This document shows, in pieces, positions 1 through 64,000 of a stretch of DNA of 64,000 bases. The notes under the pieces were generated by a model. The model saw only the letters and a program-made list of their open reading frames with translations. It ran no database searches and had not been told where the DNA came from. The position numbers and the translations under genes are program-made. The stretch spans positions 7,109,275 to 7,173,274 of the forward strand of contig OZ014418.1 of the NCBI GenBank assembly GCA_963965975.1. The letters run 5' to 3'. The first letter of the stretch is position 1; every line of letters begins with the position of its first letter. The stretch comes from Xestospongia bergquistia (taxonomy: Eukaryota > Porifera > Demospongiae > Haplosclerida > Petrosiidae).

Positions 1-973
1 GAGATGGTATTGCACAACCATATTCATTGTCACTACACTAAAGGACAAAGTCTACAGATTTTATTATAGCAACCTTGTGTTAACAATACAGACACCACTA
101 TTTTCACACATACCAAGACACTAGGAGAAGCTATGAATATTGTTATAATGCCCTGATGCAATTACTATGATTATGAATGTTGTTAACACATTGTTAAAAA
201 ACACTTAAATAAAAACTCAATTGACTAGTATTAGTGTACAAAGTCATCACATGATGGAAATGTGATAGACAGAGGTCAAATCCTATATTGTCTGACACTA
301 TTGGTTCAAGGTAGAAATAATAGTGATATCATGTTTGGTTTGAGTTACTGTTCATGACTTATTGTTGGAACAAGTACTGTGTATGCATGAATGCCATTTT
401 AGGTAGTTATATAGTAAGTGACAATGTGTATAAAATAAATAAAATAAGGTGTTTGTTGTAGAGTGAATGAATAGATGGATGGATAGATAACTGATGAACA
501 ATGGATGGATGAATGTTTGTGTCAGTTTTCTATGAGGATGTTTAAGGTAATTCTTACTAATTTTATTTACTAGAGTGAACAAGATGACAAATCCTTTTTA
601 GTATTAGAAAGTATTGCAACAAGGCATTACTAATGGTAACATGAAGGATATTAAGGCATTACTAATGGTGACATGAAGGATATTAGGTTAAAATTAATAA
701 CGATTTGTTGAGTAGAGACTAGTAGACTGGTACAACATATTGGACATATAAAAATTGAACACCCACTTAGAGTTACAAATCTACTACTACAACTACACTT
801 TGTTAAAAAGCAATTCAATTTAATAAAAGGATTAAACTAATGATGTAACTTCTAAGTATTTTCACCAAATATAGACAGAGAGATAGAAAGGTCTTTATAG
901 TAGGTGACTGATGAGTAGTTTTCCACACACAGGATGAGGGTAATTACATTTAAATTAGTCATTGAGTACTTAC
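1..973. other. Non-coding or intronic AT-rich stretch
   Basis: I see no supported exon here. It probably belongs to the intron or 3' part of the minus-strand gene whose exons lie at 974-3597, because the last visible exon ends in a clear donor (gtaagt on the minus strand) pointing towards position 1. Short imperfect GGAT/GAAT-type repeats lie around 466-515, and a duplicated segment (aaggcattactaatgg...catgaaggatatta) lies at 622-685. Confidence 0.5.
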
Positions 974-3597
974 ATGGTTTTCTTCAGATGAATTTGTGGG
1001 TGAAGAGGCCAATGAAGTTGTCAAAAGCTCAGAGACTCTATTTCTAATTCTGTAAATAAATAAACATTTCTTAAATTTAAAATGATGTCAATATGCACTC
1101 TTATTACATCATACGCACACAATAAACTATATTAGCCAACACTGACTAAATAAAATGTACTGACATGCAAAGACCCTGTCTCTGATATAAGGCCTAACAA
1201 CTCCACAATACCTAGAGTGACATTACTTGTTACCATAGTGACATAGAGGAGCTAGACTATTAGCTAGTTGGACAAGGTCAGATTGGTTACCCACAGTAAT
1301 ACAAATTATATTGCTGTACAGACAAGAACAAAGCATGATATCAAACAAAGTTACAAATTGACTTGTTTTAAGAAGCACTGCCTTGCACACATTCTTTACC
1401 AAGACTGGGAGTTACTGTGGCAACAAAAGACCACCAGTAACTTTACATGTGATATGATACTACTGATAATACAATAGTACAAGTTAAGGACTTGTCTGAC
1501 GACTAATTACTTATTAGAACTACGATTATTAGATAGTAAGGACAACTTATTAGATAGTATGGATTACGTAACAAAGTGCGCTGTGGCAGTTACTGTGGTA
1601 ACAAAGTCATGGAACCAACATTGTTAATAATATATAGAAATGCTTTTGTAAAATGCTGACAAGATTGCAAACTGTAAGTATACATAATCAAAAGAGATAT
1701 AAATAACAGCATATAATTGTTATGGTAACAGTTTCTATAGTAAATACTACTGGAGACAATAGTCTCAGATAACAATGAAAAGGGAAGGTAAAATAACAAT
1801 TACTGATATAGCAATTGAAAGTATAGCTCTATTTTAAAAGACAGTTTATTTATCTTTTATCGCTTTTGACTTCCCTAAGCCATCTTGTCTCTAGTCTAGC
1901 TGTCTCTGGTTCTATTTTCCCCATTACAAATAGATTATGTCAATGTTTGCTTCATGTGTTGAGATCATTGAATGAGGAAGGAGATAGTTTATGAGATTAG
2001 TCATAGTGATCATTAGTTGACACTTTTATCAAAGGGTTAGACCCAGTAATATGTTAAATAATTTAGAAGTGTAACACAATAGTGATCTTTGTCATGTCAT
2101 GCTGTCTACAAACATCATGTATGAATGTGCTCACTTCAGCACTTGATTTAAAGACACATTGGCTTATTAAAGAAAATATTTAAAGAACCATTGCTAGTGT
2201 TGGAATGAATTTGGAGCATTCGATGAAGCTTTAAAAAATAGTAACATTACAAATGTTTTTTTGGAACTAGCTTTACAGCTGCCAAGCCAAGATTAGAAGC
2301 ACTTAAAAATGTTCACAAGTTTTTCACAGCCACAAACTCTTCCATTCTGTCTTTTCAATCAGTTCATATGTAAATTGTCACACATTATATCTCTTGTCTG
2401 TAACAATTTGGATACTACAATATTGGTCTTATTCATTGTGTTATTGCCACTACCCCACCTGTGTTTGTGGTCTTACATTTGTCACTTTATCCTAGACCCA
2501 GCTGGTGACAATAACATCATTACCCTTTAGAACTACAGTTAATACGGGTTATATTAATGGAAAATCGAAACAAATGCTCAACACACTGACTATTTATTTT
2601 TTGTAATAAAAATAGCTAAAAATTATTTAAACAAAATCTCATTAACAGAGAGTAGGCTATAGCTGATAACAAGATTACACCTCACTATTAAACAGCACCT
2701 GTGTCACCATTTAGCAACTTGTGCAATCTAGAAAAAACTATTCTATAACAGCTGTTGTTTGTATTAACTCCTGTGTGGTCACAACTATCACATGCCTAAT
2801 TCAGCCAAAAACAGCTCAAAGTACATTAATACATTCTCATACATAATAACCTATTACTTGTTGTCACTATGAGTTCAATGAACCTCAGTATAATAAAGGT
2901 CAAAGACTATTACCTCTCTTCATCTGTCAGGTAAGAATTAAACTCCATGCCTGAATGATCTAGTCCAATGTTCTGATGAAGTCTGTACCCTTTACTCAAC
3001 AAGGCTTGACCTTCTGAAAGGGTTTGTATAATATTGTCGTCATCATGTTCCTGTAAATTGAATAACATATTTAAGTACATTTTAGGATAAACAAGGTAGT
3101 CATGTGTTTCTCAAGTGCATTTAAAATATTATCAACTTATGAATATCAGTCAGGAAGTGGTTGATTAAACAGCTTCTTTTAAGAATGTGCTATGTCACGC
3201 AACTATACATAGATTTTGCTGATCAGAATGATTTCATTGATCAAGATAAGGCAGTAACCACAAATTGTGTAGTCAAGTGATTCAACCATAGATGGAGTTT
3301 AATGCCAAATTTTGAATAGACAAAGGATATGAGATATAACCATCTGTTATTTGATAAGGAAGCTAGTTTATTTGTTATAATTAAAAATATCACCTCACAT
3401 TGATTGACCAGAACAGAATTAAGGGGTAGGATCAGTGTTATTACAACATAGTGTTAAAAGCATTGATGTTTTTTCCATAAATAGTTAGTATACATAATAT
3501 GTTATTCATTCACCATTATTTCTAATGTAATTCCTCTTTCAATTGCCGACTTGGGAATTCCCTCTTGGCTGTCGTTGCTCTGTCCATTTTCGTTCAT
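974..3597 (-). CDS. Unrecognised gene, first three coding exons (5' part)
   Basis: Three minus-strand exons join in one frame: 3514-3597 (starts ATG, reads MNENGQSNDSQEG...), 2914-3050 (EHDDDNIIQTLSEGQALL...) and 974-1049 (RIRNRVSELL...). The acceptors are ctcctttacag before the start-bearing segment, aatttacag and tttatttacag. The donors are gtgaat, gtaata and gtaagt, and the exon phases 0, 2 and 0 fit exactly. That gives about 99 residues of an acidic, hydrophilic, helix-prone protein with no motif I recognise. The gene runs on past the left edge. It lies 460 bp downstream of the IRF2BP-like stop in the same orientation. The exon chain is good evidence for a real gene; its function is unknown. 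Confidence 0.5.
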
Positions 3598-4060
3598 AAT
3601 ATTGTGTACTCTGTAAAGGAGGACAAACGAAACAGTTAGTCTAAAATAATATATTTTCAGTGACACCCACTTAAATTTTGAATTTTAGTGGGTGGGCGGA
3701 TTATAATTATTATATAAGATGAGGTAATTCAAGTATGATTTGATTGGTTGATTTTTTTTTGTAAATTTGAAATACCAGTGTCTTAAGAGTGATATTGAAA
3801 CAAAAAGTAACGATTTATAAATATAATTTTATAATATAATATTAATATAACAACATAAAAATGATATCTACATTGTAAGAACTAGAGTGAGGAAAGTAAA
3901 TGTTGAATCAACTGAGAAATGAATAAAAAATGTAAACATTTAAAGAGACAAGAAAGAGAAAGAAAGAGGCAAAGAATCAAAGAGGACAGACTGTACTATG
4001 CAAAAAGAACAAGAAAAACAAAGAATGGATCCTTGAAATATTAAAATTATTAATAGTTTT
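3598..4060. other. Intergenic spacer between the IRF2BP-like stop and the next minus-strand gene
   Basis: This is AT-rich sequence with no exon that I can support. It must hold the 3' UTR and polyadenylation region of the IRF2BP-like gene and the promoter or 5' UTR of the gene starting at 3597. An acceptor-like cttttacag (minus strand) sits just before the ATG at 3597, so a 5' UTR exon is possible. Confidence 0.4.
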
Positions 4061-5521
4061 TTAACACTCAGACTTTAAAATTGTTGTGATTTCTTGTTCC
4101 ATAAATGCCCAAGGTGTCGTACTACCTTGAACTAAACATTTCAGTCCACTTGGACAATAGACATCTTTGGAGTTAGACATTTGTTGCTTAATACTGTCCC
4201 GAGAGCATGAGAAACAAAATTTATGCATCGCCATTGATGGACATTGTACAAATCTGGTGTCATCAAGTGCTTTGTGACAGAGCAAACACTCCATTGCTTC
4301 AGCAGTTTTCTTATCATGAGGAGAGTGTGGACTGGAAGCTCCATTGGTTCGTGGGGAGCCATTACTTTCTGAGGGGGAAGATGGGTTTTCGCCTACAGGT
4401 GAAGGAACATGATTATCATCTGTTCCATCTTCTGTTGGTTTGCCTTTCTTTGTTTCAGTTTCTTCCTCGTTTGATGAGCGCCTTTTTCTGTTAAGTAAGT
4501 TGTTTTTTAGAAAACCGCGGGTGGAGCTCATGTTTGCTGGTGGAATGTTGGGGTGTTTGGGGTCAACGTATGGCAGAGGGAGGAGGTCTTTTTTGACGGG
4601 TCCACGGAAAAATCGAACTTCTTCTGTTAGCAATTCGCCTAGAACGCGCCATTCTTCATCTCCATGAGTTTTTTCGAATTCCAAATCTTTGTATCCATTC
4701 GAAGAAGCTCCTCGAAAGCCTCCACCAATACCAAGTCTTTCTCTGAACTCACCATACATTTGTCTCCCTGCTCCAGATGCACTTTGAAACACAGTGCCTG
4801 AGCCTATAGGATACTCGACAAAAACTTTCAGCTCATAGTCCGACCCTCTGCAAACAGCATCAAAAGCGATAACTCTTCCCATCAGAGAATGATCCTTAGA
4901 GAAGCGAACTCGAAATGGAGGAGATTTGCTGAGAATGTTGAGCGTATCTTGTATTTGCGCGAACCGTTGAGTTGTTTCTTGTTGCGGATGGACTTCCATT
5001 GGAATGCTTTTGTGCATAGGGAAAGCAATTCTAGCTGGAGCTGTAGTTGTGGGTACCATTGCTTGAGTATGTGCGAGAGGACCCAAACTAGCAGCTGCTT
5101 GAGTAGGAAAAGCAAAAGCTTGCTGTTTTCCTGCACTAGTCACTACAACTTTACTTCCATTGATCTGTCTTGCAGTTGGAATGACGTGATATCCAGTAGG
5201 GGAATGAGTTGCTATTGGTCTTGCAGGAGCTGTCAGTGCTAAGGGGATTTCGTGTGGGCTTCTAGAACCATGTTCTTGACCACTGTGCGACGGTTGATGA
5301 TGGTGATGCTGTGAATCAAACGATCTTCTCATCTGTCTGGCTTTGTCGATCACTTCAGAAATGCGATCGATTCCCTCGTAGTTGCAGCAGGCTCTGCAGA
5401 CAGGCTCTGGAAAGTCGTATATCATGGCCCAAGGCCCTCGAGGCACCTCGCAAAGAAAGCACTTAAGTCTCCCCATAGGACTTGTTGCTCCAGGATTGCT
5501 TATAGAGCCAGGAGTAGCCAT
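4061..5521 (-). CDS. IRF2BPL: Interferon regulatory factor 2-binding protein-like (IRF2BP family)
   Basis: A single uninterrupted ORF of 486 codons encodes both signature ends of the IRF2BP family. Near the N-terminus is the IRF2BP zinc finger ([17 protein letters not shown], then [11 protein letters not shown], about residues 21-50). The C-terminus carries a C3HC4 RING ([37 protein letters not shown]) followed by [10 protein letters not shown] conserved middle block ([20 protein letters not shown] and VEYPIGSG) also matches the family. Linkers are rich in Ser, Pro, His and Gln. In vertebrates these nuclear proteins act as transcriptional corepressors, and some have E3 ligase activity. The coding region has no intron, unlike most genes in this window. 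Vertebrates have three paralogues, so the symbol marks the family rather than one-to-one orthology. Confidence 0.93.
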
Positions 5522-5805
5522 TGTAGTGGGAATTCGATAACTTTGAACTAAAGCCAGCTTTGATTTATCCGTGAGCTTGGTTTGTACAAAGAAATTGCTT
5601 TCTAACTTAGGTTATAGTAAATAGCGCTGTTTTCAACAATGAACTTTACAATTCAATTGTCAAATGATGAAAAATGTTGCGTTTTTATAACAAAAAAGTA
5701 GAAAACCGCCCACGCTATCATTCCATACGTGCCGCCGACAGACGTGTTCATATTAAAATTATTTTTTCAAAGTGGAACAGGAAGTTTCATCTATGACAAA
5801 TGTAC
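5522..5805. promoter_or_regulatory. Upstream region of the IRF2BP-like gene
   Basis: This 284-bp gap between the IRF2BP-like ATG and the putative stop of the next minus-strand gene contains a small GC-richer patch (around 5700-5750, ccgcccacgc and gccgccgac) typical of a compact promoter. No TATA-type core can be assigned with certainty. The call rests on position. Confidence 0.35.
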
Positions 5806-7178
5806 CTATTGTATCACTGACCTGAATGATCTCAGTTCAGGATATGGGGGAGTCTAGAAATTATAATAAAAATAAAAAATGATGTAATTGACAATAGACA
5901 ACATACATCTTCACTTTGACAAGAAGTATATTCTGATGTAATGTCCTTTTTGCTTTTGTTCTTCAATGACCTCTGATCGACTTCAATTTCCTTCCATAAA
6001 GAATGAGAAAATTAAGACTAAAAATACATTTTTATATTGATCAAGACTATGATGCTGTTGCCATGGTCACCAAATACTATTTAAATTAACTTCTACACAA
6101 AAGCAATGTTTAAAGGTGTCATGTTAATTACGTTAATGAAAAGTACCATAATTGTCACATTGCCAAGAATATAGCACCTTCTTTAAGACATTAGCAAGTG
6201 TATTTATTTGACAATTTACTCCAGTAGGTGAAAAATCACTAAAGTATGACGCAAAATTACTTTAAACCACACTTCCCTCCTCTCATGAGAAAAATGTGAC
6301 AGACATACCTTCTTCACTACTTAATTTACACAACAATACAATATATTGTAGTTAGTTTTTGGCTAACCCTAACTTGAATGAGATGGCTTATGTTACAGAG
6401 TAGGATAAGTGAACAATATGTATTATCTTACAGGGAGTGCGAATAGCTAAGACACTCATATTTATAATAGAGTAATTTTAATATAGTGACAGACTAATTT
6501 TAATGTGATTTTAATTGTCTGATACGCAGGAGATGAGACAGGAAGTGGTTAAGCCCTGAAAACAATTTAGGTTATAAAAAATTATAACTTTTTGCACTAA
6601 TTTTGAAACTTCAAATAGATTTATATATTAAAAGACACTCTTCTAATATAATATTCTAATTAAGTTGTGTGTTTGTAGAAGAAAAAGATTCCAATGAAGC
6701 GACCAGTCAGTCAGTATATGTGAATCCATATAACATATGTCAATGATATCAGGTATTTTAAACTACCTGTGTATGTCAAGTGTATGTAAATATTGAAGCC
6801 TCACCGATTGGTCAAGTCTCTTTTGGACAGTAATATCAGATTGATGAAGGCTAGCTTCAATTCCAGATTTAGTAAAGGGTTTTCCCTTGTGTTCAGTATG
6901 CATCAGGTTCTTTGGGTAACTCGTATTTGGGGGTGTTGAAATGTTTAGTACATCCTGTATTAATTATAACATGGTCTTAAAAGGCTATGATGTGAAATAT
7001 TGTTGACCTCTATATCCTGAGATTTCTCATCTCTCATCCAAATTTGTTGGATTTCTGGTCTTTTATGTTTGTAATCAAAGTGGGAGGTAGACATTAGAGA
7101 TTTTTTATCAGGTATTTGACCATATTGGGACCAGGAACAACATGCATCAACATTAGTGTCAGCATGACTGAGATCTTC
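5806..7178 (-). CDS. Unrecognised gene, 3' exons
   Basis: Four consecutive minus-strand segments, all phase 0, join without a stop: 7008-7178 (EDLSHADTNVDACC...), 6805-6954 (DVLNISTPPNTSYPKN...), 5907-5990 (EIEVDQRSLKNKSKK...) and 5806-5853 (TPPYPELRSFRSVIQ, then TAG). Acceptors are caacag, taatacag, atggaag and tttctag; donors are gtcaac, gtgagg and gtatgt. The product is polar, low in complexity and rich in Ser, Lys and Asp, with no domain I can name. More 5' exons probably exist; candidates lie at 7620-8275, but I could not join them in phase. The gene ends about 285 bp upstream of the IRF2BP-like start codon. Confidence 0.4.
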
Positions 7179-7614
7179 CTGTTGTATAACAAATAGGAAA
7201 TAAAGAATGACTACTGACAATTTTACACTAGAATGATTCATAGGTACTGTAACCATAGTGATTATGATGCATAAACCTCAAAATAATCCACTATTTGTCA
7301 TCAAATTTAGTGTACATTCCTAAAATAACACACTCTACTTGGAAGTCGTTATGTTATATAACTTTCCTTTTGATTTATATTAGTATTCCATAAATGGTGT
7401 TGAGCATTGATGAAGACAATAGAGAATGAATTGAGGTTATACATGTATTACTATTGACAATTAAGCCATCATTTGTCATGATTGACTTCATTTGTTTATA
7501 AGAATGACAAGGAAAAAGAGAGGAATGTCACATGTCCTAATTAAGGAAATTATACAACAATAGAAGTTGTTTCAATAAATAATTATAGCAAATTTGTCTG
7601 CTTACAATCTCTAC

Positions 7615-8272
7615 ATATTGAATTTACACTTGTTAATAAATCGAACAAGGGGTGATCTCGATGTCGAAAGAATGCGGAACAGTGTCCGCCAAAACCGTCA
7701 AAGACGGGGAAAGGAATTATTTGTTGTCTAAAGATACATTAACTCGAGTCAAAACTTTGCGGACTAAAGCTTCATTTTTGGTCTAATAACGGAAAATACA
7801 ATTAAATAGTACTGTCTATATACTGATAATAATATTAATTGATGCTACCTTTCTTTAAAAAGCATTATTTTAATTCAATAGCTACACACCTCATCCGCCA
7901 GTCTAATTAGGTTTTAAGACAAAAGAGTCACCGCTCCTGGATCTTGGCTCATTTCGTCTATAACACACAATGATTTCATTGGGTTTCTAACATTGTTAGA
8001 GAGTAATAGTTTACATAACAATTTGACCGATTGTCTGAGGTGGTTAGATAAAGGACAGGAAGTGATCAGGACAGACCTCAGACAGACTGCAATCAAAGAG
8101 AGGAGGGCTACCACCTACTCACCTTGCCTTTTCCCATAGATTTAGAAGCCAGAAATGGTGATGTTATTTTGAAGTGTTGTTCTAAAGAACGAAGAGTAGG
8201 AGTATGTCTATAATACATATATTGACAAATTGATGCAATTAAACTACATTTTGCACGCATGCCTACTATAAA
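7615..8272 (-). other. Candidate upstream exons with unresolved phase
   Basis: Three minus-strand open segments look like exons. One, around 8140-8270, has a ttgtttatagtag acceptor and a gtgagt donor and encodes LRSLEQHFKITSPFLASKS. A second, around 7917-8080, reads LRQSVKLLCKLLLSNNVRN. A third, around 7615-7725, has a tatctttag acceptor and a gtaagc donor and reads PFPVFDGFGGHCSAFFRHRD. The third superficially recalls the VFDGHGG motif of PP2C phosphatases, but Phe replaces His and nothing else of that fold is visible. An in-frame TAA near 7914-7916 separates the second segment from a possible continuation. They may be 5' exons of the gene at 5806-7178. Confidence 0.25.
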
Positions 8273-8299
8273 CAAAATTAAGTTTGCTACACACATTCA

Positions 8300-9206
8300 T
8301 TCACTCTCCTCCAGTGAATAACAACAAAGTAAAATAAAAAGAATATTTGTTAATTTGTTATGTTGATCAATCTAACCTCAGTTTTCATTAAGGAGTAATT
8401 TGAGGTTGAAGTTGTAACAAATTGTTACTAAATGTACCAATTATCCAATAACTATTCATATATACATTGAATCTCTTGTGACAACGACAGTATAAAATGT
8501 TAATATATAATAGTAAGTCAAGCAAGCCTTAAACATCTGTTGTGTAACTGTAACTGCTGATATGTAATCATACCTACTAGCAGATATACAAAATGATTTA
8601 TTGTTTTGATATAATATCTCATCTTAATCGTATGCAAAGTGAACAATATGTTTACGCCATACAAATATACCGGCCTTGATTTCAAAATATGTCTTATATA
8701 TACAAGTTAACATACACATCTTCTAACAACAAACAGTCATTGCCATCTGTTTGATAATGCAAGCATGGTTTTGAATTCTCTTACTTGTCTATTCTATATG
8801 TACCTAGATAAACAGTAAAAGGGCTATGTCTTATATGATATCCCATTGTTAATACTAATGGTGGTAGCACTCCTTAAAATAACATAGAATTTATCACTAT
8901 TGATTAATCCATATTGTTTGACTGTCTCACCATTGTTTGTTGTATGCTCATTGTTCTGATTGTTTGGTTTATTCTGTGATAACATCTTTATTATTTGACT
9001 ATGAAGAAAACAAAAATAAACAAAAACTTGTCTTTATTATTTAAACAAAATGATAAATACCATAGAAACAAAGATGCTGATAAATACCATAGAAACAAAG
9101 ATGCAGTAAAAAGTGTAGACTATATCAAAAATTTTATATAATTATTATCAGTAAATTATCAGTAAACTATCATCAGTAAATTATCAGTAAATTATCAGTA
9201 AACTAT
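8300..9206. other. Gene-free AT-rich region
   Basis: No exon can be supported. On the minus strand an AATAAA (the complement of gtctttatt near 9033) lies about 170 bp beyond the stop at 9207 and could be the polyadenylation signal of that terminal exon. A short tandem array of ataaataccatagaaacaaagatgc occurs around 9051-9105. Confidence 0.4.
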
Positions 9207-9207
9207 C
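9128..9207. repeat. Short tandem repeat (attatcagtaaa units)
   Basis: About 12-bp imperfect units, attatcagtaaa or actatcagtaaa, run in tandem just beyond the stop codon of the exon at 9207-9310, in its presumed 3' UTR. Confidence 0.7.
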
Positions 9208-9310
9208 TAAGACAATCCATTATGCTTCACTAACCCTGGTTGATTGTATTTATCAGGTAGCATATCAGTAGCAGCTGGTGTCTCAACAATAACACCATTG
9301 TCAGACATAC
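9207..9310 (-). CDS. Putative terminal exon of an unrecognised minus-strand gene
   Basis: After an aaccacag acceptor, 33 codons read GMSDNGVIVETPAATDML... and end in TAG. The exon begins with two bases of a split codon, which fits the one-base remainder of the exon at 23157-23662. The two could therefore be joined across an intron of about 13.8 kb that holds the minisatellite arrays. That link is inference: the phase match has a one-in-three chance of being accidental. An AATAAA follows on the minus strand. The function is unknown. Confidence 0.35.
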
Positions 9311-12300
9311 CTGTGGTTAAAACATGCAAACAAAGAAAGAAGGAGTAAGTAGGAGGACAAAAGAAAAACTAAAAGAGTGACAAAGAGAGGAGGATGTATT
9401 CAAATGTAACATGATCGTGTGGGTTGTGAGGTAATGACTATATAGAATGGCCGCATGTGGTTGTTAGGTACGACCAGTAACAAACACTTGTTGGATTACT
9501 GTCTTTCTTTGAGGTAAATTAAAGTGTAAACAATAAACCACAAGAACAGAGTCACTGACTGTGTGGGCCAGAAATGTAGCAGAGAATAATACACATGCAG
9601 ATACACACATACGCTATTCAAAAGTGATTAACAATAGTTGTGGTTATCTGATCCATAGTGGTATAGCCAGTTACCTTACTATGAACGAGACATAAAGTTC
9701 CATTTAATTTAATTAATCAATACACACACAGGTAAACTCCCAAACCTTTAGAGTGCTTGAGAATAAATGTTAAACTTGACTATAGTTGAGTTCTATTATT
9801 TCATTATCTCATTATTTGAAACCGCATTGATTCAATGTCATAGTACACACACACACATAACTTAGTTTTAATATTCTATTTTTAATCTGTTGTACTACAT
9901 GGATAGTAATTATAACTTGAAGTCAAAAATGTGAGTGGTCTCAATGACAGATGCTTGCTATGTTGATATTTGGAGTACTAACTCAATTGTTCCACATCAT
10001 ACTCTAGGAAGCAATGTAATTAGAGACAAAAAAGTAGATTAGCATCTCAAGAATTGGGCAAACATAGAAATGGAAGCCGTACAATAGATTGGGAATTGGT
10101 TACTGCAACAACGTTGTTAAGGGCTATTCCGGGAATAAATTGCATCAATATTTCCTGGAATTTTAATTCTTTAGATAGTGTCCAAGTTGAAACTTTATTC
10201 AACGTAAGTAGGAATATGAAAGTTTTCATTATATATATAAAAGGAATTTGAATTAAATTGTAAAGAGAACGTCTGAATGGTTTGAATGGATTGACAGATG
10301 GATGAATAGATGGATGAATGGACAGACGGATAAGGGGATACACAGTATAGAATAAGAGGATTATGTTAACATGATGAATGGAATGGATAAACAGACTTGT
10401 AGACAAGCAGGCAGGCAACAGACAATATTACATTAAGTGGGTGTACATTATAATTGCTGATCTTAATAAAAATGTGTGTGGTAATAGAGTAAAAAACAGT
10501 TTGATAATAATATCAGTAAACACAGAACAGCTGTATATAACTATTGTTCAATAATGAACTCAATGATGACATCACATATAGTTTATTTAGTATTGTTAGT
10601 TTAATTGTTAACAATAGTTGTACAATCTTGTGTAAAACTGCTGAGTAGTAGTAAAGTCAATAGCAAGCCAACTACAATAAATCAGGAGTACACACACTAA
10701 CTATATACAGGTGTTATGAGTGTGTATGTCTACTTAAAATGGTTATAATCAGGATGAGTTAAGTGGTGTTGTGGTCATAATAAGACCGATCTATTACATT
10801 TGGTCTAAAAAGGCGCCATATATTCAATTAGATAATGCAACCTTTAATGTAGTATTGTTTGTTTCTTAGCAACATTATGACGCAACTATGTACAACCTTT
10901 AATATTTGCTAGCTATGATGTGATGCGTAAACATATAGTCTGAATAAAGGTACTACTTCAAAGCATAAATAATTATCACGAATTGGATAACGATAGGCAG
11001 ACAAGAGACAAATTTTATGCACAAAACATAAGTTCGTACGTTATAAAGTGTTGTATACAATTAATTCATTTGTTGACCATATTTGGTCGTATCGAGCTAG
11101 CTATCATTAAGATGAATTAAATAATAACAACATTACTTGTGTCTTGTGACAATGATATCTAAAACAGGTGCTAACGGCTATAAACGTCATGTGACAATAG
11201 AAAAGTTAAAATCAAACACTAAATATAAATTTAGATATCAATCTTCTCAAATTTTAAATTCAAAATTCTAATATTGTGTTAGAGATATTCACGACATGAT
11301 ATTGTTTGAATGTGCTTTTAAATATTAAATTTCATTATCAAGAAAATCGTCAACTTATGATAAATTAATTTATTGACAAAATGTCTCTTTCTCAGAATGC
11401 AGTCCTATATATTCATCATTACAGACTAAGTACTGATGATCTAAATTCAGATTTTACTACTTCAAATATTTTGTGTAATACAGTGGTCTAGTACATTAAA
11501 TTGTGGTCAATCTTATTTCCTTCAGTTCTAAGAAACACTAAGTTCCTCCTTACAATGTATGTATGTGCATGCATGCTTTGATCTAAAAGTATTCACCTTT
11601 AGACGCTATTACACAAAAAATTTGAATCAATCTAGACATAACTCATTAGTATAATATGTCACTATTTCATTTAACATAGTTTCAACTATCAAGCAGATGT
11701 TCAAAGACAAGTCATGACAGATGTAACCTACTGGTTTTGAGTAAGGGGAAGTAGTAAAATTTGTTCTGCTTGTTCAGATTAAGTGTATACTGACAAGCAA
11801 CACTCCAATAACATTACAACCCTCCTGACCATTTCTCCATCACTCCAACTCTCAAATAAAAAAGACAGACAATTACTTGGAAAACATACATTCATATCAC
11901 CCACACACTGACTATTCTAAGCTTCAGTATACATAACTCCCTAGGAATCTTTGCAAACATTTTGTAATGCATACGACAAACAAAAATGATTTTCTAAACA
12001 TCTGATACAATTTCTATAACTTCACCGCTAACAGTACTAAATTAAGTAATATTGGATAAACAGGAAGTTTGTAGACTCAGATATAAGAGTAAACAAACCA
12101 TACTAAGAAATGAATATAAGGAAAATATTTTAAATTGTCAACAATTTACTACTACATATAGTGTGTATGTTACAATAATTACTTAAACAATGTATTTGTT
12201 TGTGCTTTCCAGAAGTTGAATACATTCTCCAAGAACTATATAAGCATAAATTGGCATTTCTATATTGCAGCTGTCAAACTTGACAGTTTAATGTAATAAT

Positions 12301-15300
12301 AGTGACATGTTAAAACAGTCCAAAAATTTACAAGCCATTTTAGTTATGAATATTATTTAGATAATTCATCATTTATCATTAAAGGGTTAATAATAGACTT
12401 TACAGTGATTCTTACATATAAATATATATGTCATATACACTGTATTAATATATTTAATTACAATGACTGTGGGAAGCATTATTAAGGTATCGCTGCCCTA
12501 CTGGTATGCATGGCTTCTTGGACACATTTTGTGGGTAGAGGCATGTGACCTTATTAGTTGGCAATGCAAAGAGGAAGTGGTAAAAGACAATGATAACAGG
12601 CACATAATGGTCAGATCACTTCCTCTCTGACATATACTTCCCTTTTCTAGATGAATCTTCTAATGAATACTTCAAAGGATTTAGGGATAAAGAAAAATTA
12701 ATTTGTTATAGTTCTAACAATGTGGGTTTTTCTTGCCACATGATATATTTACATAAAACCACAATTGTATCTTCTATTGTTTTGTATAAACAAAACTTTA
12801 TTCTTAGAATCCAATATTTGAATTATGTACTGTATATTTCAAGAAATCTGATTGGTCAATCGATTGATCAATCTGATTGGTCAAATACCCATAACTAATT
12901 ACTCTCTTGGTTTTCTTAATTATTTCTTGGGCTTCAAGCACACATTCCTAGAGATTCTCTAGAAAATACTAATTAGATTTTACCAAATATTGCTTAAAAT
13001 TGACTACATAATATTAAAACTCTGTAATACTAGGAGAATTATATAATTTAGACATCAAGAATCATTACTTGTTATCAAAGGACTCTTATAAGCTATTATA
13101 TTCTAAATAGTCCCTTTAATTGACAGTTGTTAATGTACTAGTACACTTAATAACACATTATGCTCCATTCAAAAGAGTCTAAAGGTTACCAAGAATTCAG
13201 TTATCTATTATCATTGATACAGTCTGTTTTGTTGTGTTAATAATGTCAATGGTCATTGCTTCTATAGCAACCATAACTGTTTCCATAGCAACCAATAGAT
13301 ACTACTTTAGAAGAAGTTGGTTATTGGCGTTAGTGAGAAAATGATCACATTATGGTACTCTATTGATCTGTCAGTGTTTACTCTAAATTTCAGCTGAAAG
13401 CATGAAATCACAAAACTATTAATATACTCACTATATAAATTTATATTGGGATAATGTGTTAGTATACTACTTCCAGAAAAGAATACCTTACTACTTATAG
13501 CATTAGACATTGGTAACCATGGTAATAATACTATTGAAGAATTTGCATTAGAGAAAGCAGCCATAGGAATTGTAACAATATCCTCAATGCACTTAAACAT
13601 AGAAAGAGTCATAATGAGTCATAATGAGTCATTGATATATTATTAGAAATCCATTACATAGCTGTGCAAGGGTGATACCTTTCAATTAGCTCTAACCAGC
13701 TAAGTTAATACAGGATAGAGGGTTATGCTTTAAGCTCATTTCAAATCCAATAGTTTTAACATATAATAATGAAGCACCATGTAAAAAGAGCGCTCTAGTA
13801 CCATTCCAAACTCCAAGCTCTAACAATTAGAATTACTTTGTATATTTTAATGATTGATTGGAACTTTCTTTCATCTTTTATCAAAAGAACTATGAAGAAA
13901 ACAGTCTGGTAAAATTATCATCGAAACTAGTCTTACGAGTTATTAGAACAGGTTATAAAAACAGGTATAACACCACAGTATAATCTGATAATACACATCA
14001 ACTATCACCAGGTGTTTGTTAGATAAACCACATCATGTCTTAAAGTTAATGAATTACACATGATTTTGAAAGAACACTAGCCACAGACATTTCAAGGGGC
14101 TCGAACAAGACACACCAAGAAACACAATTAATAATACATTAGTACGTTATGTATTATGTATGATTAGTGACCAATTATGTCATATTTATTGTAGAAAAAT
14201 GGGGGATTCCTGTTTTCTAATCATAACATCACAACCCATTGCATATAAATGGCTGCTGCTATCATAATGATAATACTATTATTTAATCCATGTTTTGGTA
14301 GTAATGATCCTCCTATTATAGCCTCTCCCTTGACCACAGGAGTTTTGTTTGATAAAAAAATTTATTCATTATAATATAACACAACCAATAACATGCAATG
14401 TTTTTATACACCTTAGAAAATACTAATATAATTTTAAACTCTATTAAGGCTGCTAAATTGATTACAACAAGATGTTGATTGGTCTGGTTAGAAAGTAATT
14501 TTTGTACAGAATTAATTCACACAAAAGGAATTATCAGCTATAACTGAGTTATGACTGAGTTATAAACAACAGCTAATAAGATCTTCAATTTCCGTCTTAA
14601 TGAATATCAATTTTTATAGAAGTATTTCACAGAATTACTACTAACTTAACAAGTTCATTATAATTGGACTCATTACTAAATAACAATATTGTTATGTAAT
14701 AGGCAGCATACTGAGTAGTTAGTCAGTAGACATAGAGTCTAAATCTATTAGGCTTCCTTTAAACCACTACCCATGCCACAAACTCAATAATGAGGTTGAC
14801 AGTTAAGGATTTATCACTAGCTGTCATTATTTCACTTAAAACTAAACATGTCAATTTTGATCTGTATAAATTTAATGAGACAAGATTGATATTTGCTCAT
14901 TGATACAGGTGGTGGTAATGGATTGTCAAGCAGACAAGATGAACAATTAGGAGACATGATTATATAAAACACAACTAACTAGTTTCATATAGTTATAACT
15001 AATAAATCTAATAAACCTTTCAGGATAATTTGACCACCAAAGCCGCTCCCTTGTAGTTCTGAGGAATAATTATGTCACTTTATTACGAAATCACATGTAA
15101 TGATCACACAAAGGAAGCTTAGTAATATGAACGTTGCCATAGCAATAAAACTGCATATTAAGACTATAACATTTTCAAATTGTTACATTAAAGATCATTT
15201 TTTGAAAAAAGCATGAAATTGGGATTATTTTAACTAACTTCTTTGCATTCTTGTGGTAGTTACCATGGAAAGGAATGGATACAATGTACTAGATAATGGT

Positions 15301-15635
15301 TATAGCTTATACCATTATAGGATTGAGGTATAAATGATAAGTAACATGCTAAATGTCTCATTATAATATATACCAATAAAATAAACTCTTTAAAGCCATG
15401 CAACTTTTAAAATTATTTTTATCAATTCAAATTATATTTATAATTTAATTTGTAAGGTTGCATTTAAGGAGGGCGTGAAGCATTGACAACAAACAACATC
15501 TCCCAGTGGCGTTTTGAGGTTTGTTTGTAATGAGAGGTAAAAGAATTTAATTATATTATAATTGTTTGGTCATTCTAATAAGTAAAATGTTCTTGAAATG
15601 GTTGTTAGCTATATACAGACTTGAGATCACTAGGA
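9311..15635. other. Long gene-poor AT-rich region (probable giant intron or intergenic)
   Basis: I see no gene that can be supported. Two weak candidates exist. A plus-strand orphan segment at about 10048-10203 ends in a perfect gtaagt donor and reads TIDWELVTATTLLRAIPG. A small ORF of 55 codons lies at 12463-12630 (plus). Everything else is AT-rich sequence with short CA runs (for example 9847-9858). Confidence 0.4.
12463..12630 (+). CDS. Small ORF, 55 aa, possible membrane peptide
   Basis: An ATG-initiated ORF reads MTVGSIIKVSLPYWYAWLLG... followed by a Cys-containing polar tail and TGA. The stretch around residues 10-26 is hydrophobic and aromatic (LPYWYAWLLGHILWVEA). No neighbouring exons or homologues are recognisable, and the surrounding sequence is AT-rich and non-coding. 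It could be chance, an exon or a small peptide gene. It is listed because its composition is less AT-rich than its surroundings. Confidence 0.15.
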   Translation: MTVGSIIKVSLPYWYAWLLGHILWVEACDLISWQCKEEVVKDNDNRHIMVRSLPL

Positions 15636-15639
15636 TAAG

Positions 15640-15860
15640 TGATTCAGTAAACATCAGCACTTATCATGGTGACTTACTGGTAAGTGATTTAGTGAACATT
15701 AGCACTTACCATGGTGACCTACTGGTAAGTGATTTAGTAAACATCAGCACTTACCATGGTGACATACTGGTAGTAAACATCAGCACTCACCATGGTGACC
15801 TACTGGTAAGTGATTCATTAAACATCAGCACTTACCATGATGACATACTATTAGTAGGCT
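15640..15860 (+). repeat. 45-bp tandem array related to the 60-bp minisatellite
   Basis: Units begin near 15651, 15696, 15741, 15777 (one shortened by 9 bp) and 15822, giving a 45-bp period with cores aacatcagcacttaccatgg and tgacctactggtaagtg. The core resembles part of the 60-bp family found at 16.5-24.1 kb (aacatcagtacttaccacag, tgacctag). The long ORF over this array is a by-product of a period divisible by three. Confidence 0.85.
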
Positions 15861-16486
15861 CTAGAATTATTACCATAGTAACATAACTGCATTACAATTA
15901 ATTACTATTCCCTGTTTGTTTCTGTGATGATGTAACACCGCATCATCAAACAATTTATTTTGCGACTATTCTTATGTTACTATAGCAACACTACACGCAT
16001 ACATGGCTTTGTCATGAACTTTCTAGTGTGCCAGTATTGATGTGGTTATACATTAATATAATTTTTAAAATATTACTTTCAGCTAATAAGTGGATGATGA
16101 AATCTTATATAATAATACTTTTCATCAAAGAAAAGAAATCTTTTATGTGTTCTATTATGAAGGAAGTAAAATAAAAGATAAGCAATTTGGCTATTAAAAG
16201 AAAATTCAAATAGTAGTAGGTCATACACTATTGTTGTTAATCACTATAATGTTATAATGTAACACTTCCATCACAAACCACAATAACAGTCCATAGACTG
16301 AGAGACATAACATATACCTATGTGAATTAAATACAATGACAATATATACTGGCTTTTTAAAGTGCATATAGAAAGACAGGCTATCATGAGATCAATGACA
16401 GTTTATTATTTACAGTTAATTATAACAGTCATAGCAAAATCCCAGTGTGTGAAAACTGATCCTCAAATACTGTCTTGGTGTGGTCT

Positions 16487-16835
16487 AGCATTGATGTTCA
16501 CTAGTCTAGATGGTAGCTATCTTAGTATTGATGTTCACTAGTCTAGAGCTTACTAATGGTAGCTATCCTAGGTCACTGTAGTAAGTACTGATGTTTACTA
16601 GTCTAGAGCTTACTAATGGTAGCTATCCTAGGTCACTGTGGTAAGTACTGATGTTCACTAGTCTAGAGCTTACTAATGGTAGCTATCTTAGGTCACTATA
16701 GTAAGTACTGATGTTTACTAGTTTAGAGGCACCCTACATCATTGGTAAATACTGATGTTCATTGGTCTAGAGGTAGCAACCCTAGCTCACCATTGTAAGT
16801 ACTAATGTTGAAGCTTACTAATGGTAGCTATCCTA
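16487..16835 (+). repeat. 60-bp minisatellite, array 1 (plus orientation)
   Basis: About five diverged copies of the unit actagtctagagcttacta + atggtagctatcctagg + tcactgtggtaagtactgatgtt. Some copies have internal deletions. Every intact copy carries ggtaagta, a perfect splice-donor consensus. Confidence 0.9.
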
Positions 16836-18404
16836 GATTACCCACTGACCCAATTAGATACCTTTTCACTTTAGAAAAATACACTATTACAATATACACA
16901 AGACAGCTGGACGACCACTTTACTTGTAGATATAAGATACTAACAAACTGATACTGTTTTTAGAGAGACCATAGAAGTCCATTTTGCACTCATTTTAGAG
17001 TAAGTATCAACAGAAAACATCATCTATATATATTTAATATAATATATATACCTGTGTGGTCTAGTAATTCACAGTGGTAATGAAGTCAACTGTTGTTTTT
17101 AACAGTTGAAATTTGTGGTCAAGCAATATAGTGACATATGGAGTGTGGTAGGTAGGAAAGGTCAGGCAAGGTCAGGTAAGGACAAGCTAGGTCAGGTAAG
17201 GACAGACAAGAGAAGATAGGAATAGGAGAAAGAAGCTAAATGTAAACTGATCAAAGACATTAGAGACAGGATATAGTAACCAAAGTACTTAAGTCTTTTG
17301 AATTTCATAGTCTACTATGAAGGAAACTAAAAGGAAAGATGTTGCAGATGATCAGATAACAGTCCAATGCATCATCCACTTTTCTGACAGAGTTAAACAA
17401 TAGCTGAAACTATTAATATTTTAAATAAATCCATGTTGTCTTAGAAAGATATGTGTATTAACCACATAAAGAATTAGTGAGAACAATTATTTAATTCATA
17501 CACAACTTGTTTGCTCTACAAATTGACAAAAAATACTTTCACCTGATACAAAGCATTATGTCTTAATTGCTATTACTCTAAGGAAAAAAACAATTGACCA
17601 ATTTACTCATACATCAGTCAATATTGGGACATATAGTTTTAATGTATTATTTTATATACCTCTATACAAAAATATAACAACATTTAATAAAATATCTAGT
17701 CCCAAAGTGTTAATTTGTAGACACATAACTATATCAAGGATAACAAGGAGAGATTCCTGGAAATTCGTGGAAATATATATATATAGTAAAACTGTGGAAT
17801 CAACATAGTTTCTGTTTACACAATGAAAAGTACTATAACAATCTTTCTTGGAAATTGGGTACTGAGGGATCATTTAAGGTAATTATAAAGTAGGCACATA
17901 TTAAGCTTTATTTGTCAATGTCGTATGCATTTTCAAAGAAAACCCATTCTTCCTGCCTTCTGTTTGTCTTTCCCATAGTTACAACTGTTATGTGGTAACT
18001 AGGGAGTAAAGTAATACAGCTGTTTATGTCTGTCTATTAAAGCTAACTTTAATGATCTTTTGATAATGTCCTTATATAAATGAATGAATGAATTATTACA
18101 AATGGGCAACTGATTAAAGTTAACGCACCAGAACATGTTGTTCGTTCTTGTAGTGTTTGTAATGTACCTTGTGATAACTGTAAGGAGGGAGGGAAAAGAT
18201 TATATAATTAATGGGACAGTGAGTGTAGGATGTTTATTTTTCGTGTGTGATTGAGACTAAATATGGTAGTAATAGTTATGACTATTTCCTTTTGATGTAA
18301 AATTGTAAATAGATTTTCTAATGGATTTTAATATCTCTTAGTGTAAATATCATTACATTAAAATAGCAATTTATAATATATACCATCAGTAATAAAGTTC
18401 TGGA

Positions 18405-18893
18405 CTAGTGAACATTAGTACTTACCACACTGCAACCTAGGATAGCTACTATTAGTAAACTCTAGACTAGTAAACATAAGTACTTACCACAGTGACCTAG
18501 GATAGCTACCATTAATAAGCTCTAGACTAGTGAACATCAGTACTTACCACAGTGACTTAGGATAGCTACTATTAGTAAACTCTAGACTAGTGAACATTAG
18601 TACTTATTATAGTGACCTAGGACAGCTACCATTAGTAAGCTCTAGACTAGTAAACATAAGTACTTACCACAGTGACTTAGGATAGCTACTAGTAAGCTCT
18701 AGACTAGTAAACATCAGTACTTACCACAGTGACCTAGGATAGCTACCATTAGTAAGCTCTAGACTAGTGAACATCAGTATTTACCACAGTGACCTAGGAT
18801 AGCTACCATTAGTAAGCTCTAGACTAGTAAACATCAGTACTTACCACAGTGACCTAGGATAGCTACCATTAGTAAGCTCTAGACTAGTGATCA
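18405..18893 (-). repeat. 60-bp minisatellite, array 2 (inverted orientation)
   Basis: About eight copies of the same unit occur here as its reverse complement (aacatcagtacttaccacag, tgacctaggatagctacca, ttagtaagctctagactagt). The array lies 1.6 kb from array 1 in opposite orientation, so the pair could form a long hairpin if transcribed together. Confidence 0.9.
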
Positions 18894-19825
18894 TCAATTA
18901 ACATTTATAACGAGTTAGTTGCAGATTCCATTAAAGGAGCTAAAAACAATTAGTAACTCAGAAACAAGACTACCTTGTCAATAGCCCATACCAATGAACA
19001 AATTACTACTTCAACTGACATCACAAGAAAATGCAAACAACAAATGAACAGACAAGTACTTATGTTCACTGGCTCCTTGAACATTTTACAAAACATGATC
19101 TTTTTTCCTGAAGGTCAACCAAAAGGGACACCACTATACATTATAATGCAGTCTATAAATTCTATATTTATTAACATCCTACTACAATACAATAACAACC
19201 TTGTCAGTTCAAAGGGAACATTGTATGCTTAGTAACATGTATTATATATTGGACTCTTAACATGAGAAGAACACATTATTTTTATAAACAACACCATTCT
19301 TAGCTTGACTGTGTGTGTGTGTGTGTAATAGTAGTACTACATTGTATAAAATTAAATACATTATAACTTGTAGTATGGAAAATTGTTTTGGAATATAAAT
19401 TAAAATTAATTTGATTAGTGATAGTGTCATTAATGACCGTTTAAAGGAACATAGGCTAGCATTCTTTCTATTTGTGTGTTGTGTATTTAGAAATGATTGC
19501 TAATTATTCAACCACAAAACTACGAAAACATAAATAGATTCTTGTAATCTTACTACTAATCATTGTGGTGAGTAACCACTGATCTTACCCCAAAGCACCC
19601 TTGTAATATTATCTAATAGTATTATGATTAAACAGGAAGAATATCTTTGAATGCTACACAATACAAATATCTGTGCCTCTTCGCCAACCACAAAACAAAG
19701 ATTCCTGTAATCTTACTAAATAATGAAAACTTTGGATAGTTGCACAATGAGTAACTGTATCCCTTATAATATAAGGGTATTTTATCATGTCTCTTGTGCC
19801 TATCCTATTTCTAATAGTAACTCTG

Positions 19826-19826
19826 G

Positions 19827-19864
<38 letters not shown>

Positions 19865-19867
19865 TCT
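19826..19867. repeat. CT microsatellite
   Basis: A near-perfect (CT)n run of about 40 bp in non-coding sequence. Confidence 0.9.
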
Positions 19868-20320
19868 GTTTATTTTTTCAATAGCTCTTTCTTAATTCCT
19901 AAAATAACAAAATGCTATTATATTATGTCATTAGTTCTAGTAATTTGCTAGAGACATACCAACCATTCAAGAAATTTAGCAACTATGTTCCTTCCTACAC
20001 TTATAACCACACAAGACTTCTATTTAACAAACAATCATAAAAGCTGCCGCTTTCTTCTTCCTTTAGCTGAACTTAGCAGTCATTAATTATGACTAATTAT
20101 GACTAATTTATTGTTAATGCTTTGTATGCACTGTTTGATGTTTCTTTGGCTGTCAATATTGCTTGTCTTTTCAACTTAAAAGGAGTGACAAATTTCACTA
20201 CAAAGAAAACAATTTGGCTCACCACCATAGACAGAAATATTTAGATTGTTGTTATCCTAGAGCTAATATTCAATGTATTAAGTAATCAAAGTGTAACCAT
20301 AACAATTCTCCCTTCTTTCA

Positions 20321-20401
<81 letters not shown>
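20321..20401. repeat. CT microsatellite
   Basis: A (CT)n run of about 80 bp interrupted by one TTT, in non-coding sequence. Confidence 0.95.
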
Positions 20402-20756
20402 AATTACCTTAGATAAGTTAGAATGTTGCTGTTGTTGGTGGTGAGTCAAATCTATTATATAAAAATACAATATTTATATTTTATTAATAACTATTAGTAT
20501 TAGATAAATAATAGTGAAAGTATTTACAAAATGGATGGATAGCTACATAAATGGACAGGTAATTAAGACAAAATTGATGAATAGCCATTAAAATGGACGA
20601 GTAGTTAAGTATAGTAGATGAATAGGTACAATTAGATAATATCTATGTAGTTATGTAATCAGACAACAGTTCCATTAATTAATTTGATAGTTCTAATAGT
20701 TAAATATAATGGATGAATGGTTCTGTCAATGGACAAATAATTCTTTTAATAGATGT

Positions 20757-21070
20757 GGTAAGTACTAATGTTTACTAGTCTAGAGCTTACTAATAGTAGC
20801 TATCCTAGGTCACTGTGGTAAGTACTAATGTTTACTAGTCTAGAGATTACTAATGGTAGCTATCCTAGGTCACTGTGGTAAGTACTGATGTTTACTAGTC
20901 TAGAGCTTACTAATGGTAGCTATCCTAGGTCACTGTGGTAAGTACTGATGTTTATTAATCTAGAGCTTACTAATAGTAGCTATCCTAAGTCATTGTGGTA
21001 AGTACTGATGTTTACTAGTCTAGAGCTTACTAATGGTAGCTATCCTAAGTCACTGTGGTAAGTACTGATA
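20757..21070 (+). repeat. 60-bp minisatellite, array 3 (plus orientation)
   Basis: Five consecutive copies at exactly 60-bp spacing with only a few substitutions each. This is the cleanest array of the family. Unit cores are agtactgatgtttactagtc, tagagcttactaatggtagc and tatcctaggtcactgtggta. Confidence 0.95.
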
Positions 21071-21711
21071 AGTTATTTTACTGAAGTATATTGGTAATTA
21101 TCATGCTATTAACTAAACAATACACATCCTTACAATTATATTATCTATAATTACGAACTTCACAAAAACAACACCACATATATAAATACATAAAGGGATA
21201 TTTTTCCCAAACCAAAATACACAAAAATCATTTCAAGCATTTACCAGACAAGCTAACAACATTAATACGTTACAATAAACAACTAATACAGTCATAATAT
21301 GCACAAACAATCGCAGTCATGTTTATATAAAGTGACTTTAGAAAAGCATTGGGAAGATACTCTACATAAATATATGATCAATGAAGAGAGTAAAGAGGTA
21401 TGTGCTTTGACTAGAGATAAACACGCTTTTACTTAAAATATTAAGCAAAGTAAATGTCATTTTGCTTTCAAAACATAACACAGATAAGTAAATTTGCCTA
21501 ACTGAGTATAATATACTTTGATGCTTGGTGATGTATTTGTGATTTCAAAGTTAAAATGAATTACTGTTTTTCCTAAAGTAAACTTTTAGAAAACTGTTGC
21601 TATTTTCTGGGAAATCAGGAAAGTGAGATAGTGTTGACAAAAGTATGTGAAGTATACAATGGATTAGCTAATTTGTAGAATACTATTTGTGATTGTTTTG
21701 AAAATTACGAT

Positions 21712-22122
<411 letters not shown>

Positions 22123-23156
22123 CATATACCAGGAGAACTATTTGAATTAAAAGATATGAAAGAAATCATAGATCAAAGTCTAAATTGAACATGTATTCAT
22201 TTGTACCTTGTCCTTGAAGTCAGAATTGAAGGGAAACATAACATCATGTTATATGATATCTAAGTATTATCATAATTTTAATCCCAAGATTAAGACAAGG
22301 TGGTACATTACATTATGCTATAATAACATCTACAATTGTTGTTAATGTCATGTGACCTTTAGCCAACAGTCAATATCTAATGCCTTATAATAACCTACAT
22401 TAAATTCTATCAATAGATCATATCCATCCACATCATAAGAGGACATTAATGCTCTCATCTATCTGTCTATCCATCTATCCATTCATCCATTCCAGACCCT
22501 ATTACTCATTCTCACATTAATTCCTTTCATCTGTGAATACTAGCAAATATCAACTCAATTAGTTAGTCTGACTTACTCTTAACAAATTAATTAAAGTATA
22601 TAATTATATTGAGGTTATCCTATTTACACATCAACACATTCAATATATATCAAGGGAACAGGATACGTAGGTCATGTGATCTCATGTAAGTAAAAGTACT
22701 TTCACTATTACTTTTTGTGATCGTCTATCTACTTTCTGTCTAGACACTCTTTTTATCTACTTATAAATCCATTCATCAGTATATAGATCCTTTCTTTAGT
22801 AAATAGATCCATTCTTTAGTCTATAGATCTATTTACCTGTCATTAATTTTTCAATAGATTTAGGAGACAGTAAACAAAATATGATATCTATTAAAGTTAA
22901 AGGATTAACTTACAAAACTAGTGAAATATCTTCCCTTTACAACAAGGAGATATTTTCACATAGGATATTGTATGAATAGTCTAGTTTAATTATTGCTTTA
23001 TTTCTATTACCTATTATATTCCCATGACACATAATGTGATAATAGTATTAATTTATATTGTGTCTACAACATAATAGAACTATACAGTAGTAATTATAAC
23101 AATGTATGAGTTTAATGGATGAAAAAATGAATTAATGGAAAAGAATCAATACAAAC

Positions 23157-23662
23157 CTTTAGTGGTTGGTAGGAAATTGTTAGATGTGGGAAGAGAAGGA
23201 GAGGATATTTCCCTGAGTTTATTAACTGGTACACGAACAGAGATGAAACGATGAGTGTGATTAGGTGTGAGATGGGAGGGTGAGGATGACAGAGGAGTTA
23301 ATGGTTTGTTCTCCTTTGTTTTGTCTGATAACTTCACTGTCAAATGTGCTGGTGATACTTTTGAGGGTGGACTTTGTGACTGTGAATGACGAAAGGATTG
23401 ACAGTGAGGAGAATAGGATAATGTGCTGTGAGACAATGAAGTTTGAGGAAAAACATTTAGAAGGTTAGAAGAATGCAAGAGAGAGTCTTGATGAAATGGG
23501 CTCTGGGAAATTGATGAAGGACCATTCAAAAGCTCAGCTATTTCTAATACATCAGGACTACCCTCAACTATTTCTCTAGCACTGATGGTTAGAGGTGAGG
23601 GTGTAGTGGTTTGAGATCGAGGCACCATGATGTGGTTGGGATGAATTGGTAAGTTCCACCTT
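23157..23662 (-). CDS. Exon of an unrecognised Ser/Pro-rich protein
   Basis: A 506-nt minus-strand exon with a tttgtgtag acceptor and a gtttgt donor, phase consistent (one base, 168 codons, one base). It opens RWNLPIHPNHIMVPRSQT, is rich in Ser, Pro, Thr and His, and ends with a more structured RFISVRVPVNKLREI segment. The bias towards SP and SSP motifs suggests a disordered nuclear or phosphorylated region, but I recognise no domain. It may continue into the exon at 9207-9310, whose phase fits. Upstream exons were not found before the divergent WDR75 gene. Confidence 0.45.
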
Positions 23663-23789
23663 CTACACAAAGGGTATTACCCAGTATTGAGCTATTGTAC
23701 ATTATATCAGTAATACATTATATTAAATTAGTATCTGGTACAATAGGGACTTGTGAACATCTGTACATTCACAGTGACATAAAAGAGTA

Positions 23790-24130
23790 AGCTAAACATT
23801 AGTACTTACCACAGTGACCTAGGATAGCTACCATTAGTAAGCTCTAGACTAGTGAACTCTAGACTAGTGAACTCTAGACTAGTGAACATCAGTATTTACC
23901 ACAGTGACTTAGGATAGCTACCATTAGTAAGCTCTAGACTAGTAAACATCAGTACTTACTACAGTGACCTAGGATATGAGACAAGGGAATGAGTAAGATG
24001 AAGTACATCATACAGATTACGTAAAATATCAACTCTCATAGATACTGCTGTTCTAGTGTATGTTCCTTACAATAGTTTAATTAAGGATAGCTACCATTAG
24101 CAAGCTCTAGACTAGTGAACATCATAGTGA
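23790..24130 (-). repeat. 60-bp minisatellite, array 4 (inverted, degraded)
   Basis: Three to four copies of the family in reverse orientation (cttaccacagtgacctagga, tagctaccattagtaagctc). One carries an 18-bp internal triplication (ctctagactagtgaa). A second, non-satellite duplication occurs beside it: the segments at about 23974-24083 and 24248-24344 (tacatcatacagattacgta, ctgttctagtgtatgttcct) are repeated. Confidence 0.85.
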
Positions 24131-25939
24131 TCTAAGATAGTTAACCAACATCAGTATTATAACATCGTCATATTCACATACCATGACCCTTATCTCACAT
24201 CTTAGAGTTTAAGATGTATGATATCAAACTATTAAAATTTCATGCTTGGGAGACAAGGGAAGGTGTAAGAGAAGTACATCATACAGATTACGTAAAGTAT
24301 CAGCTCTCATAGATACTGTTGTTCTAGTGTATGTTCCTTACTATAGTTCGTGGTTGATATGTGGTTAATTTATAACAACAATTTCGTCAGAGCTCATGAA
24401 CAGCTGCATTCATTTCCTGGTAAATGCCACTATCACATACCGTGTACCTAGTAACTAAATATTTTGATGTAATTTATTCTTCTGAGAACAATAATGATCA
24501 TTATCCTCAACTATGTGGTGGGAAAATTTAGCAAATTTTAGCATTTTTGACAAATTTCCAACACAACAGCTCTCATTATCTCATAACTTTGTAAAATAAT
24601 ACTCATTAGACATCTTTTTTTAAAAACATTTCATCACTTCATTTTCCCTCTATACAGTATTTACCTAGTGGAACTAATTTTAACAAAACCTTGTAACACT
24701 GACACTAAAGAGCTACTCTTATCAGTCGAAAATGTTATGTAAACAAAAAGTATAAAATTCCTTTTTGTCTTTCGTGAACATTTATGGAGAATTTATATAA
24801 TTTATATACATGTTATGAGAACATATTGGAATTTGAACTAAACCTATATTTGGAATTAATTCACTTGACATTTTAAGAATAGAAATTTAGTTTATACATC
24901 AATTTAATACCATTAGACACAGAATAGGAAAATAATACAGCTGGTCACAACTCAGTTAGTCTAATTCAATTAATGAATCATCGTAATTAATTTCTACCAA
25001 TTAAATTTTATTTTATAAGATATTTTAACAAGACATATAACGTTATAGGCATATTCATTAAACCACACCCTGTCTACTAAGCCACACCCTCTGTTTATGG
25101 GCAATATACCCCACTATCCAATAGGTAACCATGACAATATGCACTTCACATTAAGTACATTTTTATTATGTAATTCCATGAATCTTTTAAAAAACCAGAT
25201 TTTTTTATTACAATAATTAAATATTTCATTACTCAAAATGAGAACATGCACTATAACACATATATATGGAAGTTAAGGAGAAACATCCCATTTTCCATTT
25301 ACCAATACAATATACAGCCAAAATCAAGAACCCAACTCACATGGAAACATCTCACTGACGCTCAATTCTAAGAGATGGTTTGTGATATTCATGCTCTACG
25401 TTTTATTAAGTAACAAAAAAACTAATAAAAATTAAAAATGGCGCACATGCCAAAAATAGAATAAGGAATTGGAACTCATCAACTGGGTCATTAATTGGAA
25501 TTTTCAATTATGTGAAGGTGCGCAAAATAAATATGAATTGGAATGTCTGTCCTCGGCTTTCACACATATATATAAACATGGAGTCATCTTTCTTATAATG
25601 TCCACAATTACTAAGAACATCTTTTAAATTTTGTTTAATAAAATAATATTATTTCATTCTGTGTGATAGTCATTAAGATGATCAAAGAGGAGGGGAGAGG
25701 TGTTTTATGGAAATTAAATCCCTAACAAACTACAAATCCTTTGTTTATTTTATCTTATTATATGAAATCGCTTTTATGAGTTTCACGCACCTGATAACGA
25801 CACAGTGACGTTAAAAACTTGAGAATTACAATCTCATCCTCCCTTGCTTGACTTGAGAAATAGGTGTGTGGGTTAATAAGTTGCTAGATAAAACGGAAGA
25901 ATACTAAAATATCCTAAAATAATTATGTATACTCCGTAA
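24131..25939. other. Gene-free region upstream of WDR75
   Basis: AT-rich sequence with no exon that I can support. The last few hundred bases must hold the WDR75 promoter. Confidence 0.4.
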
Positions 25940-28772
25940 ATGACTACAGAAGAGTTAAAAAAGACTAACCACGTGGAACCATTGCCATATGAAATGTCCT
26001 CAGAGAAAGAAAATTGGGAGAAAAAGGCGGTCCTTTTATTAACAGGTGAAAGTCAAGTCACTCACAGGCCTATTTTTACTGAAGATTCAAAGTGAGATTA
26101 CATGTGACAATAAAATCACAAAACTATTTAACATATAATTTTCAATTATAGATATGTCCTGGTGATATGTGGGAGGAAAGTGAAAGTGTACGCAAGGGAG
26201 ACAGGAGAACTGGTAGATGAGTTATGTTACCACTCAGATCAAATAACTCATCTTGCATTGGGAGAAAGGCAATCAATGAAGGTACATTGATTTTGGCACT
26301 TTGATTTTTTTTACAGGAGACACTTTGCAGGTTTATACCTCATCTCTTGATGGATATATTGGAGTCTGGGACTATACTGATGGTGGTTTGTTAAAGGTGA
26401 ATGAATGGATGGTTTAATGGATGATAATTATTTTCTGTTAATTTCCCATTCAGACAATTGATTTTGGTCGACCAATTCTTCACTTTGCACTTCGACCAGG
26501 ACAGGGTGACCCCTCTCTTTTTATAGTCATTAATGGAATTAAGACTAATTCTAGTAAGCTCCACCCATATATCTGCAGGTATAATCCATTACATCATAGG
26601 CTCTGTCGTTGGTTTATCTGGTAATGTTCTCACTAATAGACTGATACAATCTTCGCTGGTACAGCTGGTTGATGAAACCACACCCATTTTGTCTCTGAAG
26701 GAAAAGTTAAAGGAAATAATGTTTAGTTTTGACGTATGTAGGCTGGATGTGATGAATGGATGCATAACATAATAAATGGATGTGTGATCTAGTGGTAAAT
26801 GGATACATGATGTGACAAATGGACACATGGTCTAGTGTCAAATGGATTCATGGTCTAGTGGGAAATAGATGCATGATATTATTAATGGATGTATGATGTA
26901 TATTAATGGATGTATCATTAATCATTTATTATTGACAGGGTCAGTATTTAATCACATACCATGAACAATATCTTTATATATGTCACATAGATAGAGAAGA
27001 TATTAACAAGTAAGTAATTTATATAATTATAATAAAATAGTCTTTAAAATGTTGCAGATATTTCAATAAATATCCTATCACAGCTTGTGTTTGTCATCCT
27101 ACTGAACATTGTATAGCTACTGGTACTGATATTGGAGAGATTTATTTATGGTAAGGGTGAAACTCCACCTATAGGTGTGGTCTATCAGTACTATTATAAT
27201 GTACTTTGCTTAATATGCTCTTTTTTTAGGTACGAGTATGGCAAGGGGGAGGAGTCTGTTGTCACAAAAACCAAACTACATTGGCACGCTCATGCTGTGG
27301 GTGATTTAAGTTTTTCTACTGATGGTACTTATCTTCTTTCTGGTGGAGAGGAAGCTGTTCTTGTTTTATGGCAACTGCCAAAGGAAACTAAACACTTCCG
27401 ACCTCGACTTGGTGCTCCTATAGTAGGTGTGGCTTGTTCCCATGGAGACAGGACATTTGCAGTCAGTTTGGCAAATAATGGTAATAATACTTGTGAGAAT
27501 TAATTAACATAATAGATAAGATTATTAATTAATGTAAATTATTGTTTCTTTTGTTAGCTATACATTTAGTATCTGGACTCAGTAATGAAGTGGATCGTAC
27601 ACTTGTCTCATTGTACCATGCCCTCCTGGGACTGAATAGTGTCAAACAAGTCAAGACAGGACTTGTTTATAATCCACTTACACATTGTTTAGTTTTAAAT
27701 GGTCTACCAGGTCATTTGCAGTTTTTTGATGTGAAATTACTAAAAGTGAAGAATCAGGTACTATTTGTAACTATGTATGGAATACTTACTCTCTCTCTCT
27801 CACACACACACACACACAGTTAGAAATTGTTCCTCAAAATTACGTGTCACGTTCTGATGATATAGCTATAGTACCTACAACTATAGATTTTGTTGCATTT
27901 TCATCATCTGGTCTTTGGATGGCCACAGTATGTCAGAATGAATTGTAAACTAACAAATTAAATATAGTAATATTAAAATTAATCATAGGAGTTTAAAATG
28001 TCCTCTTGAAAAGTCAAACTTTATTCTATTCACTAATGATCTCTTTGTTTGTATAGTTAGAAAGATGGGACACTAAAGTATTATCTCCGGTATGCAGATT
28101 GAAGTTCTGGTTTTTTGATACCAAACAGCAAAGGTTTCTAAAACATCATTGTCAATTATATTTTAAAATACAATAGATATATATTGAATACAACTGTTGA
28201 TCCACCTCATCAAGATCGAGTGACTAGTCTTATTTTCAGACCCATACCAAGGAATGAGTTTGAGTCTGTTAAACAGACTGGATTAGAGTTTGTGCACAGT
28301 AATTCTGAACTAGTTATCACAACTAGCTTAGATGGAAAGTTTAAGGTTTGTTTGTTTCATGCCTACACTTCCATTCCAGTAAATGTCATGCATAGGTTTG
28401 GGTCTCTGGACAAGATGCAAAAATCCATTCTCAAAATGGACAGACAGCTTGGTCTTGTTATTCCACAAGCTATTATCATAATCTTCCCTGTTGTGGGTGT
28501 GGCTTCAGTGAGGATGGGTCTCTAATAGCAATAAATTTTGAAAAAGTCAGTCATTAAAATTAACAGTGTTTATTTTATTATTATTATTATTATTATTATT
28601 AGTATATCACATTATGGGACCCAATAACATTAGAACTGCGACAGGTTTTTAGCAGCCCTGTACCAAATGTTTGCTTCACGTAAGTATCATGTGACTAGCA
28701 TGTGATCATATAAATATGTCATGTGATTAATGTACTGTATTATGTGTCTTGTGTTTACACTCTTGCATTATA

Positions 28773-28813
<41 letters not shown>

Positions 28814-29142
28814 CCTGTCATGTGATTATCATATTCTTATCACATGACGTAGGTCTGTGTCTTTTGGACATTGTGATACTTCCCATTATATAATTGCTAC
28901 GTCTCATCATCATGTACATGTGTGGAACCTCCTCAGTTGCCATGGTAACCACTAATCTTGCACTAATACTAACTAATGTGTTGGTTACTCTAGTTGAATG
29001 GATTGTACCCACGTCTGCTGATATCATGGTAACTGATCCATACTCAAGTAATGTTGCTGTCTTTTCTTCTTTTACTACCTCTACTTCCAGCTCCACCCAC
29101 TGTAAGCTAGGTAACATATAATTCATTCTCTGTCTGTCTCTC

Positions 29143-29187
<45 letters not shown>

Positions 29188-30227
29188 GCAGTAATTGTTT
29201 TTTCTCCACTGTCTTCAACTCCAGTTGCTATTTTTAAAAATATTTCCTCGTCACCTGTTGAGTCAGCCATTTTTTTACCAATTCAAAAAGGCAACATGTT
29301 TACATCTCAACTTTTCTTTATGGATCAGAAACAGGTAACAATCACTTGTAAGTTGTTATGTCAAACTTCTTCTTTAGTTACTCTATACAGTAACAAGTCC
29401 AAGTAATTTGCACTCATACGAAGTGCACAAGGTAAGTAAATCTCTCTCTCTCTCTCTTGCCACATACATTTTGATACAGAAATCTTTTTTTTTTTTACTA
29501 GAGAATTGATCTTACTGATGCAGATGAGTCCAAGAAGTTATTTAATGAATTATTTGGTGATCACACACTGAAAAGTAGTATTCACACACCATTTCTAAAT
29601 AATTGACACCTTTTTTATTTTTAGCAGCTGAATCAAAACCTGTTCAACCAGTAATACCAGTTAATCATACTACAGACAAGGTATGTATGTAATAGATGTT
29701 GTAGAAAGATATGTCTGGAATAGAACCATGTCTTCTTTATTTGTTGAATGATGGCTCTCATTGTCAATACGCTAGACATTCTATTGCCATAGTAAATGAA
29801 TGTTTCTTTATTAGTATTTGTTTCTCTGTGTCAATATAAATTATCATAAGTTAGGGAGATGTTGCTTGGTACTTTTCCTTAGGGTCTTACAGCACCTCCC
29901 CATGTCCTACCCCCAATGAGTATCTACTCGAAGACATACCTCATGTCTCTTCTACCAGGAACAAAGGCAGCAACACAGTAAGTGGGAATAATTCAAACTG
30001 TCTTAGTTTATAATATATATAGTATTTCTGAAAATCCATCATTAAAACAAGAAGAAAGTGAGGATGAAATGAAGGATTTATCAGATGATGAGACTCCCAG
30101 AACACACATGTCTCACTTGGAAACTCCTATTATAAAAACAGACATTGACGAGAAAAGGAGAACTAATCCTCATGTTGGTAAATATGACTGGTTGATTGAG
30201 TTTTTTAGAACGGAATTACTAAATTAG
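25940..30227 (+). CDS. WDR75: WD repeat-containing protein 75 (U3 snoRNP / UTP17 homologue)
   Basis: Twenty-two exons join in phase into 875 codons: 25940-26091, 26152-26281, 26331-26396, 26454-26553, 26579-26733, 26939-27009, 27058-27150, 27230-27480, 27558-27757, 27820-27927, 28057-28133, 28177-28345, 28396-28545, 28603-28679, 28853-28944, 28994-29101, 29192-29334, 29378-29431, 29502-29577, 29625-29680, 29883-29977, 30023-30227. The order of WD40 blades matches animal WDR75: YTSSLDGYIGVWDYTDG, then CHPTEHCIATGTDIGEIYLW, HWHAHAVGDLSFSTDGTYLL, LLSGGEEAVLVLWQ, and FSEDGSLIAINFEK. The acidic tail (EESEDEMKDLSDDE) and final YDWL also match. WDR75 belongs to the t-UTP part of the small-subunit processome in the nucleolus, needed for pre-rRNA transcription and processing. 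Introns are as short as 43 nt. AATAAA lies about 50 bp past the stop. Confidence 0.95.
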
Positions 30228-30572
30228 GTTGTACTGATGTCTTGTTAATAATTACATATGAAAATACTGTACAATAAAATAATATGATATGTTCTATTAT
30301 TATACAAATGTACTATGATGTCATACTGCATGTTCTATTATTATACAAATATACTATGATGTCATACTGCATGATCCAAAAATAAAATGTAACTATAGTG
30401 TTACCAGCTGACATGAAGTTTTGATTGACTCAGCTTGTTCCTTTTGAATAGAAAATATAATTGTCATAGAACAATATTTTCTATATTGTAATGAATTTAC
30501 AAGTAAATGTGATATAATACATATATTGGTATATGTGACATATCACATGATGATACATGACATATCATTTAA

Positions 30573-30830
30573 ACATGTGATTGATCACACGATACAATAC
30601 ACATGACATCACATGATACATGATGTATCACGTGATACACATAACAGTACATGTGATTGATCACATGATACAATACACATGACATCACATGATACATGAT
30701 ATATCATGTGATACACATAACAGTACATGTGATTGATTACATGATACAATACACATGACATCACATGATACATGATATATCATGTGATACACATAACAGT
30801 ACATGTGATTGATCACATGATACATGAACA
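30573..30830. repeat. 76-bp tandem repeat built of nested palindromes
   Basis: Copies start at 30573, 30649, 30725 and 30801 (the last one partial), a 76-bp period. Each contains overlapping inverted repeats based on tcacatga/tcatgtga, for example catgtgattgatcacatg and tgatatatcatgtgata, so single strands would fold into strong hairpins. The array lies between the convergent 3' ends of WDR75 and the coiled-coil gene and touches the last codons of the latter. Confidence 0.95.
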
Positions 30831-31865
30831 TAACTTTTCTGCACATACAGCTCTTACTTGTAACTCATCATTGTTTGATTGAAGTGATTCCATCATACTG
30901 TCCAACAGACGAGAGAACTCCTGAGTTCTTGCCTTGTTTTCTTCTCTTGCCTGTTGCCACATACTAATATCATGTGATATTGGCTCGCCAGTAAGAGCTA
31001 AAGAGAAAACAATATTTAAATATAACCTACTCTTAAAATTACCATCACGTTGAGCACTTTCAATAACCATTAGTAACCTTTCTCTGTGTAAAATAATTCA
31101 AGTAAGTTTTTAAAATGGTAGAACGACTAACTTGTCAAAAATTGCTCGATCAAGTTGAGATTGTAGTTCAGAGAGACAGATGTCTTTCTCTTTCAATTGA
31201 GCTAAGTGGAGCAAAATGATATAATTTACTGACAGAGGTTATATAATCTTACCTTCTTTGTTCCTGACGTCTTCTTTTAGTATGTTTACAGTTATATTTG
31301 ATTCTTCAAGTTTTTCACAGACATCTTGCAAATCTTTTTTGTGTTTTTCTTCTGATTCTGAGAGTTTCATCTGTAAGTCATCAACGCTCTTCACAAGTTG
31401 TTGGTGCTGTTTTCTTAGTTCACTAAAACTAAGGTTACTACTGCAGGGAGGGGTTAAAATTTTAAGGTATAATCGTGTTGCACTCAATATAATTATGACA
31501 CACCTTATTTTTGATGATTTAGAAGAAGCCTTTTCATTTTTTGTAGCAGAACTGGTCTTCGATAAAGTAAAACGTCCTAGAGCTTTCTTCGGAGGTGTAG
31601 CACCAGTGGGTGGAGTTAACGCTGTTTTTGGAGGTTTTGGTGGACGAGGTAACGTAGAGGATTTTGACTCAAATGTAGTTAAATGAGGTTTGATTTTTGG
31701 TGCCATACACTCAGCATCTTTGGCTCTTGAGGAGGAAGAGTGAGTTGATGGTCGAGAGAGATGAGTAAGAAAACCTTTCTTCTTTTTAGTTTTACTGGAT
31801 GCTGATAAGCTATCTTGAGAAGAACACTTTGAAAGACCCGAACTAACACTAGAAGAAGAATTCAT
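30813..31865 (-). CDS. Coiled-coil protein with basic Ser-rich N-terminus
   Basis: Five minus-strand exons join in phase into 281 codons: 31504-31865, 31253-31440, 31132-31201, 31043-31083, 30813-30997. Residues 1-120 are disordered, basic and rich in Ser, Lys and Pro (for example KTKKKKGFLTHLSR and PRPPKPPKTALTPP). Residues of about 125-215 form a strong heptad coiled coil (SELRKQHQQLVKSVDDLQMK, then EEKHKKDLQDVCEKLEES), followed by a helical ISMWQQAREENKARTQEFSR segment. The architecture recalls microtubule- or kinetochore-associated adaptors, but I cannot name the family. The last exon reads through a good donor-like gtaaga before its stop, so an alternative 3' end is possible. It is divergent from glycogen phosphorylase, with 196 bp between start codons. 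Confidence 0.75.
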
Positions 31866-32061
31866 GCTTTCCCTTGTTTACACCTTTATAGATGGGGAGT
31901 GTCTATTTGATTTATTATCATTTCCCGGTTCCTCCTACTGAGCATGCTCAAACCTTTCATTAATATTGATATTAGATAACAGGAAAAGAAGCTCTATATA
32001 TAGGTGGATGTGAAAATCTTATTTCACAGTTATCAATTGCATTATCTTAATCATCTTTTTA
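31866..32061. promoter_or_regulatory. Divergent promoter region, coiled-coil gene / glycogen phosphorylase
   Basis: 196 bp separate the two oppositely oriented start codons. The interval contains ctctatatataggtgg (about 31990), a TATA-like element about 70 bp before the glycogen phosphorylase ATG. A shared promoter is inferred from the spacing. Confidence 0.5.
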
Positions 32062-36666
<4,605 letters not shown>

Positions 36667-36871
36667 ATGTGACAGGCAATATGACTCCTGTTATTAAGAG
36701 TTATTAACAGTTATTAATTAGCAATGATCATTAGGGTTATTATAGTAGTCTTTTATAAGATTATTTTTGTCATTTTGAATGATGATACAGACCACGTGGC
36801 TGTAGTATACGGACTTACCTCACATTGTATTACTGTATGCATAGAAGTTGCTGTATATTCACTGGACAGAG

Positions 36872-38646
36872 ATGACATTCATGCAGTTTTCCTTTTTTAT
36901 TCTTCTAACATTGTATCGATCTGGAATTGCTGGTACAATACAATGGATTAGAACTGCTCAGGGCACACAAGACCGGCTGTCTCCACAAGCAAACCTTACC
37001 TTTAGTAAAGACTTTCTTTCCAATGTTACAGTGACCATTGATAGGTAATGGAGAAATACACAGAGAGTTAAATACATATAGAATATCTCATTATGTAGAT
37101 CAATGACATATCAAACTATTATTGGCTTTGGTGGTGCATTTACAGATTCTTCATCTTACGTCTTTTCCAAGCTAAACTCCACCCATCAATCAACTATATT
37201 AGACATGTATTTCTCTGATAGAGGTCTACGCTATAATATGGCACGCCTCCCAATTGGGTCATGTGATTTTTCAGTCACGCACTATACGTATGATGACACA
37301 GCAGGTGACACAAATTTATCTCATTTTACAATTGATCATGATAAAACACAGATTATACCATTTATACAAGAAGCTATGGCTACACTCAAAAAATGGAGTA
37401 ATGACTCTTTAAATATTGTTGCTTCACCTTGGAGTCCCCCTGCCTGGATGAAAAAGTTAAATGATGCATATTGTCCTTTATACTGTGTGGACTGCACATT
37501 GAAAGATGAGTACCAGCAAACATGGGCAGACTATTTCTCAAAATTCATATCAGCCTATCAAGACATAGGCATTTCAATTTGGGGAGTTACTGTACAAAAT
37601 GAGCCAGGGACTTGTCCTTTAGTTTATGAGGGAATGCATTTTACTGCAGAAACAGAACGTGATTATATTAGAGACTATTTAGGTCCAACGTTGAAGAGAG
37701 ATCATCCTGACATCAAATTGTTGATGTATGATCATAATAAAGATCATATAGTGAAGTGGTCTAATACTGTATACTCAGACAAGGTAACTTCTCAATTTGT
37801 GTGGGGTACTGCGGTACACTGGTATAGCGGAGATGACTTTGATAATCTTGAATCAGCTCATATCTTATATCCAGATAAACCAATCTTAGCTACAGAAGCT
37901 ACAGTGGCTCGAGAAAAAGATCCTGAAAACCCAACTTGGTCTTATGGAGAGCATTATGCTCATGATATTATTGGTGATATGAATAATTGGGTCGTGGGTT
38001 TTATTGATTGGAACCTCTTATTGGATCGATATGGGGGTCCTAATCATGCTGGACCTGGTGAGTGTCAGGATTTGATCAAATGTGGAAGTGATGCTATGAT
38101 ACTGGCTGATCTAGACAAACAGATTCTTTATCCTCAAATATTCTATTACTACGTAGGTCATATTAGGTGAGTTAATTAAATTATTCATTAATTGTTCCTA
38201 TTTAAGTGAATTCAAAAAAATTAAGAAATTACCATAGCAACAATTTTAATTTCCATGTGTAATTGGCAAGTTTTAAAACTGACTATAATTATATATATAT
38301 ATATATAATATCATTAATATATATTATACAGTGTACATGTGTATTATAATATATTAATCATAGCATATATTTGTTCCATGTAAATTTATCTACATATATT
38401 ATGATTACTTTTTCCTATAGTAAATATACTCCTCGTGGTTCACTGAGAATTTATAACAAGGCTTTTGGGAATAGCTTGGAATGTACAGCATTTTTAACAC
38501 CAGACAAGCAGGTTGTCGTGGTTGTAATGAACACTAGTGACCAACCAATCACATTTAAACTGATTGATACTGTCAATAGCGGAAATATACAAGCTGTGAA
38601 AATAACTGCCTTGGCTCACAGCATACAAACTTTTATTTATTCTTAA
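36872..38646 (+). CDS. GBA: Glucosylceramidase (acid beta-glucosidase, GH30)
   Basis: Three exons (36872-37044, 37099-38166, 38421-38646) give 488 codons. The enzyme hydrolyses glucosylceramide to glucose and ceramide in lysosomes. The ATG at 36872 gives a plausible signal peptide (MTFMQFSFFILLTLYRSGIA). The GH30 core is clear: TIIGFGGAFTDSS, YNMARLPIGSCDFS, VASPWSPPAWMK. The acid/base Glu is in TVQNEPGTC (about residue 226) and the nucleophile Glu in ILATEATV (about residue 324). The C-terminal beta-domain ends KQVVVVVMNTSDQPIT. The usual Cys-rich start of mature GBA is not in this frame; see findings. The gene lies 205 bp after PYG and 115 bp before MAP10. Confidence 0.92.
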
Positions 38647-38761
38647 GTTTGCATTATTTCTATCAATTGTGTTGTTAATATATTCATGATTATTATAATT
38701 ATTAATAATTATTATTAAACAAGTCGTCATTATTTCGTAACCTTGGCAACTGATCAACAAG

Positions 38762-41316
38762 ATGGCAGATACTAAAGAAGACTGTGTGTTTAACTTCAAA
38801 TTTTTTGTTAAAGAAGTTGATTATGTCGATATTTTGAATACAACTCGAGATATTAGTAATCCTTTAATTGTAGGTGTTCGACTGCTTGACTTTCCGACCA
38901 TTCTTATATACCCAGAATTAATTTCAAATGATAGGTAGGTCAAAAAAGGAACATACAAACATGATATCTCTTATATAGGAGACACTCTAAGATAATTATA
39001 CCCTCTGTAATGGGGACGCTTAATCTAGTCCTATATTAAAATAGGTATAGTTAAGTTAGTTTGGTATAATATAATTATTAATAATCAACTTGTCTAATAG
39101 TCTGGCATTGTCACCCAGACTACCTTATTACATAGAGGACATTACATTAGGCACTCAGTAAATATAAATTCAACTACAGATTTTATTTTTATTCCAGCTG
39201 CAGTTTACTGTACAATTATCCTCGTGGAAAATCGTGCAAATTTATAATGACTAAAGATCAATTCATCAAATTGTTAAAGACAACATCACAATCTATTCAA
39301 GTATGTCTAGCAAACAGATCACATGACTCACTTCATGTACAAGCACATGGCATATTGAATGACACTAAAACATGGTGTCTAAATGTTGAGTCAGTTAAAC
39401 CTGTTGATAATGACATACCTTATTTGGTTGTTGATAAGACATACTTGGTACCAGTTTTTGGAAATAATGATGCCACACCCACTCAAGGTCATATTATACT
39501 TAGGATCAGAGTTGACCTAAGTATTGTTAATGCATCTTCAGTAATAAATAGTGGTACTGAATCTACTCCTGGACACGTTACTGAGTGTGTCACTGAAAAG
39601 AGGAATTTTTTTGAGCGTTTTGTTGTTGAATCTACTGCGATTGGCCAATTAACATCTCATGACAAAAGATTTGAAAAAGGTATGTATGAATGGACAAATG
39701 AATGAAGAGAATGGATACATATACTTAATTAAATGGACAGATAAAATAGACAAGAAGCTATAAATGGACAAATATAATGATTTAATGAACATGGTAGAAC
39801 AATCATAAAAAGTCAACAAAGAATTACCTTATTTTTAACTACAGATGCTGCATCATCAAATACTGGGCTCTCTCTAGCAGACTACCTTCCCAATGTCTGG
39901 TTTCCACCTCCATTGCATTTTACTACACACAGTATAAGTACTACATCATTAAAATCTCTCTGCAAACAAGAAGATGGAGAGAGAGATCACAGCAAGATAA
40001 AGTCAGAAACATCAGTACATTGGAGTGCAGTGTTAAATCAAAACATTAATAGTTGGCCTTGGAAAGGGTTTCAGCCAAACTTGTGTCCACAAACTGGTCA
40101 GTTTTGTGAAACAAGCTTGCCATCTAACCCTAGTCCTGCTACCTTGGCCAATCCAGTAACAACAATGACTGACTTTCCAGTATTATCTGCTTTATTCAAT
40201 GAAGTAATAGCATTACAAAATGTTATTCAAGGAGCTAAACAAACTCAAGTTGAAGTCTGTCATCAAGGAATTCAGACTGAGTGTGAGGAGATTAAAGAGA
40301 AGGTAGTTGAAGTGCAGCGACAACCTGTTTTATCTAAAGATTCCCCTACAAAGTTCATTCGTTCTTGTTGTAATCAACATCATAGTATAAATGATAGGAT
40401 TGTACCTAATGATCAATCATTAGTGTATTCTCCTGACATTAAACACAAAATTAAAGATGCCAATGAGCAAATAAGGAAGACTAGAGTCAAAACAAAGAAA
40501 GAAAGAAAACTATCAGTTAAGTGTGAAAGAGATGTCCTTAAAAATACAATAAAAACAAGAGAAAGAACTGTTCCTGTTAGAGAAAGAAAAAACAGAGTTA
40601 AGAAGAAAGAGACACAAGTTCTTTTAAATAACATTAAGGATGACTTAAAAGATCCAGAGAGCATAGTAATCCCTTCTAAAAACAATGTTACTTCACCAGT
40701 GAGTCCAGTAAGTGAACAAACCTCTGATATGATGCAGTTGACACTATTCACTCAACAATCACCATTCTACTCTGGATCTGAAGAATGTAAAGTTAACACT
40801 CCAGCACAAGAAAACCAACTCAATAGACAAACTCCATCACTCTCTTCCTCACTCATTGATAATATCAGTGAGAGTCAAGAGAAACCTGCATTTTTCCCAC
40901 ATCCTATCATAATCTCTCCTTCCTCACCTTCTCTCTCATCACCCAGTGGCTCATCTTCCCCATTACAACTCAAACCTCATATCTCACAGACTCTACAAAC
41001 CAGTATGGGAAGCAATGAACTGCTAGCAACTAAACAAACATTTCTTAATCCAAGCAGGTTGGGACAAAAAGTCTATCTAGCAACTTCTTTACAAAGTCTT
41101 GGGCAAATCAGCACTGACCAAGGTGAAGAGGAACATGTAAATCCAACTGTAGTTGGTCACCAGATAGAATCTTTGTCAAGTGAAAAAAACACTAACTCAG
41201 AACTTGATATTGAGTGTCTGTCTCCAGGTGTAAATGAAGATTTTGAGGAGTATACTTACCAATATTCAGATGACTTTGAATCTGATAGAGATGACAACAG
41301 TAATGACAGCATTTAA
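38762..41316 (+). CDS. MAP10: Microtubule-associated protein 10-like
   Basis: Three exons (38762-38934, 39198-39679, 39845-41316) give 708 codons. The N-terminus contains VGVRLLDFPTILIYPE and YNYPRGKSCKFIM, matching the characteristic LLDFP...LVYP and GRGKSC signature of MAP10 (MTR120). Further on, DYLPNVWFPPPLHF matches the PPPLYY-type motif, and DFPVLSALFNEVIAL matches the conserved LPLLNALL helix. The rest is long, disordered, basic (KKERKLSVKCERD) and Ser/Pro-rich, ending in acidic EEYTYQYSDDFESD. Human MAP10 binds and stabilises microtubules at the spindle and midbody. Assignment rests on several short motifs in the right order; overall similarity is low. The gene converges on the START gene with 189 bp between stop codons. 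Confidence 0.8.
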
Positions 41317-41505
41317 TTTTAATTAACTAAAACATTTTTTTTGTTAATTCAAAATAATAATAATAATGAATATATAGAGGATTCTTTTTATAAGTGACAT
41401 ATCACGCAAATTTAAAAATAAATATGTAAAAAACAAGGTCAAAGGTGAAACAATATCATAGAGAAAAAGACATAACAATTATTCTGAGTTGACAACATTG
41501 TTCTG

Positions 41506-42565
41506 CTATTTAGATGTCCACGAACTAAAGCTAGGAAAGTTTTGTGCGACATTGTTTTCTCTTTGAGCTTTTAAGCTTGATTCTGGCTTAACAATTATTG
41601 GTTTCTGTTTCGGATCGTCTTTCTCATCTTGAGATGATTTGAGTGGATCTGTTGAAACTATACCACTGTTCTGAGTGACATGAACAGTACTGTCTGCAAC
41701 ATCATTTGGAGTGACGTGAGAAGTCCCATTTGATGCACCACTCTGGACCTGGTGATCAGGACTAGTTTGTAAAGTATGAAGATCAGGCAATGAATTTGTA
41801 TAGAGACGAGATCGAATTTGCTCAGAAACTTGGGATTGAGTCTGGGACTCAGAAACATGGGATTGCGTCTGTGGATAGATGTCTTCCAGAGGTTGATCAA
41901 GTGGTCTCTGCTCACTACTAACAAAAACTGTGGCATTTTCATGTAAAGATTTATCAATATCACAGCCAACATTGCCTATTTGCTTTTTAGTACACATCTC
42001 TTCATCAATATCATCAGTAGTCTTAGGAATATCAGTATAACGTCTGGTAGAGTGACTGCTTTCAACACTACTTGTTGTCGTTGAAACACTTAATGATTTA
42101 ACACGATTTTTATGTTTCCTCTCAGCTATCCATGGGTAAAGCTCATGTGTACTACTTACATCAGTTGATTTATTTAACTCATTAAAATTTTTACCCATAT
42201 AATCAGTCATAGGTGTTGCTTCCTCATAGTAATTACTTTGAGGAACATAGGAAGATGCATGTTGTAGACGTAGTGAATTAGATGGAGAGTAGGAAATATT
42301 AAGAGGTACTTTGCGTGCAGTAAGTTTCTTTCTAATGTGAGCTATTGCCATGGGTTGTCGACGTAGTCCTCTGTTTAATATAATTGCAGGGACATCCTTT
42401 AAATCCAACTATAAGAGAAGTATTAAATAATGTGTGTGTGTGTGTGTGTGTGTGTGACAAACTTACATGAGCTAAATAACTGATTAATGTGGAACACTCA
42501 GTGTCTTTGTATTTTTCAACCACCCAGCCACTACCTGGTTTTATCTGAGAGAAATGTGAATGTTA

Positions 42566-42598
<33 letters not shown>

Positions 42599-44250
42599 TA
42601 CACACACACTCACCTCTGCTCTGATGTATGGTGGACGATGAGGGTAATCCTTGTCTTCAACTGACATAGAACTTTGAACATATTTACCTTCCTGAATCAG
42701 TAAGAAATATATGTCATTATATATTACAGTACTTACCACATATCCTGTTCTACAGTAGTACAAAAAATCACGATGTGATTTGAATAGACACTGGGTAGCT
42801 TCATGAGCCATGTATACTATAGTTGAATTAATAGATTAGTGGACAGCTGGATGATACTTACAAAGCCAATCATGCTCTGAGTATTGCTGACACACTTCCA
42901 CTTGCTAACATAAAAAAAAATGTTTGTTATTTCTTGACTTAATCTAACAAGTTAGATCATTTCTCTCTAAACAAAGGGTGTGTGTTGGAAGATCACATTT
43001 AACTTACAACAGCGTAATTATCCCATTCAAGTCTGTTATTGAATTTATGTATATAAGCTACTACTTGGTCTATTGGTACATCAACAACGCCACGACCCAT
43101 AAAACTAGATAAAAAAGATTTTGTCATTGCAGACAATTTCTTCTTATTAAGAATTGCTAGTATAGAAAGATTACTATATACAACTGTGAATATCTGTGTG
43201 TTAATGATAATAGAATTGTCACAAACTAATTGATGGATGAATGGATGGAGAAGGGTGAGTGGACAAATCTATAATACTTTCATTACAACAATATACAGTA
43301 TAAACTGTATTAACAGTAATTGTACTATCAAAACATTGTAGTATAGTATTGACCTCTGATCACACTGAATAAATAATCACAACACCTCTTGAAAACTTAC
43401 AAGGTCAAATGCTCAAACAGCAAACATCTATCTCTTAATAATAAAGTGACCTTACAAACTTACCAACATAGTTTCGTGTTGGGGACTTTTTTCCTCAGTA
43501 CAACAACATCATTTTCCTTGTAATAAAACCTGCAATTAATAACTAGAATAGATTTATTACTTCCACAAGTACTTACTGCCACTCTGATTCCAAACTGGAT
43601 ATGTAAGTTGTCTCTCTACCATATTCATGATCAACATATGAAGCTTCTATTACCTGCATGGGATATATAATATAGGATAATATAATAGCATTATATTATA
43701 ATAAACCTCTCCCATTAAAGTTGCTGATATCATGTTACCCAGTGTTCTGTAGTCTATCTGTCCCTCTCTTGCTGTAAAAGAAAAGACAGAATTAGGTTAC
43801 AGCAGGCAAGGTTTATTAAAGCATCATTGTATGAGTGATGTATTTGTATAGATTTTATTGTAATGGTATAGAGCTCAAAGCATTACACAAATCACCAAAA
43901 GTTTGTAGATAATGGCAATAAATCAAGTATTAGAGAAATCCTAAATTGTATACAAACTGGACATGTAATGCAGCTGGTCCCTTAATAATATAATACATGA
44001 TTGAAAAGGTTAAGAGTCATGATATAACTGTAAAATTTGGTTGTGGTAGTGAAGAATGAAATATCACAAACACACACACATACTGTGAGGTAAATGGAGC
44101 ATTTGATCATTGAGTAATCTGCTATGTATAAGACTCTAAAATAAATAGAGAGACTGTAATAAGATGTTATCTCTTTAAGCACTTACGTCTGCCATAACGC
44201 CTACTAGCTAAACTTAGACTAAATCTGTTCACAACTCCTCCCAATGTTTG
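41506..44250 (-). CDS. START-domain lipid-transfer protein with long disordered C-terminus
   Basis: Nine minus-strand exons join in phase: 43707-43771, 43577-43653, 43464-43529, 43008-43104, 42862-42904, 42737-42816, 42614-42691, 42467-42544, 41506-42408. A tenth (from 44187 upward, reading NRFSLSLASRRYGR) fits by phase, but no ATG is visible in that frame, so the start is unresolved. The fold is a START lipid-binding domain: FMGRGVVDVPIDQVVAYI, LEWDNYAV, YMAHEATQCLFKSHRDF, GSGWVVEKY, and the C-terminal helix LDLKDVPAIILNRGLRRQP. The last exon adds about 270 residues of Ser/Thr/Gln-rich disordered sequence. START proteins carry or sense sterols, phospholipids or ceramide. The closest STARD subfamily cannot be told from memory. 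Confidence 0.8.
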
Positions 44251-44418
44251 TTTAGTCAATAATTTTAATAATTAAAAAGATATCAAAATTTAGTGACAAA
44301 GAAAATCAAACGAGTAAACAAATGTTGTACAATCTACATGTATGTACGTACACATACACACACACACACACAAACACTTTAATAGTGATAGCAGTGTACA
44401 CCTGTTATCAAATTAAAT
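44251..44418. other. Short spacer between the LRRK-like stop and the START gene
   Basis: AT-rich with a CA run (44351-44372). It contains the 3' UTR of the LRRK-like gene and probably the promoter or 5' exon of the START gene. Confidence 0.4.
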
Positions 44419-47400
44419 CTACGATAAACCAGCCCTACTAGTCAACATCTTTAATTCCAAACTGCCCAGACTTTGCCACGACATGATGACACCATTTTCA
44501 TAAGAAATTTGAGTTTTCAAGTATGACTCTTCTCCAAACCCACCACTGAGGACCACCTGCATATCATTAGGATTAAGATCTGGGATAGACATGAGGCATC
44601 TGCTGGCATTACGATGAGCATGAAACCAAGTAATGATTTCAGGTTGGGGTGTAGCAGTCAATAATATTATAACACCAATCGACACACCCACCCAGACAAC
44701 ATCTTGAGAGCATTCCAGGGACAAAAGGCGAAGATTAGTTTTTTCTAGATTATCTTGTTCGCAAATCTTGATTAACAGGTCAGACAAGTCAATTAAACCT
44801 GTTCGCTCACAAGAGCTAGCATCCCAGCTCACAAGTACAAGAGACCCTCGAATTATACTCCACACAAGTTTACTTTTCTCTGATAAGACAAGGGCATAGA
44901 CTTGGTCATTGGGTTTGCAAGCCTCCCAACGTTTAGCGATAGCTATTTCTTCATCAGCAGACAAAACTATAATTTCATTACCACAACATACCCAAACACA
45001 TTCTCCAACAGAAATCATAGCAATGATAGCTTTACTGCTAATCTTTAATGAGTCAAACACTCGAGGAAACTGGAGTTTTTCATAGTAAGTTAAAGTCCCA
45101 TTGGCAAGACCCACAAAAGCGTATTTATCATTTGTAGCAATGTGAGTGACTGAGTCTTTTAAATAGACACGATCAGTGAAGTTAAATGTTGTTGAATCAT
45201 AAACATGGATGCAGGCTTCCAGCATACCTACCCATACTTTACTATCCACAGTGCTTATAGCATTAGCTCTTTCCTTCAACTCTAAACTCCCTTGGACAGT
45301 GAGATTTGTAGCATTAAGTATAAATATTTGAGTGCCTTCTATAAGTAGTTCTGTCCCGTCAACTCCATTATCACGAAAAACATTGTACTCACCATAAGCC
45401 CATACTTGTCGGAGAGAGGGAACAAAACAACACCCACGGACTGAGACGCAATCTCGCAATATTTGAGTATTAAGGTGGCATTGAAACTGAGGATTAGAAA
45501 TCAAGTGTACAAGGTTGAGTGCCGAGGGTCGCTGAGTCATGTCCTCCTCCCAACATTCCTCCATCAACTTAACAAGAGTTTGAAACTGATGTGTGACCAA
45601 ACCTGTGAGCTTAGGTTTGTGGGCAATGTTGGCTTTTTCACATGCAAATGGCTGCCAACGAGCAACAAGCTCATACAGCAACACACCAAATGAGTAAATG
45701 TCCACTTTCTCTGTGTACTCTTCATTGAATTCGTATCGAACCATTTCAGGAGCTGGGTAAAACGAAAAGTCTGTCTTGCCTAATAAACCACTAGGTGTGG
45801 TAAAAGCAGCACGATTAAACTGAGCTAGCTTGACACTAATTTCATCTTTAAACTCCATAGACCATGCAAGAATTGAATCTGTTTTAAGCGTACGATAAAT
45901 GATGCCTTGTTTATGAAGATAAGTTAATGCAGACACTACTTGCCGGGCAATATGAAAACGAACGAGTCGAGATATCTCTTGTTCATTATCACTGAGTTTC
46001 TCCAACAAGGTACCCAGAGGACTTCTTTCTAGTAAGACAGCAGGAGGGGAGAGGCAGAAGCCAAATATACGAATGATATTAGGATGATTAAGATGAGTCA
46101 GCATTTCCACTTCCTGACGCAAAGCTGACAAAGGAACTGTGTATGATTTGGCTTCTGAAAATGAGTGTACCTTGACTGTAACAGGTTGACCATTGAAAGT
46201 ACCATAACACAATAAAGTGTTATTGTCTTGGTAAATTGTTCGAGACTCTTGGTAAGAAAAAGATTCAGCTGGAAGGTTTAGCGATGAAGGAAGATCAACC
46301 AGGACATACTCAGGAATAAGATCTCGTAGAGGGATGGGATCAACGTGATGGTGACAATTATGGGAAAATGCTTCTTTCTCCTTCAATGCTACAAAACAGG
46401 TTTCACTAATAAAGTTTGTGGCACCTCCTCCAATACAGGATCCTAGGTCTCTCACACACATAGGACATAGTATTATCTGGGTTAGGCCTAACTGTGAAGA
46501 GGGTTGAATCTGTGGGGAGAACTCGGGATAACGTTGCTCAAGGAGCTTCTGAATTAACCAACACATACGAGCCATAATGTCACGACCTTCGTCTCCATCA
46601 CTAGCACAGACTTCAATTCCACTTTCCTCCAAACCGAGGTCACTAGTTTGCGAATATACTGCTACAGAGACTTGTTCTGTGATAAGATGAATACCGGTTC
46701 TCCACACAAATATACCTCGAGACAATTCCACAGGGTCATTACTAATATGATGAGATTTGGTTGGATTTCCTTTTACTCGTCTGTGAGAACCACTATCTTT
46801 TTCAGGTGGTTTCTGAACCAACTCAATCCCATCCTCAGAAGTAGATGGGTTAACGGTGTCGCTTTCGTGTGGTGAAGAAGAATGAACCTCAGATGTAACG
46901 TAAGGTTCACCAAGCACTTTATGATCTGAAGGAGATGTTGGAGAAGAAGATTCTTCATTGAGTAGTTCAAGTGAATTAACAGAACTACTTTTAAATTCTG
47001 ATGCCTTCAATAAATTAAGATAGATCATATCATTAGGGGTAAAGAGGCGTGGCAAGTGAAAAAGAACATGACTTGTCATATATAACCAAAAATCTTCAGG
47101 CAATGCTTTCCCCTTTGGGATAAATTGGCGACGGTAACAACCTACTTGAAGCATTGCCAAAGGACGTGAGTTAGAAGGAAAAAGAGAAGGAATTAAGTAT
47201 GTTGTATCAGATATTGGTAAAAGGATCGCAAAACGAACCATTAAGCGTATAAGAGCAGCCATAATACCTTTCTGATTGTTACCTAGTTTCAAAAGATTAA
47301 AGAGCTTATTAACGGAAACTATTGGTTTAATAGCATGATGATAATGTAACCATTGTAGGATACGATGGATAGTACCCACAACCCATTCAGGATGAAGAAA

Positions 47401-50100
47401 ATAATATTGATCAAGACGTACATTAGGGTCTTCAAAATGCATTAAATACCCCACTTCTTGCAGGAAAGACATTATAACTGGCAATTCCATATCATCGGGC
47501 ATGTCTTGGCCTAGAGCAGTTTCAAACATAGACCAAAGTGAGCCTTCTTCCATAATGCCATGTCGACCACTCGTTTTCAAGTTAGTATGCTCTCTTTCAA
47601 TCACAGGTATTAGGTTATAATAATTCTCGGGGTATTGACGCCCAACAACTTGAGAACCGTTTACTGTCATCTGAGTAGCTACTTCGTAAATTTTTATTCT
47701 AATATCAATTGAAGCCTCTTTAGGGTTTGTGTTATTACTTGGTAAAAAAACCAGGCCATGAAATTGTATGTTTTGATAGGCAGGTTGATTAAGCAAACTC
47801 ATCAATCGTTTGCTTAACTGTGTTGTGTTAGTTTCAAGCCAGGTGTCAAATGGATCGGGGAGGATAGCTGTAACAAGGATGTTAGCTCGGGCAAAATGAC
47901 GAGCAATTCCATCAACATACATCTTGATTTGTTCTCTAATATCACCTGTTCTTGTCATATCCCAGACTAATACATACAAACAATTTGATGTATAAATACA
48001 AGGATAGAGAGAACGATAATCTTTTTGAACACCAATCATCCATGTATTAAAGACCAGCTTTTGAATCCCAAAGAATTTAAAAGGACGATAAGACCATTGA
48101 AAGAAGTCCATCTCTGGCAAATGAGACCCAGGTGGACAGGTAATTTGTCTCAGACGAGAGAACATAGCATGTTTTCCGATACTTGAATTGCACATTACAA
48201 CTAACTTCATTATATTGCATGGTTTATTAGAACGTGCGCGTGACTTAACAAAAGCACGTACTAGACGAGGACCTGAAGGAGGGGTACCTGTAGGAAAATC
48301 ATTAATGTTACAATTTGCAACATTCAAATTAGCCAACTTGTCTAGCATTTCCATTTCTCGAGGGAGAGAAGTAATAGGCATATAGCTTAGATCTAGGGTA
48401 GTAAGAGATCGTATGCGACAAAGACATTTCGGAACAACTGTAAACTTATTATGACTAAGTTGAAGAATTTCTAACATTGAATTTTGAATGCTAGATGGCA
48501 AATTTGTCAAGTAATTATGAGAAAGATCAAGATTAATGAGACTTGGCGACCAATTTATTAATTCCGGCAGCTCCTTGAGCTTGTTCTGACTCAAATTCAA
48601 CCACTCCAAATTAGGAAGGGAAAACAAGTCAACAGATATCACTTCTAAAAGATTACTCGAGAGGTCAAGTCGACGAAGTTGAGCGGCTTGAAGGAATTCT
48701 AGTGGGATCTTTCTCAAATGATTATTACCAAGCTTCAAGTTTACAACCCATGGAACTATGGAATAAATCCAAGAGGGGTGGAGCAAAGTGAGTTTAAGAC
48801 GACTCCAGTCCACTTGTTTTCGTCTCATATCTAAATCTGTGCAAAGAAGCAGTTCTCGTGTTGCATCAAAGTTTCTCACCATAATAGAAACAGCAATGGG
48901 ACAGTACATTTTGACTGTACCCTGAGATAAGAGTTGATGAACATCAGGCATGAACCATGGAGAGTTATCAATGCTAGGTGGTTCTGATAATAGTGAGCGA
49001 ATAGCTTGACAATCTCCAGTGATTGTAGCTTTGCAGAGCAATAGCATTGCAATAGCTTTTAAACATTCTTGTTGGATAGCTAGATTAAGAGCACAATCCA
49101 GTCTGTGTGTGTGTGTATGAGAGAGAGAGAGAGAGGGGGGGGGAGGGAGGGAGGGAGGGAGGGAGGGAGAGAGAGAGAGAGAGACAGAGAGAGAATCAAT
49201 CAATTTTAATCAAGAAACACATAAATTACAATAAATATAATAGCAGCTTTAGATTGTATGTTTTATTTAATTAACTAATAATAACTAGGGATACCGACCT
49301 TCTTGCACCTGCTAAAATAAGTGGTGCTATATTTTCAACAGCTTCATTGAGAACAGCTTGAAGAAGTGCTTCTTCAATATCTCTCATCTCTGGCTTAGTA
49401 CTTGTATTAGCAAAAGTAGTGAGACGTTTTTCTAAAACATGATTATCACTACGTCCAGCAAGATAGACAATTTCTATGAGGAGATAATATTATTATTATC
49501 ATTACAGGATGTCATCATGTGATGATGTGTGTAGGTGTCATAGAGATAAGATCACATTAGATTAGGGTGTGGTTGTGAGATAAAAATTAAAGCTGTTTTG
49601 CTTTGATAGTAGGAAGTGGCCAATTTATTATGTAAATATATGTTCATTAGGGGTAAATATGCAAAGATGGTACCTTTGCTTCTTAAGAGACGAAGTACTG
49701 CATCTCGTCTTTTACTTCTTTCAGCTTTACCTAATGCAGTGTGCCCGACATCATCCTCAGCAGTTAAATCAGCTCCGCCTTCTAATAACGCTTGTACACA
49801 GAGAACGTGACCTTTAGCAGCTGCAAGATGTAATGGAGTTTGGTTGTTTTTTCCTCTCACATCAGGGGACACTCCCTGTGATAAGAGTAATTGGATGACA
49901 TCTGGTTGATCTCCATCGACTGCCTCATGTAGCAGAGTATTTCCTTTTGTCGTACGAACTGTAAAATAATTCAGGATTCCTTCTTCATAATAAAGAGCAT
50001 CTCTTAGTCTCTCTAAGTTGCCCTCTTTACACCAACGATATAACTCTGCAAATATGTACTTGTCTATTCCCGGGACATCCACAGCAAGTGATGCTGCCAT
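44419..50100 (-). CDS. LRRK: LRRK-like ROCO protein with pseudokinase and degenerate Roc domain
   Basis: Three minus-strand exons (49674-50100, 49299-49473, 44419-49102) join in phase into 1761 codons. Domains in order: ankyrin repeats (about 50-145, e.g. TPLHLAAAKGHVLCVQALLE), about seven leucine-rich repeats (320-480, e.g. LEWLNLSQNKLKELP), a Roc GTPase-like domain (495-660), COR (690-900), a protein-kinase fold (1155-1430) and a beta-propeller-like C-terminus (1440-1750). This is the LRRK1/2 layout. Key residues are lost. The HRD Asp is Thr (IIYRTLKTDSIL, T1272), DFG is QFN (KLAQFNRAA, Q1295), and the P-loop reads CNSSIGKH instead of GxxxxGK[ST]. The ATP-binding Lys (VTVKV, K1178), the PAPEM motif and DIYSFGVLLYEL remain. 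It was probably retained as a scaffold or allosteric protein. The symbol marks the family only. Confidence 0.9.
49103..49195. repeat. GT/GA/GGGA microsatellite cluster at the last intron of the LRRK-like gene
   Basis: A (GT)n, (GA)n, G8, (GGGA)n and (GA)n patchwork. On the minus strand it is a CT- and CA-rich tract ending in cacacacacag, the acceptor of the 4.7-kb exon. Confidence 0.95.
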
Positions 50101-50223
50101 GATTATTATAAGTCACGAGATTAAAGTCAATGAGTTGCAAGTATTAGTGATACGGAACGGGTCGGCGGGTGCCCGGAAATGAACGGAGCGTAGCATGTGC
50201 TGCTCGCCTTAGTGGGCCAGATC
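50101..50223. promoter_or_regulatory. Divergent promoter, LRRK-like gene / hnRNP L
   Basis: Only 123 bp separate the two start codons. The interval contains a GC-rich core (gaacgggtcggcgggtgcccgg, about 50156-50177) that stands out from the AT-rich surroundings, as expected of a TATA-less bidirectional promoter. Function is inferred from geometry and composition. Confidence 0.6.
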
Positions 50224-51101
50224 ATGGCAGAGAAGCATCCTCTACCTCAGGATAGTTTGTCAGGATTTGGAGCTTATAGCAACGATCAAAAGAGAATCAA
50301 GCTGGAGGATCAACAACTACAACCTGGGAAGGGTCAACTGGACCCTCATAATGCCCCACCTTCCCGTGTTATTCACGCTAGAGCAGTTCCAGATGGATGT
50401 ACGCATACACTACTGGTTAACGTGTTATCTTCATTTGGAAAAATCAGGTAAGTTAATAAACGGATTAAAGAACGCTCTCCTCGTCTCAGAGGACATGTAC
50501 TATTTTTGCAACTCAATTTCACAAGTTAGAAACCATATGGTGTATTTCCATGTGGTAATATATAGTTTTGTTCATACTCTCTCTTTCTACCTTTCCTTCT
50601 CTGTAGTTACATCACAATGATGCCTAAGCTAAGGCAGGCTCTTGTCGAGTTTGATAAACTAGAAGATGCTGTTGCTTGTGTGACCCACTGTCAGGTAGAG
50701 AACTTTTAATTATTAGGGACATCCCCCTCTTTCTATATAATCAGTTAATTTATTGGTACATTGCCTCTGGGAAATGCTTATAAGCAATAAGTAGTGTCTC
50801 ATAGGAGTTGCTATTTAGACATTATAGTAGTTAGTATTTACTTAAGTTACAATAGATGCCAGGTGTTTAAAGCACTCAGGACATCTTGTTGTATTGTAAA
50901 CACTTCATCTGTTACATACTATGTTTGCTATGTTGTAGTTGATGTTGATATTTTTTGTTTTTATGAAAAAAGAGATTGTTATGAACATTTTTTTCATTTT
51001 TTTCATTGACTATTGCTTTCAGTAATAGATTTGAAATTGAAAATATTTGACAATGATAACAATGAATGTTATAACATCAATAGTAGTGTGTTTTGATTAT
51101 G

Positions 51102-51170
<69 letters not shown>

Positions 51171-54169
51171 CCTCCCTCTCTCTCTCTTTCTCCCTCCCTC
51201 CCTCTCCCCACACACACACACACAAAAGAATAATCAAATTTTTATAATGGATCGTCCTGTATATTTCAATTATTCTACTAGTTCAGAAATAACAAGGTAA
51301 GAATACTGTCTTATGTACATACATACAAATCCTTTCTTTTCAGATCACCTTATGGGATTGTACCCAATAACAGTACTGTTCCTGATCCCAACGAACCTCC
51401 AGTCAACCACATACTCCTCTTTACAATCTTCAATCCTCTCTATCCCATCACTGTAGTATGTTAATATATGAACAAGATGATAATTCTCTCTCTCTTTCCA
51501 GGATGTTATTCGAACTATATGTACTCCATATGGATTTGTACAACGTGTTGTCATTTTCCGGAAAAACGGGTTACAAGTACTTGTTGAGTATCCTTTGATA
51601 TATAGTATTAATTATATGGGGAAGCTCCTTTAATTATTCACTAGTAATTAGTGATCACTTGTACTTTCTCTCTCTCACACACACACACATACACACACAC
51701 ATTTTGTTTAGTATAACAGTTTTCAAAGCACATCTAAACACTTTCAGTGTCAACACAAACCCCTCCCACTTTATTATTGTTTATTTCCTTAATTGTTTAT
51801 TAGACTAGACTCCAATCAATCTGCTCAAAGAGCTAAGCAACAATTAGATGGAGCTGATATTTATGCAGGTTGTTGTACGCTAAAGATTGAATATGCTCGT
51901 GTAAGAATAAATGTATCTTGGGGCTTAAAATCCATCATCCATTGTGTTATTGTCTCTAAGTCTGTCCATTTCAGATATCTCCTATCCATTACACACAACT
52001 AGTCATCCATTGTAGATATTTATTTGTCCATTACACACATATCTACTTATTCCTCATTCCTCTAGACAAATAAACTAAATGTATTTAAAAATGATGATAT
52101 GACATGTGACTATACTGTACAAGGTGAGACACGCCCACTGTAGTACTGGCAACAAATGCATTGCATACACTCTAGCTGGCTTCCATACATAGACTGAATC
52201 CCATGATACTATGGAATGGGTTTGAGCCTTTTTCTACACCCACTATTACCAGAACATGTTTGTCACGTTAATTTATCTAGCTATGGTATCCCTTCCTTTT
52301 TTTCTCATTTTCATTCATACATGTGCAAAGTGTAGCCCCACCCCTTCCCTATCTATTGCTATAAGGTCCTCCCTCGGTCAACCAAGACATCTAGGTCTGG
52401 GTGCCATCTACCCAACCACACTTCCAATGGGTGTGGTTATTGGATTCGATACAGACTTCGTTAAGAGGGGTGCTGTAATGGTGTTCATGTATGATGTTCA
52501 CACACCACAGACCACACCCACTCATCTAATTAACCACACCCTCTTTAGATAGTATTGTCACTAATATAGCCCAATTGTTTTATTGTATTGTTAATACTTT
52601 GTTTTGTATATCTGTTTACTTGTTAACAACATACTTTAAATAGTTGTTTTAAGCATACCAAGTTACTACAATACTAACATTATTACCACCTGTTACATTA
52701 TCTCATATAGTTATGTTATATTTATTATATGGTAGGTCAGCGTCTGCAGTCCAATTACCCTCGTATCCCTCCCATGCAACAACAACAGATGAGACCATAT
52801 GCCACCGCCCCTTTTGGTAGAATTATAATTTTTAACTATGTTATATTGATAAATTTTGTTCTAGGTCCTCAACCTTCAGCTGGAGCTCCTCCTTTTAATG
52901 TTGTAGGGACTCCAGCTGTATCAGGGTCAGGGTCTGTTATCATGGTATATGGTTTAGTGAGTGCTCGTATCAATTGTGATCACATATTTAACCTGCTTTG
53001 TTCTTATGGCAATGTATTAAAAGTAAGAAAAGAGCGAAGGAAGGAAGGAAGGAATGAAAGGAGAAAGGAGGAAGGGAGATAAAGTTAGCTAACTAATTTC
53101 TTTTTCTTTAGGTTAAAATACTAATGAACAAACCAGGTACTGCTATGGCGCATATGGACACTCCACAAGGAGCTAGAAATGCTATACAATATTTGCATAG
53201 TCAGAAGCTAATGGGGCAGACCCTGGAATTAAAGTCAGTGATTAATGTTTTTGAACTATTTTATTGTCCATTTTGTTTGGTCCCGTAGTTTCTCTCGTCA
53301 TAGCTACATTGCTGATTATAGTCAAAGTGATGTATTACCAGATGGATCACCTTGTTGGAGAGACTACTCACAATCTCGTAATAATAGGTATGAAAATATT
53401 ATAGTTCTATTCTATTGTGACATCTCTCTCTCTCTCTTTCTCTCCAGATTCATGACAGCAGAAGGAACTAGTAAAAATCGTATTGTAGCTCCAGGTCAAA
53501 TAATGCATTTCTACAACAGTCCTCCAGACAGCAGTGAAGAGACTTTAAAATCGGTATGATAATTATTGAGACAAAAGGAAGCATGCTTCACTTATTCTAA
53601 TGTAGGTATTTGGTAAAGTTAATGCACCGTTACCCACTGGTATTAAATTTTTCTCTCAAGGAACTGGTCAGTTGTTTACATATCAGTCCCTCTTTATCTT
53701 GTTGCTATTTTTGTCTAGGTGCTAAAAGTTCAACTGGTCTAATGGAATGGATGAATGTAGAGACGGCACTAGAAGCTTTTTTGTTAGCAAACCATCAACA
53801 GGTTTTCTCACAAAGTAAGAATGCATTACAGATTAAGGTACCATGTGTTAATGTGAACAGTTTTAGTTAGTGTTGCGGAGTTCACAATTATTCTGCGCAA
53901 AAGAACTAAACAATTATAAGTATCAAATTTTTTATCTCTATATGAAAATATAGTTTAAAAACATATTCTTTTAATCTACCAGTTCAGTAACACTTAACAG
54001 ATGAAAATAGCCATATAAAACATGATCTGTACATATCAACTATATTAGTAATATCTATTTTTTTTCCATAGATGGGCAAGCATACACATTTAAGCTAGCT
54101 TTCTCTAACAATACCTCACTGGATCAACATAGTCCTGGTACAGGTAGTACAACTAATGTGGCTACCTAA
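50224..54169 (+). CDS. HNRNPL: Heterogeneous nuclear ribonucleoprotein L-like splicing regulator
   Basis: Fifteen exons join in phase into 517 codons: 50224-50447, 50607-50694, 51229-51296, 51344-51455, 51502-51587, 51804-51900, 52066-52123, 52736-52816, 52865-53022, 53112-53233, 53289-53387, 53448-53553, 53606-53666, 53719-53814, 54072-54169. Four RRMs are visible: about 48-120 (RVIHARAVPDGC), 147-225 (FVQRVVIFRKNG, GADIYAGCCTLKIEYA), 286-368 (VIMVYGLVSARINCDHIFNL) and 414-500 (LMEWMNVETALEAFLLANH). The linker motifs TNKLNVFKND and DYSQSRNNRF are diagnostic of hnRNP L rather than PTBP. The family binds CA-rich RNA and controls splicing and mRNA stability. Its own introns contain CA and CT runs, so autoregulation is possible but not shown. 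Vertebrates have HNRNPL and HNRNPLL; this may be their single ancestor-type gene. Confidence 0.95.
51103..51226 (+). repeat. CT-to-CA compound microsatellite at the hnRNP L exon 3 acceptor
   Basis: About 100 bp of (CT)n and (CCCT)n runs into (CA)n and then aaaag, the acceptor of exon 3. Confidence 0.95.
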
Positions 54170-56401
54170 CAAACACATGCACACATATGAAACTAGATGT
54201 ACATTACTACATTTGTGGGTGGAGTCTTGTTGTCTCTACTGGCTAAGTTTATTTTTGTTTGAACAAGAGACCACTTGACATTATTGTTCTCTAAATATTT
54301 GGCACTTTTAGTAAACCTGTTATTTCTTACACTTTTCTCCGTTTCCCCTTATCTTTTTTTGTACATAATTTTTTGGGATATTTATCCTTGGTAACTATAA
54401 TTTATCACTTAAAATCATTTTAATGTGTGTGTGTGTGTTCTTTGTCATTATTGATTATTGTTGTTGTTATTCAGTTTTTGGCCAATAGAAACTTACAACT
54501 TTTACAGATCTTCTCTGTTTCGACTGAAAAGATGTTCCATTAACAATAGTGTTATGATATAATACATTAAGTATCATTCAGTTTGTAGGCTCTTGACGGC
54601 CTTTGTTTGTTCAAATAATGTGACTTGTATCTGGTCTCTTCAACTTCTGAATTATTTTGTAATATTTTCTCATATTAGTTTTCTGTAGTAAACAAATCAT
54701 AATAATATTATAACAATATATACTGTTCTATTTAGTTCTGTTTGTTATTTCCAATTGTCTTTGATTAAAAGGTTGTTTGTTTTTCTCTTATCATCAGTTT
54801 ATTATTCTGTTATGTTTATTCCATGTCTTCTGTCAGTATATAAGCGATCACAACTTTGACAGTTCAGTACTAACAAATCTTGGCTCCACTCAAAAGCCTC
54901 TTCTTGTCAGTATATAAGTGATCACAACTGACAGTTCAGTACTAACAAATCTTGGCTCCATTCAAAAGACTCATCTATATGTTCATCTATATCCATCAAT
55001 CCAAATATACCTTTTGTAAAACAAATCCCAATTTCTCATCCATTGTTGCAGCTTACTGCAACATAAATTCATCTACATCAACTACTCTCATGTGATTATC
55101 ACATGTTTGGATATCATGAGATTTAGATGGTGTCTGTAAAGAAAATGGATGTCATATCTGATGCAGCTTACTGCAACATAAATTCATCTACATCAACTAC
55201 TCTCATGTGATTATCACATGTTTGGATATCATGAGATTTAGATGGTGTCTGTAAAGAAAATGGATGTCATATCTGATGCAGCTTACTGCAACATAAATTC
55301 ATCTACATCAACTACTCTCATGTGATTATCACATGTTTGGATATCATGAGATTTAGATGGTGTCTGTAAAGAAAATGGATGTCATATCTGATGCAGCTTA
55401 CTGCAACATAAATTCATCTACATCAACTACTCTCATGTGATTATCACATGTTTGGATATCATGAGATTCAGATGGTGGCTGTAAAGAAATAGATGTCATA
55501 TCTGATAAAGAGAAATCTAATATGACTTCAGAAGAACATGTAATGTCTTAAGTTGATCACTACTGGATGATATCAGATTATTGTCAATGTCATTCTTAAT
55601 CTGTTGTTGCTTTATTATTTGACAATGTAAGGTCACCAAGGTCATGAAGTTACACCAAGAACCACCCTGTTGCTTTATTATTTGACAATGTAAGGTCAAG
55701 ACATAGATCATCTGTTGTATTGGAGCTATGTACTAATAATGAGCAAATTGATAGTGTTAGCTCTTCTTCAAATTCTGTCGATAGTCACATACTTTGCCTA
55801 ACACTAATGTAACTTTTTGTAAGTGGATTGATATCTTTGTCAATAAGTTGTAACAAGTTTGTTGTTGAATGTAAGTGATAAATTTCTTATTGCAGCCTCC
55901 AAATCAATTACCGTATAGTTTGTGTAACACGAACTAACTGTGTTAACTATATTACACAGTCGTGTTATTTTTTACTATGGAAACTAGAACATTATAAGCA
56001 ATATACTAAAATACTTATAATGTACCAGAGATATCAGAAAAATAGGCAATTTATTAAGCAAAAATTCTGAAGACTAGTTACTTGACTGACCTCTCTGGTG
56101 AATATATCATATGATGTATTTTTAGTGGCAAGATTCAGCCACACCTCCATAAGTTAATAATGAGTTTATGAACTCATTATAATAATGAGTAATGAATATT
56201 GTTAACAACTTTAGACAGTCTTAAATTGTTATATTTGTAATTTTTTAATCAATAAATTGATAAATAATTTATCACATAAAATACACGACAAGAATAGCTC
56301 AAATGATCATTGCTCTTGAATAAAAAAGAAAACTGTATTAAAATATGAAATTGCATTCCTCTTATATGTCTCTATTGTTGAAATAAATTGTAACATTGAC
56401 C
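54170..56401. other. Intergenic region with several tandem duplications
   Basis: It contains no gene that I can support between the hnRNP L stop and the SAM/ARM gene stop (convergent). It holds a duplicated block of about 67 bp at 54830-54975 (gtcagtatataagcgatcac, gttcagtactaacaaatctt), the 115-bp array listed separately, and a repeated 27-bp piece at about 55607 and 55671 (ttgctttattatttgacaat). Confidence 0.6.
55048..55507. repeat. 115-bp tandem repeat, four copies
   Basis: Units start at 55048, 55163, 55278 and 55393. The first three are almost identical and the fourth is slightly diverged. Each contains the palindrome catgtgattatcacatg. The same core motif (catgtgat/atcacatg) dominates the 76-bp array at 30573. 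Confidence 0.97.
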
Positions 56402-57550
56402 TTATAAGGTAGCTAGGTCTGTCAAATTTTTTAAATAAGACTGCGCCTCATGAGATAAGTGTGGCATTGTCTTCTGACATTGTTCAATTACTCCAGTGTC
56501 TTGGATTAACGGTAAAAGAGATCCTAAATGTAATAAAATTAAAACTGATTTCCTCAATTCAGTCGACCTGTTACACTTAGTAATTCTGTGCAGTTATTAC
56601 AATCTTTCAAATGTCATAATGTCAAATGTTACCAGATATAAAATTATATAAATTAATGTCAATTTCAATTCAAAAATTGACATGTTCACTAAAAACCAAT
56701 TTTCTGGTTCAATTTAAAGATAATACTTACTATTGAAGGAGACGAGTTGATATAGTGCATATGATGACCACATCTGGACTCCTGAGGAAGTGGTGTGTTC
56801 TAATAACACTTTAAAAAGGATGTCAACTATTGACTCTGTCACACTCTGATCCTGAACGAGTTCTAATAACATAGACATCATGTGACAATCATGTGATATG
56901 TCATATACTGACCATGTGAAGTCATTTGTGACAGAGCTTTACACCCCCAGATAACAATCTCTATATTACCAATGTGTACTGACATACATTGTAATACCGC
57001 CTTTAGTAAGGGGCCCATGACACAAGTATCTAACTGGGCAGCCACTACAAGAGAGAGAGAGTTAGAAGGAAAGAGGGAATATTCACACAATTTTACCATC
57101 AATCAGTGCTAAAGTTATGAAGGACAAAGCATACTGTTCCACCTGCTCATCACTAATATATTCATTCATAACAATGGCTGTTTCAGTTAGTGTAGTCTGA
57201 AGGCCAGACACTAAAACTTGCCGAGCCTCTGGAGCTACTCAATGAGATCTCATTATAAGAGGTGTGGTCTATTTAATATTATACCTGAAGCAACAGTAGA
57301 CGCCAGTGCATTCAGAACAGCCAAACATATGATCTTGTTGTCTTGGTACATTTGTAAAGTCCCAGAGAACAACAAAAGAACATCGTTTGCCAACAATTTA
57401 ACTACCAAATTAGGATCTATATATAAAAATAGATCATGTTATCAACAACAATAATTACCAATACTAAAAACATTATAAACTATAGTGTATGTTATAGGAT
57501 AGATAAATTAAACACTAGGATTTGATTATGTTGCTATGGCAACATTTAAC

Positions 57551-57585
<35 letters not shown>

Positions 57586-59038
57586 TATACATATATATAT
57601 ATACACACACATATATATATATATATACACAATACAACATACCAGCTCTTAATATATTAGCAAGTATTAGACATCCATTGAGTTGAGCTCGTTGACTGTA
57701 AGAATGATTTTTAAGAACATTTAAAATGCAAGCACTAGTCCTCTCAAACAACATGGAATCTGTTGATGAGACTCTTTCTGATTCAAGCAATCGATATGTC
57801 AAATATTTCAATACACGACAACTGACTTCGACTATCTCAACATCTTGTAAGTAATTGTTTATACAGTGTGTTATCCACTCAATATGATCATTAAAAGAAG
57901 GCGGAGTCCAGCCTTCTTTACAGAAATCTAACACCATATACAATGCACACACAACATCATCAATTTTATTTAATGGATCTTTTAACACTGCTAATGCTTC
58001 ATCAATTATATCATTCTCAGATAGATGGGCGTGGTCATCTAATTGAATATAAAAGAGAGATGGGCAAGAGGTACAGGACCGTCCAAAAAAGCCAGATACT
58101 TTACTGCTAGTCATCGCCCTATCTTCCATCCACTGCAGACCAGTTGGTATCGATAAACTACGTTCTAATTGAGTAGGAGACTCATTAAGGATCTTTTCAG
58201 CAAGAGAAACTTTGGGAATTGAAATAACTGGAATAGTGGGTGTGGCTTCTAGTTCATTTGTACTCGATGAATCTGTGTCGTTGGTTTCTCCCACATTGGT
58301 TGGTTCAATGGGTATGTCTTCATTCATCACGACTGGAATCTCAGCAGAATACCGGTTATAAGGAAATGAAAAATCCCCTTTTAAATCAGTTGGTGTTCTT
58401 AATGTCACAGGTCGTTTTCGTTGAGGAGGTGGAGTCAGTTTTGATGATGGAGATCGTTTGAGGTTCATTTTTCCGTAATTATCTCGACTTCTCATAAGAG
58501 TAGAGGCTCTTATAAAAGGTTGCGGCTTATGACGTATCAATTCTGATGGTTGTCGTCTAACAGGAGGTGGTTCCATTATCTCATCAGGCTCTAAAAGATA
58601 TTCATCTAAGGCTGTGAAGAGTCGCTTGGCCATGAGTCGAGTAAAGCCACGACGCGATAATTTGATTTCATCTAAAAGAACTAGATCTTCCAAGGTATAA
58701 ACACCTGTAATATTACAAATAATAACAAAACATACTAACTTAGAAAATAGTTCAAAACACAACTATCATTACAAAACAAATAAACAGATTCAAATTATAA
58801 CAACACACACACATTCTTCTACATTACCTGCAATACGGAGTCGATATGCTAATCCAGTTAAATTACAATGCTTCAGAAAACCTTTCAGTGTTCGATCTAA
58901 CGTGTGTTTCTCAAGTCTGGAAGGTTGGAGAAGTGCCTGAAGTGTTTGAGCAGTTGTGGGAGGTGGAATAATAGTCTTTCTTAAGTTGGGGCTAGGTTGA
59001 GGACTAGGAGAAGTTTCCTTTCCATGGCTACCTCCCAT
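56402..59038 (-). CDS. SAM-like / armadillo-like repeat protein, unrecognised
   Basis: Seven minus-strand exons join in phase into 642 codons: 58828-59038, 57643-58704, 57285-57416, 57097-57234, 56913-57044, 56731-56862, 56402-56523. Residues of about 45-110 look like a SAM domain (LKGFLKHCNLTGLAYRLRIA, then VYTLEDLVLLDEIKLS). Residues 110-260 are disordered and rich in Pro, Arg and Ser. From about 300 to the end, helical repeats of about 44 residues resemble armadillo/HEAT repeats (for example NKIICLAVLNALAST and IEIVIWGCKALSQM). All introns are phase 1, and four repeat exons are 132 or 138 nt long. The order SAM then ARM is the reverse of SARM1, and no TIR domain is present. A scaffold role is plausible; the family is unknown to me. 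It is divergent from the bHLH gene. Confidence 0.8.
57547..57630. repeat. TA/CA microsatellite in an intron of the SAM/ARM gene
   Basis: Alternating (TA)n and (CA)n runs just inside the intron after exon 2 (minus strand). Confidence 0.95.
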
Positions 59039-59136
59039 GATGCATGTGATGTCATATGCGTGGAGTCAGGTCAGACAAAGGCATGAAGGAGGAGCTGACT
59101 GAATGAAGCCCCACCTCTCCTCACCTCCCATCAACA
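59039..59136. promoter_or_regulatory. Divergent promoter, SAM/ARM gene / bHLH gene
   Basis: 98 bp separate the two ATGs. It contains tgatgcatgtgatgtcatatgcg, with a CRE-like tgatgtca (59048-59055) and an E-box-like catatg. An upstream ATG at 59083 opens a short ORF (MKEELTE) before the bHLH start. The promoter role is inferred from spacing. Confidence 0.5.
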
Positions 59137-60648
59137 ATGGAGAAGGATGGAGGAGCTGCTACCATCACAACAAGATCTACAAGGTAAAGAGGATCATGTT
59201 ATAAATTGAAACGATTTGTCTATCTTGATAGATCTTCTGTTAGGAAGAGGAAGTCCCAACTACCACCCAACAAGAGAAAAGCTCACAATGATGGTAGGTT
59301 AATGGATGAATTGACTTACAAGTAGATGGACAAGTCTTTTCCTACTAGTTGAATGTCGTCGTAAACACAGAATTACAGAATACATTCATTCCTTATCTTG
59401 TCTAATAAACTCGTGTCACTGCGGAAAAGAAGTAAGTCAATAATAGGTTATAGATAGCAGAGGTGTTTATCACTATGAGCCCAAATGTTTGAAATGGATT
59501 TAGCAATATATTAATAGTCTTGTTAACTTAAGTGAGCAATGAATGGAGCTGAAAATGTGTACACATAGTAAGTAATGGTTAATAATAAAAGTAAGGAACA
59601 TTATGTCATCAAAGTCTCTTTTTATCTTAATTGAAATACCTATAGTTTGAGAACTCTTTTATCAGAGATATTAATCAATCATTTTTTATTCAACAGTATT
59701 ATTGATAAAATGTTATTTTACTTATTTATAAATTTTTAATACCGACATGTTCTAGACAAGAGCAGAAATACTGCAAAAAGCAGTTGACAAAATACAAGAA
59801 TTAGAGAAAACTAACCACGAACTAGAAAAGAAGACAGAAGTAGCAAGATGTGGTAAGTAATGTAATGTGACTTATATATATACAGACAAACATTCCTCAT
59901 CTAAGGACAATCAGAATCTTCCTTACAACAACAGTTAGCTTTACTCATTGTTGACCACCTGGATCTTCTCCTGACTATAACTAGTCATGAAGAAAGACAA
60001 AGAGAAGAGACAGCCAGACAGCAACGACAACAAGAAGAAAGAGACAGTACTTCCTCTCATGAGAGACTAGGATTTGGTGTGGACCATCTTCTAGAACCTT
60101 CTTTTGAACGATCATCAAGTCATCAATTTACGCACACTAGTGAGCAGCCTTGTTATGGTGTATCCATGGCAACCAGATTATTACCAACCAGTCATACCAT
60201 GCATATAGGAAACATACATGAAATGGCTTATCCAAGTGGCCAACAATTGGAACCTCCCTTTGTTCCCACGTCAACTTGGCCTCCTATTCCTCCCACACAG
60301 TCCACACATAGTTTTTATCATCCATCCTTTTCCCAACCGAATGATTCTGATAGTTCATGGACACATCCTTCCTGTTCTTCATTTCCTCTTTCTCCTCAAT
60401 CTTATCCACCTCTCCTCAATTATCAGCGTTTTCCTCCACCCACGGAACAATATTTATCAGAAAACAGAGCATCCTCGACTCACTCACAACCAGTATGGCG
60501 GCCATACAATGATGCCCACTCTCCTCCATCTTCACACCACCATCATCCCTCTCTTCATAACCTTGCCATACCAGATCAACAATCCAGTTTTACAGGACAA
60601 CCTAGTACTTCATTCTTGGTTGGACAGCTGCTGGAAAATATCATTTAA
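59137..60648 (+). CDS. Basic helix-loop-helix transcription factor, group B (USF-like)
   Basis: Five exons (59137-59183, 59232-59293, 59349-59431, 59756-59852, 59906-60648) join in phase into 343 codons. The bHLH spans about residues 25-100. The basic region KAHNDVECRRKHRI has the His, Glu and Arg that contact CACGTG-type E-boxes. The helices read TEYIHSLSCLIN and ILQKAVDKIQELEK, and a leucine-rich helix follows (ELEKKTEV..., LQQQLALLIVDHLDLLL). The HN-V-E-RR pattern and the Q-E-L-N motif resemble USF; MITF/TFE or other group-B families cannot be excluded, so no symbol is given. The C-terminal 200 residues are a Pro/Ser/His/Gln-rich probable activation region. A phase-0 intron splits the bHLH loop. 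An AATAAA lies about 90 bp past the stop. Confidence 0.85.
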
Positions 60649-60864
60649 TAAATAGAGTTTTTGTATATTTATTATTTATCCAATTTTTAGAGATATTTTA
60701 AACCTTGGTATTTGTTTATGGTATATATTATTATATGCAATAAAATTTAAAACATCTTTCTTGTTATTCTGCAGGTTTGTAAATATTTTTAAATTACTCA
60801 AACATTAATTTAATTCATTAACTATCAACAGAGAACACACCTCTTATTAGAGACTAATTCAGAC

Positions 60865-61220
60865 ATGCCTTATGTTCTAATAAGCACACAAATTCGTCTC
60901 GAAAACGGACCTACGATTTGTGGAGATGAAAAAAGTGATCCTGACCTCATGGAATACTTAGGTGCCGAATTAGTTCAAGAATCTGGTAATCCTTTGTAAG
61001 TACCCCTTGAACAATTCCACCCAATTATTTATTTATTTATTATTTATTTATTCATTTATGTGGTGTATAATTATAATGCATGATTTTTTTCTTTAGCAAA
61101 ATTTACAGATGTCCTGATCCTCCTCGGATTGTCTTAAACAAATTGGAGTCATGTGATTATCATGTGATTGGTATGACTGGTGTAGGACAGACTTGTATCT
61201 GGACTTTGTATAAGAAATAA
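60865..61220 (+). CDS. GCHFR: GTP cyclohydrolase I feedback regulatory protein
   Basis: Two exons (60865-60995, 61097-61220) give 84 codons, exactly the length of human GFRP. The start MPYVLISTQIRLENGPT, the central PPRIVLNKLE and the end MTGVGQTCIWTLYKK match GFRP almost residue by residue. GFRP forms pentamers that clamp the GTP cyclohydrolase I decamer, mediating inhibition by tetrahydrobiopterin and stimulation by phenylalanine. Its presence implies regulated tetrahydrobiopterin synthesis and phenylalanine hydroxylation in this organism. The gene lies 216 bp after the bHLH gene on the same strand and converges on GALM with 91 bp between stop codons. Confidence 0.96.
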
Positions 61221-61311
61221 TTAAACTCAAACTATTTTGTTTTGTGGTAATGTTAAGAGTATAGATTATTTTAGCAAATATTGATCATCAAAATAAGTTA
61301 GGAATCTATTG

Positions 61312-62676
61312 TTATTCTGAGGTAAACTTCCAGACTGTTTTGCTGTAGTACTTCTCTCCAGGACGCACAAGAGTGGAGGGAAAATTTGGCTAAAGAAAAA
61401 AATTAGTTTAATCTTTTTTTCTAATCTCTTTCTCTGCCCACATACCTGATTAATAGCATCTGGATGTTTCTGAGTTTCAAGACACAGACCAGTATATTTC
61501 AGAATAGGTTTTCCATCCAGTCCATTATAAGAACCATCGAGGTACCCTCCTTGATACAGCTGAACGCAGGGCTGATTAGTATAGACCTCAAGTATATTGT
61601 GAGTGGTTGGCTCCTGTAATCTATATAACAAAATTAACAATTAATTGTTAGGGGTGAATGTACTTAGCGGCAAAGTGAAGAGTATTATCAGCTGGATATA
61701 TTGGTGCAGAATTAAGACAGAAGTTATTATCATAACCAACATCAGACACTTCAGTATAGCGCTCACGTATACTATGAGGTGTACGGAAATCAAGTGGTGT
61801 CCCTTCAACACTAGCTATCTCTCCTATAAAATGTATTACCTCAGTGTGTTTGTTGCTATGGTTACTTACCAGTAGGAATATGTCCTTCTCCAACAGGAGT
61901 GTATTTGTCAGCATTAAGTATAAGGACATGATCAAGTATATCTCCCTGATTGGAAGATAAAGAAGATATTGTTAGGAACATATCTTAAATAGATACCTTC
62001 CCAGCTAGATTGAAATAGCAATGATTGGTCAGATTAATGGGTGTCGGAGCATCTGTGGTAGCACAATATTCCAAGCAAATTTCATTGTCCTCTGTAACAG
62101 TGTAGGTAGCTATAACTTCAACCTCACCAGGATAACCCTGATCTTTATCAGGACTAATTAGTTTGTATGTCACAGTAGTATTTGTATAGGATTGGACTGT
62201 CCAGTTGGCCTATAAAACGAAACAACACCTATCATCTGTTGATCTATTTGTCCTACTTTATTAAATCCTATAGCACCTCCATGTAAATGGTTTGGAGGAG
62301 CATTAGCAGAGATATGATACACTTGACCATTGATAGTAAATTGAGCATTAGCAGTTCGGTTTGTACAACGACCAACAGTGCATCCAATATAAGGAGCATT
62401 AGTTTCATAATCTAATAGAAAACATTGTTGTAATTGGTTTAATTTTTACAAAGGTATAAATATTTTTCGCAACAAACCTGCTAAATTTTCAAAACCAAGT
62501 GCTACCTGTGTCCTAAGTGGGATAGGATATTGTAATCCTTTCAATGCACAACACTTTCAATACATATTTAGTACTCACCCATTAGGTAATTTGATGCCAA
62601 CAATAACTCCACCTTGTGATGTAGTAGTTACTGCAAAACCTTTAGAATTAGTTAGTGTTATAACAGTGGCAGACAT
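61312..62676 (-). CDS. GALM: Galactose mutarotase (aldose 1-epimerase)
   Basis: Eight minus-strand exons join in phase into 329 codons: 62579-62676, 62478-62512, 62257-62411, 61997-62209, 61870-61945, 61664-61823, 61446-61620, 61312-61389. The enzyme interconverts alpha and beta anomers of galactose or glucose in the cytosol, feeding the Leloir pathway. Hallmarks are [43 protein letters not shown] (catalytic His) and [15 protein letters not shown] (catalytic Glu), then [16 protein letters not shown] at the C-terminus. The N-terminus is about 15 residues shorter than human GALM and lacks the usual loop before VALGFENL. The 35-nt exon 2 is unusually small. Confidence 0.95.
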
Positions 62677-63110
62677 TTTGCAAGCTTACAAATTATGGGT
62701 GTGTTAACAGCTGAATAAATTAATAATTTATAGTTTCTTGACAAAATATTGTGTAAGAAATCTACAATTGTACACAAATTAATTTGTCATGTCCTTCTCC
62801 ATTTTTCAAAGCTATCTAATGTTTAGAGTGTGTACTTTATGAACCATTTTGAAAGTGAGAGGTTATCAAGTAGCTTAAAAAAATTAACTTACTTTTTATG
62901 AGATTTTTTGTGGTCCCTATAAAATTAAAATAATAATAAAATTTATTATAATTAGTAGTGTTGTTTTAGTTTGCTCAAATTGATCTAGATTTATTTTTGT
63001 CCATTAAAAATATATTATTTTAACAGTCTTTTTAATGCTGCAACTGCTATCGTTAATGAGATTCATAGGCGAACACAGCGCGCCCCACAAGAGCATGAAG
63101 ACAAAATCTG
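62677..63110. other. Upstream region of GALM, AT-rich
   Basis: Must contain the GALM promoter. I see no gene. From about 63050 the sequence becomes GC-richer (cacagcgcgccccac). Confidence 0.4.
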
Positions 63111-63117
63111 ACGTACA

Positions 63118-63507
63118 TATAAAAAGAAACTGAAACAGTCATGAGTGCCAGTGTGTTGTGGGCCAGCGTTCTGCAATGCATCAGACCTCTGAGATGGTTA
63201 CCAGCATACTCTACGGAGTATCCGAAAGGCCGACTAGGATAGGGCTGGTAGTCTCCCTTTAAACGAGATGAGGCTGGTGTATTTGTGGTTCCCGGTTCCT
63301 GAATGCGAAATTCCCTAAGAGCTGGAATCCCGTACGGCTGGTTTTAAGTTAGGGCGACGCTCCAGCCAGGATTACCTCGCGAAGACGAGGGTTACCAAGC
63401 CAGGTGGCGGTCCCAGCTAGCAATAGCAGGGAATCCTGGAGCCTAAGTGGAAGCCTGAGTGGGTGAGCGAGTAGGAATCGTTTGGGCAACACACAAGGGT
63501 TTTTTTT
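63118..63507 (+). ncRNA. Candidate structured RNA gene or SINE-like element (GC-rich block)
   Basis: About 350 bp are strikingly GC-rich in an AT-rich setting and have no convincing ORF. On the plus strand a TATA-like element (tataaaaag, 63118-63126) precedes the block and a T8 run (63500-63507) ends it, the arrangement of gene-external RNA polymerase III genes. Local hairpins are visible: tactc-tacg-gagta (63207-63220) and cctcg-cgaaga-cgagg (63375-63390). I could not match it to RNase P, MRP, 7SK, SRP or U RNAs from memory, nor find clear A and B boxes. A SINE, a CpG-rich promoter or an unknown RNA are the alternatives. Confidence 0.3.
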
Positions 63508-64000
63508 ATAAATTATAATTCTATTTAACAATTTTTTTTTTGTTTTATTAGATGTATTGAAATCCTGATATTGAGAATCAAATAAAAAAATTTAAGACAT
63601 GATATAAAAATACAAATCGTTAATAACATCAGTTCATTATGATTGAAGTCATAATACCAGACTACTAATGGTAAATAATATGCATAGGTTTTATTTTTTA
63701 GGAGCAATTAATATTCACATTATTTATATTTTTAAATGTCTATGGAGCCTGTAAAGAAACACGATACTTTAATGTAAAATTAATAACATTTTTTTCTGTG
63801 TTACTTTTTATTTATGAAATAAATATATTTACATATATTTACTGTTCATTTTTGCTGGTCAAGTTTGAAGAAAGATAGTAAGAAGAAATTATAGATTTTA
63901 TCTCTTGATACTATGATATTACAATGTCATTTACTACAATAAGAGGCAATAGATATAAACATGTACATGTTTATTCATACATGTACATGTATTTAAGTAA
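63508..64000. other. AT-rich tail of the window
   Basis: No coding signal. The end carries an alternating acatgtacatgt palindromic stretch (63960-63990). Confidence 0.4.

Follow-up and report, generated by a model that had tools for sequence, protein, structure and literature searches.

The window, the whole 64,000-nucleotide stretch analysed here, covers positions 7109275–7173274 of contig OZ014418.1 of Xestospongia bergquistia (labelled C8 in the genome; assembly 146.5 Mb) and carries a ROCO gene on its minus strand. The spliced model (50100–49674 + 49473–49299 + 49102–44419) encodes 1761 residues with a single terminal stop; both introns have GT..AG borders, and the exon boundaries were set by eye on genomic sequence alone. 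Exon 1 (49674..50100) contains the start codon and ankyrin repeats (Pfam Ank_2, 8e-19). Exon 2 (49299..49473) continues the N-terminal region in an open frame, which returned zero Pfam matches when searched alone, and exon 3 (44419..49102) encodes the remainder of the protein, LRR-ROC-COR-kinase-WD40, uninterrupted by introns up to a stop codon ending at 44419. A previous sequence-only reading had proposed a full-length ROCO frame of 1761 codons, a length that the splice model reproduces; the interval that it assigned, 45720–46240, takes in most of the kinase domain, but the whole gene occupies 44419–50100.

Within exon 3, the minus strand encodes leucine-rich repeats (48304..48741; Pfam LRR_8, 1.3e-16, three stretches, with the downstream border taken from LRR_14, a sub-cut-off match), a degenerate ROC GTPase domain (47875..48207; 22.1 bits, cut-off 27), COR-A (47179..47508; 46.2 bits, cut-off 35.3), COR-B (46312..46722; 19.9 bits, below the 27-bit cut-off), a pseudokinase domain (45505..46209; PF00069, 106.8 bits, cut-off 31.7) and a C-terminal WD40 propeller of LRRK2 type (44476..45237; Pfam Beta-prop_LRRK2, 8.8e-15). 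The resulting order, ANK-LRR-ROC-COR-kinase-WD40, is of the LRRK1 type, with ROC and COR-B below Pfam cut-offs, and includes the succession of ROC and COR within one multidomain protein by which ROCO proteins are defined (PMC4104024). Of the solved structures, human LRRK1 matches best, with E values of 2.4e-80 for the whole query and 1e-35 for the kinase part, and the ROC position aligns with the ROC domains of LRRK1 (E 1.1e-06) and LRRK2 (E 7.8e-05). Judged by its sequence, the protein is an LRRK1-like ROCO protein in which both enzymatic sites appear destroyed.

A neighbouring gene, which we take to encode an hnRNP L-like protein, starts at 50224 on the plus strand, divergently from the ROCO start codon at 50100 and ~120 bases from it, and the two genes likely share a promoter. 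A glycosyl hydrolase family 30 frame (37103–38170, plus strand, 1.7e-81) lies ~6 kb from the ROCO gene. LRRK proteins are linked to Parkinson disease, and family 30 is the family of glucocerebrosidase; that two genes related to Parkinson genes lie so near each other is probably due to chance. A single frame at 4061–5521 on the minus strand encodes an IRF-2BP1/2-like protein and contains three domains of that family.

Catalytic motifs of the kinase and ROC domains

Alignment with human LRRK1, LRRK2 and the paralogues showed YRT in place of HRD and QFN in place of DFG. On the minus strand, T1272 (ACG, 45889..45891) stands where the HRD catalytic Asp is expected, S1277 (TCA, 45874..45876) where the catalytic-loop Asn is expected and Q1295 (CAG, 45820..45822) where the DFG Asp is expected, with N1297 (AAT) at the DFG Gly; the glycine loop has Y, D and T at the loop-glycine positions and zero Gly. 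Each of these four codons lies 2–3 base changes from those expected (GAT/GAC, AAT/AAC, GAT/GAC and GGN, respectively), so single-base sequencing errors cannot explain the catalytic changes. The domain thus lacks the HRD-type Asp, the DFG-type Asp and the Gly loop of an active kinase, and it corresponds to a pseudokinase, that is, a kinase fold without the conserved catalytic residues, in which the Lys is kept.

Retained positions comprise K1178 (VAIK Lys), E1198 (helix-C Glu), the catalytic-loop Lys K1274, E1320 (APE Glu) and D1335 (helix-F Asp), together with the APE and DIYSFG motifs. L1202, Y1270, F1296 and D1335 occupy columns that presumably form the regulatory spine, and at the columns examined the residues are compatible with a formed spine. 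Among kinase invariants, defined as columns identical in six active rows with a residue in at least five, 3 of 11 catalytic or nucleotide-binding positions were kept vs 24 of 31 others (one-sided Fisher p 0.005; the catalytic list is the author's choice). Kinase decay is therefore not random: catalytic positions were lost, and fold positions were preferentially kept. An AlphaFold prediction of the kinase part without an alignment was uninformative (mean pLDDT 33.6).

The ROC GTPase is also degenerate. On the minus strand, the P-loop reads CNSSIGKH (48169..48192), with C505 for Gly and H512 for Ser/Thr while G510 and K511 are kept; G3 reads MIGV for DxxG (48028..48039; M556, V559), and G4 reads ILPD for THxD (47854..47865; D617 kept). 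Of the eight G-motif positions on which the intact ROCs used for comparison agree, five are altered, a pattern that would not be expected of an active ROC GTPase, and changes in G1, G3 and G4 alike point to a pseudo-GTPase whose ROC fold is inferred from alignment alone. The same residues are retained in the paralogues C8a and C10a and in human LRRK1/2, save Ser for Thr in the C8a G4. Of the conserved ROC columns, 3 of the 8 in G motifs and 9 of the 23 elsewhere were kept, and no catalytic-vs-other contrast was detected in this domain (p 0.64); ROC is degraded throughout, and the data do not show selection for its fold specifically.

These results bear out, at the level of sequence, the dead kinase proposed by the sequence-only reading: its residues and numbering (T1272 for the HRD Asp, Ser for Asn, QFN with Q1295) are exact, the glycine loop that it reported absent contains no Gly in the alignment, and the kinase fold that it called recognizable scores above the PF00069 cut-off and keeps K1178 and E1320. 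Its description of a dead kinase nevertheless understates the predicted loss, since the ROC GTPase motifs, which it left out and the present analysis adds, are broken too.

LRRK-type paralogues and probable recurrent kinase loss

At least ten LRRK-type loci, in which ROC-COR precedes a kinase or kinase-like region, were read in this genome, a lower bound because large ROCO frames outside the count include those at C15 1.40–1.71 Mb and C3 2.07–2.13 Mb. Six of the ten retain the catalytic Lys, helix-C Glu, HRD-type Asp, Asn and DFG-type Asp, with FRD/YRD/HRD and DFG/DYG/DCG motifs, and their G motifs are mostly intact where seen, which in C12 means outside the P-loop; four are degenerate. The sequence-only reading had suggested looking for an active LRRK paralogue, and active-looking candidates were found both on the same contig, where C8a, C8b and C8c form a tandem of three at 7.277–7.299 Mb, ~117–140 kb from the ROCO gene, and elsewhere. 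C10b (C10 4.84 Mb) was read as far as its DYG, C12 (C12 4.85 Mb) groups with human LRRK2 (support 87/83), and C5 (C5 8.24 Mb) carries DCG, Ala at the third loop Gly and a ROC that retains all G motifs save the G3 Gly, which is Asp. C8c has Ser at the third loop Gly. These paralogues share with the ROCO gene the succession of ROC-COR and kinase but, unlike it, retain the catalytic motifs.

The other three degenerate loci resemble the ROCO gene in carrying broken kinase motifs within otherwise long frames, each with different changes. C1 (C1 12.42 Mb) has FRE and GSH, with damaged ROC G3 and G4; C3 (C3 54 kb) keeps HRD and has GFS for DFG (Gly for Asp, Ser for Gly), with its ROC motifs lost; in C10a (C10 5.69 Mb), the part read lacks any Pfam kinase match, the ROC motifs are intact and one in-frame TAG occurs across the searched stretch. 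The catalytic-vs-other contrast in the kinase was significant in C1 (p 0.031) and not in C3 (p 0.20) or C10a (p 0.13). Between dead C1 and active C8a, the kinase domain gave dN 0.39, dS 1.77 and dN/dS 0.22; if C1 took half of the dS, a branch that was neutral throughout would need more non-synonymous change than the total seen. Together these loci form a natural series, from C10a (ROC intact, kinase lost) through C1 and C3 (both damaged) to the ROCO gene (both dead, fold kept).

Grouping all four broken kinases (ROCO gene, C1, C3 and C10a) in one clade was rejected (AU p 0.00135), as was a clade of the ROCO gene, C1 and C3 (AU p 0.00089); the AU test was run after the tree was seen, on a group defined by kinase motifs, and is open to the same attraction between long branches as the model. 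Because one clade is rejected and C1 clusters with the active-looking C8 genes (support 95/97 and 96/97 in two trees), the family has probably lost kinase function on two or more occasions. In a first body tree, the ROCO protein joined C3 and C5 (three open rows), and once C3 was removed it grouped with C5; both placements were flagged for long branches, and the end branch of the protein measures 1.73 changes per column. The kinase-only tree left 8 of 9 inner branches open, and the ROC-COR tree was likewise mostly open. Animal LRRKs fall into LRRK1–4, a long helix C being the LRRK1 signature (PMC10643122); the words sponge and Porifera are absent from the main text of that source. As to placement among LRRK1 and LRRK2/3/4, the best match is LRRK1, the helix-C signature is absent and the kinase tree is open at most branches.

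Several further features of the paralogues were recorded. The LRR-to-WD40 body lies in a single open frame in the ROCO gene, C8a–c, C1 and C3 (and in C10a as far as read) and is split into many exons in C10b and C12; an RNA-copied ancestor or intron loss may lie behind the single-frame loci. C8c (minus strand, C8 7.295–7.299 Mb) encodes LRR-ROC-COR-kinase-WD40 in one frame that then continues into another protein kinase domain; with two PF00069 stretches, the second also read by eye, it is an LRRK with two kinases. In C8b, the stretch read stops at the start of the corresponding extra kinase. Genome-wide, scoring 150 of 171 candidates gave at least 148 COR-A matches, which indicate a very large ROCO expansion, with many loci in tandem arrays of ~700-residue open frames. 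Expanded ROCO sets have been described in Dictyostelium, Trichoplax and Ectocarpus (PMC4104024).

Orthologues were sought with a four-sequence alignment (ROCO protein, L021, L024 and L025) as query. The scan of a genome contig collection yielded 41 loci, drawn from 192 stretches; every one carried a bacterial or archaeal record title and matched only within query residues 105–413 (LRR and surroundings, early ROC), none in the kinase. Two scans of viral contigs found no relative. Among the literature matches listed (titles and abstract openings), none described a sponge LRRK, an LRRK-type pseudokinase family or a ROCO protein that is dead in both domains.

Probable retention of the protein, rival readings and known pseudoenzymes

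Of all single-base changes in the ROCO coding sequence, 4.2% create a stop, and the probability that 1761 codons remain stop-free under neutral drift of 0.01, 0.02 or 0.05 substitutions per site is 0.11, 0.012 or 1.5e-5, respectively (point changes only, with an assumed transition weight of 2). Identity to the other full-length paralogues compared is ≤27%. Since ~2% neutral drift would leave the frame stop-free in only ~1% of cases, the catalytic changes most likely arose in a frame still under selection. The result lends indirect support to the selection on the frame that the sequence-only reading had proposed, and suggests that the gene was maintained through most of its divergence, which does not by itself prove a present function. 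Against C8a, dN/dS was 0.25 in ROC, 0.34 in the kinase, 0.38 in WD40 and 0.82 in COR-B, at a dS of 1.4–4 that is saturated, and LRR and COR-A yielded no estimate; the ratios therefore carry no weight here. Identity by domain was 43% in LRR, 33% in the kinase, 24–26% in COR, 24% in WD40 and 22% in ROC.

We consider it reasonably probable, at roughly 0.6, that the ROCO protein has lost both activities, as a pseudokinase and pseudo-GTPase, and is inert yet kept as a protein. It would then, we infer, neither phosphorylate nor cycle GTP, and the scheme in PMC5593906 would predict class (i), zero nucleotide binding, for both domains. A non-enzymatic role as scaffold or partner is probable, in which ANK, LRR, the kinase fold, COR and WD40 would serve as binding surfaces, COR and WD40 might join the protein to other ROCO/LRRK proteins and the scaffold could tune active paralogues, on the FAM20A–FAM20C model. 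LRRK proteins work as dimers, and because active-looking paralogues exist beside this one, such a partner role is plausible; ROC-COR has itself been discussed as a possible dimerization device (PMC4104024). Joining and tuning active paralogues is the mechanism that we judge most likely, and only tentatively so. A broader proposal, more doubtful, is that a set of dead LRRKs, arisen at least twice, regulates the active paralogues through mixed dimers, of which the ROCO protein would be the structural half.

Every binding-repeat domain is present, and it is possible, within the same overall reading of an inert but kept protein, that ANK, LRR and WD40 bind their own cargo without contact with an active paralogue; the observations fit this and the partner model alike. 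That the gene is instead dying, its function lost recently and a stop not yet acquired, is improbable: the degenerate ROC, the long end branch and the existence of decaying ROCO copies (5 of 148 COR-A matches carry in-frame stops) agree with it, but the splice sites are intact, kinase fold positions were preferentially kept, and drift of ~2%, which breaks the frame in 99 of 100 cases, is too little for the multi-base catalytic changes. Quite improbable, too, is an atypical protein that still phosphorylates or binds nucleotides by way of migrated residues; K1178, E1198 and K1274 would suit it, and pseudoenzymes with residual activity are on record (PMC10211241, PMC5593906), but the HRD Asp, loop Asn, DFG Asp and entire glycine loop are lost together, and the nearby D1276 also occurs in human LRRK1 and hence is no compensating change. 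Sequencing, assembly or gene-model error, conceivable with a single assembly as source, can be set aside given the 2–3 bases behind each key change, an intron-free open frame of 1594 codons and the different changes in the other broken paralogues.

If the ROCO protein is indeed inert yet kept, a natural LRRK with both sites dead by sequence, beside active-looking relatives, offers a ready test of LRRK scaffold function. Whether LRRK proteins have enzyme-independent functions bears on Parkinson drugs designed to block or eliminate LRRK2.

Human LRRK1, with its domain order ANK-LRR-ROC-COR-kinase-WD40, shares the full architecture of the ROCO protein and is its best match over both LRR-ROC-COR and the kinase; it has, however, the catalytic Asp, DYG and a canonical P-loop, all lost in the ROCO protein, which also lacks the long helix-C insertion of LRRK1. 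FAM20A, STRAD, MLKL, p190RhoGAP pG1 and CENP-M likewise lost catalytic or G motifs and kept a role as proteins (PMC10211241, PMC5593906); the pseudokinase FAM20A activates FAM20C through heterodimerization, and STRAD–LKB1 provides another model (PMC10211241). The retained roles of these five proteins have been tested, whereas the ROCO protein is known from its sequence. Pseudokinases, pseudo-GTPases and the ROCO family are thus already known, and what would set the ROCO protein apart from known pseudoenzymes, as a new variant, is the predicted combination of pseudokinase and pseudo-GTPase domains in one ROCO-type protein.
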